A stretch of 64,000 bases of DNA from positions 434,001 to 498,000 of the forward strand of contig JAKPDK010000184.1 in assembly GCA_029552745.1 (NCBI GenBank). Direction: 5' to 3'. This document shows, in pieces, positions 1 to 64,000 of this stretch; the first letter of the stretch is position 1; the number at the start of each line of letters is the position of its first letter. This stretch comes from Candidatus Hydrogenedentota bacterium (GTDB lineage: Bacteria; Hydrogenedentota; Hydrogenedentia; Hydrogenedentales; SLHB01). Below the pieces are notes generated by a model, which had not been told where the DNA came from, ran no database searches, and saw only the letters and a program-made list of their open reading frames with translations. A program made the translations under genes and the position numbers.

Positions 1-2
1 CA

Positions 3-1208
3 GAGCGTCGTTGGCGTGTAACCCTTTATGCCATGGAAAATGACCCGAAGAAACTACTTGAACGCGCGGGTGAAGATTTCCCAAAACTTAAGTCTTTTTC
101 CTTTCTGGCAGAGAAACCTTCTGTAGGGCAAAGGTGGCAAGCCGTGGCGACGCCGGAAAGTTGGGTTGCTATTCCTGAAAACGCCATGTGGCTCAAAACG
201 CTACCTTTGGGACCTTTTGTACGCCTCGCAGACGGGAGATTGTTGACGGTTGATGGTAACCAAGTCTTTGCAAGCGCGGACGAAGGAAAGTCGTGGGATC
301 GTTGGCCACTGACGGTATGCGACAGCCGAGAGCACTTTCAAGTGGGGACAGAGCGCAGCTTACTTCGCACAGCAAATGGTACCTTGGTGCTCGTTTTCAT
401 GAATATGGCGGAGTACAAGTGGGTATGGGACGCCGAAAAACGATTGCCCTCCGCAGATACGCGACTTCCCGTTTGGGCGATGCGTAGCACAGATGATGGA
501 AAAACATGGACGGATGCCCAGATGATTTACGACGGGTACTGTGGCGATATCCATGACATCCTTCAAACGCGAAACGGGACGGTCATTGTCCCCGTTCAAG
601 AACTCCTCTACGAAGACGGACGCCATGCGTTGCGGCCTCGCTATTCCACCGATGAAGGCAAGACATGGCATAGGGCAAATCTTTTAGATATTGGTGGAAG
701 AGGTCATCACGATGGATTGATCGAAGGAACGCTGACAGAGAGGCAAGATGGCACTGTTTGGTTACTTTGTCGAACCAACCTTGGCAAATTTTGGTCGGCA
801 TTTAGCGACAATGATGGAAAGTCCTTTCGAGTGCTGACGCCTTCCGACATCCCCTCCGCAAGTTCTCCGGGAACCCTCAAACGGCTCGCCAGCGGTAAAC
901 TCCTCCTCGTATGGAACAGACCCGCACCCGAAGGAACCGATGAGCCCCCCGCCGAAGTCATTCGGGGGGGCGATGGTCAATGGTCGGATGTCCCCGTAAG
1001 CAACTACCGTGCAGAACTTTCTGTGGCGTTTTCCGACGACGATGGCAAAACGTGGTCAACCCCAAAGGTGGTTGCGCGGCGACTTGACGGGCTTCGCAAC
1101 TACTTGGCTTACACCTATGTGTTCGAGCCCCGATCGGGCGAGATCTGGATTACAACGATGCAGGGCGATCTTCGCCTGAGCGTATTCGAAAAAGACTTGA
1201 TAGACTGA
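3..1208 (+). CDS. Exo-alpha-sialidase-like Asp-box protein, 5' end outside the window
   Basis: Sialidase/neuraminidase-superfamily beta-propeller, expected to hydrolyse terminal sialic acids or related glycan ends. Counting from the ATG at 33, five Asp-box motifs (SxDxGxTW type) are visible: SADEGKSW at about 81-88, STDDGKTW near 150, STDEGKTW near 207, SDNDGKSF near 260 and SDDDGKTW near 336. The frame has no stop between base 3 and the ATG at 33, and that ATG has no Shine-Dalgarno sequence and no signal peptide, so I read the gene as running in from the left edge and 33 as an internal Met. It is followed 30 bases later by an alpha/beta hydrolase on the same strand. Family assignment is firm; sialic acid as substrate is not, because many planctomycete Asp-box proteins act on other glycans. 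Confidence 0.85.
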   Translation, partial: ERRWRVTLYAMENDPKKLLERAGEDFPKLKSFSFLAEKPSVGQRWQAVATPESWVAIPENAMWLKTLPLGPFVRLADGRLLTVDGNQVFASADEGKSWDRWPLTVCDSREHFQVGTERSLLRTANGTLVLVFMNMAEYKWVWDAEKRLPSADTRLPVWAMRSTDDGKTWTDAQMIYDGYCGDIHDILQTRNGTVIVPVQELLYEDGRHALRPRYSTDEGKTWHRANLLDIGGRGHHDGLIEGTLTERQDGTVWLLCRTNLGKFWSAFSDNDGKSFRVLTPSDIPSASSPGTLKRLASGKLLLVWNRPAPEGTDEPPAEVIRGGDGQWSDVPVSNYRAELSVAFSDDDGKTWSTPKVVARRLDGLRNYLAYTYVFEPRSGEIWITTMQGDLRLSVFEKDLID

Positions 1209-1238
1209 ACCTTTTCGCAAATTCGGAGAAACAAAACC

Positions 1239-2174
1239 ATGTTACACGCAATGCCTTTCGGCACAATTGTGTATCTTATTGCCGCAGCCCAAGACCTTGC
1301 CATATCTCCCGATACCTCTCCCTATCCCCGTATCAGCGAAGAAGGATTTCGCGCACGTCTGGGCTTTTTTGAATATGACCGTTCCATTCCTCTCGAAGCA
1401 CGCGTGGTAAGGGAATGGGACAATGAAACCACCCTGCGACAAAAGTTCGTTTTGCGCGGCGCTCAGGGGTTTTTGGTACCTGGATATTTGGAGATACCGA
1501 AAAATCAGACGGCGCCCCATCCGTTAGTGTTGCTTCTGCATGGATGGTCTGGCAACAAAGAACAGTGGTACGAAGACCAGAACATCATAAGCGGAGGACC
1601 GATGAGAAAAGCCCTCCTCGAGGCAGGCTATGCGGTACTAATGATCGACGCGGCGGCACACGGAGAACGGAGCCATGAAATCGATTTTCAGAATGTGAAC
1701 TCTTTTGATGATCCGAATGCGCCTCCGCGTAAAAATTACTTCACCTTTGCGGAAATTGCAGTCCAGACGGTAAAAGACTACCGCAGGGCGCTTGACTACG
1801 TGGAACAAAGACAAGAAATTGACGCAAACCGCATCGGACTCGTCGGATACAGCATGGGCGGAATGATGGCGTTTTACCTCTTGTCAGTGGAACCCAGAAT
1901 CAAAGTTGCCGTCGCATGTGTCCCGCCCTTATTCAGCGAAGGCTATAATCCTACTTCCCCCATCGATTACACGTGGGGAATTGGAGATACCCCTTTTCTA
2001 CTCCTCATGGGAAAACAAGATGAACTATATGTCGCCGAAAAAGCCCAGGCATCTTACAAGGCGTACTTAGAAAGGCCAACGACTAAGATCACTTGGTACG
2101 ACAAAGGCCACGAACTGACACCGATATACGTGCCGGATGCCCTTGATTGGATTGTGAAACACCTTCCCCGATAG
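1239..2174 (+). CDS. Alpha/beta hydrolase (dienelactone-hydrolase/prolyl-oligopeptidase-like esterase)
   Basis: Serine hydrolase of the alpha/beta fold. The oxyanion strand and turn LLLHGWSGN lies at about 98-106, the nucleophile elbow GYSMGG places Ser at about 205, the acid is probably Asp261 (GKQDELY) and the base His291 (DKGHEL). These three make a complete catalytic triad in the right order. The N-terminus has a short hydrophobic stretch (residues 5-18) that could be a weak signal peptide. It starts 30 bases after the sialidase-like gene on the same strand and is probably cotranscribed, so removal of acyl groups from glycans is a plausible role, but the substrate cannot be read from sequence. 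It converges with the ADP-ribosylglycohydrolase gene 20 bases downstream. Confidence 0.85.
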   Translation: MLHAMPFGTIVYLIAAAQDLAISPDTSPYPRISEEGFRARLGFFEYDRSIPLEARVVREWDNETTLRQKFVLRGAQGFLVPGYLEIPKNQTAPHPLVLLLHGWSGNKEQWYEDQNIISGGPMRKALLEAGYAVLMIDAAAHGERSHEIDFQNVNSFDDPNAPPRKNYFTFAEIAVQTVKDYRRALDYVEQRQEIDANRIGLVGYSMGGMMAFYLLSVEPRIKVAVACVPPLFSEGYNPTSPIDYTWGIGDTPFLLLMGKQDELYVAEKAQASYKAYLERPTTKITWYDKGHELTPIYVPDALDWIVKHLPR

Positions 2175-2194
2175 AAAACCGAATCATGATGATC

Positions 2195-3376
2195 TTACGA
2201 CTTTTTCCATTGTTCGAGTGACTGGGGTGGTTGAGGGTCTTGCCGGGGGATAAAATATTCAACTTCTCCTATCTCTCCGCCGCTTCGACGAATAATCTGT
2301 TCTGCTATGCGTTGACTTGCCGGTATCAGAGTCCCGAAAGAATAGTCTGTATAGGAAAACTTCTGGTCAGCTATGTTTTGGATGTCGGACGTCAACTGTT
2401 TATCCAACTGGGAAAAACCTTTCATACACCCCAGAACCCCCATCGCCGTGGAAGCATTACAGTCCGCGTCCTGACCACAACGAACCGCATACTCCATCGT
2501 TTTCAAAGGGTCTCCCTTGCCGTACAGCAACCCGATCACGACGTAGGCACCGTTCAGTCGAGCATCGATATTCACCGGGTCCCCGGGTTGACAGTCCGTG
2601 TCATCCTGCCAACGTTTTTCAATTGCTTCCCATGTGGCGAGCCAGTCGTCCGGATTCTGGGCGTGGTATTTCAATACATCACGAATACAGGCGGCATATT
2701 CGGATGCTGCCGGAATACATGCCAGTCCCTCCCGTATGACCTTTTCCACATCGTTATCTTCAAAATACGCCGCAGTGTACATACCCGCTACAAACATACC
2801 CCCATACACCCCGTCGCCGTAGTTCATGATATGGCCAAACACTTCGCAAAGCCGATTCGATTCCTGCGGCAACCCAGGACAGATGATCCCAAACAGATCC
2901 GCCTCGATCTGGAAATCAATATCATTCGCATGCGGATTATTGTCGGGATGACCGGATGCGGGTGGCATTATCCCCTTTTGAACGTTCTCCCGCCCCACAC
3001 GGTTCGCATGCCAAAGCTTATACTCAGTCGCAGCAAACGCTGCACCGGCTTGCTCAAACGTAATATCCAACCCATGTTCCTCAAGCGCTTTTAAGAAGGT
3101 CATTTCAACGTACAAATCATCTTGCTGGATGGCTCCTCGGACCCTCTCCGCAGTCCATTCCTGCAGCGGCTCTGTGATAGGTTTGGCATTGGAACGAAAT
3201 TCATAAGGGTCGCCATACGTAACTCCGATCATCTGCCCAGCCCATGCGCCCCGGCATTTATCAAGAAACCGCTCTTTCGTAATGACCCGCCTTTCTTCCG
3301 CCAACGAATATTGCCCCAAAAGGAACAGGCCTACCAAAGCCAACGAAATCCACAACGACCTGGGTTTGCTCCTCAT
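2195..3376 (-). CDS. Secreted ADP-ribosylglycohydrolase-family protein
   Basis: Member of the ADP-ribosylglycohydrolase/DraG/crystallin-J1 family (PF03747). Family signatures are CRGAWAGQMIGVTYGDPYEF near residues 41-60, QQDDLYVEM about 30 residues later, and the metal-binding C-terminal GQDADCNAST. Metal-binding Asp residues are present. A signal peptide is clear (hydrophobic WISLALVGLFLLGQYS, then SLAEE), so the enzyme acts outside the cytoplasm, where ADP-ribose is unusual; extracytoplasmic homologues are common in planctomycete-like genomes and may act on other N- or O-glycosides. I chose the ATG at 3376 because a purine-rich AAAAGGAAA sits just upstream and the signal peptide begins there; the frame also opens at 3406. 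Confidence 0.85.
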   Translation of the reverse strand: MRSKPRSLWISLALVGLFLLGQYSLAEERRVITKERFLDKCRGAWAGQMIGVTYGDPYEFRSNAKPITEPLQEWTAERVRGAIQQDDLYVEMTFLKALEEHGLDITFEQAGAAFAATEYKLWHANRVGRENVQKGIMPPASGHPDNNPHANDIDFQIEADLFGIICPGLPQESNRLCEVFGHIMNYGDGVYGGMFVAGMYTAAYFEDNDVEKVIREGLACIPAASEYAACIRDVLKYHAQNPDDWLATWEAIEKRWQDDTDCQPGDPVNIDARLNGAYVVIGLLYGKGDPLKTMEYAVRCGQDADCNASTAMGVLGCMKGFSQLDKQLTSDIQNIADQKFSYTDYSFGTLIPASQRIAEQIIRRSGGEIGEVEYFIPRQDPQPPQSLEQWKKS

Positions 3377-3583
3377 ACATGTTTCCTTTTCTTTTTCTTT
3401 CATCAAATTAATTGACTACAAATCGGATTGAAAATGTCCAGTTAAGAAAAACTGTAAAACTCTTTCCTTTTTCTGCGCGCTCCGTTATTCTAATTTCCAT
3501 GTGTTTTATAAAAAACTTCAAAACATATATTGCAATCTTTGTGTTGGTTTGCGCAAGGAACCACAAAACGGAGAGGACATATC

Positions 3584-5419
3584 ATGAATATCGTAAGCAT
3601 CGCAGGACTTGTTATTGGAGTGCTGAATAGCACAACATCCGCAGGCATAGCCGAACACAAAGGCTGTGTTCCTTTACCTTTCAGCGAAGTCAGAACGATT
3701 TTGGACACGCCTTGTCCTGAGTCGTTGTTTCCCGAACTTAAAGATTTTGACAAGAAATCTGCTTTGGAGCTGTCTTTTTCTCAAAAACTGGTGGATGAAA
3801 TTGCACTTCCTGCCGAAACAATCCCACTCACCACCTATACGCTGTACCGCGAGTTCCGAGCCAAAGGGACTCGAGAAGGTTATCAAAAACCCTATTATGA
3901 CAAACGCAGACAAATGCGTTCTGCCGCGTTGGCATATTGGCTTTTAGGGCAGACCGAAAGACTTGACGAACTGAACGACCTCATCTGGAATATTTGTGAG
4001 GAAACTACGTGGGTAGTACCTGCCCATGAACGCGAGCCCGAGTTCATCGACCTATTTTCCGCAGAAACGGCATCTGATCTCGCTCACGTTGTGTATCTAC
4101 TGAAAGAAAATCTGCCCAAAGAAATCTGCCAGCGTGTATATAGGGAAATTCTTAACCGAATTATTGATCCATATGTCGAATATGGGCGCTCTTATTGGTG
4201 GGATTCCGGCAGAAACAACTGGACGGGCGTGTGTGCGGGTTCCATTGGGGAGTGTGCTCTCCTGCTCGATCTCGACACCGAGAAGACAGCGGCGGTGGTC
4301 ACCATCGTTTTAGAACAGCTGGACCGTTTCCTTGAAAAGGGATTTGAAAAAGATGGCGGGTGTTTAGAAGGTGTTGGATATTGGAATTACGGATTACTTC
4401 ATTTAGTAACATTCGGCGAGCTGCTGCGCGTGCGTACAAACGGCAAGATTGACATCTTGGCAGACCCTAGACTGAAACCAATCGCACAATATCCCCTTGT
4501 TGTTTCCATCGGAAAAGGCCGATACGCCTCTTTCTCCGATAGTCACGAGAAACAAACGCTGCGTCCGTTCTTGATTGCCCGGCTTTCAGCACGAACCGAC
4601 ACGCCCCAATTGAAAATGCTGTATGCGGAGTCCAACGATTGGCGCTTCAGTGTGTGTTTCCGGGATCTCTTGTGGGCTAGGGATATTCCAAACAGCAAGC
4701 CCGTCCTCGAAAATGCCTTTCTACCCATCTCAGGACTAGTAAAACTGATATCACATGATAATGAGGGGCGTCCCGTTGTCCTGGCTGCAAAGGCAGGCCA
4801 TAACGCAGAACCTCACAATCACAACGATATTGGCAGTTTTATCTTCGCTGTGGGAGAAACGGTATATTTATGCGATCCGGGAGCAGGACGCTACACCCGT
4901 GACTATTTCGGACCTAGACGCTATGAGAATATTTTCGCCTCATCTTACGGGCACAGTGTTCCTCGCATAGCCGGAAAAGAACAGTCGCCGGGATCCGAGT
5001 TCCGTGGAACGATGACGAAAATAGCCGATGACACGTACCAAATCGATATGACAAAAACCTACAACCTACCTATCATGAAATCGTTTCTGAGGACCTTAAC
5101 TCTTCAAAAAGATGGAGAAATGATTTTGGAAGACCGCTTTTGCTTTGATAACGGCGATGCCGAAATTGAAGAGGCATTCGTCACCTGGCTAGAAGTCGAA
5201 GCTGTGGGAAACCATGCGAGGATCAAGTCTGCCGAGGGTTATGTCGAAATTGCCTGTGAATCTGCCTCACAACACTTCCGCGTGGAAACCCTCGACGAAG
5301 CGTGCCGCGCTAACAAAAAGGAAGAAGATCTCAAACGGATCACCTTGACCATTCCGCCACAATCGGAAAACACTGTTCGGTTCAGAATGCGCTTTGTCCC
5401 CAAGCTCGGAAAGCAGTGA
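3584..5419 (+). CDS. Secreted heparinase II/III-family polysaccharide lyase
   Basis: Heparinase II/III-like protein of about 611 residues: an alpha/alpha toroid in the first two thirds, then the beta-sandwich domain (PF07940). The diagnostic motif HNHNDIGSF lies at about residue 410, followed by CDPGAGRYTRDYF and YENIFASSYGHSVP, which carry the conserved His, Asp and Tyr of the family. The family cleaves uronic-acid-containing polysaccharides such as heparan sulfate or alginate by beta-elimination. Start chosen at 3584 because GGAGAGG precedes it and a signal peptide (residues 1-20, ending TTSAG) follows; the longer frame from 3530 has neither. It is divergent from the ADP-ribosylglycohydrolase gene. 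The exact substrate is unknown. Confidence 0.9.
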   Translation: MNIVSIAGLVIGVLNSTTSAGIAEHKGCVPLPFSEVRTILDTPCPESLFPELKDFDKKSALELSFSQKLVDEIALPAETIPLTTYTLYREFRAKGTREGYQKPYYDKRRQMRSAALAYWLLGQTERLDELNDLIWNICEETTWVVPAHEREPEFIDLFSAETASDLAHVVYLLKENLPKEICQRVYREILNRIIDPYVEYGRSYWWDSGRNNWTGVCAGSIGECALLLDLDTEKTAAVVTIVLEQLDRFLEKGFEKDGGCLEGVGYWNYGLLHLVTFGELLRVRTNGKIDILADPRLKPIAQYPLVVSIGKGRYASFSDSHEKQTLRPFLIARLSARTDTPQLKMLYAESNDWRFSVCFRDLLWARDIPNSKPVLENAFLPISGLVKLISHDNEGRPVVLAAKAGHNAEPHNHNDIGSFIFAVGETVYLCDPGAGRYTRDYFGPRRYENIFASSYGHSVPRIAGKEQSPGSEFRGTMTKIADDTYQIDMTKTYNLPIMKSFLRTLTLQKDGEMILEDRFCFDNGDAEIEEAFVTWLEVEAVGNHARIKSAEGYVEIACESASQHFRVETLDEACRANKKEEDLKRITLTIPPQSENTVRFRMRFVPKLGKQ

Positions 5420-5470
5420 TGGAACTGCTCAACTGATAGTGAAATGCACAATGTCACAAACGTTCGGTCC

Positions 5471-5853
5471 TGCACCGAGGAATTAGAACCGGGCTCACGC
5501 GCCCGGTTGTCAATGCGAGGAACGAGTCTTCGAAGCGACGAAGCAATCCCCTCAACCGCGTAGCGCTAGAGGGCAGGGGGCACGGGGTGGAGTAATCTCC
5601 GGATTCCCGAGGGGATTGCCACGTCGTGCCTGACGGCACTCCTCGCAATGACAGTGGGTAGGGCATTGCGCAAGAAGACATCCTAGGGAAAAACGAGTAA
5701 TCCCGAGTGGTCAAAGGGGTTCGCAAATGACTCAAACGCACCTCCGAGATGCCACGCGTCGGTGCCTTTCCCTTAGTGACATTCATGGGAAGTCCTGTCT
5801 TCAATTGCCTCATCCAACATTACAAAAAGTGCTGAAGGAACGGGACTTATGCA
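5471..5853 (+). repeat. Composite interspersed repeat, copy A (REP-like core plus tail)
   Basis: The left part is a REP/MITE-like core: GTCAATGCGAGGAACGAG, GACGAAGCAATCCCCT, then GGGGATTGCCACGTCGTG and CTCCTCGCAATGACAG, i.e. inverted copies of the same unit. The right part (about 5680-5853) is a separate tail (GAGTAATCCCGAGTGGTCAA..., ACAAAAAGTGCTGAAG) that recurs at 8200-8376 and, inverted, at 29723-29880. The tail ends GGACTTAT at 5843-5850. The next gene starts 44 bases beyond it in the same orientation. Confidence 0.85.
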
Positions 5854-5881
5854 TGAGATTTCCGAACCATAAACATTTCGG

Positions 5882-5887
5882 TATAAT
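5882..5887 (+). promoter_or_regulatory. -10 hexamer TATAAT, possible leaderless start
   Basis: A perfect TATAAT lies only nine bases before the ATG at 5897, so transcription would begin at or within a few bases of the start codon. No Shine-Dalgarno sequence precedes that ATG. This fits a leaderless mRNA. No good -35 is visible at 17 bases; the repeat end GGACTTAT lies 31 bases upstream of the hexamer. Confidence 0.45.
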
Positions 5888-5896
5888 CGGGGTTGT

Positions 5897-6763
5897 ATGA
5901 ATGGAGAAGACTCTGACGTCACGAAACCTAAGGTATCGGTGATTATCCCTTCCCGGGATGGCTATCGAAATGGAGCGGTGCCACGTTTGCTCGAGAGCGT
6001 CACGCGGCAGACGCTGACCGACTACGAAATTCACCTCGTCAAAGGGGTATCGCCACAAGGAAAGGCCATTAACCAGGCCGCAGCAGCAGCAAGAGGCGAA
6101 GCGCTCATTATCCTCGACGACGATTCCTGCCTAGCCAATGAAAAGGTGTTTGATCAGCTTGTCTCCGCGCTTGAAAAGGACCCCACTATAGGAATGGCAG
6201 GTGCAAGCATTCAGATGCCTCCCGATGCAAACCCATTTCAACGACGCGCTGCAAAGCAATTCCCGCGATTTAACATGCCTGAAGTCAGCGAAATAACCGA
6301 CAGCGACTTTGCGTGTCACGGCTGTTGCGCCATCCCGCGTAGGGTATTCCAAGAAGTTGGAGGCGAACGAGAAGATCTCATTCGTGGTCTCGACCCTGAC
6401 TTGCGTGTGCGTCTGCGTTCCGCCGGTTATCGCGTCGTATTAATACCGAATGCAGTGGCTTACCACCCCCTACCTGAAAACTGGCGAGCGTTACTCCGCA
6501 TGTTTTTTCGAAACGGCTTCGGTAGCGCCTACGCACGGAAGTTTCATCCCGACAGCGTGTACGAAACTCACGAACGCCTGGATGCCACCTCTTTCCGTTC
6601 CCGTCGGTCTTTCTTTTTTCGCCTTGTCCGCTTTCCTTTCCGTCTGATGACTGCACTGCTACAGGGACAGCTCATTCGTTTCGCAGCGTACACGGCCTAT
6701 GCGTGCGGCTACCTTTGGGGCTGGTTCCAAGCAACTCCTTCGGCGCTCGGAGAGGGCAGATGA
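5897..6763 (+). CDS. Family 2 glycosyltransferase
   Basis: GT-A fold glycosyltransferase, 288 residues. KVSVIIPSRDGYRNG starts the nucleotide-binding half, and LIILDDDSCLA near residues 71-80 supplies the metal/nucleotide-sugar Asp motif. CHGCCAIPRRVFQEVGG followed by GLDPDLRVRLRSAGYRV (about 137-175) is the acceptor-side region typical of GT2 enzymes (the ED/D acceptor motif is represented by DPDLR). The C-terminal 30 residues are hydrophobic (ALLQGQLIRFAAYTAY...) and probably membrane associated. The stop codon overlaps the ATG of a polysaccharide deacetylase (ATGA at 6760), so the two are translationally coupled and likely build or trim the same surface polysaccharide. A TATAAT lies only 9 bases upstream and there is no Shine-Dalgarno sequence. 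Confidence 0.9.
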   Translation: MNGEDSDVTKPKVSVIIPSRDGYRNGAVPRLLESVTRQTLTDYEIHLVKGVSPQGKAINQAAAAARGEALIILDDDSCLANEKVFDQLVSALEKDPTIGMAGASIQMPPDANPFQRRAAKQFPRFNMPEVSEITDSDFACHGCCAIPRRVFQEVGGEREDLIRGLDPDLRVRLRSAGYRVVLIPNAVAYHPLPENWRALLRMFFRNGFGSAYARKFHPDSVYETHERLDATSFRSRRSFFFRLVRFPFRLMTALLQGQLIRFAAYTAYACGYLWGWFQATPSALGEGR

Positions 6764-7587
6764 CCGGTGGGCGGCTCGCAATAAAGTGTGCGATCAAATC
6801 AGCCGTCAAACATGTCTTGATGAAAACCCATGCCCCCGACCTTTCGGGGAGTTCTCGCATCCTTACCTTTCACAGCGTGGGCTATCGCCGCGACGAGACC
6901 AACGTTTCGCCAAGAATGTTTCGGGAACAAATGGCATGGTTAAGCGACCATTACCCTATCATCTCCCTGAAAGAAGCGGCAGCAGGCAAGCCGGGCGTAG
7001 CGGTGACACTCGACGACGGCTATCGAGATAATTTGCTTTACGCCGCACCGATTTTGGAAGAGTTCCATATTCCTGCGACAGTATTTGTTGTGGCTGGTTT
7101 TATGGGGAAAGTGTTGTGTCAAGAAGACGACCCCACCACGGGTACACTCTTGAACCCGGAAGAAATATGCGCGTTGCACCGTATCGGTGTTACCATCGGC
7201 TCCCATAGCATGACACATCGACGACTCGCTCTCTTGAGCCCAATAGAACAGCAACAGGAAATTAGGGAAAGCGCCCGGATACTTTCGGACATCCTCAGGT
7301 ACCCAGTCACACAGTTTGCCTACCCTTTTGGAACAGCCAGGGATTACACTGCGTCAACCATGCAGCTTCTCCAAATAGAAGGGTTCGAACTTGCTGTGTC
7401 GAATCAGTTTGGGTCAAACCCCCAAGGCGCCAATCCTTACGATTTACGCAGAATACCGATTGACTGCACCGATGACTTAGACTTTTTTCGGGCAAAAGTG
7501 GAGGAAAGACTTGACTTGCTGCGCGTTTTTGAGTCACAGGCAGGCTTGAGACTCCGCCAGTTTCTGAACAAGGTCACAGGCGCATAA
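6760..7587 (+). CDS. Polysaccharide deacetylase (NodB domain, carbohydrate esterase 4)
   Basis: CE4 enzyme that removes N- or O-acetyl groups from polysaccharides. Motif 1 is TLDDGYRDN (catalytic base and metal-binding Asp pair), motif 2 is GSHSMTHRRL (HxxxH zinc ligands), and FAYPFGT matches the downstream motif 3 region. The start at 6760 has the sequence CGGAGAGGGCAG just upstream and overlaps the glycosyltransferase stop (ATGA), which argues for translational coupling; the frame is open further upstream (to 6703) but that would overlap by 60 bases. No signal peptide, so either cytoplasmic or exported by an unrecognised route. After the stop the DNA carries the unusual G-run hairpin at 7588-7657. 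Confidence 0.9.
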   Translation: MTGGRLAIKCAIKSAVKHVLMKTHAPDLSGSSRILTFHSVGYRRDETNVSPRMFREQMAWLSDHYPIISLKEAAAGKPGVAVTLDDGYRDNLLYAAPILEEFHIPATVFVVAGFMGKVLCQEDDPTTGTLLNPEEICALHRIGVTIGSHSMTHRRLALLSPIEQQQEIRESARILSDILRYPVTQFAYPFGTARDYTASTMQLLQIEGFELAVSNQFGSNPQGANPYDLRRIPIDCTDDLDFFRAKVEERLDLLRVFESQAGLRLRQFLNKVTGA

Positions 7588-7657
7588 CCCCCTATAAAAG
7601 GGGGAACGCGCGCGGGTCAGGGGGTACGGGGGAATGGGGGACGCAACCCGCGCGCGT
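7588..7657 (+). other. G-run hairpin / possible G-quadruplex downstream of the deacetylase gene
   Basis: Starting at the base after the deacetylase stop are two stacked structures. First CCCCC (7588-7592) pairs with GGGGG (7600-7604). Then a perfect 12-bp inverted repeat, ACGCGCGCGGGT (7606-7617) and ACCCGCGCGCGT (7646-7657), encloses a 28-base loop holding three G5 runs (7620-7624, 7628-7632, 7636-7640). With the run at 7600-7604 there are four G5 tracts on the + strand, as needed for a G-quadruplex. There is no U-tract, so it is not a standard rho-independent terminator, though it may still stop or protect the transcript. Confidence 0.7.
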
Positions 7658-8475
7658 GTGGAAAACTAATCTAAATTCAACTTACTTGTACAATATATTT
7701 ATGTAGCTTTTACAAGTTCTGCAACAACCGTACCATGTGAATGATACTACAAATTATACTCCATGTCAAGAAGTTTTTTTTCGTACAAAATCAGTATTGG
7801 TTTTCAAACAGAATTCGTCACATTCCGGCCAATCAAAAAATATTGGGAGATTTGATTCGAACTCCAACTATTTGCATAAGTTCACGAACCCTTGGCACTG
7901 CATCGAGGAAACAGACCAGGCTCATACGCTCGGTTGTCATTACGAGGAGCGAGTCCCCGAAGCGACGAAACAATCCCCCTCAACTGCGCAGCGCAAGAGA
8001 AGCTAGGGCATGGTGATCCCCGAAATCCTGAGGGGATTGCCACGTCGTGCCTGACGGCACTCCTCGCAATGACAGCAGTGGCATATAGCGCAAGAGGCCG
8101 CCGCACAAACTTGCGAGCTTTCCAAACCATCTGAGCGGACTGCCACGTCGCCCCTTCGGGGCTCCTCGCAATGACAGGGGGCGGGCCATAGCGGAATAGG
8201 ACGTAATACGGAAAAACAAGTAATTCCAAGTGGTCAAAGGGGTTCGTAGATAGTTCAAACGTACGTCGGAAATGCCATGCGTCCGTGTCTTTCCTTTGAT
8301 GACCTTTACGCAACGTCTTCTGTTCCATGCCTCCTCCAACATAACAAAAAGTGCCAAAGATACTGGACTTATACACTATTTTGTAAGTCCCACGTTCATT
8401 CTGTTAATGTACTACCCGCCCGGGAACAAGCCCGGCGTATTTCACTAATTGAAATAAACGGAGCAATGCCCGGGC
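7658..8475. other. Long intergenic region with composite repeat copy B
   Basis: About 820 bases with no gene I can support. 7658-7898 is AT-rich and featureless. 7899-8376 is repeat copy B. 8377-8475 leads into the ExoD-like gene. Several frames of 60-160 codons cross this interval on both strands, but they read through the repeat in conflicting frames, and the translations match those from the other repeat copies rather than a protein family. Confidence 0.75.
7899..8376 (+). repeat. Composite interspersed repeat, copy B
   Basis: Same order as copy A: an entry segment (CATCGAGGAAACAGACC... GGTTGTCATTACGAGG), an inverted core (GACGAAACAATCCCCCT / GGGGATTGCCACGTCGTG / CTCCTCGCAATGACAG), one additional core unit (GACTGCCACGTCGCCCC... 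to about 8177), then the tail from about 8200. The tail ends with AAAAAGTGCCAAAG and GGACTTAT at 8365-8372. Similarity to copy A is visible across almost its whole length with scattered substitutions, so the copies are old. The next gene downstream, ExoD-like, starts 100 bases beyond on the same strand. Confidence 0.85.
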
Positions 8476-9153
8476 ATGGCCCCAAGAGTTCACGAGCCCA
8501 AAACCCAACCCAAACGTAAGCGTACTCGCGTCCGTAAACCCGGACTGTCTGAGGAGTTGCGGCAGTTTCTCAATCAAGCTGAGACCTCGTCGATCTCTTA
8601 TGAATCTGTTTTGCGCGGCTTGTCTCGGAGTAGCCATTCGTTGTTGCTCATTATTTTCAGTTTTCCCTTGTGTTTCCCCGTAGGCATCCCGGTAGTTACG
8701 ACTTTGTTAGGTCTTATGTGCGCCGCGGTGGGCCTCTTTCTTTTTCTCGACAAACCGCCTTGGATTCCACAAAAGCTCCGAAGCCGGTCTATTTCACCCG
8801 CAAAATTCTCAAAACAAATGCGGCGCGTCCTCAGAGTTACACTCGCCGCTGAAAAAGTTCTGCACCCCAGGCTTTCATGGATTGCGGGCAACGGCATTGC
8901 ATGCCGAGTCCATGGGTTATATGTTTTCGTTCTCGGGTTGATCGCCGCAATACCATTGCCTCTACCGCTGGGAAATTTTGTGGCGGCTTTCCCTATATTA
9001 CTTATGGGTCTGGGGCTTGCCGAAAAAGACGGGTTGGTTATCCTAATCGCATATTTTGCCGGTATACCATGTTTTGTCTACTATGGTGCGTTGGCATTTC
9101 TTGGATTAGAAGGCGTCGAACACTTAATGAAAAGTTTTTCTCAACTGTCATAA
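8476..9153 (+). CDS. ExoD-family membrane protein
   Basis: Matches the exopolysaccharide synthesis ExoD family (PF06055) in length (225 residues) and layout: a hydrophilic N-terminal helix with the motif LRGLSRSSHSLLLIIFSFPL, then hydrophobic spans (FCFPVGIPVVTTLLGLMCAAV), a basic central loop (residues ~100-140) and a C-terminal pair of spans (YVFVLGLIAAIPLPLPLGNF, then LLMGLGLAEKDGLVIL). ExoD of rhizobia affects exopolysaccharide production and alkaline tolerance; the biochemical activity is unknown. It lies downstream of the glycosyltransferase/deacetylase pair but is separated by 888 bases and a repeat, so it is probably a separate transcript. Confidence 0.8.
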   Translation: MAPRVHEPKTQPKRKRTRVRKPGLSEELRQFLNQAETSSISYESVLRGLSRSSHSLLLIIFSFPLCFPVGIPVVTTLLGLMCAAVGLFLFLDKPPWIPQKLRSRSISPAKFSKQMRRVLRVTLAAEKVLHPRLSWIAGNGIACRVHGLYVFVLGLIAAIPLPLPLGNFVAAFPILLMGLGLAEKDGLVILIAYFAGIPCFVYYGALAFLGLEGVEHLMKSFSQLS

Positions 9154-9218
9154 GAATAAATCTAAAGGGAAAAGTGTCTGATCTATATAAAGTTCTTGTC
9201 CCATAGAAAGGAAAAGTT

Positions 9219-10511
9219 GTGAAAAAAAAGATATACATAGTAGGAACCATCATCTTACTACCTGTTCTTATCGTTGCGGCGTTCATCCTCATCAAAGAAG
9301 GCAAGAAACTTGTCGTTGAAGCCTACGTTGACTCCCTGCCCCGCGCCACTCCGGTGCCGTCTACCGACAATCCGGACCTCATTCGCTTAACATGGAGTGA
9401 TGATCCACGAACCACGCAAGCCATTTCGTGGCGTATGGGACCCAATGCCTCTGCAGGTGCCGTTCAAGTTCAAACCACTGGTGCCGAATCTTCTGACGGT
9501 ACTCAAATCCAAGCGGAAAAATCGGTTGTGGAAGACCCGAAAATCGAAAATGATCCCGTGAACCTATGTTTTTCGGCGGTTATCACCGGTTTGAAACCCG
9601 GAACTTCCTATGACTACCGCGTCGGCAATCCTGAAACCAACAACTGGTCTGAGTGGCGTTCGTTTAAGACCGCACCTGAAAAAGAGATGTCGTTCTCTTT
9701 CTTTTACTTAGGAGATCCTCAGATCGGTTTTGCGGCGTGGCATGAACTCATTGCCAAAGCGGCAGAACAATTCCCTAGCGCCGCTTTCACCGTCATTCCG
9801 GGCGATCTCGTAAATCGAGGAAATGACCGAGACGATTGGGACGATTTCCTTCATGCAGGCGAGATTGTCTTCAGCAGGATTCCATTAGTCCCCGCCATAG
9901 GAAACCACGAACGACCGAAAGGTTCCGAACCACTTCTTTACCTGCAACTGCTCACGTTGCCGCAAAACGGTGCGCCCACAATTACTCCCGAGAAATCGTA
10001 CGCATTCACGTATAGTAATGCGTTGTTTGTCATATTGGACTCCAACGAACCCCCTGAGACGCAACGCGACTGGCTCGAACAACAACTTGCCCAAAGTGAA
10101 GCCGTGTGGAAGTTCGTTGCCTTCCACCACCCCGTATATTCTTCCAAACCCAATCGCGACAACCCCGAACTTCGCGCCAGTTGGTCAGGGCTGTTTGACA
10201 AGTATCACGTAGATATGGTGTTGCAGGGACACGATCATGCCTACATGCGAACGCACCCGCTACGGGACGGCAAAGTGGCACCGTCGTTCTCCGAAGGCAC
10301 GGTGTATGTAATATCGGTTTCCGGCTCAAAGTACTATGATTTCGAAACGCGCGACGTAGCCGCTGTAACGTTTGGCAAGACAAGTACCTTTCAAGTCATT
10401 GACATAGATGTAACGCAACCCGATAAACATACCCTCTCCTACCGGGCTTTTGATGATCAGGGTACTCTCCGCGATGAATTCATCGTAGAAAAGCCTAAAC
10501 AAAAGCAGTGA
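9219..10511 (+). CDS. Membrane-anchored purple-acid-phosphatase-like metallophosphoesterase
   Basis: A GTG start preceded by AGAAAGGAAAAG. Residues 4-24 form one hydrophobic signal anchor. Residues about 45-150 look like the fibronectin-III-type N-domain of purple acid phosphatases (LTWSDDPRTTQAISWRM, VITGLKPGTSYDYRVG). The metallophosphatase core follows, with all five metal-ligand blocks: YLGDPQIG, VIPGDLVNRG, AIGNHE, VAFHHPVYSS and LQGHDHAY. The second block follows the GDxxxRG pattern. The protein should hydrolyse phosphomonoesters or diesters outside the cytoplasm. It converges with the endonuclease III gene 29 bases downstream. Substrate is not determinable. Confidence 0.9.
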   Translation: MKKKIYIVGTIILLPVLIVAAFILIKEGKKLVVEAYVDSLPRATPVPSTDNPDLIRLTWSDDPRTTQAISWRMGPNASAGAVQVQTTGAESSDGTQIQAEKSVVEDPKIENDPVNLCFSAVITGLKPGTSYDYRVGNPETNNWSEWRSFKTAPEKEMSFSFFYLGDPQIGFAAWHELIAKAAEQFPSAAFTVIPGDLVNRGNDRDDWDDFLHAGEIVFSRIPLVPAIGNHERPKGSEPLLYLQLLTLPQNGAPTITPEKSYAFTYSNALFVILDSNEPPETQRDWLEQQLAQSEAVWKFVAFHHPVYSSKPNRDNPELRASWSGLFDKYHVDMVLQGHDHAYMRTHPLRDGKVAPSFSEGTVYVISVSGSKYYDFETRDVAAVTFGKTSTFQVIDIDVTQPDKHTLSYRAFDDQGTLRDEFIVEKPKQKQ

Positions 10512-10540
10512 GATTTGGGGAGTAGACTTACGATTTCCCC

Positions 10541-11221
10541 TCAAGACCCCTGAGCGGCAAAAACACAAAGCTTTCGTAATGGGCAGACCTGACAAGACGG
10601 TTTTCTAGGATGACAAATCTCACGTCCCAACGCTATCAAATGAATGTGTAACGAGTACGATCTCCCACGCGGGATTTTGTCTTTCAAAAGAACAGACGCC
10701 GCATCTCTTGTGATTCCTGCCGGTAGTACACCCAAGCGCGTCAACACGCGGTAAATATGGGTGTCTATGGGGAACACATCTATTCCAAACGCAAACAATA
10801 ACACGCACCGCGCCGTCTTGTACCCGACACCCGGAAACGATAGAAGTTCCTTCTCGGCGGCTTCAGCGTCCATTTCTCGAATATAGTCGAGCGAGATTCC
10901 CCCACGCGACAACAACCGATGAAGAATATGAAGAATGACAACGCTTTTCCTTCGGGCAAGTCCCCCAATCTTCAGAACGTCTTGCAGGTCTTGTGGCGTC
11001 GCACCAGCCACATCCTCCCATGTCTTGTATCGCGTCCGTAGCTCATCGTATGCCCGCCCACTATTATGATCATTCGTGTTTTGAGATAGGATGGTACGCA
11101 CAAAGACTTCTACAGGATCATGACAGCGCGGCATTTTTGTCTTTCCATAGTACCTCTCGAGCTTACGATTCACCGCCTCAAGAATTGCCGTGGTTTTCTC
11201 ACGCACACGCCTTGCCTTCAT
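10541..11221 (-). CDS. Endonuclease III-family DNA glycosylase with iron-sulfur cluster
   Basis: HhH-GPD base-excision repair glycosylase/AP lyase of the Nth family. The helix-hairpin-helix is LLSFPGVGYKTARCVLLFAFG, whose Lys matches the catalytic Lys120 of E. coli Nth, and PIDTHIYRVLTRLG holds the catalytic Asp (Asp138 in E. coli). The C-terminus carries C-x6-C-x2-C-x5-C (CHPRKPSCQVCPLRKLC), the ligands of the [4Fe-4S] cluster. The substrate-side motif VRTILSQNTND is close to the usual LSAQTTD. I chose the ATG at 11221 because GGAG lies 9 bases upstream and the length (226 residues) fits; longer frames open from 11269 and 11320. Which base lesions it prefers (oxidised pyrimidines or others) cannot be stated. 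Confidence 0.9.
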   Translation of the reverse strand: MKARRVREKTTAILEAVNRKLERYYGKTKMPRCHDPVEVFVRTILSQNTNDHNSGRAYDELRTRYKTWEDVAGATPQDLQDVLKIGGLARRKSVVILHILHRLLSRGGISLDYIREMDAEAAEKELLSFPGVGYKTARCVLLFAFGIDVFPIDTHIYRVLTRLGVLPAGITRDAASVLLKDKIPRGRSYSLHIHLIALGREICHPRKPSCQVCPLRKLCVFAAQGS

Positions 11222-11400
11222 TCGACCCATCTCCCGATCCCTAGCAGTACCGCCGTCGTGAAAAGCCATCAATGCCCGCTTCTCATAAAAGACCGCGTAT
11301 AGAATTTCCTGTTGTAACATAACACAGAAACGGTGTATTTTCAGTCACGTAATGAAGTTTTACCTCCGCATAACTGTTACAAGATGAGGAGAACTCAGCC

Positions 11401-13536
11401 ATGTCGATCATGATTGCTATGACCCTTCTTACGTTCGGACAAGCCACACCTCCAAGTCAAGAGACATTACCCTGCCAAAATGCCCGCGTAGACCGCCCCT
11501 ATTTTTTGGCTAATGTAGTCCCAGCGCTTGACGACCCTGATGACGCCCACTGGTTTACCTACGCGTCCAAATACATTCCCGTTCCCGACATCCCCTTCGT
11601 AGAGCACGTACGAGGCAACGTCTCAGCCGAAGAAGAGGCACGTGTGATTCCTTTACTAGAACGCGCCTTGAACGTCCCCAAAAGTGCCTCGGAGCTTGAA
11701 GACATCCGTTGCGTAGCCACCAAAGCCGACGATACATGGATCGGTACGGAAAATGGCCTCTTCCATGTCTCAAGTCCAGACGCCAAGCCGATGCGCCATC
11801 CCTCTTACGGAGTTGATGGTCCTTTAGCAACGCGCATTACGGGACTCGTTTTCGACTCCAAAGGGGTCCTGTGGGTAGGCACGCCTTTAGGACTGAGCCG
11901 GCGCGACACAGACGGACAGTGGAACCACATCCGAGGCAAAGAAGGCCTTCCGGTTGAAGACGTGACATGCCTTGCGGTCGACGAACAAGACCGACTATGG
12001 ATTGGAACTTCCGTCGGCGCTATTTTGTATAAGCCTTATGAAGAGGGCAGGCGTTGGTTTTACCGCGCTGGTAGACGCTACCTACCGGGCAATTACATCT
12101 CAGCCATTGCCATCATGACAGGCGGCATGCCAGTGTATTTCAAGACTGATGGCGGTATCGGGCGTCTCGATGGGGTACAAATGACCTTGAGAAAACGGGC
12201 GGACATCATCGAAAACGTTTTGAACCAACGCCATCGTCGTTTGGGTTTGGTGGCTGCATGTACCTTGGACAATGCTGAAGACCCCAAAGACCATTTCATC
12301 GTTGACGACGATAACGACGGACTATGGACAGCGTACCATGTTGCCGCGATGTCGCTGGCTTACGCAGTCACTGGTGACCCCGAACACCGGAAATCAGCGC
12401 GAGAAGGGATGCATGCCCTATACATGCTGCAGAACGCTTCAGGAATACCGGGATTGGTAGCTCGAAGCGTACTGCCGGCGGAAGAAGGAAAGAAAAAACG
12501 GGAAGAAGCTCAAAATAACCCTGACCCCAAAAAACGGGAAGCGTGGCGACCAACCCCCGACGGTAAAATGTACTGGAAATCGGACACGTCCTCCGACGAA
12601 ATTGTGGGACACTATCTGGCCTTCTATACGTATTGGCGGCATATCGCCCGGCACGACCCTGAAGAACGCGTTTTGCTTGAAAAACAAATTCGAACTGTCA
12701 CGGATTACATCGTCAATAACGGGTATTACCTAATCGATTGGGACGGGAAACCCACTACGTGGGGGAAGTGGGCACCCGAAGTCCTAAACGGTGACCCGCG
12801 GCGTTACGGTGAAAATGGACTGGGTTCGTTGGAGATTCTATCTTTTCTTAAAACTGCCTACTGTATAACGGGCGATGAAAAATACAAGAAATGCTTTGAT
12901 GACCTCATCTGCGACCATAACTACCTGAGCAACTTGCTACTGCAAAAGAAAGTTTTCCCGGATGAAAATAACCACTCCGACAATCAACTCGCCCATTCTT
13001 CCTATTACCCCATTCTTCAGCTGGAAGGAGATCCAAAAGTGCGGCAAGCCTTGCAACAGTCCGTTCGCCGCCATTACAAAACCATCGCGCATGAACATTC
13101 TTCGTATTTTGACTTTGTCACCGCAACCATCGACCTGGACTTTGTGGACATAGCAGGCGCCGTACAGACTCTCCGCGATGTGCCTACAGACCGTCGTCTA
13201 TGGGCAATGAGAAACAGCCATCGCGCAGACATCCAGTGGAATCCCCGCCCCAATCGGTTTGGAAAACCCGTCCTCCTCCATGTCTTACCGGCGGACGAGC
13301 GCAATTTCGGCAAATGGAACATCGACCCCTTTGAACCAGACAGTGGCGGAAATTTTGGGCAACGCGTCTCGGGCACGCCTCTGTCCCCGCTCAACAGCCG
13401 TTCCTTCGGCCCAAGCCGCGAAGGAGACGGGCGCAATGAAGACGACGGCGCAGCCTGGCTCATTGCCTATTGGATGGGACGGTATCATGGGTTTATAGCT
13501 CCCTCCGAGGAAGAGGTTCAGAAAACGCAACACTGA
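11401..13536 (+). CDS. Secreted two-domain protein: propeller repeats plus alpha/alpha-toroid, function unknown
   Basis: Starts at an ATG preceded by GATGAGGAGAAC and a short signal peptide (MTLLTFGQATP). Residues about 95-230 contain Reg_prop-type repeats, each reading 'D...LWIGT..GL': DDTWIGTENGLF, GVLWVGTPLGLS and DRLWIGTSVGAI, as found in the ligand-binding propellers of hybrid two-component sensors. From about 265 to the end the sequence is helical with DDDNDGLWTAYHVAAMSLAY, SSDEIVGHYLAFYTYW and HSDNQLAHSSYYPILQL, the look of an (alpha/alpha)6 toroid such as in glycan lyases or hydrolases. I do not recognise a catalytic family. It is unusual to have propeller repeats without a membrane sensor or kinase. 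Monocistronic by position. Confidence 0.75.
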   Translation: MSIMIAMTLLTFGQATPPSQETLPCQNARVDRPYFLANVVPALDDPDDAHWFTYASKYIPVPDIPFVEHVRGNVSAEEEARVIPLLERALNVPKSASELEDIRCVATKADDTWIGTENGLFHVSSPDAKPMRHPSYGVDGPLATRITGLVFDSKGVLWVGTPLGLSRRDTDGQWNHIRGKEGLPVEDVTCLAVDEQDRLWIGTSVGAILYKPYEEGRRWFYRAGRRYLPGNYISAIAIMTGGMPVYFKTDGGIGRLDGVQMTLRKRADIIENVLNQRHRRLGLVAACTLDNAEDPKDHFIVDDDNDGLWTAYHVAAMSLAYAVTGDPEHRKSAREGMHALYMLQNASGIPGLVARSVLPAEEGKKKREEAQNNPDPKKREAWRPTPDGKMYWKSDTSSDEIVGHYLAFYTYWRHIARHDPEERVLLEKQIRTVTDYIVNNGYYLIDWDGKPTTWGKWAPEVLNGDPRRYGENGLGSLEILSFLKTAYCITGDEKYKKCFDDLICDHNYLSNLLLQKKVFPDENNHSDNQLAHSSYYPILQLEGDPKVRQALQQSVRRHYKTIAHEHSSYFDFVTATIDLDFVDIAGAVQTLRDVPTDRRLWAMRNSHRADIQWNPRPNRFGKPVLLHVLPADERNFGKWNIDPFEPDSGGNFGQRVSGTPLSPLNSRSFGPSREGDGRNEDDGAAWLIAYWMGRYHGFIAPSEEEVQKTQH

Positions 13537-13627
13537 CCGGTGTTCGAGGTTTCAGGAATGAAATCGTTTGCTTTTCAAGAACCTTCCCTCAAAAAAGGAT
13601 TTTTTCGCATCCCAAGAAACGGACTAT

Positions 13628-13657
13628 TTGAACATTTCCAGGTGTTTCCAGTACAGT
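13628..13657 (+). promoter_or_regulatory. Candidate sigma-70-type promoter for carA
   Basis: TTGAAC (13628-13633) and TACAGT (13652-13657) are separated by 18 bases; each matches the consensus at four of six positions. The carA ATG is 62 bases downstream of the -10. Read by eye only. Confidence 0.3.
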
Positions 13658-13719
13658 AATGCCTCAAATCTGCCATCCAAGGCCTGGTTGAGGCAGCCTT
13701 AAAGGGAACCCAAGTTGTC

Positions 13720-14823
13720 ATGAATGTGCGCAAAGCAGTTTTAGCAACCGAAAATGGGCTTGTTTTCGAAGGACGCGCCGTTGGCGCCGATGGTGAAGCC
13801 ACGGGAGAACTGGTTTTCAACACCAGCATGACCGGCTATCAAGAAATCCTCACCGATCCTTCTTATGCTGGCCAAATTGTCACGATGACCTATACCCAAA
13901 TAGGAAATTACGGCGTAAACCCGGAAGACGTGGAGTCTCGAAAACCCTTCGTGCAAGGATTTGTAATGCGCGAGTGTTGCTTTGAACCGAGTAACTGGCG
14001 TGCGAAACAGTCTCTCCCCGATTACTTAACAGAGCATGGCATCGTCGCCATCGACGGAGTTGACACGCGCGAAATCACCAAAATGCTCCGCACAGAAGGT
14101 GCAAAAAAGGCTGTAATAAGCACGATTGACTTTGACCATGATTCCTTGATTCAAAAAGCCATCGATTCCCCCGACATGGCGGGGAGTGACTATGTCAAGG
14201 CCGTATCCGTCACCGAACCTTACGAATGGAACCCCGAGTTCGAGGGCAAATACTACGTTGTCGCATTTGATTACGGTATCAAGTACAATATTTTAAGACT
14301 CCTGGAACGTGCGGGCTGCCGTGTCACGGTGCTCCCGGCAACCGCGCCTGCCGAAGAGGTACTTAAACGCAATCCCGATGGTGTATTCTTGTCAAACGGG
14401 CCGGGGGACCCTGCTGCGTTACCCTATATTTATCCCGTCGTGAAGGTGCTGTTCGGGAAAGTGCCCATCTTTGGTATCTGCTTAGGACATCAAATCCTCG
14501 GCCATGCCTTTGGCGGAACAACTTTCAAGTTGAAATTCGGCCATCGAGGAGCTAATCAACCCGTGCTGAATCAGGACACCGGCAAGGTCGAAATCACCTC
14601 TCAAAATCACGGTTTTACAGTGGATCCCGATAGCCTCGATCCTTCTGTGGCACGTGTTACTCATATTAACCTAAACGACAAGACGGTCGAGGGAATCGAA
14701 CACGTGGAACTGCCCATTTTTGGCGTTCAGTATCACCCCGAGGCATCTCCAGGCCCGCACGATAGCCGCTATCTCTTTTCACGCTTCGTGTCGATGATGG
14801 AAAATCATCGCACACGGCGTTAA
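13720..14823 (+). CDS. carA: Carbamoyl-phosphate synthase, small (glutaminase) subunit
   Basis: Hydrolyses glutamine and passes ammonia to the large subunit CarB for carbamoyl phosphate, feeding pyrimidine and arginine synthesis in the cytoplasm. The N-terminal CPSase_sm_chain domain is typical (LVFNTSMTGYQEILTDPSYAGQ, YGVNPEDVES), and the class I glutamine amidotransferase domain has the nucleophile in GICLGHQILGHAFGG (Cys about 254) with the His-Glu pair in VQYHPEASPGPHDS. Length 367 is within the normal range of 360-390. A Shine-Dalgarno-like AAAGGGAA precedes the start. carB is not adjacent, so the subunits are encoded apart in this genome. No uracil-responsive leader was recognised. Confidence 0.96.
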   Translation: MNVRKAVLATENGLVFEGRAVGADGEATGELVFNTSMTGYQEILTDPSYAGQIVTMTYTQIGNYGVNPEDVESRKPFVQGFVMRECCFEPSNWRAKQSLPDYLTEHGIVAIDGVDTREITKMLRTEGAKKAVISTIDFDHDSLIQKAIDSPDMAGSDYVKAVSVTEPYEWNPEFEGKYYVVAFDYGIKYNILRLLERAGCRVTVLPATAPAEEVLKRNPDGVFLSNGPGDPAALPYIYPVVKVLFGKVPIFGICLGHQILGHAFGGTTFKLKFGHRGANQPVLNQDTGKVEITSQNHGFTVDPDSLDPSVARVTHINLNDKTVEGIEHVELPIFGVQYHPEASPGPHDSRYLFSRFVSMMENHRTRR

Positions 14824-15166
14824 GACTGCTCGTGACAACCCAGCCCGTTTCTTCGATGGAGGTTACTAAACGGACGAGTGCCCGCCTCCGAAATTTTGGC
14901 CAACCGTGCCCGTGACTCCGTGAAGTCCAAACGGTTGCCAGGGGCTGGCAATGTAAGTTGTCATACCCGCATTACCCCGGGGAGTGCCATGTCGCCCCTG
15001 CGGCACTCCTCGCAATGACAGCGCAGGCGCTCCAAGGAGACTCTAATGCCGACAGAAAGCAGACCAGAGAAGACGTCGTAGTCACTGGACTTATCCATCT
15101 AGAGGATGTTTCTGCTTGCCGTGTGCTAAAATCCGTTCAGACAAAACTTCAATGGGAGAGTGCAAC
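14824..15166. other. Intergenic region with partial repeat copy C
   Basis: No gene supported. A nested inverted repeat follows carA (CTCGT...CCGTTT, then AAACGG-ACGAG, within 14828-14880) and may act in transcription termination, though no U-tract follows. A repeat copy occupies about 14959-15098, and a TAAAAT hexamer is at 15127-15132. Confidence 0.65.
14959..15098 (+). repeat. Composite interspersed repeat, copy C (short form)
   Basis: Contains the core half GTGCCATGTCGCCCCTG...CTCCTCGCAATGACAG and then jumps to the tail end ACTGGACTTATCCATC (GGACTTAT at 15087-15094); most of the tail between is missing or unrecognisable. It lies 69 bases upstream of the ABM-domain gene in the same orientation. 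Confidence 0.65.
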
Positions 15167-15475
15167 ATGTTGATCGTCATCGTTAAAGTGTCGGTAAAAC
15201 CCGAATGTGTTGAAGCATTCAAGTCGGCTTCCATTGAGAATGCCAAGTGCAGCCTTCAGGAACCCGGAATCGCTCGTTTTGACGTTATACAGTCTGTAGA
15301 TGATCCATCGCAATTTGCTTTGATCGAGGTCTATCGCACTGCGGAAGCGACTCTTCGCCACAAAGAAACACCCCACTACCAGAAATGGCGCGATACAGTC
15401 GCAGATATGATGGCTGCGCCTCGTGAGAGCATCAAATACGTGAATTGCTTTCCCGAAGAAGCTGCATGGGGCTAA
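15167..15475 (+). CDS. Antibiotic-biosynthesis-monooxygenase (ABM) domain protein, YgiN/LsrG-like
   Basis: A 102-residue dimeric alpha/beta-barrel (ABM, PF03992) protein. It opens [18 protein letters not shown] and continues with [34 protein letters not shown] and HYQKWRD, the order of conserved segments in quinol monooxygenase YgiN and autoinducer-2 degrading LsrG. The conserved E-x-Y and H near 'ALIEVYR' and 'HYQKW' are present. Start chosen at 15167, with GGGAGAG seven bases upstream; the frame is open further upstream but that part lies in the leader. It sits 42 bases ahead of the M20 dipeptidase gene and is probably cotranscribed. The substrate is unknown; the fold is used for quinones, polyketides and small aldehydes. 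Confidence 0.85.
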
Positions 15476-15517
15476 GAGACTTTTTCATCCGTACGTTATC
15501 AACTTTAGGAGGATTAT

Positions 15518-16888
15518 ATGTCGTATCGATCCGAGGCGCTGGAATACGCACGGCAAAATACCACCCGTTACGAAAACGAATTAAGAGAGTTCTGTTCCAT
15601 TCCCAGCGTTTCCACACTGCCGGATCATGCCAAATACCTGCACGTTGCTGCGGAATGGTTGCTGCACCGCCTTCGCCAGACAGGCGTCAATCGGGTGTCC
15701 ATCCTGCCTACTTCAGGGCATCCAATCGTATTTGCGGAAACGGAACTGCTAGATCACAAGCCGACACTTCTCGTATATGGCCATTATGACGTTCAACCCA
15801 CCGACCCACTCGGAGAATGGGAATCCCCTCCATTTGAACCTCAAGTGCGAGGGGAGTGCCTCTACGCCCGCGGTGCAGCCGATATGAAAGCCCAGATCGT
15901 TGCATTTTTGGCGGCACTAGATGCGATCCACCATACACAGTCGTCTTTTCCCTTGAACCTGAAGTTTCTCTTTGAAGGAGAAGAGGAGATTGGATCCCCC
16001 TCTTTGCCGAACTTTGTAGACAAGAATTCGGAACTCCTTCAGTGTGACGCTGTCTTGAATTGCGACGGGGGTATTCACGCTGCCGATATCCCTTCGATCA
16101 CGTACGGCTTGCGCGGACTTGCTTATTTTGAATTGGAAGTCCAAGGCCCGCGCAGCGACCTTCACTCCGGTGTTTTCGGCGGCGCAGTAGAGAATCCTGT
16201 GCAGGTGCTTTGCCGGCTTTTAGCCAATATGATTGACGCCGACGGCCACATTACCCTACCGGGCTTTTATGAGAGCGTAACACCGCTGACCGATGAGGAG
16301 CGGTCGGAACTTGCTCGTGTACCTTTGTCCGAAGAAGACTGGGTCCGTCTCACAGGAGTACCCTGCTCATGGGGTGAAAAGGAATACTCTTTGGTGGAAC
16401 GCACCGGGGCACGTCCCTCACTCGATATCAATGGCATCTACGGCGGGTTTACGGGTTCCGGCTCAAAAACAGTCTTGCCGGCACGTGCCATGGCAAAGTT
16501 TTCCTTCCGACTCGTGCCGGAACAACGCGGCGAGCTTGTGGAGACCCAATTGCGCACTTACTTAAATGCGCATGTCCCCAAAACCGTGAGGTGGGAGCTT
16601 CGCGCGCTGAATTTTGCCACCCCGGTTGTCGTTCAACGGCATTCGCCTTTCGTTCGGGCTGCGGCAAATGCGTTAGAAGCCGTCTTTGGCAAGCCTCCCT
16701 TGTTCAAGCGCGACGGTGGCACCATTCCTGTCATTGGTGTCCTTAAAGAAAAACTGGGAGTGGACACGGTCATGCTCGGTTTTGAACTGCCGGACGCGGG
16801 CTTTCACGCTCCAAACGAACATATGCATCTGCCCACGTTTCACCGTGGCATCGAAACGTATATCCAATTTCTTGAGAACTGGAAATGA
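15518..16888 (+). CDS. M20-family metallopeptidase (dipeptidase)
   Basis: A cytoplasmic di-zinc dipeptidase of the M20A/CNDP-like branch, 456 residues. Metal and catalytic residues are all visible: YGHYDVQP (first His and catalytic Asp), GAADMKAQ (bridging Asp), EGEEEIGS (catalytic Glu and metal Glu), NCDGG (metal Asp), and the C-terminal His in GFELPDAGFHAPNEH. The lid/dimerisation domain spans about 200-335, with RSDLHSGVFGG providing the conserved His. It starts after AGGAGG with 7-base spacing, an excellent ribosome site. It probably hydrolyses dipeptides with broad specificity. It forms a run on one strand with the ABM gene before it and the antiporter after it. Confidence 0.93.
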   Translation: MSYRSEALEYARQNTTRYENELREFCSIPSVSTLPDHAKYLHVAAEWLLHRLRQTGVNRVSILPTSGHPIVFAETELLDHKPTLLVYGHYDVQPTDPLGEWESPPFEPQVRGECLYARGAADMKAQIVAFLAALDAIHHTQSSFPLNLKFLFEGEEEIGSPSLPNFVDKNSELLQCDAVLNCDGGIHAADIPSITYGLRGLAYFELEVQGPRSDLHSGVFGGAVENPVQVLCRLLANMIDADGHITLPGFYESVTPLTDEERSELARVPLSEEDWVRLTGVPCSWGEKEYSLVERTGARPSLDINGIYGGFTGSGSKTVLPARAMAKFSFRLVPEQRGELVETQLRTYLNAHVPKTVRWELRALNFATPVVVQRHSPFVRAAANALEAVFGKPPLFKRDGGTIPVIGVLKEKLGVDTVMLGFELPDAGFHAPNEHMHLPTFHRGIETYIQFLENWK

Positions 16889-16954
16889 GAGGAAATGCCC
16901 ATCAGGTTTTCAAATAAAATCTGGCGGTCCTAATCAACAGTTCATGGGGAGCGT

Positions 16955-18658
16955 ATGCCGAACCAGTCGGTCAGTGAACTTTCTCACTTCCTGTTGACGG
17001 TCGGGGTATTACTGTCAACGGCGCGCTTCTTTGGAGAAATAGCACGCCGCTTTAATCTGCCTGCCGTTCTTGGCGAAATCCTGGCAGGCATCGTCTTGGG
17101 CCCCACCGTCTTCGGAACAATTTCGCCGGAATGGTACACGGTCCTTTTCCCTTCCAGCGGCGGGGCACGCCATGCACTGGATGCCTTCACCACGCTTTCC
17201 GTCGTTCTTTTCTTAATGGTATCCGGTATGGAAATCGAACTCTCTACCGTATTTCGACAAGGAACGTCCGCGCTAATCATCGGCGCGGCGAGTATGGTCG
17301 TCCCGTTTGGTATTGCGTTTATTACAGCATTGGTTTTTCCAGATTTGGTAGGGTTCGAACAAGAGGTGTCGCTGCCTCTTTTCGCAGCTTTTTTCGCCAC
17401 GGCACTATCCGTTTCTGCGCTTCCTGTCATCAGCCGCATTTTAATGGATCTTGACCTGCATCGTAGCGACATGGGGGTCTTGTCCCTGGCAGTCGCGGCG
17501 CTGAATGACTTGTGTGGCTGGATTATTCTGGGCGTGATTTTTGGAGTTATCGGAGTTCCCGGCTCGGGGAAATTGCCCCTGGGTAATGTCATCGCCCTTA
17601 CCATTGCCTTTGCAGTGTTCGTATTGACCGTCGGCAGATGGCTTGTGGATCGCCTGCTACCTTGGCTTCAAGCCTACACGTCTTGGCCTGGAAGCGTCTT
17701 GAGCGCTTCTATCGCCGCAGCCCTCTTTGCCGGAGCTTTCACCGAGTGGCTGGGTATACACGCTGTTATGGGGGCATTTCTTGTGGGTATAGCCATCGGA
17801 GAATCTCGGCACTTGCGCCGTCAGACTCGTGTTATCATTTCCGATTTTGTTTCCTATTTTTTTGCTCCCCTTTTTTTTGCCAGCATAGGACTGCGAATCA
17901 ACTTCGTTGAGGGGTTTGATCTGAAGGTGGTAGTCACCATCTTCATAATAGCAGGGATCGGCAAAGTGTTTGGTGCCGGCCTCGCAGCACGCGCCACCGG
18001 TTTGCCTGCCCGAGAATCCTTTGCTATGGGGTTCATGCTGAACGCTCGCGGCGCCATGGAAGTGATCGTGGGCACCCTCGCGCTGGAGTATGGGCTCATC
18101 CACGCCAGAACGTATGAAGCCCTCGTCATTATGGCAATTGCCACCTCGCTTCTCGCTAGCACGACCGTACAATATTTCATCACCCGCAAAACCTCTAAGA
18201 ACATAGCGGCATTCGTGCATCCTTCTTTGTTCCGCTCGCCCCTGGCGGCTCAAACGGCTTATGAAGCAATCCAAGAACTATCAGCACTTGCCTCTTCTGA
18301 AGCAAAGTTAGATTCACGCGTCATCCAAGAAGCTGTTTGGAAACGGGAATGCATCATGGCGACGGGGCTAGAGAATGGCGTCGCAGTTCCTCATGCAAGA
18401 CTGGACAATTTGGAGAAAGCGGTGGTTGCGATTGGAATATCGCCGCAAGGTATTGATTTTGATGCCCCCGATGGAAGTCGGGCACATGTGGTAATTCTTT
18501 TCTTAACACCTGCCCAAGACGAAGGGATCCAACTGGATTTGTTGGCTGACGTTGCCAAGCGATTTGCCAAGCCTTTGTCCGAGGAGCAAATTACAGCCAT
18601 GAAGACATTTACCGAGTTCTTGGCATTTATACGACTCGGTCCGGAAGAGTCGCTCTGA
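16955..18658 (+). CDS. CPA2-type cation/proton antiporter fused to a PTS EIIA-type domain
   Basis: The first ~400 residues form a monovalent cation:proton antiporter-2 (Na_H_Exchanger, PF00999) with about 12 membrane spans. ARRFNLPAVLGEILAGIVLGPTVF is the family signature, and SALPVISRILMDLDL and LAVAALNDLCGW hold the transport-site ND pair region. The last ~140 residues match a PTS EIIA type-2 (fructose/mannitol/nitrogen-PTS) domain: VIQEAVWKRECIMATGLENG then VAVPHARLDN, with the phosphorylatable His near residue 480. So antiport may be controlled by the phosphorylation state of a PTS phosphorelay; no HPr or EI gene lies in the window. GGGGAGCG precedes the start. Confidence 0.9.
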   Translation: MPNQSVSELSHFLLTVGVLLSTARFFGEIARRFNLPAVLGEILAGIVLGPTVFGTISPEWYTVLFPSSGGARHALDAFTTLSVVLFLMVSGMEIELSTVFRQGTSALIIGAASMVVPFGIAFITALVFPDLVGFEQEVSLPLFAAFFATALSVSALPVISRILMDLDLHRSDMGVLSLAVAALNDLCGWIILGVIFGVIGVPGSGKLPLGNVIALTIAFAVFVLTVGRWLVDRLLPWLQAYTSWPGSVLSASIAAALFAGAFTEWLGIHAVMGAFLVGIAIGESRHLRRQTRVIISDFVSYFFAPLFFASIGLRINFVEGFDLKVVVTIFIIAGIGKVFGAGLAARATGLPARESFAMGFMLNARGAMEVIVGTLALEYGLIHARTYEALVIMAIATSLLASTTVQYFITRKTSKNIAAFVHPSLFRSPLAAQTAYEAIQELSALASSEAKLDSRVIQEAVWKRECIMATGLENGVAVPHARLDNLEKAVVAIGISPQGIDFDAPDGSRAHVVILFLTPAQDEGIQLDLLADVAKRFAKPLSEEQITAMKTFTEFLAFIRLGPEESL

Positions 18659-18677
18659 AAAAACGAACTAGGATGAC

Positions 18678-19442
18678 ATGCTAATGATCATTGACTGTCA
18701 CGTTCATATCATGACGTCCGAAGACGATGAACTCTCGAATTTGTTGCGCTGTGCGGACCGCAATCAGATCGATCAACTGTGCATTGCTTCTCTGTCTCGA
18801 ACCTGGTCACCACGACCGTCCGAAGAACAATTGGAAGAAGCCGCTGTGGATGTCTTGGAGGCATGCCGCCGATTTCCCGATCGGTTCGTCGGGTTCACCT
18901 ATGTCAGCGCAGACCACATCGAAAAATCATTAGAACTTATTGAACGATGCAACGTGGAAGGTCCTTGTCGTTTTGTAAAACTCTGGATTTCCCAATTCAT
19001 GGATGACCCCCGTCTCACACCGATTTACGAACGAGTCCGAGAATTACGCCAAGCCGTCATGGCGCATACCTGGTGCAAAGCGACCGGAAACCTGGAGTAC
19101 GAATCCACCTTTGAGCATGCCACGCGTGTAGCCGCACAGTACCCCGACCTCAGGATCTGGATAGCTCATTGCAGCGGGCTTTGGGAAGAGGTAGGCCGTG
19201 CCATCTCGCCTTATCCCAATCTTTGCGTAGACCTGTCTGGCGGAGAGCCGGAAGCTGGAATCGTGGAAACGTTGCTCAACGATCTTCCCGCCGAACGGAT
19301 TTTTTTCGGCTCCGATGCACCAGGAAGAAACATGGCCGTGCAGATGAGCAAGGTTCTCTCCGCAGGTTTGCCTCCAGAATTGGAACGAAAGATTCTCGGT
19401 GAGAATATCGCAAAATGGATTGAGGCGAAACCGCCAAAATAG
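18678..19442 (+). CDS. Amidohydrolase-family (TIM-barrel metal-dependent hydrolase) protein
   Basis: Amidohydro_2-type TIM-barrel hydrolase. The metal ligands are present in order: DCHVHIM (His8, His10), a Lys in FVKLWIS that might be the bridging residue, MAHTW, WIAHCSG, and the catalytic Asp in FFGSDAPGR. Length (254) is at the short end of the family. The first ATG has AGGA a few bases upstream. The protein begins 19 bases after the antiporter stop, so cotranscription is likely, but the functional link is unclear. Substrate not determinable; relatives act on lactones, carboxylated aromatics (decarboxylases) or N-acyl groups. Confidence 0.85.
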   Translation: MLMIIDCHVHIMTSEDDELSNLLRCADRNQIDQLCIASLSRTWSPRPSEEQLEEAAVDVLEACRRFPDRFVGFTYVSADHIEKSLELIERCNVEGPCRFVKLWISQFMDDPRLTPIYERVRELRQAVMAHTWCKATGNLEYESTFEHATRVAAQYPDLRIWIAHCSGLWEEVGRAISPYPNLCVDLSGGEPEAGIVETLLNDLPAERIFFGSDAPGRNMAVQMSKVLSAGLPPELERKILGENIAKWIEAKPPK

Positions 19443-19450
19443 AACGCGTC

Positions 19451-20668
19451 TTACGTCTGCGGCAATCGCCGTATTTCCATCACGTCCTTCCGAATACACT
19501 CCCCGGGATAGGTCATCGTATTAGGCCACAACTTGCGCCCGGGATAGATGCACGTATTGATGCCGGTGTGCACGTTGTCCCCAACAATCGCACCTAACTT
19601 ACGTCGGCCCGAATCTATCATCTCGCCTTTTACCATGGAACGGACAGTCCCCCCGTCGTGTCTCACGTTCGCCGTAATGGTGCCTGCGCCAAAGTTCGTG
19701 TGCTCGCCGATGACCGAATCTCCCACATAGCTCAGGTGCGGAACCGCCGAACCGTCCATCAAAATGCTGTTTTTGATCTCGACCGATTGGCCAACTCGAC
19801 ACCCATTTCCAATAGTGGTCCCCGGGCGAAGCCAGCAGTTGGGTCCGATGGAGCAGTTCTTCCCAATACATACGGGGCCGTCAATAACGACACCGCTACG
19901 GATGACCGTCCCTTCTCCCACCGCAACCCGTCCGTTCAAGTGAGCAAAGGGACTTACCTCTCCCTCGATTTTCTGCTCCAAAAACGCCGTCAAAAAATAC
20001 TCGTTGGCATCTAGCAAATGCCACGGATAGCCAATCGGAAACCAGTAGTCCTGCATTTCCACCACTCGAAAAACAGAACTATCCGCCAACGCCTGAATCG
20101 CACTGGTAATTTCGATTTCGCCTCTTTCAGACGGCTCCGTTTTGCCTAGGACATCAAAGAGCTTCGGCAAAAAGTGATACGCCCCTACGTTGGCAAGGTC
20201 CGAAAATATCTCCTTCGGTTTTTCCACCAATCGCACAACGCGACCATCTTTCGATATCTCGTAAATCCCGTAAAGCCTGGGGTCAGAAACCTTTTTCACC
20301 AAGGCGGACTGCTCCTGTTGCGCCAAACGCGCCAAATCCGTCGGTGCGTAAAGATCATCCCCATTGATAACCAAAAATGGCTCGTGAACAAGGTCTACAC
20401 ATTGAAGAACAGCATGCCCCGTCCCCAATTGCTCCTTTTGTTCTACATATCGGATGCGAATACCGCGATAGTCTGTGCCGAACGCCGCGCGAATCAACTC
20501 ATGCATATAACCGACCACAATGATAACTTCTTCGACAATGCCACTGAGGGCGTCTAGCTGATGCGCGAGTATCGGTTTGTTGGCTATTTTAAGCAAAGGT
20601 TTAGGTCGCGTAAGCGTCAGCGGGTAAGTGCGTGTCGACTTGCCCGCTGCCATAATAATCGCCTGCAT
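19451..20668 (-). CDS. GlmU-like bifunctional sugar-1-phosphate nucleotidyltransferase/acyltransferase
   Basis: Residues 1-235 form a nucleotidyltransferase with the pyrophosphorylase signature AAGKSTRTYPLTLTRPKPLL and the metal Asp motif NGDDLY. The rest is a left-handed beta-helix of hexapeptide repeats (VAVGEGTVIRSGVVIDGPVC, then IGKNCSIGPNC). The pattern FGAGTITANVRHDG is close to GlmU's acetyl-CoA site, and the arrangement resembles the archaeal-type glucosamine-1-phosphate acetyltransferase/UTP transferase. It probably makes UDP-GlcNAc or another activated sugar. Start at 20668 with a perfect AGGAGG six bases before; the frame opens 26 codons earlier without such a site. Exact substrate is uncertain because similar enzymes use dTDP- or GDP-sugars. 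Confidence 0.85.
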   Translation of the reverse strand: MQAIIMAAGKSTRTYPLTLTRPKPLLKIANKPILAHQLDALSGIVEEVIIVVGYMHELIRAAFGTDYRGIRIRYVEQKEQLGTGHAVLQCVDLVHEPFLVINGDDLYAPTDLARLAQQEQSALVKKVSDPRLYGIYEISKDGRVVRLVEKPKEIFSDLANVGAYHFLPKLFDVLGKTEPSERGEIEITSAIQALADSSVFRVVEMQDYWFPIGYPWHLLDANEYFLTAFLEQKIEGEVSPFAHLNGRVAVGEGTVIRSGVVIDGPVCIGKNCSIGPNCWLRPGTTIGNGCRVGQSVEIKNSILMDGSAVPHLSYVGDSVIGEHTNFGAGTITANVRHDGGTVRSMVKGEMIDSGRRKLGAIVGDNVHTGINTCIYPGRKLWPNTMTYPGECIRKDVMEIRRLPQT

Positions 20669-20894
20669 ACAATGCCTCCTGTATCCCGATAGTCTTGATT
20701 TCTCTAGTCCACTGCACCGGCCATGCATATCATGCTGCCGTATCACAGCAGTAAATTCAAAAATCTTCTAACCGCTCTTCTGCACAAACCAGTTCGCACA
20801 TGACACGTCAGCGTGCATTTTTGTCTCTTTTGGTATATTTTAAGGGAGAAAAGTGCACGTAAGAGGTGGACTTCAAAGCAAAGGCGAAACGACC

Positions 20895-21122
20895 ATGACG
20901 CAAATGAAAGAATGCTTTGGACAACTAGGCAATATGTCAATTACTTTTCGGAACGCTTCTAAACAGCATTTCCTTCGCGAAGATGAGGAAAAACTGAAGG
21001 AATGCAACACATGCCCCCTCTTTGTGAAATGCATGTTCCTAAAATACAACGAGCTTATCCGAGATCTGCTGCGGTTAATAGATTCCGCCAGCCCGCAAGA
21101 CACAAAACCTCGGCTACGCTAA
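20895..21122 (+). CDS. Small Cys-rich protein of unknown function
   Basis: A 75-residue hydrophilic protein. It holds Cys near the N-terminus (MKECFG) and a cluster reading ECNTCPLFVKC, i.e. C-x2-C-x5-C, in a helical background rich in Glu and Lys. This resembles a zinc or Fe-S binding knuckle, but three clustered Cys plus one distant do not prove metal binding. Start chosen at 20895, with AAGGCG about 8 bases upstream; the frame extends to 20853 as well. It is divergent from the GlmU-like gene. I do not recognise the family. The coding sense is supported by its compact Cys pattern and the absence of any competing gene. Confidence 0.5.
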   Translation: MTQMKECFGQLGNMSITFRNASKQHFLREDEEKLKECNTCPLFVKCMFLKYNELIRDLLRLIDSASPQDTKPRLR

Positions 21123-21151
21123 TCGTAACGCCCCGCCCCTGAGAAACCGAC

Positions 21152-21340
21152 TTATCGTACGTCGGCAGAAAACCACAACAGGAAGCTCTTAAAACCCGTA
21201 ATACGTTTCAACCGAATCGATTTGAATTGGAGCTTCTTGAGTTTTTCCCGCGCCTCCAGTTCGTCACGAGCGACCACTGTGCCGATCTCAAAATAATCTT
21301 CGCGATCCGGAATAGCCGCCTTGTACTGGAAAACCGCCAT
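21152..21340 (-). CDS. Stand-alone GspF-N-like domain protein
   Basis: A 62-residue protein. FQYKAAIPDREDYFEIGTV, then ARDELEAREKLKKLQFKSI, matches the opening of type II secretion GspF/PilC-type N-terminal domains ('YKARDxxGxxxxGxxxAxxxxEAxxxLxxxGxxxxxI'), yet nothing else of GspF follows. I chose the ATG at 21340 because AAGGTGAG precedes it closely; ATGs at 21424 and 21484 would add 28 or 48 residues without a stronger signal. A second protein with the same kind of domain lies at 35428. Cytoplasmic, role unknown. The gene converges with the 75-residue Cys protein 29 bases away. Confidence 0.55.
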   Translation of the reverse strand: MAVFQYKAAIPDREDYFEIGTVVARDELEAREKLKKLQFKSIRLKRITGFKSFLLWFSADVR

Positions 21341-21554
21341 AGCACTCACCTTCAACAACCTGTCAAGTTCGGTATTACTAAATGAGTCCGTTGCGAGGCT
21401 ATTCGCTAAGATGAGTTGCCACATGGAGCTATCCTGATAACTAAATATTATACAAAGTATAGCAACGCCGAAATGCAAGATCAAGTTTTTTGGCGAATAA
21501 TTCTAAAGGTTCGCTTAGTGCTACCGAAAGAAAATGGCGGTTCGGATAGATGAC

Positions 21555-22997
21555 TCAGAAGTAAATTACGGTGGATAGATAAAATTCATGTTGCGTAACG
21601 TCCGCATCCACGTCCCACATGGAGAAGGTGTCTTTCCGGACGTTTTCGCCCCAACGATAGATATAGGCAAAGTCTAGATTCACTCGATTCTTTATTAATA
21701 ACCCCAAACCTAAGGTCGCGCCCCAGTATTCATCGGGCTTGCCAGTCTTACCTATCTGGAAGACGCCCCCGGAGTTTGCGTGACTAGCTTGGCTTGCCGG
21801 TTCGGGATCATAAAATGCTCCAAGTCTCAAACTCGGGAGATACTTGGGCATAGGTTTGTTCGTATCAATGAAAAGATATTCGGCTCCCATCCGCACCGTG
21901 TAGGTGGGCTCATGGTAGCTGCGCCATTTGGGTAAACCCGTAATCGGAGAAAACCGCCTACCCTGAAAAATCGGAGAAGGTCCTTTCTCAATTTCGACAA
22001 ACTTGTCCCATTCGCGACGTGTGACATCCAGCGCCAGAGTCAGCTTATCATTGGGGAAGCGATAAGCAATACCGAGACCATACGCATTCGGAAATTCTAT
22101 TCGCCTTCGCTGTTTAACTACTGTGACATAATTGGCACCCCCCAATGCCGTAATTTTCTGGACATAATCAACATCCGCGGCAAACGCCGTATGATATACC
22201 GCGCCAATGCTCCAACGCTCGGTAGGTTTGTAGAGCAAACCGAATGTGTAGTTAATACCTTTAAAATCCTCGTAACGTTCTTCCTGAATCGTCCGAGTCA
22301 AGATGATGCGATTGAGTAGCCATGAATCATCGGTGCGGGTGGTTTTCTGCCATTCGTTGCTTGGAATCAACGACTGATCCCATATATTCATCACGACGCC
22401 GAGCGACAACCTATCCGTCAACTCAAAACCAAATGCCGGCGAAATCGCACCCAGAGACCCATCTTGATGAAACTCGATTCTACCCAACTTCTGAGAGAAT
22501 AAATTGTCAAAAAACACATCGGACGTTTTGTACATAAACGTGAGTTTACGGTCGAAATCAAATTTTTGTTGGTAATTCAAACTAAAAACAAGGTTGCGGC
22601 CGGCTATGGTTCGTTGAAATGGATAAACAAAACTGATGTAGTTGAACTCGTCAAAATCTACGTCTTCGGAGTCTCCCGGACTTAGACGAACCCCCTTATC
22701 AAAATCCTCACTAAAAAACTTCCAACTGTAAACAGCTGAAAACTCGGGTCGTTCCAACTGGGTCAATCCGCCTGGATTCCACGAAGCCGCTGTCGCATCA
22801 TCCGCAACGGCAATAAATGCGCCGCCCATACCCAACGCCCGTGCACCACTACCCACGACATTCGGCGACGAGTTTATTTGTACTTGAGCCATCGCCCCTG
22901 TCGAAAAGAGACCGCCAAGTACCAAGACCGTCCCCAATAGCACAACAAAATTACATGGTAAAAGCGGGCTGACCCTGTGTCGGTTGTTGTCCTTCAT
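21555..22997 (-). CDS. FadL/TodX-like outer-membrane transport protein
   Basis: An OMPP1/FadL/TodX-family beta-barrel (PF03349) of 480 residues. A signal peptide ends at AMA-QVQ (residue ~37). The N-terminal hatch motif SGARALGMGGAFIAVADDATA and WNPGG are hallmarks of the family, and the C-terminus ends in aromatic residues (YLSTVIYF) as outer-membrane barrels do. Such proteins pass hydrophobic compounds across the outer membrane. ATG at 22997 has GTGGAGGG just upstream; this start overlaps the end of the preceding CsgG-like lipoprotein gene by about 47 bases, so the two are one operon. The overlap suggests functional pairing of barrel and lipoprotein. Confidence 0.85.
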   Translation of the reverse strand: MKDNNRHRVSPLLPCNFVVLLGTVLVLGGLFSTGAMAQVQINSSPNVVGSGARALGMGGAFIAVADDATAASWNPGGLTQLERPEFSAVYSWKFFSEDFDKGVRLSPGDSEDVDFDEFNYISFVYPFQRTIAGRNLVFSLNYQQKFDFDRKLTFMYKTSDVFFDNLFSQKLGRIEFHQDGSLGAISPAFGFELTDRLSLGVVMNIWDQSLIPSNEWQKTTRTDDSWLLNRIILTRTIQEERYEDFKGINYTFGLLYKPTERWSIGAVYHTAFAADVDYVQKITALGGANYVTVVKQRRRIEFPNAYGLGIAYRFPNDKLTLALDVTRREWDKFVEIEKGPSPIFQGRRFSPITGLPKWRSYHEPTYTVRMGAEYLFIDTNKPMPKYLPSLRLGAFYDPEPASQASHANSGGVFQIGKTGKPDEYWGATLGLGLLIKNRVNLDFAYIYRWGENVRKDTFSMWDVDADVTQHEFYLSTVIYF

Positions 22998-25056
22998 GGC
23001 CCTCCACAAACCGGACAGCATCCAGTTTGCTCCTATCCTTTTCTACCCCAACCACAGGAGCCCAACCTAACGCATCAAAGATCGGCTCCCGGAGAATTTC
23101 ACCTGTAGTAGCATCCTTCTCTGCCGACTGAACTTCATACGCCAGCACAACGTTCATCCCCTTTCGGATGCCGTCTTCTTCGCCCAAATTCACCCACGAA
23201 TTCTTGCCGGCTACAGCAATCAGTTCCCCGGAGATACGCGGGAAGGCTTCCTCGAGCCAATCAGCCACGTCTGCCAGGGCTCGTTTCTCTTCTTCCGTAT
23301 TCTTTGTATCTCGAACAAACGTATCATACTGCGCCAATATCGTGGCGGTCTCTACACCAATAGCCTGAAATAACAGTTCTGCGCCACCATCCGCTCGGGG
23401 ATAGACTAAACTATAAATCATCAAGTCGGCGGGTTTAATTCTGCCTAACTTCAAAGCAAAATTGGGATCAGCCAATTCACTGGTGCCCAACTGAAGCTCC
23501 TGAAGAATCTGGTCCAATTCCGTTCGCGTCACCACCTCAAAACGTTGGCGACCCTGGAGCAGGCCCTCCAGCGTCATGCGAAGAAAGTCAGCCTCTCCCG
23601 ATTCGGCACCCTTGAAGTATTGCACCGCGGTCTTCATTTTGTACTCGTCCAAGAACACAGGTTCCCCGCGGACAACCGCTTCCCACTCGTCGCGATATCC
23701 TTGTTGGTCCTCTGCGGCAATCTGAATGGGGTTCTCCCCCGGCGAAATCGGTACACGGCGACTAAACTCGATCCGCTTGGCGCCTTCAATTATCGGATAC
23801 GTCTTTCCACGGATCGCAAAGGTCTTCACTCCCATTTGAGCGTCAACACGACCCGCTACCCGTAATTCGGACTTTCGGTATTGCTCCGTTGAAGACTTGG
23901 GATATTTGACAAAAATGCTGATAGGTTTCGGAGACTCCTGCTCCGCAGTAGCCAAGATATCACGCACCACGGATAATGAAGCCGACGCCAATTCCAGCTG
24001 TGTACCTGTCTGCTGTTCGAAGTGCCAGAGTCGTGAGCGAATCGAACTCGGACTCCCCCTGTAAATCTCAACGGCTGCTGCCGTTTCGTTACCTGCGCGG
24101 TCGCGCGCCGTTATAACAAACACGTTCTCGCCTGCGTTCAAAGGCAGTTCTCGCTCAAAAGAGAGCCTGTCCCCATTTCGGCTCAGCGATAGGGATGAAC
24201 CGTCCAGAAGCACCGACTCAACGCCGCTCTCGTCCCGCACCGCGCCCCGCAATTGCACACTACCCGCTTCTGTCACCAACGGTAACGTGGGCTCTTCGAT
24301 AGCTATACAAGGTCCGGTGAGATCCACGGCAATATTAACAGGCGTCTGCGATGTTTTCCCCGCCAAGTCGGAAGCCCCCAATTGCAACGTGTAAACTCCC
24401 TCCTCCAAGAGCGTGGCATACTTAAACCGACCCTCGACGGCGTTCCCCCGAAACCGAAGCGGCTTTCCGTCAACGGTTATCGCATCTAGCCCAATATCGT
24501 CCGACGCTTCTAATTCGACAGAGACTTCTCTCGTGCCGATAACGATATTATCTCCGGACTTCGCTAAAACATCCGGTGGCTTCACGTCTGTCAACTGCCC
24601 AAGGGCAATTCTTTTCTGTTTAACAAGATCTAAATACCGCCGCGCTCGCTCCGTATCTACTTGAGAGAGTGACGCATTCAGATAGGTTTCGGCATCATCC
24701 AGCCGACCCATGTGATAGTACGTAACGCCCAACTCACGATTGGGAAAATACTCCACAAAATGCAAACCATACGTGCGAGCGTTCCATGTGTCTCGGGACC
24801 GTCCTTGCAACGCTTGGAGAAAATCTCGTTCCGCTTCGGTGTAAAACTCCCCCGCCAGAAACGAACTGCCCCGCTCATAATAACTCCACCACCTGCCGCG
24901 AAACGTGCCCTTGGTCACGCCGTATTCTTTTCCGTCCTTGGTGTAGGGTTCCTGCACGGTACAACTCGAAAACAAAAACAGACAACCAAGAACTACAAGA
25001 AAAATAAATGACGAAAACAGCGGCTTAGACCCCCACATAATTCCACTTTTCCTCAC
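22951..25056 (-). CDS. Large lipoprotein with TPR-like, Ig-like and CsgG-like regions
   Basis: A 701-residue outer-membrane lipoprotein. The signal peptide ends in LFLFSSC, with lipidated Cys at about 32. Residues ~45-150 look like TPR helices (FYTEAERDFLQALQGR, YYHMGRLDDAETYL). Residues ~165-350 hold two or three Ig-like repeats (VSVELEASDDIGLDAITVDG, VQLRGAVRDESGVESVLLDG). From ~480 to 640 there is a CsgG-type region (FEVVTRTELDQILQELQL, IKPADLMIYSLVYP), as in curli-secretion lipoproteins. The start is GTG at 25056 (GGAAGA upstream) or ATG at 25038. It is the promoter-proximal gene of the operon with the FadL-like barrel. Assembly or export of a surface component is possible but unproved. 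Confidence 0.8.
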   Translation of the reverse strand: MRKSGIMWGSKPLFSSFIFLVVLGCLFLFSSCTVQEPYTKDGKEYGVTKGTFRGRWWSYYERGSSFLAGEFYTEAERDFLQALQGRSRDTWNARTYGLHFVEYFPNRELGVTYYHMGRLDDAETYLNASLSQVDTERARRYLDLVKQKRIALGQLTDVKPPDVLAKSGDNIVIGTREVSVELEASDDIGLDAITVDGKPLRFRGNAVEGRFKYATLLEEGVYTLQLGASDLAGKTSQTPVNIAVDLTGPCIAIEEPTLPLVTEAGSVQLRGAVRDESGVESVLLDGSSLSLSRNGDRLSFERELPLNAGENVFVITARDRAGNETAAAVEIYRGSPSSIRSRLWHFEQQTGTQLELASASLSVVRDILATAEQESPKPISIFVKYPKSSTEQYRKSELRVAGRVDAQMGVKTFAIRGKTYPIIEGAKRIEFSRRVPISPGENPIQIAAEDQQGYRDEWEAVVRGEPVFLDEYKMKTAVQYFKGAESGEADFLRMTLEGLLQGRQRFEVVTRTELDQILQELQLGTSELADPNFALKLGRIKPADLMIYSLVYPRADGGAELLFQAIGVETATILAQYDTFVRDTKNTEEEKRALADVADWLEEAFPRISGELIAVAGKNSWVNLGEEDGIRKGMNVVLAYEVQSAEKDATTGEILREPIFDALGWAPVVGVEKDRSKLDAVRFVEGHEGQQPTQGQPAFTM

Positions 25057-25083
25057 TATGAGTCTTCCACCCGAATCAGAAAC

Positions 25084-25112
25084 AGTATAGACTACTTCCT
25101 AAAAAAAGTAAA
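25084..25112 (-). promoter_or_regulatory. Promoter for the CsgG-like lipoprotein / FadL operon
   Basis: Read on the minus strand: -35 TTTACT (25112-25107), 17-base spacer, -10 TATACT (25089-25084). Five of six -10 bases match. Transcription would start near 25077, about 20 bases before the start codon at 25056. Confidence 0.5.
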
Positions 25113-25204
25113 GAGCCCTAACGACAAACAGCAACACACAATCTTATCCGTAATACCTGAATAATTAGGTTTAACCGATTTTAACTTTGTTTACAAAAGA
25201 TTTC

Positions 25205-25233
25205 TTGACTCAAAGTTTAATAACATTTGAAAT
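25205..25233 (+). promoter_or_regulatory. Candidate promoter for pdxH
   Basis: TTGACT (25205-25210), 17-base spacer, TGAAAT (25228-25233). The -35 matches five of six, the -10 four of six. The pdxH start is about 120 bases downstream. The divergent spacer 25057-25351 holds nothing else that I can support. Confidence 0.35.
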
Positions 25234-25351
25234 ACGGGCACACCCTACGAAAACTGTCATAGAATGCTTTGACAAAGCGATTCCAGGAAATCAAAATGTG
25301 CAAAGAGATTTGTCTTGAAATGCGTACCTCGAAGTACGAAAGGCTTTATAC

Positions 25352-25942
25352 GTGACTATTCCACAACCAGCGGATCCTTTAATTTTGTTTAAGAAGTGGT
25401 TTGAAGACGCACAGCGCCGAGAACCCCTGGTTCCGGACGCCGTCGCGCTGGCAACGGCAGATGCTAACGGGAAACCGAACGTGCGCATGGTGCTGCTAAA
25501 GGGATTCTCGGAAAACGGTTTTGTATTTTATACCAATTTGGAAAGTGTCAAGGCTCGGGAGCTTGCCGAAAATCCCTTTGCTGCCCTGTGCATTCATTGG
25601 AAAACGTTGCGACGTCAAGTGCGTATCCGAGGTGCTGTGGAACAAGTGACAGATGCAGAAGCCGATGCCTATTTTGCGACGCGCGATCGTCGCAGTTGTA
25701 TAGGTGCGTGGGCGTCCAAACAATCGCGCCCGATGAAAGCACGTTTCGAACTGGAAAAGCGCATCGCAACCTACGCGGCAAAGTATGCCATGCGTAAACC
25801 TCCGCGCCCGCCGTTTTGGTCCGGATTTCGCGTCATTCCTCAAGAAATGGAGTTCTGGCAAGAACGGGCATTTCGTTTGCACGATCGATTGCTGTACACT
25901 CGTCAGGAATTTGGTTGGCATTGCGAGTGGCTCTATCCATGA
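25352..25942 (+). CDS. pdxH: Pyridoxamine 5'-phosphate oxidase
   Basis: FMN enzyme that oxidises pyridoxine/pyridoxamine 5'-phosphate to pyridoxal 5'-phosphate, in the cytoplasm. The protein has full family length (196 residues) and the family blocks: [24 protein letters not shown] (FMN phosphate), [51 protein letters not shown] and the C-terminal [10 protein letters not shown] (substrate-phosphate Arg/His). The start is GTG with GAAAGG about 8 bases upstream. Its stop overlaps the ATG of the next gene (ATGA), a lipoprotein with no evident link to vitamin B6. Confidence 0.95.
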
Positions 25943-26922
25943 AGTGCAGATTCGTCAAAAAACTTAAAACTTTTGGTTGCAAATACTTCTCAAAAGCAAT
26001 CGGCGTGGTTTTTCTTGCGCCTTGTTTTCTCTGCGGATGTATGCCCACGGCGGATCTACCCAAAGATAACGGGAATGTCGCTGCGGTAGAATCGAGCGCC
26101 ATCGTCTACACCTACGACACGACGGTCCAATCTACAACAGAGGAAAAGCCTACCACTCCGGAAAACAACTCCGCCGACGAACAAGGCGGTGGTCAGCCTA
26201 TGGAACCGATCGATGCGGACTATCTACTTCCCGCTGAAGATGGGCCCGCCCGCGCCTCCGATGTGGCTGCCGTACTGGAAGAAGTGGAGGCATTGCGACG
26301 CGATGTCGCCCGGCTGGAACAAAGCGTGAACATCATCATGCGTTCGCGAATCAGCCAACTCCAAGAAGAAAACCGAACATTGCGCAGAGAATTGCAACGA
26401 CTCTATACGACTGGTCCCCGACAAGGAATCGGCTATCAACCGCCCCAAGTTCCTGCGCCAGGTAGAGACATTCTCGAGGACATTTACAATACCGTAGAGG
26501 AGGCATCATCTCCCGAACCACAGCAAGTGACTCCAGATGCCCCCTTACCGCCTATCACAGCTATCGCCGCGCCAGCCGCTGGCCCCGTACAGTATCACAT
26601 CATGAAGGAATGGGGTAGAACGCCTGAAGAAGCCGCTTCTCTCAACGCTTCTTCTCTAAAAGGCATGGTGTGCGTCGTGCCAGAATTTACCTCGCAAGAC
26701 GCGCTGGTCGCGTTGGGTAAATCGCTGCGAAAAGAGTTTGACGAATACGACAACATCACGATCGATGTTTTCAATAACCCGGACGCCGCTCAGGCGTATC
26801 TCGAATCCAATGCCTCGCCCGGGGTGCATCGGGTACTTACCGTAACACGTCATAAGAACACCCAAAATGACGCGATTGTCATCTTTCGCGATGGCACGCC
26901 GGTACCGATTTCTCCGGAGTGA
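25939..26922 (+). CDS. Lipoprotein with central coiled coil, unknown function
   Basis: A 327-residue secreted lipoprotein. Hydrophobic segment [15 protein letters not shown] gives a lipobox (LCGC) with lipidation expected at about Cys34. There follow a low-complexity Thr/Pro/Glu linker, then a coiled coil ([17 protein letters not shown]..., [17 protein letters not shown]), a Pro-rich linker, and a compact C-terminal alpha/beta domain from about 210 ([37 protein letters not shown]). I do not recognise the C-terminal domain. The ATG at 25939 overlaps the pdxH stop; the frame extends back inside pdxH, which I discount. Convergent with tilS. Confidence 0.7.
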
Positions 26923-26951
26923 GCGAATGCGAACGACCGCCGCAGTTCTTC

Positions 26952-28364
26952 TCACCCATCTTCTCGAACGTTTACCTCTATGAAACGCCGCGTACGCTCC
27001 GTCACGGAAAAAGGAGCGGCGGGCATATGTCCTATCACCCATGCCACTTCTTCTCCCGCAACCAGTAACAACTGCTCCCGACGCTCCGTGGGGGGGATTC
27101 CCAATTCCGACAAGTATTTTTTAAGGCTTTTTCTTCCGCTCATTCCTAGTGGGATGAAGACATCCCCCGACCGTTTTTTGCGAATGATAACCGGCGCAGG
27201 AAGCCGATCTGCATCAAACACCTGTCGAAACGAGTTGCAGTAAGTCGCCATATCCTTGCCCGGCGGTTTTTCCATTACGCGCACACAAAATACCTTGCCA
27301 AACGCACGGGTCTCGCCCGGTACTTGAAGTAAAACGTGCTCTCCCTCTTTCCCTCGTAGATCTGGCACTTCTTCTTGAAATAAAAATTCAGCTTTGTATT
27401 TTGAAATGCCGACTGATACGTTAGCCCCAAAATCGCATTGGCTCCCCGCCACCCCTTCCACGATAGACCGCCGAACCGCTTCAATCCGTTCAAAAGACGG
27501 ACGCAGACCAACAGAATACGCCCAAAGCAAAATCGCCCGACGCTGTAGCGCTACAGGCGACCTTGCCAGTTCTTCACGACACAAGCGGTTTTGGGAATCC
27601 AGACATGCCTTCAAGCGATCACGCGCGGCTTCATCAAGATATTCGTTCTCTTCGCGATGAATTTCGGCGTAGCGACGCAACGCCTCATCAATTCTTGGGT
27701 TGTACCGGGCTCGAAGAAGCGGCAACAATTCGTGCCGAATGCGGTTCCGAATATAACAGGTCGCTGCGTTCGTCTTGTCCAACCGATAAGGAATGTTCCG
27801 TTCCTGGAGGGCAGCCATAATTTCGTCCCTCGTGCATTCGATGAGCGGACGTATCACTATCACGCCGCTTTTCTCGCTTGTCGGCGGTATACCGCAGAGC
27901 CCCTCCGGTGACGTGCCGCGCAGCAACCGCATAAGTACAGTTTCGGCCTGATCGTCGGCGTGATGCCCGGTGGCAATGGCGTTGCAGCCCGTAGCCCGGC
28001 ACGTATTCACAAGAAAAGTGTAGCGTAGCTGCCGCGCCCCTTCCTCAAAAGACAGTCCCTCTTGTCGCGCAAATTCTGCCACGACTGCGGTGCCCAGATG
28101 AAAAACGACGTTAAGTTTTTGACACTCCTCTCGGACGAACTCCGCATCGGCGGCACTCTCCCCTTCACGGGTCTGGTGGTCAAAATGCGCCACCTCAAAC
28201 GGGATGCCCAAATGACAAAACACGTGCAACAGACACATCGAGTCCGGTCCTCCGGAGACGGCGAGAAGTACCCTAACATCAGAAGTCAACATCCCATACT
28301 TCTGCAACGTATCACGTACACGCGTCACCAGCGATTCAAAGCTAGCCTTCTCAATACGAGCCAT
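26952..28364 (-). CDS. tilS: tRNA(Ile)-lysidine synthetase
   Basis: Modifies C34 of tRNA-Ile(CAU) to lysidine with ATP and lysine, switching its codon reading to AUA; essential in most bacteria. The PP-loop SGGPDSMCLLH is near residue 40, with the downstream motifs HFDHQTREGESAADAEFV, ATGHHADDQAETVLMRLLRG and RPLIECTRDEI typical of TilS. The C-terminal TilS_C domain is clear (RKKRSGDVFIPLGMSGRKSL, then LKKYLSELGIPPTERR). I favour the ATG at 28364; a TTG five codons earlier (28379) is the only other candidate. Codon AUA does occur in these genes, as expected. Confidence 0.95.
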   Translation of the reverse strand: MARIEKASFESLVTRVRDTLQKYGMLTSDVRVLLAVSGGPDSMCLLHVFCHLGIPFEVAHFDHQTREGESAADAEFVREECQKLNVVFHLGTAVVAEFARQEGLSFEEGARQLRYTFLVNTCRATGCNAIATGHHADDQAETVLMRLLRGTSPEGLCGIPPTSEKSGVIVIRPLIECTRDEIMAALQERNIPYRLDKTNAATCYIRNRIRHELLPLLRARYNPRIDEALRRYAEIHREENEYLDEAARDRLKACLDSQNRLCREELARSPVALQRRAILLWAYSVGLRPSFERIEAVRRSIVEGVAGSQCDFGANVSVGISKYKAEFLFQEEVPDLRGKEGEHVLLQVPGETRAFGKVFCVRVMEKPPGKDMATYCNSFRQVFDADRLPAPVIIRKKRSGDVFIPLGMSGRKSLKKYLSELGIPPTERREQLLLVAGEEVAWVIGHMPAAPFSVTERTRRFIEVNVREDG

Positions 28365-28475
28365 GTCTCTTGGTCCCAAAAGTTGCGTTTTTGCCCAGAA
28401 AGTCCGAAAATGCGCCGAAGTTCTTTTTTGTCCTGGAAAAGTTATGATATTACAAAAAGACGGAGGAGTGACGAA

Positions 28476-28634
28476 ATGGTTTGGTTTGATGCGCTTGTCG
28501 AATTCGTCAATTCAATTCCACCTTGCAACACAATCGACTGTTTTCCAGACTTCCTGGAAGATTTCTTCCGATTTCTGTTCACACTTATCGATTCTATTCT
28601 CGCGCTTTTCTTGGGAAACGTCCCCAATCCCTAG
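28476..28634 (+). CDS. 52-residue hydrophobic small protein
   Basis: A small gene in the gap between divergent tilS and the convergent kinase gene, just upstream of which it ends (4 bases). It has a near-perfect ribosome site, GGAGGAG, nine bases before the ATG. The product begins MVWFDALVEFVNSI, has two Cys spaced C-x4-C (PPCNTIDCFPD), then a hydrophobic helix (FFRFLFTLIDSILALFLG) and ends NVPNP. It looks like a single-pass membrane or membrane-associated peptide. No family recognised. Because of its size and Phe/Leu bias I cannot exclude chance, but ribosome site and position are good. Confidence 0.5.
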   Translation: MVWFDALVEFVNSIPPCNTIDCFPDFLEDFFRFLFTLIDSILALFLGNVPNP

Positions 28635-28638
28635 AGGG

Positions 28639-29598
28639 TTAACGCCGGAATAGGGGTCTCTTCAAGAACTTCCTGATTCTGTCCCATAACGAGGGTTGAC
28701 TCGACGGCGTAGACGCGGATGATGATGTTAACTCCACCTTATGAGGTTGTGATAATTGGTACAACTTCATTAATTCGTGGCGGAATTCCGCAGCATCAGC
28801 GAAACGGTCCTCTTTCCGGAAGGCCGTCGCTTTCACGAAGAACATATGACATTCCTCCGGCAAGTCGGGGCGCAAAACCGTCAGAGGCTCGGGATTCTTA
28901 AGAACCGGCCGTTTTCCCGTCAGCATTTCATAGAACATAACCCCTAAGGAGAACAAATCCGCACGCTTGTCCACCTCCCGCGCGTTCAGCAGTTGCTCTG
29001 GAGCCATGTATTCTCTTTTTCCAAGTGGTGCGCCCACCATAGTCAGAGCGCTTTCTGTGTCTGTCGGACGCGCCAACCCGAAGTCCAACAGTTTGACAGA
29101 TCCATCCGGTGTCACCATGACGTTTCCCGGCGATATGTCGCGGTGCACCATGAATTGATGGGCATGTTCTAGAGCACGACAAAGAAGTGTCAAAATGCGT
29201 ACCGTGGAGCCTATGCCCAACCGCCCACGTCGCTTTATTAAATGATGAAGGTTTTCGCCTTCAACATACTCCATGGTGTACATCAACATGTTCTCAAGTC
29301 GCCACGCATCGTATATTTTGACTACCCCAGGATGGTCAATGCGTCGGGCAAGCTCCACTTCGCGTTCGAATCGCAGCAACACCGACTCTTTATTCACATA
29401 TTGAGGCAAAATACACTTCAGCGCCACATTTTGATTCGTGCGGTGATCCAACGCCAAAAAGACCTTCCCCATGCCGCCCCGCCCAAGACTTCGAAGGATC
29501 TCATAGCGGCGACCGATAATATTCCCGGGCTTGAATAGCTCCGCCAACGACGATGGAGACGCGCCCTCGATTGGTTTCTTGTCGACAGATTCCGTCAT
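28639..29598 (-). CDS. Hanks-type serine/threonine protein kinase
   Basis: A cytoplasmic kinase (320 residues) with no transmembrane or sensor domain, only a short basic C-terminal tail (WDRIRKFLKRPLFRR). Numbered from the ATG at 29598: glycine loop LGRGGMGKVF (39-48), ATP Lys61 (ALKCIL), catalytic HRDISPGN (150-157), metal DFG (170-172), APE motif in MAPEQLL. The Lys usual in HRDLKPxN is Ser here; this HRDxSPxN variant is known in many bacterial kinases and should still be active. The start at 29598 has GGAAAGGCGGGG upstream; a TTG at 29661 is the alternative. Targets unknown; no phosphatase gene is nearby. Confidence 0.9.
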   Translation of the reverse strand: MTESVDKKPIEGASPSSLAELFKPGNIIGRRYEILRSLGRGGMGKVFLALDHRTNQNVALKCILPQYVNKESVLLRFEREVELARRIDHPGVVKIYDAWRLENMLMYTMEYVEGENLHHLIKRRGRLGIGSTVRILTLLCRALEHAHQFMVHRDISPGNVMVTPDGSVKLLDFGLARPTDTESALTMVGAPLGKREYMAPEQLLNAREVDKRADLFSLGVMFYEMLTGKRPVLKNPEPLTVLRPDLPEECHMFFVKATAFRKEDRFADAAEFRHELMKLYQLSQPHKVELTSSSASTPSSQPSLWDRIRKFLKRPLFRR

Positions 29599-29690
29599 GC
29601 GCCCCGCCTTTCCTTCCTCAGTAACCCACTGAGCACTTTCCCCCAGGCTATTCTCTTTCAACCCACCGTTAATGGGTTTCTTTTCTCAGA

Positions 29691-29699
29691 ATTATATCA
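29691..29699 (-). promoter_or_regulatory. Extended -10 promoter for the kinase gene
   Basis: On the minus strand TGATATAAT forms an extended -10 (TGn plus perfect TATAAT at 29696-29691). Expected start of transcription is near 29684. No -35 is needed with an extended -10 and none is evident. The inverted composite repeat ends (GGATTAAT on the minus strand) 31 bases upstream. Confidence 0.5.
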
Positions 29700-29722
29700 C
29701 AACTACGGAAATTACGATATAA

Positions 29723-30065
29723 GTTATATTAATCCAAAACCTTTGGCACCTTTTAGTCATGCTGGGTTAAAGAACCGGAGACGAGGTTTGACACGCAGAG
29801 GCACGTCTAAATCATTTACGAACGCCTAGATCATTTGGAATTACTCGCTTTTCCATACTACGTCCTTTTGCGCTAGAGACCGCCCCAGGCATTGCCAGGA
29901 ATGCCGCCAGGGACGACGTCGCAATCCCCCCGGGGTTATTAGGGAAATCCCGGGATCAGCATAGGGCGCACAGCAGTGCGCCCCTACAAAGGCACGAGGG
30001 CATTGCTTCGTCACATTGAAGACTGGCTCCTCGCAATTACAACCGGGCGTATAAGTCCAGGTCCA
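29723..30065 (-). repeat. Composite interspersed repeat, copy D (inverted)
   Basis: Reverse-orientation copy. Read on the minus strand: GGTTGTAATTGCGAGGAG (entry), GAAGCAATGC-type core, a small inverted module GGGCGCACTG...GTGCGCCC (plus strand 29964-29987, AGCAGTGCGCCCCTAC), a decayed core near 29880-29950, then the tail (GGACGTAGTATGGAAAAGCG, AGTAATTCCAAATGATC...) ending AAAAGGTGCCAAAG and GGATTAAT (29735-29728). Diverged relative to A and B but clearly collinear. The kinase gene starts downstream of its tail on the same strand. Confidence 0.7.
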
Positions 30066-30511
30066 TCACCGTGATTTAGTGTTAAACGTTTGTGAACTTG
30101 AGCAGATACCATATTTACAATAAATTCCTTGCTGTTCTTGATATGTAAAAGTTCCACCATATGATAGAGTTCCTTGGAGAAATGTGTATGTTGAAGCAGT
30201 GGTTCCAACACGATCGATGTTGGAACAATTGAGGAATGCATCACGAATTGCGCACTCACTGAAAAGAGGAATAACGTCTTTCGCGCCTTTAAGCCAAATA
30301 CCCGTCCCGAGGCATCCAGCGGGGGGCCGGATTTTGAAAACAAACATGGACCCTCGGTCAAGAGTCGAACTTTATATGTTGGAAGATCTTGTAAAGAAGT
30401 ATCCGCTCATTGATTCATATTTAAAAAACTATTGAATTCTTGGTAATATCGTAGTCTACTTCTCTCAAGGCAGTATTTGCTTAATTTAAATCAAAAGGGT
30501 TTTACAAAGAA
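30066..30511. other. Intergenic region with a 9-bp inverted repeat; no supported gene
   Basis: Frames of 80-116 codons occur on both strands, but none has a ribosome site and the codon choice is not like the neighbours. GTTCCAACA (30202-30210) and TGTTGGAAC (30218-30226) form a perfect inverted repeat around a 7-base centre. The final segment of the + frame, reading MLEDLVKKYPLIDSYLKNY before a stop at 30435, looks protein-like and might be a gene remnant, but I cannot name it. Confidence 0.6.
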
Positions 30512-31468
30512 ATGCTCTGCACGCTACTTCTCACATCGGCCCTGATAGCAGTTCGGGGCTACGCAACTAATGAAACTTCAGAGCCTCCATCTTTGGAACA
30601 AAAAGGCATTAGATTGACGGGTTTAGCACCATCGCCTGGAGAAACCGCTGCTTTAGGGTTTGCCATCAGCGCCGAATGGATGAAAGGCCAAGTCGTGCTC
30701 CGCTGTCCGGAAACCCTTTCATCCTCGATGGGACTCCATTTCATCGACCATATTAGAAAAGACATGCCTCAACTCTCACCTCTTTCCCAGCCGATAGCAT
30801 GGCGGATGGAACCTAAAAGAGGCATTCTGGCCTATACGGCCCGAACCGAGGAAGGCATCACATTCGAAGGGACCGCTGAAGCTGCTTCGGACGGCGCATG
30901 GATAACCCTCCGCGTTAAAAACGGTTCAAAAGAGCCGCTGAACAGTGTTGCATGTCAAATGTGTCTTTCTCTCTCGGCGGCGCCGCAATTCGCTGCAAAG
31001 AGTGATTTAAGTCATTCTTTCACCTGGATTGGGGGTTACAAAACAAGCCTTGATACGTTGACTCCAACCTCCAACGAAAAAGGAAGGATTCCGTGGCTTC
31101 TTATACCTACAGAAGCGATGCGTCGTAAATACACGGGGCCAAACGAATGCTCCGACGGCTGGTGGGTTGTAAACCAGAACGCCGACTTTCCCCTGCTGGC
31201 ACGCATTGCGGCCGACGGAAGTGGGCTTGTTGGCATTGCCTGGCATGACCCTGCAGCAATGCTTATGACAAACACAGCGATCCCCTGCCTACACGCTGGA
31301 CCCAGCAACGAGTTTTTCCTAAATCCAGGCGAAGAAGGAATTTGGCGAGGCAAAGTCTATCTTACGCGTAACAGTCCCGATAGGTTACTGTCCCAGTATC
31401 GCATCGATGAAGCGGAGAAATTTGTGCGCCACGACCTCGTCGTGACCCGAGCAGAGGCGCCGGAGTGA
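30512..31468 (+). CDS. Secreted protein of unknown function, first gene of the 30.5-34.8 kb operon
   Basis: A 318-residue exported protein with a signal peptide (LCTLLLTSALIAVRGYA). The rest appears to be all-beta with alternating hydrophobic strands (GAWITLRVKNGSKEPLNSVA, GSGLVGIAWHDPAAML), the look of a galactose-mutarotase-type or glycan-binding beta sandwich. A Cys-x-Met-Cys (CQMCLSLS) is notable. No catalytic motif recognised. It overlaps the downstream nitrilase gene by four bases (GTGA), and the next two genes follow within 20 bases or overlap, so all four are one transcription unit. Start is the first ATG; its ribosome site (AAAGAA) is weak. Confidence 0.7.
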   Translation: MLCTLLLTSALIAVRGYATNETSEPPSLEQKGIRLTGLAPSPGETAALGFAISAEWMKGQVVLRCPETLSSSMGLHFIDHIRKDMPQLSPLSQPIAWRMEPKRGILAYTARTEEGITFEGTAEAASDGAWITLRVKNGSKEPLNSVACQMCLSLSAAPQFAAKSDLSHSFTWIGGYKTSLDTLTPTSNEKGRIPWLLIPTEAMRRKYTGPNECSDGWWVVNQNADFPLLARIAADGSGLVGIAWHDPAAMLMTNTAIPCLHAGPSNEFFLNPGEEGIWRGKVYLTRNSPDRLLSQYRIDEAEKFVRHDLVVTRAEAPE

Positions 31469-32283
31469 CAAAGCCCAGTTCCGGAACCTTGAAAGTGGCA
31501 GCGGTTAGAGTCGTGTGGGTGCAAAATTCCGAAGAGCCTGATGAGGTTGTCGAACGGGGCTTTAGATTGGCGGCAGAGGCAGCGGCACAAGGGGCAAAAT
31601 TAATAGTTTTCCCTGAGAATTTCCTCCATTCACGTAACCCGGCTGACCAGATGATCCCTGATGGAATGCTCGTGAAGCGAACTGAGACATTTGCCAAAGA
31701 GCACAGCGTATACGTTGTCGCAGGAATCATCGAGAGTTGGAAATTTGACTGGCGCCAAACCTACGACACTTTCTTGAGTGCCATCGTCGTAGGCCCAGAG
31801 GGTTATTTGAGCAAGCATAGGAAAGTTGATGTCAACATGGTCCCCTACGACCGAACATGGAAGCCGGGCATGCCGAAAACTGACATGGACGTATGGCCAG
31901 GAGATGATTTTGCCATGCATAAAGCGGGCCCTATCGAAAGAATGGGGATATTGATCTGCCGTGATTCCAATTCCAGCTGGGCGTGGACACGAGTGCTTAC
32001 CCAAAATCCACAGATTATCGTCAGCCCGAACCTGCGCGACTCGGTAGTAAAATATGGCGCAGATTTCGGCGCTATGGCCGCCCTAAGCGGAGTACCGATG
32101 GTCGTTGCTTGTGGACACCCGGAAAGCGAATCGTTTATCGTGAACCGACGAGGGGAGGTGGTCGCGTTTCTGAATGACAGAGAAGGGGCCATCGTGGCCG
32201 ACGTAGAATTAGCCCCGCGGGACCCGATGCTCGTCTCGTTCGACGTCGTTCATAATAGCTTCGTTGTTCCACCGGAATACTGA
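31465..32283 (+). CDS. Nitrilase-superfamily carbon-nitrogen hydrolase
   Basis: A cytoplasmic C-N hydrolase with the complete catalytic set: Glu51 (FPENFLH), Lys120 (KHRKVD) and the nucleophile Cys165 (LICRDSN). A conserved Glu usually found between Lys and Cys is not evident in the expected place. Family members cleave amides, nitriles or carbamoyl groups (omega-amidase, N-carbamoyl amino-acid amidohydrolase and so on). Starts with a GTG that overlaps the previous stop (GTGA), so it is translationally coupled. The operon partner is a creatininase-type amidohydrolase, so the two may act on one amide-containing compound. Substrate unknown. Confidence 0.85.
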   Translation: MTKPSSGTLKVAAVRVVWVQNSEEPDEVVERGFRLAAEAAAQGAKLIVFPENFLHSRNPADQMIPDGMLVKRTETFAKEHSVYVVAGIIESWKFDWRQTYDTFLSAIVVGPEGYLSKHRKVDVNMVPYDRTWKPGMPKTDMDVWPGDDFAMHKAGPIERMGILICRDSNSSWAWTRVLTQNPQIIVSPNLRDSVVKYGADFGAMAALSGVPMVVACGHPESESFIVNRRGEVVAFLNDREGAIVADVELAPRDPMLVSFDVVHNSFVVPPEY

Positions 32284-32303
32284 AAAGACCGTAAAGAACT
32301 CTA

Positions 32304-32948
32304 ATGAAAAGATATGAGATACTTTTTGAGCGTGCTCTGCCACGGGATTTAGAGGCAGCCATCGCAGACAAACCTGTTGCGTATGTCCCAATGGGGACGC
32401 TTGAGTTTCACGGCTGGCATCTTCCCCTGGGTTTCGACGCCCTAAAGGCGCATACCATATGTGTTTTAGCTTGCAAAAAAACCCAGGGGTTTGCCGGCGG
32501 CCACCGTGATTACCCGGGGTCGATTATCAGTGACGAAATGTATGTGGCCGGAAACCTGCAAATCATTCTCCAGCGCTTATACGCCATGGGGTTTCGCGTC
32601 GTAGTAGTATTGACGGGACACTATCCACAAGAACAGGTAAACCTGGTCCACGCAGTAGCATCGGAAGCCGAAAAAAAGTTCTCTCAATTCCGGGTGATAG
32701 CACTGGCCGAACCTGAAGCGTTCCGGGAATGGCGTGGCGACCACGCGGCAAAATGGGAGACTTCCCTAGCGCATGCAATTATGCCCGAACTTGTGGACTA
32801 CGATGCTATGGAGAAACACGAAGACCCTCTATATGGTATTTGCGGTGAAGATCCCCGGCGGACAGCTTCCCAGAAATTGGGTCAGGAAATGCTTGAGGCA
32901 ATCGTTGTACATCTAGCGAATAAAGTCGAACATGCACTATCTCATTAA
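32304..32948 (+). CDS. Creatininase-family amidohydrolase
   Basis: A 214-residue creatininase/FAPy-deformylase family (PF02633) protein. Metal-binding motif MGTLEFHGWHLPLGFDALKA holds Glu34, His36, His39 and Asp45; VVVLTGHYPQEQ matches the conserved 'TGHGGN' block (modified), and the later GDHAAKWETSLAHAIMPE supplies the Glu of 'HAGExET'. Family members cleave cyclic or linear amides, including creatinine, N-formylated and lactam compounds. The next gene begins 17 bases before this stop. It is the third gene of the operon with the nitrilase. Confidence 0.85.
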   Translation: MKRYEILFERALPRDLEAAIADKPVAYVPMGTLEFHGWHLPLGFDALKAHTICVLACKKTQGFAGGHRDYPGSIISDEMYVAGNLQIILQRLYAMGFRVVVVLTGHYPQEQVNLVHAVASEAEKKFSQFRVIALAEPEAFREWRGDHAAKWETSLAHAIMPELVDYDAMEKHEDPLYGICGEDPRRTASQKLGQEMLEAIVVHLANKVEHALSH

Positions 32949-34782
32949 AGCGTTTTACCTTGCGACGGTGCTATTGGCAAGTGCAGGGAGTCAGCTAACC
33001 CAAAACAATAGCAAGCTTCGCCTTTTTGATGCAGAAGCGTACGGTGCTGTCGCCAACGATGACTCGGATGATAGAGTTGCGTTGCAGGCGGCAATCGACG
33101 ACGCAGTGAAGCACGGAGAGAACACGGCAATTGTTCTCAGACCTGGGATTTATCGCATTGGCGCCTCCCCGGAAGGTCCATCCGCTCTGAAAATAGAAGA
33201 CGCAAGGAAGCTTGAGCTTCGGGGAGAATCCGGTAAGACGGAGCTAATCTTCACCGAGCCTCGTCAGGGCGGTATATTCGTCACCAAGAGCAACGAAGTG
33301 TTTATCCGGCACCTCACAATTGACTTCGATCCGCCGCCCTTTATGCAAGGCGTTGTCCGGAGACAAGATGGCGCGGCCGGCCATTTTGAACTTCTTTTAC
33401 AAGATGGTTTTCCTTCTCTGCGAGAACCGTGGTTTTCGGAAGCCCCAAGACCTTATGGCCAATGGGGAGTCATCATTGATACTGAGCATCGCCGCCTCAA
33501 ATCCGGCACTCCGGACTTCATCTTCCTGGACCACTGGGAGCAATTGGACAAAAACCTTTGGCGCATCTACGTCGTAGAAGACCAGCGAGATCGCATCGGG
33601 TATATGAAACAGGGTGACCGGTTCGTGCACATGGCGCGCTCAGGCCCGGGGGCCATCTTCTTTAATCAATCACGACATTCCGGCGTCGAAAACGTGACGA
33701 TACATGCATCGCCCTCGTTGGCCATCGGAGCCGTTTCTGTAGACGGATTGATTGTCCGGAATGCCCGCATCGCGTTTCGAAAAAATACTGCCCGTTTGAT
33801 CGCCACAAACGCGGATGGAGTGCATTGTCAACAGAATCTTGAAGGACCTTTAATCGAGCACTGTTATTTCGAAGGGATGGCGGACGATGCTGTCAACATC
33901 TATTATTACCCGAACAAGGTGCTTGAAGTGCGAAATAATAGTACATTCCACGTAAGTGCGGGTGGCATAATCGAACCTGGGGAACTAATTCAGTTTTTCG
34001 AGCCGGTTGAAGGACTAATACGTGGCGAAGCTCGCACAGTGAACGTATCTCACTCGGATAACGGCTACGAAATATCTCTCGACCGTGTTCTATCGTGTGT
34101 CCACGCTGCGCCAGACGGAGGCGACCACGTGTACAACTTGTCGCGCGCAGGGCGCGGCTTTGCCATTAGGCACAATACATTTCACTACCACCGCCGTCAT
34201 GGCGTAATGATCAAAGCCCCAGGAGGAGTTGTTGAGAGTAACACGATCGAAGGATGCGGCGGTTTTGGCATCGTGGTGGGAAACGATCCTGATTGGCCGG
34301 AAGGTGTTATACCGACGGATATTGTAATTCGCGGCAATCGAGTTGCAGGTTGCGGGCGTTCCGTATGGTACCCGCGCATGTCTCACGCGGCCGCCATACA
34401 GGTTACAGGGCGCGCTGAAAAGGGCCGCTTAGCAAAAGAACGCATTGTAAAGCGAATCACTATTACACAAAATGAGATCATCGATCCTCCCGGCGCCGGC
34501 ATTAGTATTGGCTCTGCCCAGGACGTGAGCATTGTGGGAAACTCCGTGCACTTCGGGAACGAGGCCATTCTAGTGGGGAAACATGCCGCTATCGAGGTGA
34601 TAAACACGGAAGCAGTACGCGTTGCAGACCTGATGGTGACAGGCCACAGAGATGAACTTATCGCAGCAATACAAGCAGATAACGAATCGTTGGGCTCTAA
34701 CTCCTATTTAAACGTAGAGGAGAGTTCCGTACACTTGCCCGACATGAAAACGCTGCCGATCATTCTTGGAAAACTCCAATAG
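32932..34782 (+). CDS. Secreted right-handed beta-helix glycosidase, GH110-like
   Basis: A 616-residue exported protein (signal peptide KAFYLATVLLASAGS). The first domain begins with the pectate-lyase-like DAEAYGAVANDDSDDRVALQ, followed by coils of a right-handed beta helix (IEHCYFEGMADDAVNIYYYP, VVESNTIEGCGGFGIVVGN, ITQNEIIDPPGAGISIGSAQ). The combination NADGVHCQQ ... GMADDAVNI with a following beta-rich insertion resembles alpha-1,3-galactosidases of family GH110, which use an Asp in this region. I hold GH110 as probable rather than certain; a pectinase-like role is an alternative. It overlaps the creatininase gene by 17 bases. No lipobox; likely periplasmic or secreted. Confidence 0.75.
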   Translation: MHYLIKAFYLATVLLASAGSQLTQNNSKLRLFDAEAYGAVANDDSDDRVALQAAIDDAVKHGENTAIVLRPGIYRIGASPEGPSALKIEDARKLELRGESGKTELIFTEPRQGGIFVTKSNEVFIRHLTIDFDPPPFMQGVVRRQDGAAGHFELLLQDGFPSLREPWFSEAPRPYGQWGVIIDTEHRRLKSGTPDFIFLDHWEQLDKNLWRIYVVEDQRDRIGYMKQGDRFVHMARSGPGAIFFNQSRHSGVENVTIHASPSLAIGAVSVDGLIVRNARIAFRKNTARLIATNADGVHCQQNLEGPLIEHCYFEGMADDAVNIYYYPNKVLEVRNNSTFHVSAGGIIEPGELIQFFEPVEGLIRGEARTVNVSHSDNGYEISLDRVLSCVHAAPDGGDHVYNLSRAGRGFAIRHNTFHYHRRHGVMIKAPGGVVESNTIEGCGGFGIVVGNDPDWPEGVIPTDIVIRGNRVAGCGRSVWYPRMSHAAAIQVTGRAEKGRLAKERIVKRITITQNEIIDPPGAGISIGSAQDVSIVGNSVHFGNEAILVGKHAAIEVINTEAVRVADLMVTGHRDELIAAIQADNESLGSNSYLNVEESSVHLPDMKTLPIILGKLQ

Positions 34783-35427
34783 CGGCTTAACACTCGAGAA
34801 CCATTACCGGGAAGAAGATTTAACGTCCGCCCATTCTATTCAGAACAAGCGGTCCTCTTGCGTTGGACGCAGCACGCTCGTTGCGTATTCCACTGAGTTC
34901 GAGGTTTCCTCGGCAACATACCATTCGTCCTAATTTTTCTTAGGGGAATTTCGTCTAAGTCCGGAGATTAATCTCGACGAGTTATGGATTGCTGAACGTT
35001 TTTGTTCGATTAAAATACGTCAAGTCAGACAGCATTCCTTTGCAATAGGAAATGTTAAACTGAGTTCAAGTGATGAACAAGGACCGAGAAAAGCGGAGTT
35101 TTGTGAAAACCTCGGATGTGAGCATTCTCAAGCGAGTAGTGGTAAGGTCTTTGCGCGCTCAAAGCCAAATACTGTTTCAGGAATTATTTAACGAACATTA
35201 CTTAAGTAACTTGACTTCACCTGAGCTGACCCTGCCGAGCCTTCGAAATACAACGTTTTCCAGTGAACCAACTTCGCTTTTTCCTTTTGACAGAACAACG
35301 GTTTCGTGCTAGAGTTTTCTTAAGATGGTTATATGCAATCGCTTAGTTATTGGGCAACAACAGAACCGCGTTACGGCGGGCCTCCGCAGATGCGAGAGCG
35401 CGCGACGCGGCCAATCGGGGGAAACGC
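34783..35427. other. Intergenic region, no supported gene
   Basis: About 640 bases. An 80-codon frame beginning at 35070 (GTG ATG) ends at 35312; it has no ribosome site and no recognisable features, so I do not call it. No interspersed repeat copy is present, unlike most other long spacers in this window. Nothing else supported. Confidence 0.55.
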
Positions 35428-36429
35428 GTGACTAGGTTTGCATACACAGCGACGGACGAGTCCGGTAATGAGCGTTTTGGGATTTTGGAATGCGCCAACG
35501 AGGCAGATGCCATTGACGCAATCCGTAAAATGGGCCTCTACGTTACCGACGTTCACCCAGCGCGAATGACGGACGAATTGCGCGCGCGGTTTTTGGAACA
35601 GCGCGAGCAGCGGAAACTGGAAGAACAACGACGGCAGGAACGTCTTCGGGCTCAACATCCGCGGCAGCGTCTTGTGGTACGATATGCCGATGGACGAATT
35701 TTGAAAGGTGTTTGTTTCGCGCTGAATCCCAAAGAAAACTTTTTCCATTTGGACGAAGTAGATCAAGAAGGTAAGAGCACAGGCAAAACGATACAGGTGC
35801 GTTTTAGCGATCTGAAAGCCGTTTTTCACGTGCGCAGTTTCGATGGCAATTTTGACCGAAGCCTCCCCGCCCCGGTTGTCGGCGAGAAAGGTACCGAATT
35901 GATTGTGGAATTCCAGGACGGTGAAATCATTCGGGGGTTTACCTTGCGGCATTACGATCCCGACGCGCCGCGGTTTTTTCTCATTCCAGAAGAATCAGAT
36001 TCGAATAACATTAGTATTCTGGTGGAACGCAAATCTGTGGCTGCAGTTTACACCCCAGAAGAATGGAAAAGAAAACAACAGCAACAAAAGGAGGGACAGA
36101 AACAGGACACTACAACTACACTTACGCAAGAAGAAACACTCGGTGATTTCTATTTCGACACGCGCAATTACCCCGCAGCGCTGGCGCAATACGAGTTGGC
36201 TCTTCGTAAACAGCCTCATTCCAGCAGGCTCCGTTCCAAAATATTGGCCTCCCAGTACAACGTCGGCGTGCAGTATATTAAGCGCAGGGAGTATGCTAAG
36301 GCGCTGGAAATGATGGAAAAAGTTCTCAAGGCGGACCCGAAAAACCCCCATGCGCTTAAGAAAAAACATCAACTGCAGCGGGTCCTTGAGCGCGGCGCCG
36401 GCCGTCCCGAAAAGGAAATTGTCGAATAA
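35428..36429 (+). CDS. GspF-N-like domain plus TPR protein of unknown function
   Basis: A 333-residue cytoplasmic protein with a clear mosaic. Residues 1-50 look like the GspF/PilC N-terminal domain (FAYTATDESGNERFGILECA, NEADAIDAIRKMGLYVTDV). Then a charged coiled coil rich in Arg, Glu and Gln (LEQREQRKLEEQRRQERLRA). Residues 85-215 hold two similar beta domains with 'VRYADGRILKGVCF' and 'VEFQDGEIIRGFTL', the PilZ-like or DUF6982-type pattern. The C-terminus is a TPR pair (FDTRNYPAALAQYELALRKQ, YIKRREYAKALEMMEKVLKA). Start is the GTG at 35428 after GGGGGAAACGC; an in-frame TTG at 35350 is possible but adds a featureless stretch. Confidence 0.75.
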   Translation: MTRFAYTATDESGNERFGILECANEADAIDAIRKMGLYVTDVHPARMTDELRARFLEQREQRKLEEQRRQERLRAQHPRQRLVVRYADGRILKGVCFALNPKENFFHLDEVDQEGKSTGKTIQVRFSDLKAVFHVRSFDGNFDRSLPAPVVGEKGTELIVEFQDGEIIRGFTLRHYDPDAPRFFLIPEESDSNNISILVERKSVAAVYTPEEWKRKQQQQKEGQKQDTTTTLTQEETLGDFYFDTRNYPAALAQYELALRKQPHSSRLRSKILASQYNVGVQYIKRREYAKALEMMEKVLKADPKNPHALKKKHQLQRVLERGAGRPEKEIVE

Positions 36430-36463
36430 ATGGTATTATTTCTATAGAGGTAGTTTTTCTAGA

Positions 36464-36493
36464 GAGCCGTACACGGCAGTTTTTGTGCGGCTC
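36464..36493 (+). promoter_or_regulatory. Hairpin abutting the ribosome site of the phosphoesterase gene
   Basis: GAGCCG (36464-36469) and CAC (36472-36474) pair with GTG (36485-36487) and CGGCTC (36488-36493), with a two-base bulge and a ten-base loop that contains a T5 run. The Shine-Dalgarno GGAGGA (36494-36499) begins at the very next base, 13 bases before the ATG. Could control translation or mRNA stability. Confidence 0.4.
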
Positions 36494-36512
36494 GGAGGAT
36501 TATATTTGGTAC

Positions 36513-37247
36513 ATGTTAATTGCAATTATCGCTGACTTACACGCAAATTTGGAAGCAACGTTGGCTGTCTTGAAGGAGATCGACCGCAGAAAACCCGACA
36601 AAATCCTCTGTTTGGGCGATTTGGCAGGCTACAATGCGAATCCTAATGAGGTAATTGATTTGATCCGGGAACGCGGTATCCCCACCGTGATGGGAAATCA
36701 CGATGCGGCTGTGTGCGGTCTTGAAGACCCCTGGTTTTTTCGTGCCGCCGCAAAACGTGCCATCGAATGGCAAGTGGAGCAAATCCGCGATGACAATCGG
36801 CGTTGGCTGTTTTCATGTCCGGAAGATATCCAATTTGCCGGTTTCTGCCTAGGAGTGCACGGCTCCCCTAGTAGCCGCGACCACTATATCATTGATTGGT
36901 TGGATGCCATGCGGCAGCTCGAATATCTTAATGGAAGAGAAAATGTTAAGGTGTGTTTTTTCGGCCATAGCCATCGGCCATCCTTTTTCAGTGAAAAAGG
37001 CAACACCAACTCGGTCAACACCGCGCCGATCCGCCAATTACACCCAGCAAATCGGTATTTCATTAATCCGGGCGCTGTGGGACAACCCCGGGACCGAGAT
37101 CCACGCGCCGCTTTTGCGCTGTTCGATACAGACAAAATGACGATCGAGTTTTGCCGCGTGGAATACGATATTGATCGGTGTGTCGAAAAGATCCTGCAAG
37201 CCAATCTCCCCATGGAATTGGCACGAAGACTTCATAAAGGCAAATGA
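36513..37247 (+). CDS. Calcineurin-like metallophosphoesterase (MJ0936/YfcE type)
   Basis: A 244-residue cytoplasmic phosphoesterase. The metal motifs are complete: ADLHANLEA (DxH), LCLGDLAGY (GD), VMGNHDAAV (GNHD), VHGSPSS and FFGHSHRPS (GHxH). The protein is typical of small prokaryotic phosphodiesterases with unknown natural substrate. An ATG overlap (ATGA) couples it to the dGTPase-like gene. The ATG at 36513 is used because the preceding codons carry no match to the family; the ribosome site is 13 bases away, which is long. Nucleotide metabolism is a guess from the neighbour. Confidence 0.85.
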   Translation: MLIAIIADLHANLEATLAVLKEIDRRKPDKILCLGDLAGYNANPNEVIDLIRERGIPTVMGNHDAAVCGLEDPWFFRAAAKRAIEWQVEQIRDDNRRWLFSCPEDIQFAGFCLGVHGSPSSRDHYIIDWLDAMRQLEYLNGRENVKVCFFGHSHRPSFFSEKGNTNSVNTAPIRQLHPANRYFINPGAVGQPRDRDPRAAFALFDTDKMTIEFCRVEYDIDRCVEKILQANLPMELARRLHKGK

Positions 37248-38326
37248 AAGATCTCTCTGTCCACTCCGGCCCCCCGTTGGAAGACCACCAGGGTGGGAGA
37301 ACGCCATGTATTCGCTCCTTACTGGAAAAACGGGAAAAGAGCCTTTTGTCGCCCTATGCCGCACTGGCGGCTGAGTCAAAGGGTAGGGCACAGCCGGAAC
37401 CCGAACATGAATATCGAACGGCTTTTCAACGCGACCGGGACCGCATTATCCATACAAAAGCCTTCCGGCGTCTAAAACGCAAGACCCAGGTATTCTTGGC
37501 GCCCGCTGGAGACCATTTTCGGACCCGTTTGACCCATACGCTGGAAGTTTCTCAAATCGCACGAACCGTGGCGCGCGCCCTCTTCTTGAACGAAGACCTC
37601 ACGGAAGCCATTGCCTTGGGTCACGACTTGGGACACACTCCTTTCGGCCACGCGGGCGAGGCGGTGCTAAACGAAATCCGACCGGAAGGATTTCATCATG
37701 CCGAGCAAAGCCTCCGCGTGGTAGATTTTTTGGAACACACGCCGCGAGGTAGAGGCTTAAACTTGACATTCGAAGTCCGCGACGGTATCCGTAATCATTC
37801 TCGGGGGAAAGCTATTCTCCAAGGCGCTGAGGGACACTTCGCCGCGACGCGCGAAGGCGAAATTGTGAGCGTCTGCGACGCCATCGCGTATATTAACCAC
37901 GATATTGACGACGCCGTCCGCGCCCGAATTATCACCATAGAGGACTTGCCACAAAGTGCAATTCGTTTACTTGGTAATACCCAAGGAGAACGAATCAACT
38001 CCATGGTAACAGCCCTTATCCAAGGCAGCCGGGACGGTGTTATTTCCATAGCTGAGCCCGTACGCTCCGCTACGTGGGAGTTGCGCGCCTATTTGTACGC
38101 CAAACTCTATCCTTGCGAAGCCATCATGCGGGAAATCAATAAGGGCAAGAAAATCTTGCGAGAACTCTATTACTTTCTTCTTGAAAATCCCGACCAGGAG
38201 ATCCAAGAAGACTCAACTCAAGAACCTCTGGAACGCCGCGTCGTAGATTTTACCGCTGGCATGACCGACCAGTACGCCTTATCTCTGTACCGCCGCTACT
38301 TTTTCCCCGTTTCCTGGCCCGAATAA
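37244..38326 (+). CDS. dgt: Deoxyguanosinetriphosphate triphosphohydrolase-like protein
   Basis: HD-domain dNTP triphosphohydrolase that releases triphosphate from dNTPs, balancing the DNA-precursor pool. The HD motif is complete: RTRLTHTLEVSQIARTVA, then AIALGHDLGHTPFGHAG (His-Asp pair) and the C-terminal Asp in CDAIAYINHDIDDAV. FQRDRDRIIHTKAFRRLKRKTQVF is the highly conserved N-terminal block of the 'dGTPase-like type 2' group (the family without E. coli Dgt's insert). Length 360 is right for that group. Starts by an ATGA overlap with the phosphoesterase. Converges on trkA 21 bases later. Confidence 0.92.
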   Translation: MKDLSVHSGPPLEDHQGGRTPCIRSLLEKREKSLLSPYAALAAESKGRAQPEPEHEYRTAFQRDRDRIIHTKAFRRLKRKTQVFLAPAGDHFRTRLTHTLEVSQIARTVARALFLNEDLTEAIALGHDLGHTPFGHAGEAVLNEIRPEGFHHAEQSLRVVDFLEHTPRGRGLNLTFEVRDGIRNHSRGKAILQGAEGHFAATREGEIVSVCDAIAYINHDIDDAVRARIITIEDLPQSAIRLLGNTQGERINSMVTALIQGSRDGVISIAEPVRSATWELRAYLYAKLYPCEAIMREINKGKKILRELYYFLLENPDQEIQEDSTQEPLERRVVDFTAGMTDQYALSLYRRYFFPVSWPE

Positions 38327-38347
38327 CTCATTCTACGCGGTCGCCCC

Positions 38348-39679
38348 TTACGAGGCGAAGAGTTTCAAAAGCTCGTTATGCGTCTCGGGCGATGCTACCA
38401 CTATGACAGAATCGCCTGGCTGCAACCGGTCGCTCCCACGCGGCACAATTACCTCTTTCCCGCGCAAGATCGCCGCTACCAACGCCCCACCTGGAAAACG
38501 AATCTCTTCCAAAGGCACGTTTGCAACGGAACTGTCCTCTTTGATGAAAAACTCCACTAGTTCGATGCCGCTCTCTTCCAAAATGGCTAAAGAAGAAAAC
38601 TGCTTCTGATGTACGAGTCGCATAATACGATTTGCCACGCAGGCGCGCGGCGTCACGGTATAGTCAATACCCAGCTTCTGCACCAACTCCGCAAAATCAG
38701 GTTGGTGCACGACACATATCGCCATACCTGCCCCAACCTCACGAGCCAACAGACTTGCCATGATGTTACGTTCATCGTCATCCGTGGTCGCCACAAATAC
38801 ATCCGCTTCGCCTATGAATTCCTCTTCCAAAACCGACTTCTTCGTAGCGTCAGCATGGAGCACATCCACACGGGAAAGCTTGCCCGCCAATTCTTTACAG
38901 CGGGACTCGCTCATTTCAAATATTTTTACCCACTCGTGCTGGTGTTCAAGAAGATGCGCTAAATGAAAGCCCACTTCACCTCCACCCATAATGGCAATTT
39001 TTTGCGGTTTTGGCTCCGTCCCCGCAAACGTCTTTTGTACTTCATCCACCGCAGAGGGCTCGCCAATGACTACCAAAACATCGCCCTTCTCTACGCGGCT
39101 CTCTCCATGGGGGATGAACGAGTGAGACGCCCGACGAATTAACGCGACCAATACCCCCTGCGGCAGACGTAGATCTTTGAGAACCACCGACTTGGCAGGA
39201 AGTCGATTGACCCGCATCTGCCGCATCTTCACCCTGCCCCGCCCAAATTGTTCCGCGGCGAGCATTCCCGGACTTTGAATGTACTCGGCAATCTCGAGTG
39301 CCGTCAACGCGTCTGGGCTGAGCAAAAAATCAATCCCAAGGCTCGCTTCGTATAGCATGCTGCCTTCGATGTACTCGGTCTTCTCCACCCGTGCGACGGT
39401 TTGCTTGGCGCCTAGCCCTTTTGCAATAGCCGCTGCAATGAGATTCACCTCGTCGTCGCCTGTCATGGAGACAAACAGGTCGGCATTGGGTGCCCCTGTC
39501 TCCTGCAACGTGAGCGCAGAGGACGCGTCACCTTCGACAACTTGGGCATCTAAAACATTATCAATTTCGCGCGCGCGGGCTGCATCGCGTTCCAAAACCG
39601 TGACACTGTGTTTTTCGGAACTGAGAAGGCGCGCCAAATGAAACCCGACACGACCTCCCCCGGCTATATATATGTCCAT
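38348..39679 (-). CDS. trkA: Trk potassium uptake regulator TrkA
   Basis: Peripheral cytoplasmic nucleotide-binding subunit of a Trk/Ktr potassium importer. The 443 residues show the duplicated RCK layout: RCK-N1 (MDIYIAGGGRVGFHLARLL), RCK-C1 (RLPQGVLVALIRRASHSFIP), RCK-N2 (IAIMGGGEVGFHLAHLLEHQ) and RCK-C2 (RFPGGALVAAILRGKEVIVP). Both GGGxVG NAD(H)/ATP-binding loops are intact. No trkH or trkG gene is in the window, so the membrane channel is encoded elsewhere. The start codon lacks a good ribosome site. Gene product regulates K+ transport in response to nucleotides. Confidence 0.93.
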   Translation of the reverse strand: MDIYIAGGGRVGFHLARLLSSEKHSVTVLERDAARAREIDNVLDAQVVEGDASSALTLQETGAPNADLFVSMTGDDEVNLIAAAIAKGLGAKQTVARVEKTEYIEGSMLYEASLGIDFLLSPDALTALEIAEYIQSPGMLAAEQFGRGRVKMRQMRVNRLPAKSVVLKDLRLPQGVLVALIRRASHSFIPHGESRVEKGDVLVVIGEPSAVDEVQKTFAGTEPKPQKIAIMGGGEVGFHLAHLLEHQHEWVKIFEMSESRCKELAGKLSRVDVLHADATKKSVLEEEFIGEADVFVATTDDDERNIMASLLAREVGAGMAICVVHQPDFAELVQKLGIDYTVTPRACVANRIMRLVHQKQFSSLAILEESGIELVEFFIKEDSSVANVPLEEIRFPGGALVAAILRGKEVIVPRGSDRLQPGDSVIVVASPETHNELLKLFAS

Positions 39680-40205
39680 AGAAATACTACTCTCAAAATG
39701 TCCAATTGATTTGGTCGATTAGTCCATTATTTTTTCAAATAGCCCCCGCAAAATCAATTTCCCTCCCTATTCAAAAACGCAAAAGCTTGCAAAAACGGCA
39801 CTGCGAAATGGATTTATGGGGAACAAAGGTTTTCGGCAATTAGGAATTTGCTTTTCTGAAAAAAATGACCCTGGTAGTGCGGCGCCGTTGGTAAACACGG
39901 AACTAGCGCTTGAGAAGGACTTCCCCAGCAAAAGGAACAAAAAATCGTGTATAATCTGTTATGAAAGTGTACATGGGAGCCGACAAGGTATTATGGTATG
40001 AAGTTTATTAGTACAAGCCTATTACGAGAAAAAGGATGCATTAAGACGACTTCGCGGCTGCAGAAATGGTGGCTAACCACATTTCGGGGGTACACAGTGG
40101 AACAGGTCGCCGATCATCCCGTCGGCTACAGGTTGGGGCGCGTTTTTTACGAACGTACGTGGGTACTGAAGCCACCTCCTGCGCAGCAAGCCTCTTAAAA
40201 ACCTG
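39680..40205. other. Spacer between trkA and the feo operon; one weak small ORF
   Basis: TATAAT occurs at 39950-39955. A 66-codon frame begins at 39998 (MKFISTSLLREKGCIKTT... ending at 40198), basic and with no family match. Nothing else is recognised. Confidence 0.5.
39998..40198 (+). CDS. Possible 66-residue basic protein (low confidence)
   Basis: A short frame with TATAAT 42 bases upstream and an AGG about ten bases before the ATG. The product is basic (many Lys and Arg) with Trp pairs (QKWWLTTFRGYTVEQ) and no recognised domain. It could be a real small protein or chance. The stop is 8 bases before the convergent Cys-rich Feo gene, which leaves little space for a terminator but does not contradict it. 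Confidence 0.3.
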   Translation: MKFISTSLLREKGCIKTTSRLQKWWLTTFRGYTVEQVADHPVGYRLGRVFYERTWVLKPPPAQQAS

Positions 40206-40382
40206 TTAGATGCCTTCTTCAGCTTGATTTCTCCGCGAAGGGGAGTGAGAGACTGTGCGTTGACATGAACAAGCCGGACACACGCCCGCACTTGTTCCGC
40301 TTAAGAACAGTGCCAAACATCTAACTAAGAAGAGTACGCACGCACCCACAATCAAGCCGACTACGACTAATTCCCAGTTCAT
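40206..40382 (-). CDS. FeoB-associated Cys-rich membrane protein (58 residues)
   Basis: A small last gene of the feo operon. Translation of the minus strand gives MNWELVVVGLIVGACV..., a single N-terminal membrane helix (about residues 4-28), then a cytoplasmic Cys cluster CPACSC (C-x2-C-x-C) and a basic, hydrophilic tail. This matches the FeoB-associated Cys-rich membrane protein family (PF12669-like), usually 45-60 residues and encoded directly downstream of feoB. It begins 23 bases after the feoB stop with CGGAG about ten bases upstream of the ATG. Its role is thought to be in Fe(II) uptake, possibly iron binding or FeoB regulation. Confidence 0.8.
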   Translation of the reverse strand: MNWELVVVGLIVGACVLFLVRCLALFLSGTSAGVCPACSCQRTVSHSPSRRNQAEEGI

Positions 40383-40405
40383 CGCTTAGATCTCCGAATC
40401 GAACC

Positions 40406-42607
40406 TCAGTGAGGCGCCATATTTTCAAACCAATTTCCTATACGAAACACCACAAACGCACCAATATATGCCAGTGCCGTCATATAAGCGAACGTGAATG
40501 CCGGCCAACGCCAAGAATTCGTTTCTCGTTGAATAATAATGAGCGTACCTCCGCATTGGCAACACAACGCAAAAAAGACCATCAATGATAAAGCGACCGA
40601 TACCGTAAAAAGCGGGCTACCGTCAGGACGTTTTGCTTGACGTAACGCACTGACAAGTCCCTCGTTGGATTCATCTTCCGGATTTTCAATATTGAAGATG
40701 ATCCCCAGAGTCGCTACCACCACCTCCCGTGCTGGAAACGAAGACAACGTCGCGACACCAATCCGCCAATCCCACCCCAACGGTTTAAAAAGAAAAGCCA
40801 AAGATCTTCCTGCGCGCCCGAGAAAACTATTCTCCAATCGCGCACGGCTCTCATCTCGTTCAAGCTGCGCCAAGCGAACCTCGCGTTCATCCCCATCAGG
40901 AAAAGTCTGCTCAATTTCCCTTCGCTGATTCTCATAAACCGCTTCTACATTCGAAGATAACGGTGGAAAATAAGCAAGCGCCCACGTCACTACCGTCAGT
41001 GCAAAAATCAAAGTGCCTGCCCGTTTCAGGAACTCTTTCCCCTGGCGATACACCTTAAAAACCACGGTCCGCATTTGGGGAAGCTTGTACGAGGGCAACT
41101 CCAATAAGAATGGCGGGGGCGCACCTGGCAAAATGGTCTTTTTGAAAAGCCAAGCCATAGGCGCCGCCAAGAGAATGCCTAAAGCGTACATCAACAGTAA
41201 CGTCAATCCCTGCAGACGCACAAAACCGCCCAGCACCGGGGTGTTCGGAACAAAAGCCGCAATCATGACCGAGTACACCGGCAGCCGAGCCGAACAACTA
41301 ATCAACGGCGCTACCAATATCGTCACAAATCGGTCGCGACGATCGCTGATCGTGCGCGTTGCCATGATACCTGGAATCGCGCAGGCAAAACTGGAAAGAA
41401 GCGGAATGAAAGAATGTCCGGACAAGCCACAACGAAACAAGAATTTGTCCATTAAGAACGCGGCACGCGCCATATATCCACAATCTTCCAGCAACGCGAT
41501 AAATAACGTGAGCACGACGATCTGAGGCAAAAAGGCGAGTACACTACCTACACCTGCAATGCAGCCATCCACCAAGAGACTGCGCAAAACGCCTTGGGGC
41601 AACACGTTGTCAATGCCTTGCACGAGGAGGGACAGTCCCGCATCTATCCACGCCACAACTGGGGCGGCGGCGTTATAAATGGATTGAAACATGATGGACA
41701 TGACTAGAACGAAGAACACGAGACCCAGGATAGGGTGCGTGAGGAAACTATCCAGACGTTCTGAAAACATATCCTGTCGCTTCGGAGAAACACGAACACA
41801 TCGGTCTAAAATCCGCCGAATCGTCTTGAAACGAGTGATACTCTCCTCAGCGGCAACCGCCCCATCTTGTGCGGCGCGAAGTCGGTAATCATTTAATTTG
41901 TCACGAAAAGGCTCTCCCAGCGCATCAACCAATCGCTGTTCCGCGTACCCCCCTCGGTCTGCCAAAACGCGAAGCGCTTCAAAAAGCGATACCCGCCTAC
42001 CAATTACGGCCTGTTTTTGATTCAACTCCGCATGCAAGTCCCTCACCGACTCGCAAAATTGCTCCGAAAAAGTCACCAAGGGCTTCGGTGCGGCAGTCTG
42101 GCCCTGCAAAAGATTCTGGAGCGAGGCACGCAGTGCGTCGATACCGACACGCTTGTGGGCACACACCGGTACCACAGGCGCGCCCAAAACTTGCTCCAAT
42201 TGCGCATAGTCAATCGCCACACCGTGCCGTTCCGCAAGATCACACATGTTCAAAGCGATTAATAGCGGCTTACCGAGCTCAAGAAGTTGAGTAACCAGAT
42301 AAAGATTTCGTTCCAGATTTGAGGCATCGACCACAGCCAGAATAAGGTCTACAGGTTCTTCGCCCTTCTGCTGGCTCAATAACACATCCGCCACAATCAT
42401 TTCATCGGGAGACCGTGCCGACAGGCTATAGGTCCCAGGCAGGTCGATAAGGTACACAGGCTCGCCTTCGAGCTGCATCCTCCCCACTTTACGCTCAACC
42501 GTCACCCCAGGATAATTTGCCGTCACCAATGCCAAACCCGTCAAAGAATTGAACAACGTCGTCTTCCCGACATTTGGATTTCCGACAACGGCAACAAATT
42601 TACTCAC
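40406..42607 (-). CDS. feoB: Ferrous iron transport protein B
   Basis: GTP-dependent Fe(II) permease of the inner membrane. Complete G domain at the N-terminus: GNPNVGKTTLFNSLTG (G1), VTANYPGVTVE (G2), DLPGTYSLSARSPDE (G3), LNMCDLAE (G4). The FeoB helical GDI domain follows, then a polytopic membrane part with the paired 'gate' motifs (ALLEDCGYMARAAFLMDKF, SFACAIPGIMATR, FFALCCQCGG). Length 733 is typical. The start is GTG with TGAGGA eight bases before, 46 bases after the feoA stop. A Cys-rich protein gene follows. Expect repression by the DtxR-type regulator under iron-replete conditions. Confidence 0.97.
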   Translation of the reverse strand: MSKFVAVVGNPNVGKTTLFNSLTGLALVTANYPGVTVERKVGRMQLEGEPVYLIDLPGTYSLSARSPDEMIVADVLLSQQKGEEPVDLILAVVDASNLERNLYLVTQLLELGKPLLIALNMCDLAERHGVAIDYAQLEQVLGAPVVPVCAHKRVGIDALRASLQNLLQGQTAAPKPLVTFSEQFCESVRDLHAELNQKQAVIGRRVSLFEALRVLADRGGYAEQRLVDALGEPFRDKLNDYRLRAAQDGAVAAEESITRFKTIRRILDRCVRVSPKRQDMFSERLDSFLTHPILGLVFFVLVMSIMFQSIYNAAAPVVAWIDAGLSLLVQGIDNVLPQGVLRSLLVDGCIAGVGSVLAFLPQIVVLTLFIALLEDCGYMARAAFLMDKFLFRCGLSGHSFIPLLSSFACAIPGIMATRTISDRRDRFVTILVAPLISCSARLPVYSVMIAAFVPNTPVLGGFVRLQGLTLLLMYALGILLAAPMAWLFKKTILPGAPPPFLLELPSYKLPQMRTVVFKVYRQGKEFLKRAGTLIFALTVVTWALAYFPPLSSNVEAVYENQRREIEQTFPDGDEREVRLAQLERDESRARLENSFLGRAGRSLAFLFKPLGWDWRIGVATLSSFPAREVVVATLGIIFNIENPEDESNEGLVSALRQAKRPDGSPLFTVSVALSLMVFFALCCQCGGTLIIIQRETNSWRWPAFTFAYMTALAYIGAFVVFRIGNWFENMAPH

Positions 42608-42653
42608 GGCTCATTCCTCAGATCTCGTGTGACAACTAGGGACGGGAAAGCAG

Positions 42654-42941
42654 TTAAAACAAACAAGTTCCGGGTGATTCTACGGGCGAAAATTTCGCCT
42701 CGGCTCCCTGTACGGACTCGGCAGTTTGGACTTTGACCAGCGCCGCCTCCTGCCCGCGCAAACAAAACCGTGAGTTGCCCAGCTGGACTATCATCGGTGA
42801 CCCTTGCCGAACCACCCGCAAACGCGCACCCGGGATCATGCCAATCTCACGGAGACGATTCGCAACAGGCCCATCTCCGGCAACATGGGAAACCGTCAAG
42901 TCTGTGCCGGCGGCAAATTGAGTAAGATCTTTATCACTCAC
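42654..42941 (-). CDS. feoA: Ferrous iron transport protein A
   Basis: Small cytoplasmic SH3-like beta-barrel protein (95 residues), partner of FeoB in Fe(II) uptake. The FeoA core is clear: LTVSHVAGDGPVANRLREIG, then MIPGARLRVVRQGSPMIVQL, then LGNSRFCLRGQEAALVKV. The start is the GTG at 42941, with AAGGAG six bases before it inside the dtxR coding region, and it overlaps the dtxR stop, so dtxR and feoA are translationally coupled. The frame extends another 38 codons upstream inside dtxR, which I treat as a shadow. The C-terminus is longer than in E. coli FeoA and ends in Cys-Leu-Phe. Confidence 0.92.
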   Translation of the reverse strand: MSDKDLTQFAAGTDLTVSHVAGDGPVANRLREIGMIPGARLRVVRQGSPMIVQLGNSRFCLRGQEAALVKVQTAESVQGAEAKFSPVESPGTCLF

Positions 42942-43530
42942 AGCGGTCTCCTTGAGCCATACCCGATTCAGAATTGCCGGAATCTGCCAACACTCCATAG
43001 CGGGACGGTGGCACACTGTCGTCTTCGCAAAGGGGACAATGCTCCACGGATTCACACCCCGGTTTGAAGCAGTTCATCGCCTGGTGAATCTCTGCAGCCG
43101 TGTGACCATGACTCAAGATATATTTCATGAGCCACACCAGGCGCTTGCCCGTTTCCAGACTCATCAGATGTTCCATTTTGCAGGCTTCTGCCAAAGCTAC
43201 CTCACGGGATACCCCAAGCACTTCCTCAAAAAAACGCGATAAGGTGCGAAAATTCTGCTCGACAAGCATCGCCATATGTTTCCCTTCTTCGGTGAGAACT
43301 AGAAACCTGTGCTTGTCTTCCGTCACCCATTCGCGTTTCTTCAGCTGGGCAATCGAAATGGACGCCGCCCCTCGAGTAACCTCCAAAAGTTCGGCAACGT
43401 CCGTCACGCGGGCATACCCGTTTTGCTCCCGCAACGTATCAATTGCCATGAGATAATGGGCGGCACTGTGCGTAATATCGTTTTTCTGCACGTCACGCCA
43501 ACACGCCCGCTCTGTAGCCTTTTCGCTCAT
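42934..43530 (-). CDS. DtxR-family metal-dependent transcriptional regulator
   Basis: Iron- or manganese-dependent repressor heading the feo operon. The winged helix is at about 20-80 (ITHSAAHYLMAIDTLREQ, ARVTDVAELLEVTRGAASIS, IAQLKKREWV), followed by the dimerisation/metal domain (VSREVALAEACKMEHLMS). It is followed by an unusual Cys-rich C-terminus, CFKPGCESVEHCPLC, instead of an SH3-like domain; these Cys may bind a metal or sense oxidation. It is the first gene of dtxR-feoA-feoB-Cys-rich protein, so it probably represses its own operon. A perfect palindrome lies between its promoter and start codon. Confidence 0.85.
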   Translation of the reverse strand: MSEKATERACWRDVQKNDITHSAAHYLMAIDTLREQNGYARVTDVAELLEVTRGAASISIAQLKKREWVTEDKHRFLVLTEEGKHMAMLVEQNFRTLSRFFEEVLGVSREVALAEACKMEHLMSLETGKRLVWLMKYILSHGHTAAEIHQAMNCFKPGCESVEHCPLCEDDSVPPSRYGVLADSGNSESGMAQGDRCE

Positions 43531-43534
43531 CGCT

Positions 43535-43552
43535 TGTTTAGTAACCTAAACA
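43535..43552 (-). promoter_or_regulatory. Candidate operator of the dtxR-feo operon
   Basis: TGTTTAG-TAAC-CTAAACA (plus strand) is a perfect 7-bp inverted repeat of 18 bases. It lies a few bases downstream of the transcription start expected from the promoter beside it and five bases before the dtxR start codon, an ideal place for repressor binding. It is AT-rich and contains TTTAGGTTACTAAA on the minus strand, similar in kind to DtxR/IdeR boxes (TTAGGTTAGCCTAACC). Confidence 0.55.
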
Positions 43553-43564
43553 GTAGTTTTAATT

Positions 43565-43594
43565 AATATACCTTACGTTTACCCCATTAAGCAA
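43565..43594 (-). promoter_or_regulatory. Candidate promoter of the dtxR-feo operon
   Basis: On the minus strand TTGCTT (43594-43589), an 18-base spacer, and TATATT (43570-43565). The -10 matches five of six and the -35 three of six, so the -35 is weak. The expected start near 43558 would put the palindrome at about +6 to +23. Confidence 0.35.
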
Positions 43595-43906
43595 ATCGAC
43601 TGCGAAGACTTTCACAATTTCCCGATAAATCTCCACCGTTGTCGTATATTTTCAGGTTAGAGAATATATTCGTCTTATCATCAACCTCGATTTTCCTAAT
43701 AACAATAGGGTCGTGCCTTAAGGAACACGCTGCCCTTTTCCAAGTTTGCCGTTAAAGAAAATTTGCCGAAAACTCACAACCCGAGACGACTTCGTGCAGC
43801 TGATCCTTTGAAGGCTTTCTGCGATTATGTAAATGTGATGACATTTGCTATCATAGTGACTCGTTCAATCAATTCTTGCTGAGACATGAGTAAAGGAGAT
43901 TTGTTC
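43571..43906. other. Divergent spacer between dtxR and the CocE-like gene
   Basis: AT-rich, about 330 bases, with no supported gene and no repeat. Shared upstream region for two divergent transcription units. Confidence 0.55.
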
Positions 43907-45574
43907 ATGCGCTTCCAAAAATTTGTCCAATTCAATCTGCATCGTTTCATCCTCGTGAATCTAATTGCCATAACTATCGGGCTACTGCAATGCCAGCCAG
44001 CAGTCGCCGAAAAGGTGATGATTCCCATGCGAGATGGCGTCAAGCTGGCAGCGGACTACTATTTGCCTGCCGGCGAAGGCCCCTTCCCGGTGGTGTTGTC
44101 GCGTTCGGTGTATGGTCGAAACCCGGTGTTCGCGCCTATTTTCACGGGCATGGGAATGGTGTATATCGTACAAGATACCCGCGGCAGAGGCGACAGCGAA
44201 GGTAAGGACACCATGTTCGCCGACGATGGTTGGGGTGATCTTCAAGACGGTGCAGATACGGTGGCATGGATCTTGGAGCAGCCGTGGTGTAATGGGAAAA
44301 TAGGCACATTCGGCCCATCGGCGTTGAGCATTGTTCAGGTGCTCATGGCGCCAGCAACCCCGCGTCTGACGTGTCAAGTCATCTGGGTCGCGTCGTGCGA
44401 TTTCTACGGACAATTGAGCTATCAGGGCGGTGTGTGGCGCAAGGCACTCTGTGAAGATTGGCTAAATCAAGTGAAGAGCCCCCATATCATCGAGCTCTGG
44501 AAAAGCCATCCCACAAAAGACGATTTCTGGAAAAAGTTTGAAGCGTCTGCCCAGGCAAGTCGAGTCCATGCCCCGGCGCTTCACGTCGGTGGTTGGTGGG
44601 ACATTTTTCAACAGGGTACCATCGACAATTTCGTTACCCGACAAAACCAGGGTGGGGAAGGCGCAAAAGGCAATCAGCAGTTAATCTTGGGACCCTGGCT
44701 TCACGGCCCCGTTAAGAAACCCGGCGACCTTACCATGCCGGACAATTTCCAATACGACTTCACGGATCATTCCAAACGATTTTTTGAATATTGGTTAGCG
44801 GGTAAAGACAACGGGGTGATGAATGAACCGCCCGTTCGCTACTACACATTGGGCGATGTAAAAGACCCATCAGCCCCAGGAAATGAGTGGCGAACCGCAA
44901 CAACATGGCCTCCCTTTCCCACAGTAGCGACCCCATATTATCTGAAAGCCGACGGCTCTCTCGATACCGCAAAACCCACAGACGAAAAATCAAGTCTCAC
45001 GTTCAAGTATGACCCGGCAAATCCCTGCCCGACGAAAGGAGGCGCAGAACTGACGATACCTGCGGGTCCGTTTGATCAACGAGCCATTGGGGAACGCGCT
45101 GACGTTTTAAAGTTTGCTACCCCGGTGCTGGAACAACCGGTTGAAGTGACCGGACGAGTCAAAGTAAAGTTGTATGTATCTTCCGATGCACCCGACACAG
45201 ACTTTACCGCAAAATTGATTGATATTTATCCGGATGGTAGCGAGATTCTGATGTTAGACGGTATCCAGCGCGTAAAATATCGTAACGGTTTTGAAAAAGC
45301 CGAACCTCTGCCCATAGGCGAGATAGGCGAGATCGAAATTGACCTCTGGTCAATCAGCCTGATTTTCAACAAGGGACACCGGATTGGACTGCACATATCC
45401 AGCAGCAATTACCCCCGATTCGAGGTTAATCCCAACACGGGCGACGACTTCCCGCCCAAAGAAGGCGAAATGCGAGTTGCCCAGAATACCGTACATTTGA
45501 ATAGTCTCCGTCCTAGTGCCTTGATCTTGCCTATACCTGAAAAAGATGCCGAGCATGCCGCGGCGGAGAAGTAA
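43907..45574 (+). CDS. CocE/NonD-family alpha/beta hydrolase, exported
   Basis: Peptidase S15/CocE hydrolase of 555 residues. ATG at 43907 has AAAGGAGA 8 bases before and is followed by a signal peptide (NLIAITIGLLQCQPAVA). Typical blocks: PMRDGVKLAADYYLPAGEG, DTRGRGDSEG and a C-terminal jelly-roll XPP-C domain (ELTIPAGPFDQRA, ATPVLEQPVEVTGRVKVKLY). The nucleophile region reads FGPSALSIVQ where CocE usually has GxSYxG, so the catalytic Ser is probably in GPSAL, a variant. The acid and base are likely in 'DTDFTAKLIDIYPDG' and nearby His. Relatives are glutaryl-7-ACA acylase, cocaine esterase and X-Pro peptidases; the real substrate is unknown. Its stop overlaps the next gene by 29 bases. Confidence 0.8.
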   Translation: MRFQKFVQFNLHRFILVNLIAITIGLLQCQPAVAEKVMIPMRDGVKLAADYYLPAGEGPFPVVLSRSVYGRNPVFAPIFTGMGMVYIVQDTRGRGDSEGKDTMFADDGWGDLQDGADTVAWILEQPWCNGKIGTFGPSALSIVQVLMAPATPRLTCQVIWVASCDFYGQLSYQGGVWRKALCEDWLNQVKSPHIIELWKSHPTKDDFWKKFEASAQASRVHAPALHVGGWWDIFQQGTIDNFVTRQNQGGEGAKGNQQLILGPWLHGPVKKPGDLTMPDNFQYDFTDHSKRFFEYWLAGKDNGVMNEPPVRYYTLGDVKDPSAPGNEWRTATTWPPFPTVATPYYLKADGSLDTAKPTDEKSSLTFKYDPANPCPTKGGAELTIPAGPFDQRAIGERADVLKFATPVLEQPVEVTGRVKVKLYVSSDAPDTDFTAKLIDIYPDGSEILMLDGIQRVKYRNGFEKAEPLPIGEIGEIEIDLWSISLIFNKGHRIGLHISSSNYPRFEVNPNTGDDFPPKEGEMRVAQNTVHLNSLRPSALILPIPEKDAEHAAAEK

Positions 45575-46559
45575 TACACGAGACACATCGCGCGTCCACT
45601 CGAGAGAGAGCGGCTTCGCCCCCAAAATCCGTTGGGGCAAGTTTGACCCCATGCTCGACTACTGGGGCAGAGTCATTCCTCGATTCTATCGGTTAGAGAC
45701 CTTTGCGCAAGCGCTGGAAGGCGTCATCGCAACTCATGACCGTTTTTTCATTCCGAGCATTCAACAAGTGCTTGGACCTGCCCCAGTTGTCGCTCTCAAT
45801 ATAGAACTCTTTCAAGAAGGCGCCTACCAGTTGATCTTTCGTATCCGCGCCTTCAACCAAAAACGAAAAGAGGCGACCTTTGCACTGGTGGTAGCAAAAC
45901 AAGAAGGAGTGGTGAGCCGCACAGCCGAAACGGAACACCGAAACCTGACCCGACTGCACCGCCGTGCACCGGACATCGTTGTCAAACCCTATCTGGGAGG
46001 AATCGTTTTTCTCCCCGACCGACATGGCCGCCCCGAAAAAGGACGTAAACTCTACGTGTACCTCACCCAGTGGTTGACGGGATTCCATGAGCTTGGGATC
46101 GACCGTTCTCACCAGTTTTTCATCAACACGCGCACCCCTCACCTGTTTTCGAAAACCGAGACGGAAGAACTGAAGGCGCAAATCGTGGAGATTATCTTCC
46201 GTCTCTATGACCCCGAAAAGTGCTCCAGCATCGAGATGCCACAAATTGCCTCGGGCGACTTCGTCGTTACCCCCGCAAATCGGAAGCCGCTGAAACTCAA
46301 GCTCATCGCGTGTCGGCGCATCCTCTCTCGAGTGGAACCGGAAACCCTAATTGACCAAATTGTGCACACAGAATGGGATTGGGGCGGGCGACCGTTCCGG
46401 ATTGCACCTGAGGAACCTCAACATTGCGTAGAAGCCATGATTCGTGCTGTGGGAAAAGACCTTGCACGAGGTTGGCTCGAGCGCTACCGCGAATCCCTCA
46501 CTGCCGGTGCATATCCCGCATCGCCTTACGCCGAAGAGATCTGCCGAGCATCTCTTTGA
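45546..46559 (+). CDS. Unknown protein, possibly a degenerate kinase-fold (APH-like) protein
   Basis: A 337-residue cytoplasmic protein with no close family that I can name. The order of motifs suggests a kinase-like bilobed fold: a Lys in a beta strand (FALVVAKQEGVV), an alpha-C-type Glu (TAETEHRNLTRLHR), strand-hinge LYVYLTQWLTGFHEL, and much later ASGDFVVTPAN where aminoglycoside phosphotransferases have HGDxxxxN. The usual DxD/DFG metal motif is not clear (KLKLIACRRIL), so it may be inactive or divergent. This reading is inference. Its start overlaps the CocE gene (an ATG at 45555 is equally likely) and the gene ends just before the radical-SAM-like/GT2 gene, so the pair is probably one operon. 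Confidence 0.55.
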   Translation: MPSMPRRRSNTRDTSRVHSRESGFAPKIRWGKFDPMLDYWGRVIPRFYRLETFAQALEGVIATHDRFFIPSIQQVLGPAPVVALNIELFQEGAYQLIFRIRAFNQKRKEATFALVVAKQEGVVSRTAETEHRNLTRLHRRAPDIVVKPYLGGIVFLPDRHGRPEKGRKLYVYLTQWLTGFHELGIDRSHQFFINTRTPHLFSKTETEELKAQIVEIIFRLYDPEKCSSIEMPQIASGDFVVTPANRKPLKLKLIACRRILSRVEPETLIDQIVHTEWDWGGRPFRIAPEEPQHCVEAMIRAVGKDLARGWLERYRESLTAGAYPASPYAEEICRASL

Positions 46560-46614
46560 AACGTCTTCACCTTCCGGCTATAGTCAAAATCATGGCATAC
46601 GCGGAGGTAACAAC

Positions 46615-48942
46615 GTGATTCAGCCTTACCCCGAACTGAACCCAGCACCCACACGTGGGATCGTCTGTACGTATAACAGCAACGATAACCTCTTGGCTCC
46701 CTCTGATGTCGAACGCTGGATCCGTCTGACCAGACTGGCTTTCAAGACTGCCAAAATAGATGTGGTAGTCAATACCGTCTCTGCCCCGTGGGTGAACCGA
46801 TGGCTCCTCTTCGCTGAATCGTTGGACGTTCGCCTGTCGGTACGCACCCACAGCGAGGAGTGTCTTCAGCATGTCCCGACGTGGGCGAAGCGGGGCTTGT
46901 TGGATGTTCTGCTCGTTCTCGAAAATAACCGTTGGGAAAATGCCTTGCCGAGATTGGAACACTGGAAGAAAGCCGAAGTTCCCCTCCGAATTGAATGGGT
47001 AGTGCGCAGTTGCGGCCGAAGCCGCTGGCAGGAAGCGCTCTCCCGATTCCGAGATTATAACGTGCGGCGCGTTGATATAGTTCTCACAGACCCTCTAATA
47101 GCCCCACACGCTCAAATGGCTTCTCCTGCGCCCCTGGTTCCCGAGATCTTCCAAGAAGCCACAGAGTTTGCCGAAGCGTTGCACACCACCGAAATCGAAT
47201 GCAATCTCCTGGATATCCCGTTTTGTGCCGTTGGTGAAGCCTCACGCCCGTTTGTCGTAAATTCCCCCCAGCGTATTTTGGAACACGGGTTTTATGAACA
47301 AGCGTCCCATGCCCTCGCAGTTAAAATCTTCAACATGGGGACTTTGCGCGCCCGTCTCGTTTTGCAAATGCTTCTGGGACAATACGCCTCTTATGGCGAT
47401 CCTATCGATCGGAAGCTTCTACCATGGATTTTGGATCATCCTTGGATTCGCGCCCGCGTCCTGGCGGCGAAAAAGCTTAGCCGTCTCCTGCCATGGTTTT
47501 CAAAGTCACAGGAGCCAGTTCCCCCGGCTGCTTCTGCGCCACGTACCAAGACAACATTGCCGGAGGAATGCCGGCTCTGTGCCCTTCGGCGTATCTGTGA
47601 CCACGCCGATACACTTCCCAGAACGGTCCGATTTGAGAGACGCACCGTACAAGGAGAACGGGTTGTTGACCCTCTAACGTACAGGACGAGAAGAATTGTT
47701 TATCAAGATGCAGTTGACCAAGAACGTCAGAAAACGGTCACGCATTACAAAGACCTGGTGGAAGAAGCCCGTCGTGTCATATCTAGTAGACCGCCGGACA
47801 TCCAAGTGGGATCCTTGGATTACCGTATTGAAGGGCACTGGGCGTTACAACTACCCGACAGCGTCCGCTGGTTTTCGATAAGTCACACGGAAAAAACCTC
47901 GACGCCTTTGGCACGCCTCCAACCCCCTTTTACTTTGACGGCAAGTTTCGGCAGCGGTATCGCCGACTTTATTGGTTTCAGTTTTGGCAGACACCGTAAG
48001 ATCCTTACCCCCATGACGGCTTTTTCTCACCAGTTGACCTTGCATGTGGCGAAAGATGGTCGCTATGTGTTTCTACGCGACAACATTCCCGTGTCACCAA
48101 CAATCTTCAGCGGTCTCTATTACGTGCCGGAACGTCTGAATGGCGTGCTGGAACCTGCCCTGTCCATTTGGAATATCGATGACGTCATCGGCACGCAGGG
48201 GATTGGAATCTGGGTATCGTCACAGAACCTTCCCGCGCCAAACACAGTCAAATATAGCGTCATCATCGTATGCGCGCGGTACGCCCGCCGTCTTCAAGCT
48301 GCATTACTGAATCTCGCCCATCAACAAGGAATACCTCTCAATGCCATTGAGGTGATCGTGGCTTATATCCCAGGTTTAGACGCCGTAGAAGACGTACTCA
48401 ATAGCATAGAAAAAGTCTGCCCCTCGCTCCGAATCGTACGCGCCCCGTTTTCCTCTGAAGATGCCGCCGCCAAGGGCTTCCTGATCAACGAGTCCGTGAA
48501 GATGGCTTCCGGCGAATGGATCGTACTGCTTGATGCCGATATCTTGTTGCCGCCCACCTGGTTTGCCGCGATGGAAAACGTGCCGGAAAATGTGTCTTTT
48601 GTCATTCCTGACGGACGGAAGATGCTATCCCCAGATATCACAGCTCGCATCCTCCTCGGATTCATTCATCCCTGGATGGAATGGGAAAGTTTGATAAATG
48701 CCCAAGGAGAATATCGGCGGGTAGAAGTCGACGGTACTCCTATCGGGTACTGTCAGTGCGTGCGGAAACATTGCTTCGATCAGGTGCAATATGAAGAAAT
48801 GCAACATTTCGAAGGAGCGGACTGGCGCTTCGGCAAAGAGATCCGGGAAAAATTCGGCAGGGAATTGCGTTTGAGCGGTATTCCTGTAATCCATTTAGAC
48901 CATGGGGGCAGCCACTGGTACGGATCAGCTACCCATTGGTAA
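46615..48942 (+). CDS. Fusion of a degenerate radical-SAM-like barrel with a family 2 glycosyltransferase
   Basis: A 775-residue protein starting at a GTG with GGAGGT six bases before it. Residues 1-330 look like a radical-SAM-type TIM barrel (VCTYNSNDNLLAPSDVERWI, LLDVLLVLENNRWENALPRL) with the recurring 'IECNLLDIPFCAVGE' and a SPASM-like Cys group CRLCALRRICDH (C-x2-C-x5-C), but without the defining CX3CX2C that binds the SAM cluster. Residues 330-540 are of unknown fold. From about 545 a GT-A domain follows (YSVIIVCARYARRLQAALLN, MASGEWIVLLDADILLPPTW) with the metal-binding DAD. Such a fusion is not known to me. Function unknown; modification of a surface polymer is possible. The upstream partner may be kinase-like. 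Confidence 0.75.
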   Translation: MIQPYPELNPAPTRGIVCTYNSNDNLLAPSDVERWIRLTRLAFKTAKIDVVVNTVSAPWVNRWLLFAESLDVRLSVRTHSEECLQHVPTWAKRGLLDVLLVLENNRWENALPRLEHWKKAEVPLRIEWVVRSCGRSRWQEALSRFRDYNVRRVDIVLTDPLIAPHAQMASPAPLVPEIFQEATEFAEALHTTEIECNLLDIPFCAVGEASRPFVVNSPQRILEHGFYEQASHALAVKIFNMGTLRARLVLQMLLGQYASYGDPIDRKLLPWILDHPWIRARVLAAKKLSRLLPWFSKSQEPVPPAASAPRTKTTLPEECRLCALRRICDHADTLPRTVRFERRTVQGERVVDPLTYRTRRIVYQDAVDQERQKTVTHYKDLVEEARRVISSRPPDIQVGSLDYRIEGHWALQLPDSVRWFSISHTEKTSTPLARLQPPFTLTASFGSGIADFIGFSFGRHRKILTPMTAFSHQLTLHVAKDGRYVFLRDNIPVSPTIFSGLYYVPERLNGVLEPALSIWNIDDVIGTQGIGIWVSSQNLPAPNTVKYSVIIVCARYARRLQAALLNLAHQQGIPLNAIEVIVAYIPGLDAVEDVLNSIEKVCPSLRIVRAPFSSEDAAAKGFLINESVKMASGEWIVLLDADILLPPTWFAAMENVPENVSFVIPDGRKMLSPDITARILLGFIHPWMEWESLINAQGEYRRVEVDGTPIGYCQCVRKHCFDQVQYEEMQHFEGADWRFGKEIREKFGRELRLSGIPVIHLDHGGSHWYGSATHW

Positions 48943-48996
48943 TATATGTCGCAAACGTAATGAAAATCCCGTTACTGTGTTGGAAATAGATCGTAG

Positions 48997-49824
48997 ATGC
49001 TGAGTAGGTTTTTCACGCGAAACGAACAATTTGTCTTGATCGCGCTCGCCGGAGCCCTATCGCTCGGAGCAATCACCTTGCACTGGCTATCCACCCGCCC
49101 ACATCACACACAACAAAACGTAGCGTCTTTCTATGAGTCAAGCCCTAACACATCTCACACGGAAAGCGCGCATCTGAATCTTCCAGCTCGATCGCAAAAT
49201 GCCAATGCCCTTCTACAAACTTCGGACACCGCCGCACAAACGCCACCTATTACGGGGGAACAACAAAGTCCCTTACCATACAAGCCCGAAAAACCCAAGA
49301 TTCGCGTCGCTGTCATGGGTTGGGTCGTAAGACCCGGCGCCTATGAATTCGCCGAGGGGGACCGGGTCGACGACGCCATCCTGCGTGCGGGGGGAGTAAA
49401 AGAAGGTGCCGACATAAACGATATCAACCTCGCCGCGCCCCTGATCGACGGGTCTACATTAATCATACCCCGGGGACCCACCGCCCGCATCGCCCAAGGC
49501 AGACTTGTCGTGCGCGGGCCGGACACTTCCAATCGTCTTCGAAATCCACCGCAGTACACCGTCTCCGGATGGCGCGCCCTTTCAAATCCTCCTGCAGAAA
49601 ACTCACCGGAGCCGCATACGTCAAGCACACCCGACCCCCTTGACCTAAACTCGGCTACGCTCGAACAACTCGTTTCCCTTCCGACTATCGGGCCAGTCCT
49701 CGCACAACGAATCATAGATGCTCGTCAAACTCGACCTTTTTCCTCTGTGGACGATCTTAGTCGAGTCAAAGGAATCGGGGAAAAGACACTCGAAAAACTA
49801 AAGCCTTTCGTTACCGTGAAATAG
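48997..49824 (+). CDS. comEA: ComEA-like DNA-uptake protein with SLBB and HhH domains
   Basis: A membrane-anchored 275-residue protein. Residues 10-30 are a single hydrophobic span (FVLIALAGALSLGAITLHWL). Residues about 100-160 form an SLBB-type domain (IRVAVMGWVVRPGAYEFAEG, DINLAAPLIDGSTLIIPRGP). The C-terminal 60 residues carry the double helix-hairpin-helix of ComEA (LDLNSATLEQLVSLPTIGPV, then SRVKGIGEKTLEKLKPFV), which binds double-stranded DNA during natural transformation. ComEA usually lacks such a long Pro/Ser-rich linker, which is seen here between the two domains. No other com genes are nearby. A DNA-repair or membrane-anchoring role cannot be excluded. Confidence 0.85.
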   Translation: MLSRFFTRNEQFVLIALAGALSLGAITLHWLSTRPHHTQQNVASFYESSPNTSHTESAHLNLPARSQNANALLQTSDTAAQTPPITGEQQSPLPYKPEKPKIRVAVMGWVVRPGAYEFAEGDRVDDAILRAGGVKEGADINDINLAAPLIDGSTLIIPRGPTARIAQGRLVVRGPDTSNRLRNPPQYTVSGWRALSNPPAENSPEPHTSSTPDPLDLNSATLEQLVSLPTIGPVLAQRIIDARQTRPFSSVDDLSRVKGIGEKTLEKLKPFVTVK

Positions 49825-49857
49825 CGGTGCGCGTTTCGTGTAAAACAATTTCTACCT

Positions 49858-49874
49858 TTTGCGGTAAGCGCAAA
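49858..49874. terminator. Weak bidirectional hairpin between convergent genes
   Basis: TTTGCG (49858-49863) and CGCAAA (49869-49874) form a six-base stem with a five-base loop between comEA and the methyltransferase gene. No strong U-tract; low confidence. Confidence 0.25.
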
Positions 49875-49878
49875 CCGG

Positions 49879-50595
49879 TCAGGTGTCACTTTCCGCTTTG
49901 ACCGCTGCCACCAATATGAACTGATAGTTGTCTAGCCCACCAAACGGCTCACTTTGCACATGGAGTAACCCTACTTCTTGACACAAGTCCTCTAATTTCA
50001 AGTTGGCGAGTTCCGGACGATGTTCCGGAAACAGTTCCCCGACTAAGTCAAACGGTGCAACACCCCAAAATATCCCGGATACAATAAGAGCGTCTTTCAT
50101 GCGCTTTAACAAGGCGCGCGGATCGGGAACGTGTTCCAATACATGCTGACAAGAAATCATCGCGTAATAATTTGGACGGTTCAATGCCGTTTCTGGATCG
50201 ACTACTTCGATCGCCTCGGAAAAACCACGACGGGCTACCCGAAAACGCAAAAATGCTTCGTTATTCTTGTTGATGTCACACGCCGTGACGAGTAACCCTT
50301 TCTGAGCGAGCATCAGCGCAAATGTGCCAATCCCGCAACCATAATCCAAAACGCGCTTGCTCTTGTCCTTCATTAAACGTGCCATGAGACCCGCTAATGA
50401 ATCTAACAGCGGACTCTCATCGTAATTAGCAAGCTCAAAGAGATAGGCATCCGTCTCCCGATACCACCGCTCCTCATCGGGTTCCTTCCGAAAAGACTCC
50501 GCCGTACCGCCAATCCCCGCGTCAAGTCGGAGCCAAACCTCCTCCTCAGGCAACCCAGTGAACGCGCAAAGCTCCTCTATCACAGGAATGTTCAT
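49879..50595 (-). CDS. Class I SAM-dependent methyltransferase
   Basis: A 238-residue Rossmann-type methyltransferase. The SAM-binding motif I is VLDYGCGIGTFALMLAQKG (about 85-103), the acidic residue after strand 2 is in TACDINKNNEAF, and motif IV-like ISCQHVLEHVPDPRALLKRM follows. Residues 1-60 form a variable region probably involved in substrate choice. The methyl acceptor is not identifiable; such proteins often modify sugars, quinones or small molecules. It converges with comEA. The upstream region (50596-51638) is repeat rich. Confidence 0.88.
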   Translation of the reverse strand: MNIPVIEELCAFTGLPEEEVWLRLDAGIGGTAESFRKEPDEERWYRETDAYLFELANYDESPLLDSLAGLMARLMKDKSKRVLDYGCGIGTFALMLAQKGLLVTACDINKNNEAFLRFRVARRGFSEAIEVVDPETALNRPNYYAMISCQHVLEHVPDPRALLKRMKDALIVSGIFWGVAPFDLVGELFPEHRPELANLKLEDLCQEVGLLHVQSEPFGGLDNYQFILVAAVKAESDT

Positions 50596-51078
50596 ACCCA
50601 GTTCCTCTTAACTCAAGAAAAATTAGGTGGAACGCACCTGCTTACTTCCTATTTCTTTTCACAACACTGGAACCGCAACATAGTAGAACAGAGTACAAGT
50701 TCTCTTCCATTCCCGTCTGGTTTTCATATCTTGGAAATGCGCGTTTCCTCCCGACTCATTGGCACGGGCGCGGCGCTGACGCGCCCTGCCATGTCCTCAC
50801 CATAGACAACGCCGTTCCGCACGTTGCCCTCACTGTCATCGTGAGGAGCCCCGAAGAGGCGACGCGGCAATCCCCCTCGTGGCTCGGAAGATAACCACCC
50901 GAGGTGACACAGGCATTCTTGCCTGTGGTGCAATTCGCCTGGGGTATGCGCGAATAACCTTAACCTTGCCCTGCGCTTTCTTGCGCTGTGCCCCCTTGTC
51001 ATTGCGACGACTGCCATCAGGCACGACGTCCTCTTGCCCTACGTCTGCAGGTCGTCATTGCGAAGATCCCTGAAAGGG

Positions 51079-51242
51079 CGACGTGGCAATCCCCTCGGGA
51101 ATGAGGGGATGACCATGCCCGAGGTCTTCTTGCGCTGCGCGGTTGAGGGGATTGCTTCGTCGCTTCGGGGACTCCGCGCCTTGCAGTGACAGTCCGGGGC
51201 GGCGGGGTAAGAGAAGAAGGGCGAGTCATGCCTCGCCCCTAC
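51079..51242. repeat. Direct repeat, copy 1 of a 164-bp duplication
   Basis: Identical to 51325-51488 except for one base (GTAAGAGAAG here, GTAAAAGAAG there). The offset is 246 bases. The near identity, compared with the diverged copies elsewhere, marks a recent local duplication of part of the repeat cluster. Confidence 0.9.
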
Positions 51243-51324
51243 ATGGGATGGCAGGGAGGGGGTTTACCCAAGACCGCCTGGTTTGGAATCCCACTGCTGT
51301 CATTGCGAGGAGTGCCGATAGGCA

Positions 51325-51488
51325 CGACGTGGCAATCCCCTCGGGAATGAGGGGATGACCATGCCCGAGGTCTTCTTGCGCTGCGCGGTTGAGGGGATTG
51401 CTTCGTCGCTTCGGGGACTCCGCGCCTTGCAGTGACAGTCCGGGGCGGCGGGGTAAAAGAAGAAGGGCGAGTCATGCCTCGCCCCTAC
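51325..51488. repeat. Direct repeat, copy 2 of the 164-bp duplication
   Basis: Partner of 51079-51242. One mismatch in 164 bases. The 82 bases between the copies contain another core unit (CTGTCATTGCGAGGAGTGCC at about 51297). Confidence 0.9.
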
Positions 51489-51602
51489 GGGGGATGGAAT
51501 GGTTCAGCCGGTGCCTTTGAGTTTTGTGTTTCCTGCTCTGTCATTGTGTCGAGTGCTGTTAGGATTGAAAGATTCCGCTTATCGAAAAGTGATAAACTGT
51601 GC

Positions 51603-51608
51603 TATATT
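51603..51608 (+). promoter_or_regulatory. -10-like TATATT upstream of the DUF1080 lipoprotein gene
   Basis: TATATT (51603-51608) lies 30 bases before the start codon at 51639. The hexamer at 18 bases upstream, TTATCG (51579-51584), is a poor -35. An imperfect inverted repeat, TTATCGAAAAGTGATAA (51579-51595), overlaps it. Confidence 0.3.
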
Positions 51609-51638
51609 GGATGCAACATCAAATGGAGGAGTCGGAAC

Positions 51639-52463
51639 ATGAATACGCTGACGAGATTCGGTCTGCTGTGTAGTTTGATGGTAATAGCCTCGGTGGCATG
51701 GTTTGGTTGCGGGAGCAAATTGGCGGAACAACCCCCTACACCCGCGCAGCCGGCAGAGACCCCAGCCGCGGCACAACCTGCCTCTCCCGCCGCCGCTGAA
51801 GTTGCAGCCCCTTCGGGTAACGTCGGCGAAGAGGAAAAGGCATCGGTGGCTGTGGAACAGGCACAACCGTCCGAGGAAAAGGGTGAAGAAGAGATTGCTT
51901 CGACGTCTCAGGAGACGGAGTGGGTCTCGTTGTTTAACGGCGAAGATTTGACGGGTTGGCGAAACGCACGCGACCCAAGTGGTGACATCACTTGGACAGT
52001 TGAGGACGGCGCTATGACCAATGTGGAGCACGGTCATGACATTGCCACCGTGGACTTTTTCAAAGATTTCGATTTGCGGTTGGAGTACAAGACCGTTCCC
52101 GGTGGGAATAGCGGCGTTTATTTACGGGGACGCATTGAGATTCAGGTGCTCGACAGTTTTAACGAACCGGAACCGGGCACGGGCAGTGATGGGGCGGTGT
52201 ACGGACAATTTCCGCCGTTGGTCAAAGCGTCCAAACCTGCTGGCGAATGGAACCTGCTGGAAGTAACTTTGATAGGGAATAAGTTAACAGCAAAACTCAA
52301 CGGACAGGTGATCCACGACAACCGTGAAATTACGCAAGTTACCGGGGGCGCCTTGCCGGGCGGCGTCGAAGACCCGGGTCCCCTGATGCTTCAAGGCGAT
52401 CACGGCAAGGTCTGGTATCGTCACATCGAAATTCGTCCCATTGCGACGCGCGCCGCGGAGTAA
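51639..52463 (+). CDS. Secreted DUF1080 (3-keto-disaccharide-hydrolase-like) lipoprotein
   Basis: A 274-residue protein. Signal peptide with lipobox VAWFGC (lipidated Cys about residue 25), then a 60-residue Pro/Ala/Glu-rich linker, and a C-terminal DUF1080 domain (PF06439): EWVSLFNGEDLTGWRNARDP, TWTVEDGAMTN, LRLEYKTVPGGNSGVYLRGR and LMLQGDHGKVWYRHIEI are the conserved segments of the 3-keto-glucoside/disaccharide hydrolase family, a concanavalin-like fold. The ATG at 51639 has GGAGGA eight bases upstream; the frame extends back to 51432 through the repeat, which I discount. It is followed by the GH99-like gene, 51 bases later, and is probably cotranscribed. Confidence 0.88.
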   Translation: MNTLTRFGLLCSLMVIASVAWFGCGSKLAEQPPTPAQPAETPAAAQPASPAAAEVAAPSGNVGEEEKASVAVEQAQPSEEKGEEEIASTSQETEWVSLFNGEDLTGWRNARDPSGDITWTVEDGAMTNVEHGHDIATVDFFKDFDLRLEYKTVPGGNSGVYLRGRIEIQVLDSFNEPEPGTGSDGAVYGQFPPLVKASKPAGEWNLLEVTLIGNKLTAKLNGQVIHDNREITQVTGGALPGGVEDPGPLMLQGDHGKVWYRHIEIRPIATRAAE

Positions 52464-52514
52464 ACCTTATTTTTGTTTGGTCGTGTTTGTCTGTTGCCGG
52501 GAAAGGAGGGAGTG

Positions 52515-55202
52515 GTGTCTTGTTTTTCTGTCTGTCTTTTAGGGTTATTTGTTGCCGTCGAATTACCACAATGGGACTTTACCTCAAAAGATGAGTTGTC
52601 CGAATGGGTTCCCAATGCACAGTTATCCAACGTCACGGTTGCCGACGGCATCTTGTCTGCGGACGGGGCGGATTGGGACGCTTTCTTTCTAAATCGGTCG
52701 GTATCGTTTCCTGCTACGCCGTATCAGTATGTCGTGCTGCGTATCCGCGCTTCCCGGGGAGGCCTGGCGGAGTTGTTTTGGTCAGGAAGTCTGGAAGGGG
52801 AGTATGGTGGCCTTAGCGGTTCCAAGCGAGTGCAATTTGCCATACCCGACGATCAGCAATGGCACGAACTTGTCGTGTTCCCTTTCTGGCACACAGAGCA
52901 GCAGATACGCCAGTTACGGTTAGACCTGTATGCCGGCAGTCATTTTGAGATCGATTGGATCAAAGGGAAGAGCTGGGACCAAGAGGCGAAGCCGACAGTT
53001 CGTTATTCATGGACATTTACTGAGGATGCGTCTTCCTGGCAGATACATCCCGAATGTGAAGAGTTCTTCGCCCCGCCTGTGAAGCTCGACGTCTCGGAAA
53101 GACTTTGGGTGACGGTACGGGCTTGTGCAAACGCCAGCTCGACCGCAGCGCTGCTTTGGGCAACGGAACAGAGCGCCGGATTAAATCAACAGTCCTTTTC
53201 GTTGCGCGGCGACGGAAAATGGCACACGTACAATCTCGATATGGCGGGTATCAAGACATGGAAAAGTCCGGTTGTGGCGCTGGGTATCCGCCTACCGAAA
53301 GCGGAAGGAGTGGCGCTGGAATCAATAAGCATCCAAGAAACCCCTGCGGGAGACGCCGACCCCATAGTGACCTATTTTGGGTTTGTTGACGCCCCGAACC
53401 GGGCACAAACGGTGCGGCGTGTGATGCTGCGGGTAGCGAATCATGGCGGCGCCGATGCGGTGCTGGCTAGTGGATCTTTGCACTTGCCTTCAGACATGAA
53501 GTTGGTCGCAGATACAGACATATCTTTCCCGGTCAAGATTGCCTTTGGCGAGTATGTGGATCTCGTTTGGCAACTGGAAGCGGCGCGTGCCGGGGTGTAC
53601 CCCGTCACGGCAAATCTTGAGGGAACGAATATGCCGGAAGACATCAAAACCACGCTGCGCTTTGAAGATGCCATCCAGGTATCTCCGTCGGATTACGTTC
53701 CTCCACCCCAACCCGTTCCGACGTCGGTCAAGGTTTGTACCTACTACTTCCCGGGATGGGACACGCCCGCAAAATGGGATTGCATCCGTGAAGTGGCTCC
53801 GAATCGCAAACCGGTGCTTGGGTATTATGACGAAGGCAATCCGGAATGTGTGGATTGGCAAATCAAGTGGGCGGTGGAAAATGGAATCAGTTGTTTTCTG
53901 GTGGATTGGTACTGGCAGCAGGGAACGCAGCATTTAACCCACTGGTTTGAAGCCTATCGAAAAGCACGTTACCGCGACTATTTGAATGTGGCGATCATGT
54001 GGGCAAACCACAATGCACCCGACACACATTCCGCCGACGATTGGCGCGCGGTGACCAAGGAATGGATCGAGCGCTACTTTTCCCTTCCCTCCTATTTTCG
54101 GATCGACGGCAAACCCGCGGTGTTCATTTGGAATCCGAATGGTTTGCGCAGCGATTTGGAGAAACGTTCGGAAAGTGTCCGGGATTGCCTGGCAGAATCC
54201 CAACGCATGGCACGAGATGCTGGGTATGAAGGGATCACCTTTGTTGCGATGGGATATGACTTCAGTGGCGCTCAGATGAATCGTTTGCGGGAAGAAGGCT
54301 ACAAAGGTCTGACCACGTACCACGAGTGGGGCGCCGCGGTGGACAGTGCCTTCGCTGCCCGTCGAATGAGTTTCGAGCAGGTGGTGCGTCTTGCACCGAC
54401 AGCGTGGGAAAGGATTAACACCAGCGCCGGTGATTTAACCTACTATCCCGTAGTAGATACCGGCTGGGACTCTAGGCCTTGGCACGGCGACAATTCGCTC
54501 GTAATTGAAGGGCGCTCCCCCGAGTTGTTTGAGGCTTTGCTTCGTGCCGCAAAAGCATTTTGCGAAACCCATAAAAAAGACCTTGTGGTACTTGGACCCT
54601 GGAATGAGTGGGGCGAAGGAAGCTACATCGAACCGTGCACGGAATTCGGTTTTGATATGTTGGAACGGGTGCGCACGGTTTTTGCCGCATGTTCGCCAGA
54701 TACGTTTCCGACGAATATCGCTCCGTGTGATGTAGGACGGGGTCCCTATGACTTTCCACCGCGGCAACCCAAGACCGCGTGGACATTTGAGCATGATTCC
54801 GAAGGGTGGGCAGCGATCATGAACACCCAAGGGCTCCGTGCGGAGGCTGGGACACTACGTTTCCGGACGCTATCCAGCGATGCCGCTTTGATCACCCGGT
54901 TGGACCAGATCTCTGCGGAAGATTTCTCCGGTGTGCACCTACGGATGAGTGTGGCTCCGTCTGTCCCGACCTCAAAGGCAACGGGGCAAGTTTTCTGGTC
55001 GTTAGGAGGTGCAGAGCTTTCGGAAGCGTCCAGTGTCACTTTTGAAGTGCTACCTGATGGAGAAATGCACGACTACAACGTGGTTTTGCAAGGAAACCCC
55101 CGTTGGCGCGGCAGGATAGCCTCGTTGCGATTCGACCCGTGTGACCTTGCCCAGGCGGACGTTGTGATTGACGAGATAGGTTTCCTGCGACAAGACAAAT
55201 GA
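52515..55202 (+). CDS. Secreted GH99-like (WbsX-type) glycoside hydrolase, multidomain
   Basis: An 895-residue protein with a signal peptide (SCFSVCLLGLFVAVELP). Two or three beta-sandwich modules occupy residues 15-385 (galactose-binding-like, e.g. YQYVVLRIRASRGGLAELFW). From about 410, the glycoside hydrolase 99-like TIM barrel (PF14307 type) appears: VKVCTYYFPGWDTPAKWDCI, GISCFLVDWYWQQGTQHLTH, FRIDGKPAVFIWNPNG and VLGPWNEWGEGSYIEPC, which contains the conserved Glu-rich active site. A last beta module ends the protein. The GTG at 52515 is preceded by AAAGGAGGG; upstream TTG at 52473 is an alternative. Probable endo-mannanase-like or related activity; substrate not determinable. Confidence 0.85.
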   Translation: MSCFSVCLLGLFVAVELPQWDFTSKDELSEWVPNAQLSNVTVADGILSADGADWDAFFLNRSVSFPATPYQYVVLRIRASRGGLAELFWSGSLEGEYGGLSGSKRVQFAIPDDQQWHELVVFPFWHTEQQIRQLRLDLYAGSHFEIDWIKGKSWDQEAKPTVRYSWTFTEDASSWQIHPECEEFFAPPVKLDVSERLWVTVRACANASSTAALLWATEQSAGLNQQSFSLRGDGKWHTYNLDMAGIKTWKSPVVALGIRLPKAEGVALESISIQETPAGDADPIVTYFGFVDAPNRAQTVRRVMLRVANHGGADAVLASGSLHLPSDMKLVADTDISFPVKIAFGEYVDLVWQLEAARAGVYPVTANLEGTNMPEDIKTTLRFEDAIQVSPSDYVPPPQPVPTSVKVCTYYFPGWDTPAKWDCIREVAPNRKPVLGYYDEGNPECVDWQIKWAVENGISCFLVDWYWQQGTQHLTHWFEAYRKARYRDYLNVAIMWANHNAPDTHSADDWRAVTKEWIERYFSLPSYFRIDGKPAVFIWNPNGLRSDLEKRSESVRDCLAESQRMARDAGYEGITFVAMGYDFSGAQMNRLREEGYKGLTTYHEWGAAVDSAFAARRMSFEQVVRLAPTAWERINTSAGDLTYYPVVDTGWDSRPWHGDNSLVIEGRSPELFEALLRAAKAFCETHKKDLVVLGPWNEWGEGSYIEPCTEFGFDMLERVRTVFAACSPDTFPTNIAPCDVGRGPYDFPPRQPKTAWTFEHDSEGWAAIMNTQGLRAEAGTLRFRTLSSDAALITRLDQISAEDFSGVHLRMSVAPSVPTSKATGQVFWSLGGAELSEASSVTFEVLPDGEMHDYNVVLQGNPRWRGRIASLRFDPCDLAQADVVIDEIGFLRQDK

Positions 55203-55209
55203 CCGGCAC

Positions 55210-56955
55210 CTAGTGCGGCACAACGCGTTCCACGCACGCGAAACTCCTGGGCGCCATCAAGAGGCGATCAGCGGTGCAGCCCGTGTTGGACGAATCCGCA
55301 AGCAGGGTTTCGCACTTCCATGGAATACCTTTTACTTCAATTTCCGCAGGTACGGGGCTGTAATTAACAAACACAGCGTGACGACGGAACAGATACGTTG
55401 CCACGCGTGCGGGCGCTTTGATGGCAAACCCGAGCGGCGCCGTCGCAACAGCACGCAACGCATCGCAAATTTCTTTGGGCATATTGAGAAGCGGTACGGA
55501 CATAGGCACGTTCAAGCGTTCAACTATCGGGAACTTGTCATGGCCAAAGGTGCCCAGATTCCAAACGACGGCTCTCCCACCGGTCGAGAGTGTCCGCGCC
55601 GTCACGAAAGGTATCCGAATCATTCCTGCTTCACACCCCGTTGTGCCCGCCCAAATGAGCACGGAAGCATCGGTTGGAGCCAAATCGCCAGAAACGTAGC
55701 AAGGCGCCGCTACCAGATACGAAGACCCGGCAGTCTCAAACCGTTCGACGCGCGTGGTACCCGGCATGATTCCTTTCGGTTCGTATCCGAACATACCTTG
55801 TAGAGAGACGTCCATCCGACGCAACGCATCGAATGTGGCGATTACCTGTCGTCCCGCAAGTAGGGCATTTCGAACCATCTCGGAAAAGTTCGGCAGGGAA
55901 ACGGCATGCGCCGTAATAATGGCGCTGCGCATCGTGGTCTCTAAGTGAGTGGCTGGTACGCATGGAATCCCGAGCATACCCAAATAATCAAAAAGAAACA
56001 GGTCTTCGCCTCCGTCCCGATTGGGTGGCTTGACGACATGAACCCCGCTGGGTTCTTCGGCGAGTTGGTGAAGTTTCTTCAAGACTGCGTGAGAAGCGGC
56101 AATTCGTCCGAGGATACTCCCCGTGACAAAAGGCTCGCTGTACGAAAACACCGTGATTCGCGGGAGCGCCCCTAACGAAGTGGTCACGGCTTGTTCGAAG
56201 AAGAGCTGCTCGTCGCAGTCCAAATAATCAAACCACGCACCTTCTAGTTTTTCGCCGGCGCACTGCTGCATCCATTTGATGTTCACATAGGCTTCGTACG
56301 GTTCCACATAGCCATAGGCGAGCGTAGACGGGTCACGGGTTTCTGTGCCTTGCCAAACCGCGTCGAAAACACTGGGGAACCGCTCTGCATCATAACCAAA
56401 TAGATGATACCTGTCGTAGTACTGTGGAAACTTGACAATGAGACGCGCGTCCGATCGCTCACGATGTGCGGCAGCAACCCAGTGGCGCGCCGTTTCTACC
56501 AACAAGTCTCTGCGGAACACATCCCATGGACGGTCTTTTCGAGCAGCATCGCAGCACTCGCATCGACACGCCGTCATGAAGACATCGTCTATCACCACCG
56601 TGCCGAAAATGCGGACGGCTTGCACAATAAGTCCTTCCAAAGCGGCACGGGTCTCCTCGCGAGAATAGCAAAACGTCGGCAGGCGCAACTCATTTCCTTC
56701 GGCGCGCACGCCAAAACCCTCGCCATGCACGGGCATCAAGCCGCCTAGAGTGGCGAATCCTTCAGCGTGAAAATCATCGCGGGCACGCTTCAAAGCATCT
56801 TCAGAAACGACACATCCGCCACGATAGTTCTCCAGCACCACCGCACCAAATCCACGCTGCCGCAACCACGTGGCAGCGGATCGGCGGGCATCGGATGTCG
56901 CGAGTTCTTTGTGAAGCGTCTGCGCTGTAACATACATCGTCCACGTTTGGGGCAT
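55210..56955 (-). CDS. Glycoside-hydrolase-like TIM-barrel protein of unknown family
   Basis: A 581-residue cytoplasmic-looking protein (no signal peptide). Residues 1-330 look like a TIM barrel: MYVTAQTLHKELATSDARRS, GAVVLENYRGG, VIDDVFMTACRCECCDAARK, ARLIVKFPQYYDRYHLFG, EGAWFDYLDCDEQLFFEQAV, with acidic residues (DD, DE) at strand ends. Residues 330-420 resemble a Rossmann-type domain (LFLFDYLGMLGIPCVPATHL), and the last 150 a beta sandwich. This layout is like beta-galactosidase family GH42 or related 'GHL' families, but I do not recognise catalytic Glu pairs. Cys-rich patch CRCECC is odd. Convergent with the GH99-like gene, 7 bases away. Confidence 0.6.
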   Translation of the reverse strand: MPQTWTMYVTAQTLHKELATSDARRSAATWLRQRGFGAVVLENYRGGCVVSEDALKRARDDFHAEGFATLGGLMPVHGEGFGVRAEGNELRLPTFCYSREETRAALEGLIVQAVRIFGTVVIDDVFMTACRCECCDAARKDRPWDVFRRDLLVETARHWVAAAHRERSDARLIVKFPQYYDRYHLFGYDAERFPSVFDAVWQGTETRDPSTLAYGYVEPYEAYVNIKWMQQCAGEKLEGAWFDYLDCDEQLFFEQAVTTSLGALPRITVFSYSEPFVTGSILGRIAASHAVLKKLHQLAEEPSGVHVVKPPNRDGGEDLFLFDYLGMLGIPCVPATHLETTMRSAIITAHAVSLPNFSEMVRNALLAGRQVIATFDALRRMDVSLQGMFGYEPKGIMPGTTRVERFETAGSSYLVAAPCYVSGDLAPTDASVLIWAGTTGCEAGMIRIPFVTARTLSTGGRAVVWNLGTFGHDKFPIVERLNVPMSVPLLNMPKEICDALRAVATAPLGFAIKAPARVATYLFRRHAVFVNYSPVPAEIEVKGIPWKCETLLADSSNTGCTADRLLMAPRSFACVERVVPH

Positions 56956-57025
56956 GGATAACTATCATCCTCTCGCTGCAACCATACAGCCGTTAAGAGC
57001 TGCGGGCCGCGTCAAGTACAACTGT

Positions 57026-57805
57026 CTACGCAGGTTTCTCTTCGTGATTCGTAAGCGGTTGGCCGACGTTCGCTTCGATAAATACTTTCACCAATTTGGG
57101 GTCAAAGTGTTTGCCGCTTTCGCTCTTCAGATATTCAAGGGCTTCTTCGTGGGTACTGTACCCTTTGCGATAGTGACGTGGACTTGTCATAGAACAATAA
57201 ACGTCAATGATCTTCATCATTCGCGCCAGCAGAGGAATGTTCTCGCCTTCCAGTGCCTCCGGGTATCCCGTACCGTCATAACAGCAGTGATGCCAGCGCA
57301 CGATCTCTTCCGTATCCCGCAGACACTCAATCTGGTGCACAAGGTCCGCGCCTAGCGTCGTGTGGGATTGCAACAACAACCATTCGTCGTACGTCAAGAC
57401 CGCCTTTTTCAGCAATACATCATTGGGGATTCTGAGTTTTCCGATGCCATGGATAAGCGCGCCGCGTTCCAAAGCCAGGCGTTGATCGGCTGACAGCCCA
57501 CACGCTATGGCAAATCGCGTAGCGTGGTCCCGGGCGCGTTTTGCCGAACCTTCTGGAAGTTGTTCGCGGGCGTCAATCGCCAACGCCAACAGTTCAAGAA
57601 TCTCTTCATAATGCCCTGCAACTCGCAACAAAAGGTCTGCCGTACCCGGCGGGCAGTCCTTACCAAAAATCCCTACCGCACACGTGCCCGGAGGAAGAGG
57701 GTCAGATGGCCGCACCGCGACAATATCAATGTCTTCCCCGCGGTTTTCGGATAAGGCTTCTGCAAGTTTTCGGGTGTCTCCCACAACGGCGATACGCTTG
57801 AGCAT
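57026..57805 (-). CDS. Degenerate HD-GYP domain protein
   Basis: A 259-residue soluble protein. Residues 1-70 resemble a partial receiver-like or Rossmann segment (MLKRIAVVGDTRKLAEALSE), then an HD-GYP domain from about 85. HD-GYP hallmarks are retained in HHCCYDGTGYPEALEGENIP and in HTTLGADLVHQ, but the namesake HD is HG (GALIHGIGKLRIPNDVL), the Glu after HH is Cys, and the 'FDALTS' equivalent is CSMTS. Several metal ligands of c-di-GMP phosphodiesterases are therefore missing, so this is probably a non-catalytic c-di-GMP sensor or a divergent hydrolase. Start at 57805 with GGAGGT seven bases upstream. Confidence 0.8.
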   Translation of the reverse strand: MLKRIAVVGDTRKLAEALSENRGEDIDIVAVRPSDPLPPGTCAVGIFGKDCPPGTADLLLRVAGHYEEILELLALAIDAREQLPEGSAKRARDHATRFAIACGLSADQRLALERGALIHGIGKLRIPNDVLLKKAVLTYDEWLLLQSHTTLGADLVHQIECLRDTEEIVRWHHCCYDGTGYPEALEGENIPLLARMMKIIDVYCSMTSPRHYRKGYSTHEEALEYLKSESGKHFDPKLVKVFIEANVGQPLTNHEEKPA

Positions 57806-58587
57806 CGCAGAACCTCCTCTTTGTTGATGTCTCATCTTATCAACGTTCGTATACTCAGGGCAACCCTTCGAGCTAATCGGCGAGAACGGATCTGTCGGGG
57901 AAACGCAGAACCATGGTAGGACACAACACGTTTCGCCTTTGCAAAAGACGGGAGAATGTCGGGAAAGGGGAGAAGAAGGGCGAGGCATGCCTCGCCCGTT
58001 TTACCCCCGCATCTATGGTTGTCATTGCGAGGAGCGAGTCCCCGACGCGACGAAGCAATCCCCTCAACCGCGTAGCGCAAGAGAACCTAAGGCAAGGTCG
58101 TCCCCTCATTCCCAAGGGGGTTGTCACGTCGTGCCTATCGGCACTCCTCGCAATGACAACGTGGGGGACGCAGCGCAAGAGGACAACGGGTAGAGCAGAG
58201 TCCGGGGTTATTTCCAATTCCCAAGGGCATTGCCGCGTCGCCCCTTCGGGGCTCCTCGCAATAACAACCCCGGACAGGCTAACGCAAGGAGATCGCAGGC
58301 GGGAATGCCTGTGCCCTTCTATGGTCCTCGCGCAGTCTCCGAGGGGACTACCGCGTTATGCCTGCGGTACTTCTCCTAATCACAACCTTTTTGGCGAAGT
58401 CGCATGCAGTCACAGCTAAATTGGTTGGAACTGTGGGTTTTTGTTTGTCTTGTCGTCATAACCCATCGCGCATTGAATAAGGTGAGTCTGCGCCTTTTGG
58501 TGGATAATCAAGACCGGGACTTGGTTTGCATATGCCGCTAGAAAAGGGATACCCTTCTTGTCTGTCAATATGCTAGAAAGGTCAGCG
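57806..58587. other. Repeat-rich intergenic region F
   Basis: A divergent spacer of 780 bases between the HD-GYP and the OB-HD nuclease genes. The interspersed repeat cluster covers about 57965-58384. The last 200 bases contain no recognisable feature. No gene supported; several 60-170-codon frames are repeat artefacts. Confidence 0.7.
57965..58384. repeat. Array of REP-like repeat cores (cluster F)
   Basis: Starts with the palindrome GGGCGAGGCATGCCTCGCCC (57979-57998), then GGTTGTCATTGCGAGGAGCG, GACGAAGCAATCCCCTCAA, TTGTCACGTCGTGCC, CTCCTCGCAATGACAACG and a second, more diverged unit through 58384. Copies alternate in orientation, so the unit can form long hairpins. Confidence 0.8.
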
Positions 58588-59538
58588 ATGAAGCGGCAAT
58601 TTGTAGAGAGTTTACGTGAGGGGGACAGCGTCAATGATTATTTTGTTGCCTTAAGGAAAGATATACGTAGTCAACAAAACGGGGGTAAATTCTTGGGGAT
58701 GGTGTTTAAGGACCGCACGGGAGAGATTGGGGGTATTCTTTGGAATAATGCGGTCGCTGTCGCGCGGTTGTTTGAGGTGGGGGATGTGGTAAAGGTGCGG
58801 GGCACGGTGGTGAGCTATCAGGATCGGCTCCAAATCCGCGTAGACCAGGTGTTACCCCTTCGGCAAAATGAGTATGACCCGGCAGACTTGACCTATCTTC
58901 CCACGAATTCTGAAAAAGTGAGCCGAGAGTTTGTGGAACGGGTACGGGCGATTGAGAATGAGTGGTTAAAACGTCTGACGGCGTCTTTTTTGGACAACGA
59001 AGAATTTATGCGGCGGTTTCTTCGAGCCGCTGCCGGGAAAAAGTGGCACCATGCTTACCCAGGTGGACTTGTACAGCATTGTTGGGAAATGGCGCAGATC
59101 GCAGACGGGGTTTGTAAGCTGTTTCGAAGTTTAGACCGTGACCTGTTACTGTCAGCGATTTTCCTCCACGATATAGGCAAGCTTGCCGAGATGAGTCAGG
59201 AATTGGTTAACGACTATACGACGGAGGGACGCCTGTTGGGACACGTAACCCTTGGGGCGACGTTGGTTCAACGGGCTATTGACAAAATAGACGGTTTTCC
59301 AAATACGCTGCGGCTGCAGTTGCTGCATTGCATTTTATCTCATCACGGCACGTTGGAGAACGGTTCGCCCGTATTGCCCAAAACGCTGGAGGCGGTTGTT
59401 CTGCATTTCATTGACAACTTGGACGCGCAGGCGGACGCCATCACGCGAGTTATTGAAGAGACACGCGCTCGAGGCGAGTCTTGGTCGGAGTATATCGCTC
59501 AGATAGAGCGGCAGGTCTGGACGAAAGAATCACCGTAA
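58588..59538 (+). CDS. OB-fold/HD-domain 3'-5' exoribonuclease (YhaM-type)
   Basis: A 316-residue cytoplasmic nuclease. An N-terminal OB-fold nucleic-acid-binding domain (residues 10-90: VNDYFVALRKDIRSQQNGG, RTGEIGGILWNNAVAVARLF, VKVRGTVVSYQDRLQIRVDQ) is followed by an intact HD domain (YPGGLVQHCWEMAQIADGV, SAIFLHDIGKLAEMSQEL, LLHCILSHHGTLENGSPVLP, LHFIDNLDAQADAI). This combination is that of YhaM/CBF1 3'-5' exoribonucleases. The ATG at 58588 has AAAGG about seven bases before it. No operon partner is evident. Substrate preference (RNA or ssDNA) is not determinable. Confidence 0.85.
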   Translation: MKRQFVESLREGDSVNDYFVALRKDIRSQQNGGKFLGMVFKDRTGEIGGILWNNAVAVARLFEVGDVVKVRGTVVSYQDRLQIRVDQVLPLRQNEYDPADLTYLPTNSEKVSREFVERVRAIENEWLKRLTASFLDNEEFMRRFLRAAAGKKWHHAYPGGLVQHCWEMAQIADGVCKLFRSLDRDLLLSAIFLHDIGKLAEMSQELVNDYTTEGRLLGHVTLGATLVQRAIDKIDGFPNTLRLQLLHCILSHHGTLENGSPVLPKTLEAVVLHFIDNLDAQADAITRVIEETRARGESWSEYIAQIERQVWTKESP

Positions 59539-59581
59539 AGGTGTCAGACCGACTGTCAGTAGATTGAGACTTTTTGTCAGG

Positions 59582-61219
59582 TCACCGTGGACTGACGAGC
59601 GTCGACCGCGGCACGTCGACATGGCGCTGTATGGTCTTTTCGGCGCGGGTCAAATCATTACCGGAGAGGCAAACGCCCCGAGTTTGTTTTCCCGCCAGCT
59701 CCAGAAACACGCGGGTTCCCTCCGGTGCCACAGTGTTCGCCACGAGGGCATCGCAAACGTCGACAAAACGGATGAGAGGCGTACCTTCCAAGGCAGGCAT
59801 CGCTTGAAAACTCGTCAAAGAAAGGTTGCAGACGTCGTCAAAAAATGCAGCATAACCCGCATTACCCGGTTCCGCAGGTTCCGGCACCATCTCTGGGGAT
59901 TTCCAGGTCACGCCCTGTTCTTTTTTGGACAAACGCCAAAACGCATCCGAAAATCCGGCATAAAACTGGTGAACAGACAGTCCCTTCACGTGTCGCGCGT
60001 ACAAGGCATAAGACGGCAAGGCGCCAAACATCCGCGGGTCAGGGTATTTGTCAATTTGTTCTGGCACTTCTTCCTCCGGAGTACATAGCGCTGTGCCGCC
60101 CGCAAAATGGATTCGGATCGAGGACAAGGTGACCTCACTCACCGGATGGTCAGGTATTCCCGCCAAAAGAACAGGGAGCGACGCGCCGGTAGCCGTCACG
60201 TTTGAAACGCTGATTCGCCGCACAGCTCCCGGAACCGGGGTTTCCATATCTCTGCCGCGGTTTCCCAGGCGAACAAAAATAGGACAACGTACATTCACCA
60301 TCGTCAAGTTGGAGATAACCACGTCTTCCATGACGGCACCGTCCACGGACTCCAACGCCACGCCGCTGGTTGCCGGCCGGTGTCCCCCGGTCAGCATGTC
60401 CATAACACAATTCGAAACGGCTATCCGTTTGAAATCGCCTCCAGACTCCGTACCGCATTTGAAGGCATTGTGAAGTGTGGCCAAATAACAATTGGTTATG
60501 GTGATGTTCTCACATGGACGGCGCTCGCCAAGGGAAAAGCTGGATTTCAAAACGATGGCGTCATCCACAGATTCGACGTGACAATTGGCGATTCGTACGT
60601 TCCTGCACGAGTCCGGATCGATGCCGTCAGAGAAACCGTTGAGAATAGTCACCCCGTCAATCAACACATTGTCGGTGCCCAACAGGCTGATGTTGTAATT
60701 CGGGGCGTTGATGATACGGATATCCCGAATCATCACATCGTAACAACGTTTCAGAGCGATGGGCTTGGGTCCCCCACGTTTTTCCCGGTTCCCGTCAATG
60801 GTGCCTCTGCCTTCTATGCCCACATGGGACACGCCGACGCCCTGAATCAAGGCGAAATGGAAAAAGCTCGTTTCTTTGTCGGCGTCATTGGGAAATCCAA
60901 GTTCCTCGTAAGGGTCATAATCCCCATCGTCCGGTGAACCTTTGAGCACGGCACCCGGCTCCAGGTGCAGCACAACATTGTCTTTCAGTCGAATAGTCCC
61001 GCTTAAATAGGTCCCTGCAGGAAACAACACCGTCCCGCCGCCGCCAGCATGACACGCGTCAATGGCGCGCTGAATTGCCGCTGTATCTTTGTTAATCCCG
61101 TCGCCTAATGCGCCAAAACACCTAACAGAAAAGACTCCCGACTCGGCTGTTTTCTGTTTTTCCATAGCCGTTACCCCAATCACGGGAATCAGTGCCAGAA
61201 CAAGAACCACTCTGAACAT
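59582..61219 (-). CDS. Secreted GH28-family pectinase-like glycosidase
   Basis: A 545-residue protein. Signal peptide MFRVVLVLALIPVIGVTAME, then the polygalacturonase-type opening FSVRCFGALGDGINKDTAAIQ and GTVLFPAGTYLSGTI. The right-handed helix carries the catalytic region GFSDGIDPDSCRNVRIANCH, and VESVDDAIVLKSSF (two essential Asp). The usual GHG is not obvious (AFKCGTESGGDFKRI), so it is probably a non-canonical GH28 branch rather than a classical endo-polygalacturonase. Start chosen at 61219, with AAGGAG eight bases upstream; the longer frame to 61450 runs through a repeat. Expected role: hydrolysis of a rhamnogalacturonan-like or pectic glycan. Confidence 0.88.
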   Translation of the reverse strand: MFRVVLVLALIPVIGVTAMEKQKTAESGVFSVRCFGALGDGINKDTAAIQRAIDACHAGGGGTVLFPAGTYLSGTIRLKDNVVLHLEPGAVLKGSPDDGDYDPYEELGFPNDADKETSFFHFALIQGVGVSHVGIEGRGTIDGNREKRGGPKPIALKRCYDVMIRDIRIINAPNYNISLLGTDNVLIDGVTILNGFSDGIDPDSCRNVRIANCHVESVDDAIVLKSSFSLGERRPCENITITNCYLATLHNAFKCGTESGGDFKRIAVSNCVMDMLTGGHRPATSGVALESVDGAVMEDVVISNLTMVNVRCPIFVRLGNRGRDMETPVPGAVRRISVSNVTATGASLPVLLAGIPDHPVSEVTLSSIRIHFAGGTALCTPEEEVPEQIDKYPDPRMFGALPSYALYARHVKGLSVHQFYAGFSDAFWRLSKKEQGVTWKSPEMVPEPAEPGNAGYAAFFDDVCNLSLTSFQAMPALEGTPLIRFVDVCDALVANTVAPEGTRVFLELAGKQTRGVCLSGNDLTRAEKTIQRHVDVPRSTLVSPR

Positions 61220-61668
61220 GTCACAGGCTCCTTTCCCCACGTATACAGGACTGTTTAATCCACACATTAGTATGACTCCCTGCCGAACGCCGTTGCAAAC
61301 AGGAAAGACCTTTACTTGGCGCTCTTGCGCTACGCCCCGCTCTGTCATTGCGAGGAGTGCCGAAGGCACGACGTGGCAATCTCCTCGGGGATCGGGGAGG
61401 GAACTTGCACTTAGCCCGCGCCCTCTTGCCGCTGCGCACCACGCTGTCATTGCGAGGAGTGCCGTTAGGCACGACGTGGCAATCCCCTCGAAGGTATTAG
61501 GGGAAATCGCGGGGGCAACATAGGGCGCACTGCTGTGCGCCCCTACAAAAGGAGAGGGGATTGCTTCGTCGCATCGAAGACGCCGCTCCTCGCAATGACA
61601 ACCCGGGGCACAGATTTACTATCAAACCCTAACTGAGCGATGAACTCGTGTAATGTATGAATGGCAGT
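61220..61668. other. Repeat-rich intergenic region G
   Basis: Contains the repeat cluster at about 61337-61600 and no gene. It separates the GH127 gene from the GH28 gene on the same strand, so the GH28 gene probably has its own promoter, though I do not see a clear one. Confidence 0.65.
61337..61600. repeat. Array of REP-like repeat cores (cluster G)
   Basis: CTGTCATTGCGAGGAGTGCC twice (about 61343 and 61444), each followed by GACGTGGCAATC, plus the palindrome GGGCGCACTGCTGTGCGCCC (61523-61542) and GAGGGGATTGCTTCGTCGC...GCTCCTCGCAATGAC. The same palindrome type occurs in copy D at 29964-29987. Confidence 0.8.
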
Positions 61669-64000
61669 CTATTTTCGCTCAGCAAGGGTGCGGATTTCGT
61701 CTTCTGAAAGGTCACGGTTCTTAAACGTGAAATCCGCTATTCTGCCTTTGAAAAACTCTCCTCCGGGAAATAACGGATTGAAACCCACCCCAATAGCTTT
61801 GGAGTTGGTGAACACGTTTTCCGGCACGGTGGCTTCAGCAACACGTTCTCCGTTTATGTACAAGCGTAGGGCTGTTCCTCTTTTCACGGCGGCGATGTGG
61901 TACCATCGGTTAGCCTCAAGTGGAACCGTTGGCGTAAGATAGGCCGTTCCCGCTTCAATGCCAGCAAACAACCCCGTCCGTGTGATAGACACTCGCAAAG
62001 GGTCGTCTAGCGGACTGCACCATGAGCAGAAAATTTGTTGCAGTTTATCGGTACCCACTTCCTCGGGAAATACCCATGCTGCAAATGAGTAATTTTTTGT
62101 TGGAAACACGGGCACATCAAACCGGATACCGCTGCTCGTTCCATTAAACTGGACGGCGCCGTTTACTTGACCGGAGGGACCTGTGGTAGGAATGATGTCG
62201 CGGCAGAGGTCGACAATACCTGCCGTGGGAGTCGCGTCGCCATTGAATCGCGAACCAGCCAGCAACCCGTCTGCTCCAATCTTGTAAAACAAGTTGTCGG
62301 CTTGTTCATCCACAACAAACATGTGGACGCCATCCTTGTTGTCACGCGAGCCTTGATCGTTTAGGGCGGTCACTTTCCAATAGTAGGTGCCGACTGGCAA
62401 CGGGGTTTCTAAAGCAAAGTAACCTGTTTCGGTGGAGAACTCGCAAACTACATCGCGGGTACAGGACTTGTCTCGGGCGATTACAAGTTGGTAGCGGCAA
62501 CCTGGCACGTACCGCGGTTCCCAGGCAAACACCATCGGTCCTGGCTTACCCCGAGCCTCGTGGCGGGGAGTTTGGAGTTTGACTTGCGGCGGCGGTACAT
62601 GAATCGCTGGAAGCCACGCCCGATATTCGGTGCCGTGGGCGCCGGCACTGGCAAAATCACAAAGAACGAGTGGCTTTCCGGTAGAGTCTGTTACCTTCCT
62701 CAGCAGGATCGGAGAGAAAGTCCCCGATTGCCCGTTTGAGACAGGTGGCACACTTTCCATCTGTAGATTTTGCAGGTCAATTGGCTGAACCTGCCCGCAG
62801 TCTATATCATTAAAGTAGCTGTCGAACGCCAGTAAAAAAGGTCCCCAGCTGATAGCTGCTTCGCCGTAGCGCTGTTGCTGTCCCACAACGACTTGAACCG
62901 GCACGCCAAAAACAATGTGAATCTGCTTAGGAGTTTTCTTTGCCGCGTCGATTTTGTAGTATGTCCCAGGAGTTGCTTCGGCTATTTCCTTGCCATCAAT
63001 GATGACTCGATTTGTCCACGACGGAATTCGCAAGGCTATGGTAAACGGCTCCGCCGGCTTGGACGATATCCGGATGTTGATGTCCATCTCTTCCGCAAGA
63101 AGCTTAACTTGTTGCACAACATGAAGGGCCGCGCCCGCACGACGGCGGAATTTGACTTCCATGGGACCGTAATAATTGATGACGATCCCTGTGTCGTCTT
63201 GCATGATCGCCCATTCTGTGAGCATACCGAGTCCTCGCGGCCCATTGACGCTACAACAGTTCAGTTCCGGCGTGCCGGGGCGCGCCTGAAACCTGATATC
63301 ATGGAACGAAGGAACCCGTAAGCCATTGAGTGGCGTATTGTAAGTCCACCAGCTCCCCGAAGGATGTTGTGCAGCCAACACCTGATTCCAAGTTGTTAAC
63401 TCGAGCTCATCCGCCGTTTTGGGATCTCCCGTGAGTTGCAAGATATCAATGGTCAATGCCTCCCATGCCACGGAACAGCACGTTTCAATGGAACCCGGCG
63501 CATAGATCGAGCCGAAGGCTTGCTCGTTGGTTGAAAAAGCCCCCGAAGGGTGCCTGTCGTAATCTCGAATACTGCTCCAGAGGTTCCATACGGCGTCTTT
63601 GTAAGAGTCCTCGCCGGTAATGCGATAAAGTTCGACAAGACCTTGCACAATATGGAGACTTTCCCATCGCGTTCCCCCGCCGGGAAGTTTGTAGTATGGG
63701 ACGCCTTCGAGACCCTTTCGTAACCAATCCCCGTCCTGTTGCATGTCCTCAACGATTCGATACATCAAATCAAGATACCGGCGTTCTCCCGTGCGCCGGT
63801 ACATCTGTCCCAAGGCGTGGAGTATAGAAAGGTTAATCATCGGCGTGCCAGCATCAATGGGTCGCCGTGTCCCATCAAGGTACGTGCGGCAAATCAGGTC
63901 GGTGGCGCGACGCGCACATTCAAATGCAGCCGAGTCACCCGTCTCGTCGTACCACATCAATAAGCCCAAAATACAGTGATAATGACCCCAAAGGTCCCAG
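61669..64000 (-). CDS. GH127 beta-L-arabinofuranosidase-like protein with LamG-type C-terminal domain, 5' end outside the window
   Basis: Open to the right edge: the frame continues past a TTG at 63969 as ...WDLWGHYHCILGLLMWYDE, the normal GH127 context, so the true start lies beyond the window. The toroid (DLICRTYLDGTRRPIDAGTP, YRITGEDSYKDAVWNLWSS) is followed by the catalytic region with GSIETCCSVAW and GTPELNCCSVNGPRGLG, supplying the Cys/Glu residues used by this retaining enzyme. A beta-sandwich (residues ~270-380) follows, then fibronectin/Ig-like linkers, and the last 200 residues are a concanavalin/LamG-type domain (NYSFAAWVFPEEVGTDKLQQ, RWYHIAAVKRGTALRLYING). Expected to act on L-arabinofuranosyl residues; enzymes of this size with such an appended domain are unusual. 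Confidence 0.9.
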   Translation of the reverse strand, partial: WDLWGHYHCILGLLMWYDETGDSAAFECARRATDLICRTYLDGTRRPIDAGTPMINLSILHALGQMYRRTGERRYLDLMYRIVEDMQQDGDWLRKGLEGVPYYKLPGGGTRWESLHIVQGLVELYRITGEDSYKDAVWNLWSSIRDYDRHPSGAFSTNEQAFGSIYAPGSIETCCSVAWEALTIDILQLTGDPKTADELELTTWNQVLAAQHPSGSWWTYNTPLNGLRVPSFHDIRFQARPGTPELNCCSVNGPRGLGMLTEWAIMQDDTGIVINYYGPMEVKFRRRAGAALHVVQQVKLLAEEMDINIRISSKPAEPFTIALRIPSWTNRVIIDGKEIAEATPGTYYKIDAAKKTPKQIHIVFGVPVQVVVGQQQRYGEAAISWGPFLLAFDSYFNDIDCGQVQPIDLQNLQMESVPPVSNGQSGTFSPILLRKVTDSTGKPLVLCDFASAGAHGTEYRAWLPAIHVPPPQVKLQTPRHEARGKPGPMVFAWEPRYVPGCRYQLVIARDKSCTRDVVCEFSTETGYFALETPLPVGTYYWKVTALNDQGSRDNKDGVHMFVVDEQADNLFYKIGADGLLAGSRFNGDATPTAGIVDLCRDIIPTTGPSGQVNGAVQFNGTSSGIRFDVPVFPTKNYSFAAWVFPEEVGTDKLQQIFCSWCSPLDDPLRVSITRTGLFAGIEAGTAYLTPTVPLEANRWYHIAAVKRGTALRLYINGERVAEATVPENVFTNSKAIGVGFNPLFPGGEFFKGRIADFTFKNRDLSEDEIRTLAERK

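Follow-up and report, generated by a model that had tools for sequence, protein, structure and literature searches.

The g1-type domain of an exported protein and the g4-type GH110-related glycosidase encoded at this locus are associated with amide hydrolases of several folds, and these associations recur outside the window, by which we mean the whole 64,000-nucleotide stretch of DNA analysed here, from a genome 4.36 million bases in size. Our tentative reading, which we hold with somewhat less than even confidence, is that the locus is a transcription unit, found in one Hydrogenedentota genome so far, in which two older associations have come together: that between the exported g1 module and C-N hydrolases, and that between GH110-related exo-glycosidases and creatininase-fold proteins. 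What would unite them is a glycan whose sugars are N-acylated or carry amides, a target that is reasonable but unproven.

Results

Genomic context of the four genes

The locus comprises the following features.

g1, 30512..31468, + strand: exported protein of 318 aa, undescribed domain family
g2, 31465..32283, + strand: C-N hydrolase of the nitrilase superfamily (PF00795), very divergent
g3, 32304..32948, + strand: creatininase-fold protein (PF02633)
g3 deletion site, 32481..32486, + strand: codons T60 and Q61, between which a 9-residue segment present in relatives (27 bases, in frame) is gone
g4, 32932..34782 (predicted start), + strand: exported right-handed beta-helix, GH110-related

The list of open reading frames bears out the compact arrangement described in the original prediction, in which the four genes overlap or lie at most 20 bases apart: all are on the + strand, g1 and g2 overlap by 4 bases, g2 and g3 are separated by 20 bases, and g3 and g4 overlap by 17 bases. 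The G+C content is ~52% and even across g1-g4, and the number of promoter-like and terminator-like matches at the operon is about that in shuffled sequences. Hydrophobic N-termini are found in g1 and g4; neither g2 nor g3 has one, and no signal peptide was seen in g2.

Upstream of g1 lies a divergent protein kinase gene on the - strand, which starts 851 bases away, and downstream of g4 lies a DUF6982/TPR gene (at 35350), the first of a block with a metallophosphoesterase gene and dgt. This block is kept in all 12 same-family regions fetched from other genomes, with identities to the window's proteins of 63-81% for the phosphoesterase and 65-73% for dgt, in contrast to the best-matching g1 relatives within the family, at just 47-49%. 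In none of the 12 regions, whose upstream DNA varies in length, were g1-g4 detected next to the block, and we therefore place the operon at a lineage-specific position. Co-occurrence of the four genes would be expected if they served the single pathway that was originally proposed. The complete set is present in 1 of the 68 Hydrogenedentota genomes that make up our phylum sample, namely the window's own, so that the foursome is not co-conserved as a unit, which counts against the original prediction. A literature search on the combined subject terms returned no paper matching all of them; in the available text of two Hydrogenedentota papers, GH110 was not found in the first (PMC10866078) and GH110, creatininase and nitrilase were not found in the second (PMC11406978).

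The g1 domain and its fusions to amide hydrolases

The most novel element of the locus is the g1 domain, which in other proteins forms part of exported amide hydrolases. The protein had been described as an unknown secreted one, and this description holds: g1 has a hydrophobic N-terminus and no curated match in Pfam, NCBIfam or PHROGs (the best Pfam match being DUF943, E 0.14), while only one of 25 g1-family members gave a single, marginal Pfam match. A profile of the 25 members found no credible structure in the PDB (best E 0.31), and the single-sequence AlphaFold2 model of g1 (pLDDT 34.7) was set aside. Fifteen columns are invariant across the 25 rows, including W56, E67, H80, N137, C151, W244, N254, C259 and H261. 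The family is present in 31/68 phylum genomes and in 5/14 further genomes that were chosen for having a g3 relative.

After redundancy removal there were 48 g1-domain proteins, and ten multi-domain ones, plus some others, were scanned with Pfam. Among the scanned proteins, the recognised fusion partners are a C-N hydrolase (3 distinct proteins), a NodB polysaccharide deacetylase (8) and a GH42-like domain (1), which means that, of the 12 g1 proteins for which a catalytic partner was recognised, 11 have one that cuts amide bonds, either a nitrilase-type C-N hydrolase or NodB. NodB-type deacetylases remove acyl groups from amino-sugar polymers. The g1 domain forms the C-terminal part of a C-N hydrolase in 4/68 phylum genomes; two of the contigs share 99.8% identity along 3879 bases, and we therefore count three distinct CN-g1 proteins, one of them from the window's own genome. 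It lies C-terminal to NodB in eight proteins (PF01522, E 1e-17 to 9e-23), in which a profile built without any of them detected it (E 2e-30 to 4e-39), and the H-x-x-x-H motif occurs in all eight. As these eight proteins are 48-94% identical, they constitute a single family and probably a single fusion event; since the CN-g1 and NodB-g1 groups are each one family, the g1 fusions amount to at least two events.

The g1 protein of the window, three stand-alone relatives and the CN-fused g1 domains fall together in the g1 tree as a supported group of 7 rows (98/97). No C-N hydrolase was found in the contigs, all short, of these three close relatives. Many g1 proteins stand alone, and no conserved neighbours were found among those scanned; the g1 proteins L104 and L324 and one of the two L326 proteins matched no Pfam family (L104 being the one scanned among those of ~1000 residues). 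A profile of the fusion, used in a search that scored up to 3 candidates per genome at E <= 1e-40 and may thus have missed some, matched in 2/343 Planctomycetota genomes, in both cases to the C-N hydrolase part only, and in 0/337 Verrucomicrobiota. A 645-aa C-N hydrolase protein adjoining a g1 protein in L096 is an NAD synthase and was taken as unrelated. We also observed a GFO/IDH/MocA sugar-oxidoreductase gene near one CN-g1 fusion.

The GH110-related glycosidase and its neighbours

The 'GH110-like' label given to g4 is well founded. The protein matches PF13229 (E 2e-19) and the solved GH110 enzymes (E 2.5e-14), and a profile of 16 g4 relatives reaches 8pvs at E 1.4e-46 and 7jw4 at E 6.7e-35, with a match that spans most of the protein. 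Residues D295, D318 and D319 of g4 correspond to D321, D344 and D345 of PdGH110B, with spacings of 23 and 24 in both proteins. According to the available part of the paper on PdGH110B, D344 is the likely general acid, D321 and/or D345 are the bases, and the -1 subsite is remarkably conserved within GH110 (PMC7939477). The triad is complete in 14/16 aligned g4 rows; D295 and D318 are changed in G007 and G008, whose g4 relatives have lost the general acid. The galactose -1 subsite is not fully kept in g4: the counterparts of N348, W486 and E488 are kept, that of R265 is probable, and those of R453 and E480 are changed. With the triad kept and two galactose-binding residues changed, the machinery of g4, as judged from its sequence, is probably that of an inverting beta-helix glycosidase, whose substrate sugar may be other than galactose.

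In addition to the window, we retrieved 20 regions that contain g4 relatives; several of them are cut by contig ends, and part of the neighbours were scanned with Pfam. A creatininase-fold gene lies directly upstream of the g4 relative in three of the 20 regions (G015, G016 and G017), a penicillin amidase gene overlaps the g4 relative in G042, and a NodB-g1 gene is convergent on it in G067, at a distance of no more than 20 bases. Most g4 relatives in the regions scanned adjoin other genes, including those for anaerobic ribonucleotide reductase, a sulfatase and a kinase, and the creatininase gene is absent from the regions of an 8-member sister clade of g4. Two changes are required to explain the creatininase pairing on the 16-row g4 tree; the simplest scheme is a single gain together with a loss in the clade of eight. 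Grouping the creatininase-paired rows in a single clade is mildly rejected (p-AU 0.038). By a rough estimate, which assumes about 30 amide-hydrolase genes per 3700, ~0.2 amide-hydrolase neighbours would be expected in 15 regions as against the three independent kinds observed, the comparison being post hoc. A glutamine amidotransferase next to a distant g4 relative in G060 was left out of this count.

The creatininase-fold protein and the C-N hydrolase

The families originally assigned to g2 and g3, C-N hydrolase and creatininase, were both recovered in Pfam searches. For g3, the match to PF02633 (E 6.9e-27, 94.8 bits) passes the cut-off of 31.3 bits, and those of the curated creatininase (63.3 of 235 bits), mycofactocin MftE (43.2 of 172 bits) and IolN (30.2 of 245 bits) models are missed. 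The AlphaFold2 model of g3 has a pLDDT of 85.2, with residues 66-73, around the deletion, under 50, and it matches creatininase PDB 1q3k (Foldseek E 4e-12, TM 0.78). The protein retains E34, H36, D45, H106 (creatininase H120) and E152; E34 and H106 are presumably metal ligands, going by the metal-binding residues of creatininase. Pro108 aligns with creatininase E122, which we take to be an active-site Glu and of which mutants are among the PDB entries.

The nine residues missing after T60 are present in all 28 aligned relatives, which come from Hydrogenedentota, Chloroflexota, archaea and other phyla. The C-terminus of g3 likewise lacks the P-x-W-Y-Y tail that is present in its closest relatives, a subfamily found in G015 and G006 (57% identity). 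The same tail ends the creatininase-like proteins that adjoin g4 relatives in G016 and G017, and, being common to the creatininases beside g4 relatives, it assigns them to one subfamily. The G016 and G017 proteins have lost E34 and H106 and still exceed the Pfam cut-off. A gene related to g3 overlaps a C-N hydrolase gene in 2/80 loci, both from closely related Planctomycetota, which weakly supports a link between g2 and g3.

The match of g2 to PF00795 (E 1.5e-17, 64.2 bits) passes the cut-off of 23.2 bits, and Glu51, Lys120 and Cys165 align with the catalytic triad positions. None of the curated nitrilase subfamily cut-offs is reached (best 46.3 of 500 bits), the best-scoring match beyond the window (E 4e-10) shows 31% identity along a portion of the protein, and a search run without a positive control gave no match at E <= 1e-12 in 343 Planctomycetota genomes. 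The branch of g2 is the second longest of 47 in the tree, with an unresolved placement that does not group it with the fused C-N hydrolases, and it is too long to establish g2 as an orthologue of the fused domain. Unlike g2, the fused C-N hydrolases have hydrophobic N-termini, so the arrangement in the window is not a split of the fusion; that g1 and g2 are a broken CN-g1 fusion was also rejected because the gene order is reversed and g1 has a hydrophobic N-terminus of its own.

Discussion

Under the reading that we tentatively favour, a union of two older associations, exported g4 would take a terminal alpha-linked sugar off a glycan by an inverting GH110/GH28-type mechanism, the reaction and the sugar being predicted from the triad that we observe. 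Exported g1 might serve as a glycan-recognition or accessory module, as its fusions suggest, since elsewhere it is part of exported C-N hydrolases and NodB deacetylases. The observed triad of g2 is consistent with cleavage of an amide of the released product, putatively in the cytoplasm. The ligand loss in orthologues and the internal deletion point to g3 as an accessory or decaying member that is probably dispensable rather than an essential catalyst. The original idea of an amide-containing glycan thus survives in part. The two unrelated C-N hydrolase families fused to the g1 domain and the three unrelated amide-hydrolase families that adjoin g4 relatives lend some support to an N-acyl or amide-bearing glycan; against it, the foursome is unconserved, g2 is isolated and the creatininase is decayed or absent next to most g4 relatives, and carbamoyl, formyl and lactam chemistries are unsupported.

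An alternative that we consider unlikely, if deserving of real weight, is that four unrelated accessory genes came together by chance at one site in this lineage, are co-transcribed by position and share no pathway. The restriction of the full set to a single genome would fit such a grouping, as would the dgt block kept without detectable g1-g4 in 12/12 same-family regions, the apparent erosion of g3 and the lack of a close g2 relative in the genomes sampled; the recurrence of pairs in other genomes, by fusion or adjacency, argues against it. We find it improbable that g2 and g3 are active cytoplasmic amidohydrolases that work one after the other on a sugar freed by g4 and bearing a carbamoyl, formyl or lactam group. 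Both proteins retain their main catalytic residues in the window, and the overlap of creatininase and C-N hydrolase genes in 2/80 loci, both from Planctomycetota, is in keeping with such a pair; however, the creatininase partner of g4 is without E34 and H106 in two genomes and is absent near the sister clade of eight, g3 has an internal deletion in the window, and nothing here points to carbamoyl, formyl or lactam groups.

Still less credible to us is an IolN-like role for g3. Like that 3-dehydro-scyllo-inosose hydrolase, the protein would act on a ring carbonyl in an oxidised sugar or cyclitol, and the operon would serve sugar or cyclitol oxidation with no amide chemistry. The match of g3 to the IolN model and the GFO/IDH/MocA gene near one CN-g1 fusion would agree with this, but the match, at 30.2 bits, is far below the cut-off of 245, and g3 does better against the creatininase model (63.3 bits).

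A bolder form of our preferred reading, the union of two older associations, is that g1 is an undescribed exported module which brings amide hydrolases of unrelated folds (nitrilase and NodB) to one class of N-acylated glycan, that g4 founds a GH110-related family for an alpha-linked amide-bearing sugar rather than galactose, and that the operon represents one combination of these parts. We regard this combined proposal as doubtful and, taken whole, unlikely. The g1-type domain, which has no Pfam or solved-structure family and two unrelated partners, could nevertheless help to show how little-studied bacteria break down polysaccharides that contain nitrogen, and the paired genes yield short, testable substrate hypotheses. 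If the substrate of g4 is other than galactose, a specificity would be added to the GH28/GH110 beta-helix glycosidases.

Comparison with known systems

Four described systems come closest to parts of this locus, and each differs from it in some respects. The exo-alpha-1,3-galactosidases of GH110, represented by PdGH110B (PDB 7jw4), share with g4 the residues N348, R451, W486 and E488 (N322, R421, W455 and E457 in g4), as given in the available part of the source (PMC7939477), whereas R453 and E480 of the -1 subsite are replaced by His423 and Val449. Creatininase (PDB 1q3k) matches g3 in fold, and g3 keeps E34, H36, D45 and H106; it differs in having Pro at E122 by alignment, a 9-residue deletion and a score below the cut-off of the curated model. 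The nitrilase superfamily (PF00795) is matched by g2 with Glu, Lys and Cys in place, although g2 falls below every curated subfamily cut-off. Finally, NodB-type polysaccharide deacetylases (PF01522) carry a C-terminal g1 domain in eight proteins, whereas none of g1-g4 contains a NodB domain.

Fusions of the g1 domain

The g1 domain also occurs at the C terminus of other proteins, including C-N hydrolases (CN-g1 fusions) and NodB-type polysaccharide deacetylases (NodB-g1 proteins).

L094 (G000:C24:1-20000): CN-g1 fusion locus, window's own genome
L092:5398-12493: CN-g1 fusion locus
L073:2709-4502, + strand: NodB-g1 gene
L032, L038, L315, L316, L027, L254, L317: further NodB-g1 regions

In L094, an AraC regulator gene lies upstream of the fusion gene. 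The locus also has two ABC transporter genes and genes for two exported proteins; in the vicinity are another C-N hydrolase, the second here, and a gene that is GH129-like. The exported proteins appear to be of the CehA/PHP type; a Pfam scan of one of them returned no match. The L092 fusion has a sodium:solute symporter gene on one side and, on the other, a beta-helix/PASTA gene; a GFO/IDH/MocA oxidoreductase gene comes after these. L092 and L095, on contigs of genomes G021 and G006, are 99.8% identical across 3879 bases, and these genomes are assigned to different families; this near-identity probably reflects mis-binning or very recent transfer. The NodB-g1 proteins form one family, present in eight genomes, one of which (G076) lies outside the phylum Hydrogenedentota.

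Relatives of g3 and g4

L077:11977-12672: creatininase-fold protein lacking E34 and H106, adjoining a g4 relative
L079:8140-8820: creatininase-fold protein lacking E34 and H106, adjoining a g4 relative
Window 35350-38326: DUF6982-metallophosphoesterase-dgt block

Judged by their residues, the creatininase-fold proteins of L077 and L079 are likely pseudoenzymes. In L111 (G006:C144), an M24-type (creatinase-like) gene is followed by a close g3 relative, beside which no g4 relative was found. The g4 relatives of G008 and G007 (L080, L082) have lost the Asp of the general acid position as well as the Glu of the -1 subsite. Downstream of g1-g4, the DUF6982-metallophosphoesterase-dgt block is retained in all 12 fetched regions of the same family.

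Follow-up and report, generated by a model that had tools for sequence, protein, structure and literature searches.

A predicted glycosyltransferase carrying a degenerate radical SAM paralogue, and its place in a putative glycan export locus of Hydrogenedentota

Gene B of the 64,000-nt stretch of DNA analysed here (the window) encodes a predicted GT-A glycosyltransferase, GT2-like, whose N-terminal barrel, as a sequence relationship, is well supported as the descendant of a radical SAM protein that has lost its SAM cluster. Most copies keep four other cysteines, a putative site for one auxiliary metal centre, presumably Fe-S. Membership of B and of its intact paralogue, here called R, in a locus with exporter and glycosyltransferase genes is also well supported. 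We put at about even the chance that B and the adjacent gene A belong to an undescribed ABC-transporter-dependent system of glycan assembly and export, with a dead radical SAM paralogue acting as guide to the glycosyltransferase.

The source genome (G000) belongs to Hydrogenedentota, and the named close relatives of B are assigned to Candidatus Hydrogenedentota. The initial annotation described A and B as adjacent genes without a nameable family, and both ORFs were confirmed. Gene B was at first read from a GTG at 46444, giving 832 aa and an overlap with A of 115 bp. Conserved sequence in its homologues begins at about residue 68 of that reading, and a GGAGG precedes the GTG at 46615. The earlier start was ruled out on these two grounds and the overlap is therefore not real. 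Searches of Pfam and NCBIfam gave no family covering A, and none covering B outside its glycosyltransferase domain. The coordinates of both genes and of their main features are given in Table 1.

Table 1. Features of genes A and B, in window coordinates. Residues of B are numbered from the GTG at 46615; fractions are the A homologues that share the residue.
Feature	Coordinates	Strand	Basis or remark
Gene A, kinase-fold protein, pseudokinase-like	45546..46559	+	337 aa; Foldseek
A Lys118, kinase beta3 Lys position	45897..45899	+	37/38
A Glu130, kinase alpha-C Glu position	45933..45935	+	36/38
A Asp238 (ASGDF), near the Mg-binding Asn of HRDxxxxN	46257..46259	+	30/38 only; placed by sequence order
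A Cys256, expected DFG-Asp position	46311..46313	+	37/38; placed by sequence order
Shine-Dalgarno-like GGAGG of gene B	46603..46607	+	Read in the sequence
Gene B, pseudo-radical-SAM + beta domain + GT-A glycosyltransferase	46615..48942	+	775 aa
B residues 1-395, degenerate full-length radical SAM paralogue	46615..47799	+	hhalign to R; (beta-alpha)6 by DSSP of the model
B Cys204 (PFC), auxiliary-cluster ligand candidate 1	47224..47226	+	Aligns with Cys256 of R
B Cys319-x2-Cys322-x5-Cys328, auxiliary-cluster ligand candidates 2-4	47569..47598	+	Align with Cys375, 378 and 384 of R
B residues 396-534, predicted beta-rich domain	47800..48216	+	Model; top Foldseek match GlfT2 (beta domain + GT-A)
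B residues 547-760, predicted GT-A glycosyltransferase domain, GT2-like	48253..48894	+	PF00535, Foldseek
B Asp640-Ala-Asp642, DxD metal/nucleotide-sugar motif	48532..48540	+	Conserved in copies covering it

The N-terminal part of B had been likened to the TIM barrel of radical SAM enzymes, and the likeness appears to reflect common descent with R. Residues 1-395 were matched by hhalign to the whole of R with a probability of 99.6 and an E value of 1.3e-23, and a repeat comparison gave 99.0 and 8.9e-18. Scores stayed at background for reversed B and for four other protein families, and two further radical SAM families from the same neighbourhoods (c6 and c20) did no better than these controls. 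Since none of them produced a comparable score, the match is specific to R. R itself is a genuine radical SAM protein, with a match to PF04055, the motif CNxRCxFC (as CNQRCYFC), GGEP, and four invariant auxiliary cysteines, Cys256 (in PLC), Cys375, Cys378 and Cys384. The predicted structure of B does contain a barrel, with a (beta-alpha)6 arrangement over residues 14-199 at a pLDDT of about 90. Foldseek listed no radical SAM enzyme among the best 50 matches to this model, which were dominated by glycosyltransferases. From predicted secondary structure together with homology, the N-terminus is best described as a partial radical-SAM-type barrel.

The SAM cluster motif CX3CX2C occurs in none of 84 copies of B, within the first 150 residues. 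The GGE motif, which contacts SAM after beta2, is missing from 75 of the 77 copies that could be read, and the other two fit no more than a relaxed pattern under which G-x-E is allowed as well. The earlier view that the barrel had lost its cluster therefore holds for the SAM cluster, but not for the auxiliary cysteines, which are mostly kept. All four (residues 204, 319, 322 and 328) are present in 67 of the 84 copies, and three truncated copies retain the remaining three, making 70 in total. About 11 copies have lost all or nearly all of the set, and the full losses fall at about four places on a tree built from the beta and glycosyltransferase domains of B only. Joint keeping and joint loss of the four residues fit a single shared metal site, which would hold an auxiliary Fe-S cluster or another metal. 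All 21 copies of B adjacent to R retain the set. A counterexample comes from G100, where B adjoins R but is without the cysteines, and its N-terminus does not align with that of B. The window copy carries the annotated group CRLCALRRICDH and lacks CX3CX2C, as had been reported. Pfam found no match to SPASM (PF13186) in either B or R, and a SPASM domain usually has seven cysteines, against only four conserved in these proteins.

The annotation of a GT-A glycosyltransferase with a DAD motif was borne out. PF00535 scored 25.9 on B against a cut-off of 23.3, DxD is present in 80 of the 80 copies that cover the position, and Foldseek returned GT-A enzymes, with GlfT2 first. Homology of the preceding beta domain to the C-terminus of Wzt was considered and rejected, the hhalign comparison being non-significant.

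Neighbouring genes were clustered, and tabulated family by family, for 53 loci and the window. The recurrent order begins with a Wzm-like ABC2 membrane protein and a Wzt-like ATPase. Either R or a GT2 comes next, followed by B, by one or two GT4s and by a small protein (about 155 aa) with no assigned family; in relatives, A precedes the Wzm-like gene. The C-terminus of the Wzt-like ATPase is about 450 aa long and has no Pfam match. In 21 genomes the gene immediately upstream of B, in the same orientation, is that of R; under a crude model, chance would produce this adjacency with a probability of 5e-5 per genome. The run GT2-Wzm-Wzt-R-B is contiguous in G100, which belongs to another phylum, and A-Wzm-Wzt-GT2-B-GT4-GT4-c4 is contiguous in G034. 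The genes for R and B do not adjoin in every genome; B occurs in several genomes that have no R, and R is missing from several families whose B retains the cysteines (f6, f8). In the window genome, A and B lie in the window, which is without R, the usual partner of B. A paralogue of B with a GT4 and the small protein lies on contig C36, R is found about 19 kb beyond that paralogue, and the exporter genes are on contig C106. What had been proposed as a surface-polymer modification pathway accordingly has a setting of surface-glycan assembly and export, with a Wzm/Wzt-like exporter and glycosyltransferases, but "modification" was not supported.

Conserved pairing of A with B, also suggested at the outset, was not upheld, and a tight A-B unit was rejected. 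Only in G000, G024 and G027, three of the 48 genomes bearing A, does A directly adjoin B. It joins the wider locus of B and the exporter in about 11 of the 48, lying beside or near exporter genes in G034, G036, G037, G042 and the f6 genomes; this closeness has a probability of 1.5e-9 under a crude model, for genomes that are not independent. As separate observations, five genomes have a beta-helix protein next to A, and the window genome and G067 have an S15 peptidase there.

Relatives of B were found in 63 of the 68 genomes of the phylum examined, including all 38 of good quality, sometimes as two copies. A is present as a single copy in 48 of the 68 and in 31 of the 38. On these counts the occurrence of B and A is not due to chance. 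The Wzt-like ATPase is likewise present in all 38 good genomes. Among 127 genomes from other phyla, a thin sample of those outside Hydrogenedentota, G100 alone had a match to B. R was matched there and in G090 (in the latter beside glycosyltransferase-like genes, without B) and nowhere else, and A was matched in none of the 127. The homologue sets were drawn from draft genomes. A profile scan of genome contigs with B recovered at least 13 Hydrogenedentota loci together with distant GT2s; a single-sequence scan of genome contigs gave no matches. The near-universality of the locus in this uncultured phylum makes a basic envelope polymer its probable product.

The structure of A was modelled from 3 sequences, with a pLDDT of 75 and a pTM of 0.74; residues 1-49 are basic and disordered in the model. 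All the Foldseek matches listed are kinase folds, the best with an E value of 1.4e-5 and a TM score of only about 0.33, and they include the pseudokinases MLKL and JAK2-JH2 as well as macrolide phosphotransferases. PDB sequence searches with A returned chance matches only, and neither Pfam nor NCBIfam found a methyltransferase in its 337 residues. Across 38 homologues no Asp is conserved enough for catalysis; D222, for example, is shared by 25. Lacking a conserved catalytic Asp, and with Cys at the expected DFG-Asp position, A looks like a pseudokinase. The divergent APH/kinase fold of the initial annotation stands as regards the kinase-like fold and the Lys/Glu pair, but an active APH is not indicated, given the Cys in 37 of the 38 homologues.

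Wzm/Wzt-dependent assembly with a carbohydrate-binding module on Wzt is established (PMC11231755). In the known systems the chain grows in the cytoplasm on a lipid carrier and is then capped; the Wzt module reads it, and it is exported (PMC11231755; PMC3482155). In the pathway proposed here, R would change a residue on the lipid-linked chain. The dead barrel of B would most likely bind R, or the R-modified residue, and would place that residue in the active site of the glycosyltransferase, whose GT-A domain would then extend the chain. A would serve this pathway as a pseudokinase-like accessory. We infer the type of cluster, the binding to R, the sugar chemistry and the role of A. A bolder version, which we regard as rather improbable, is a class of glycan polymerase in which the dead paralogue, with its auxiliary Fe-S cluster, heterodimerises with the living enzyme, so that radical sugar change and chain growth are coupled, with a pseudokinase check before export.

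The barrel of B might instead have no link to the chemistry of R and serve as a scaffold, for folding or for docking at the membrane, with the four cysteines holding a structural zinc. Such a role would be consistent with lineages, about four of them, in which the cysteines are gone and the glycosyltransferase stays, and with the several genomes that have B but no R. It sits poorly with the finding that R precedes B in 21 genomes and in another phylum as well, and with the fact that the kept cysteines are exactly the invariant auxiliary set of R, and we consider it unlikely. Production of a modified peptide (RiPP) by R and B, rather than a glycan, is suggested by several of the nearest NCBIfam models of R, which are peptide maturases, eg HxsC. 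Those matches are, however, core-only and far below their cut-offs, and the surrounding genes encode glycosyltransferases and a Wzm/Wzt-like exporter, which makes a peptide product highly improbable. In NCBIfam, R matches heme, peptide and MoaA enzymes in the core only, and these matches were set aside as a guide to function.

Two other roles were considered for A. It may be a regulatory pseudokinase linking glycan export to a two-component/PP2C (SpoIIE) signal, which we hold to be doubtful but a serious possibility. In G040 and G041 a sensor kinase gene is followed by a response regulator-SpoIIE gene, and A comes immediately after the latter; G037 has both of these genes in the vicinity of A, and G036 has the sensor kinase there. 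The kinase-inactive motifs would suit such a function, but the signalling neighbourhood is confined to f8 and f9, and elsewhere A stands beside the beta-helix protein, the S15 peptidase or B. Alternatively, A might be a chain-terminating kinase like WbdD, phosphorylating the end of the glycan, with the long C-terminus of Wzt reading the cap before export. The kinase-like fold, the Wzm/Wzt genes that adjoin A in f6, f8 and f10, the ATPase C-terminus of about 450 aa and the published precedent (PMC3482155, PMC11231755) all point this way. No methyltransferase was found in A, however, the DFG-Asp is replaced by Cys in 37 of 38 homologues with no conserved catalytic Asp, and A is missing from 7 of the 38 good genomes carrying the exporter. 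A capping kinase is therefore distinctly unlikely.

To our knowledge, radical-SAM-derived pseudoenzymes have been little studied. Nothing relevant was found in the open-licence literature on pseudo-radical-SAM proteins, on radical SAM proteins with Wzt or on Hydrogenedentota with radical SAM, and no description of a pseudo-radical-SAM domain fused to a glycosyltransferase was found in the open-licence papers or curated families searched. The preferred reading, a dead paralogue guiding the glycosyltransferase, makes the R/B locus a testable case of an iron-sulfur pseudoenzyme possibly guiding sugar polymerisation, and the locus ties an uncharacterised radical SAM family, that of R, to ABC-dependent glycan export.

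Precedent for a disabled member is provided by TIGR04347, a radical SAM-like pseudo-SAM/SPASM protein of haloarchaea, named "pseudo" in NCBIfam. Unlike B, that model names no glycosyltransferase; the NCBIfam scan gave no match of B to it, and R matched only in the core, at 62.6 bits against a cut-off of 525 bits. The galactofuranosyltransferase GlfT2, the top Foldseek match for B, has a beta domain before its GT-A domain as B does, but the two share 12-14% identity with a poor global superposition (TM 0.19), GlfT2 has no barrel, and Pfam matched none of the GlfT2 domains to B. The Wzm-Wzt-WbdD systems of E. coli O9a and Klebsiella O3 likewise combine an ABC exporter whose ATPase has a long C-terminus, glycosyltransferases and a kinase-fold protein. 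In WbdD the kinase is fused to a methyltransferase and a coiled coil and has catalytic Asp residues, whereas A has neither that methyltransferase nor those Asp residues, and the published systems consulted contain no radical SAM or pseudo-radical-SAM part, unlike the R/B locus. The nearest relative of the N-terminal part of B is R, a protein of an unnamed family with a PF04055 core and a four-Cys auxiliary region, which is a full-length homologue of residues 1-385, has the same four cysteines and is an operon neighbour. R retains CX3CX2C and GGEP, whereas B is without both and adds the beta and GT-A domains.

A second group of B paralogues (B joins a pseudo-radical-SAM domain to a GT-A glycosyltransferase) carries HFQD in place of HFED and lacks the four cysteines Cys204/319/322/328. 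Its members lie downstream of radical SAM/SPASM genes of the c6 neighbour family, of which there are as a rule two. In many loci with B or R, its intact radical SAM paralogue, the GT4 genes are followed by a gene for a conserved ~155-aa protein that Pfam does not match.

An S15 (X-Pro dipeptidyl-peptidase-like) gene immediately precedes A, which encodes the pseudokinase-like protein, in the window and likewise in G067. In G041 and G040, genes for a sensor histidine kinase and a response regulator-SpoIIE protein directly precede A. Both also lie in its vicinity in G037, and the sensor kinase is near A in G036.

Elsewhere in the window, one gene encodes a WbsX/GH99-like protein (PF14307, PF16317) that has long flanking regions, and a GT2 gene is akin, at 69.7 bits, to the locus's c7 family. 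In G090, from another phylum, R adjoins a second radical SAM gene and glycosyltransferase-like genes, and B is absent.

Positions of the features described, by locus and genome
Feature	Position	Genome
HFQD-type B paralogue after c6-type radical SAM/SPASM	L108, L138, L182, L183, L119	G003, G008, G009, G010, G014
~155-aa protein (example)	L116:17023-17496 and relatives	
S15 gene	window 43886-45574	G000
S15 gene	L130:7662-9341	G067
Sensor kinase/SpoIIE genes	L126, L127, L134, L131	G041, G040, G037, G036
WbsX/GH99-like	window 52473-55202	G000
GT2	window 5873-6760	G000
R without B	L198:9381-10649	G090
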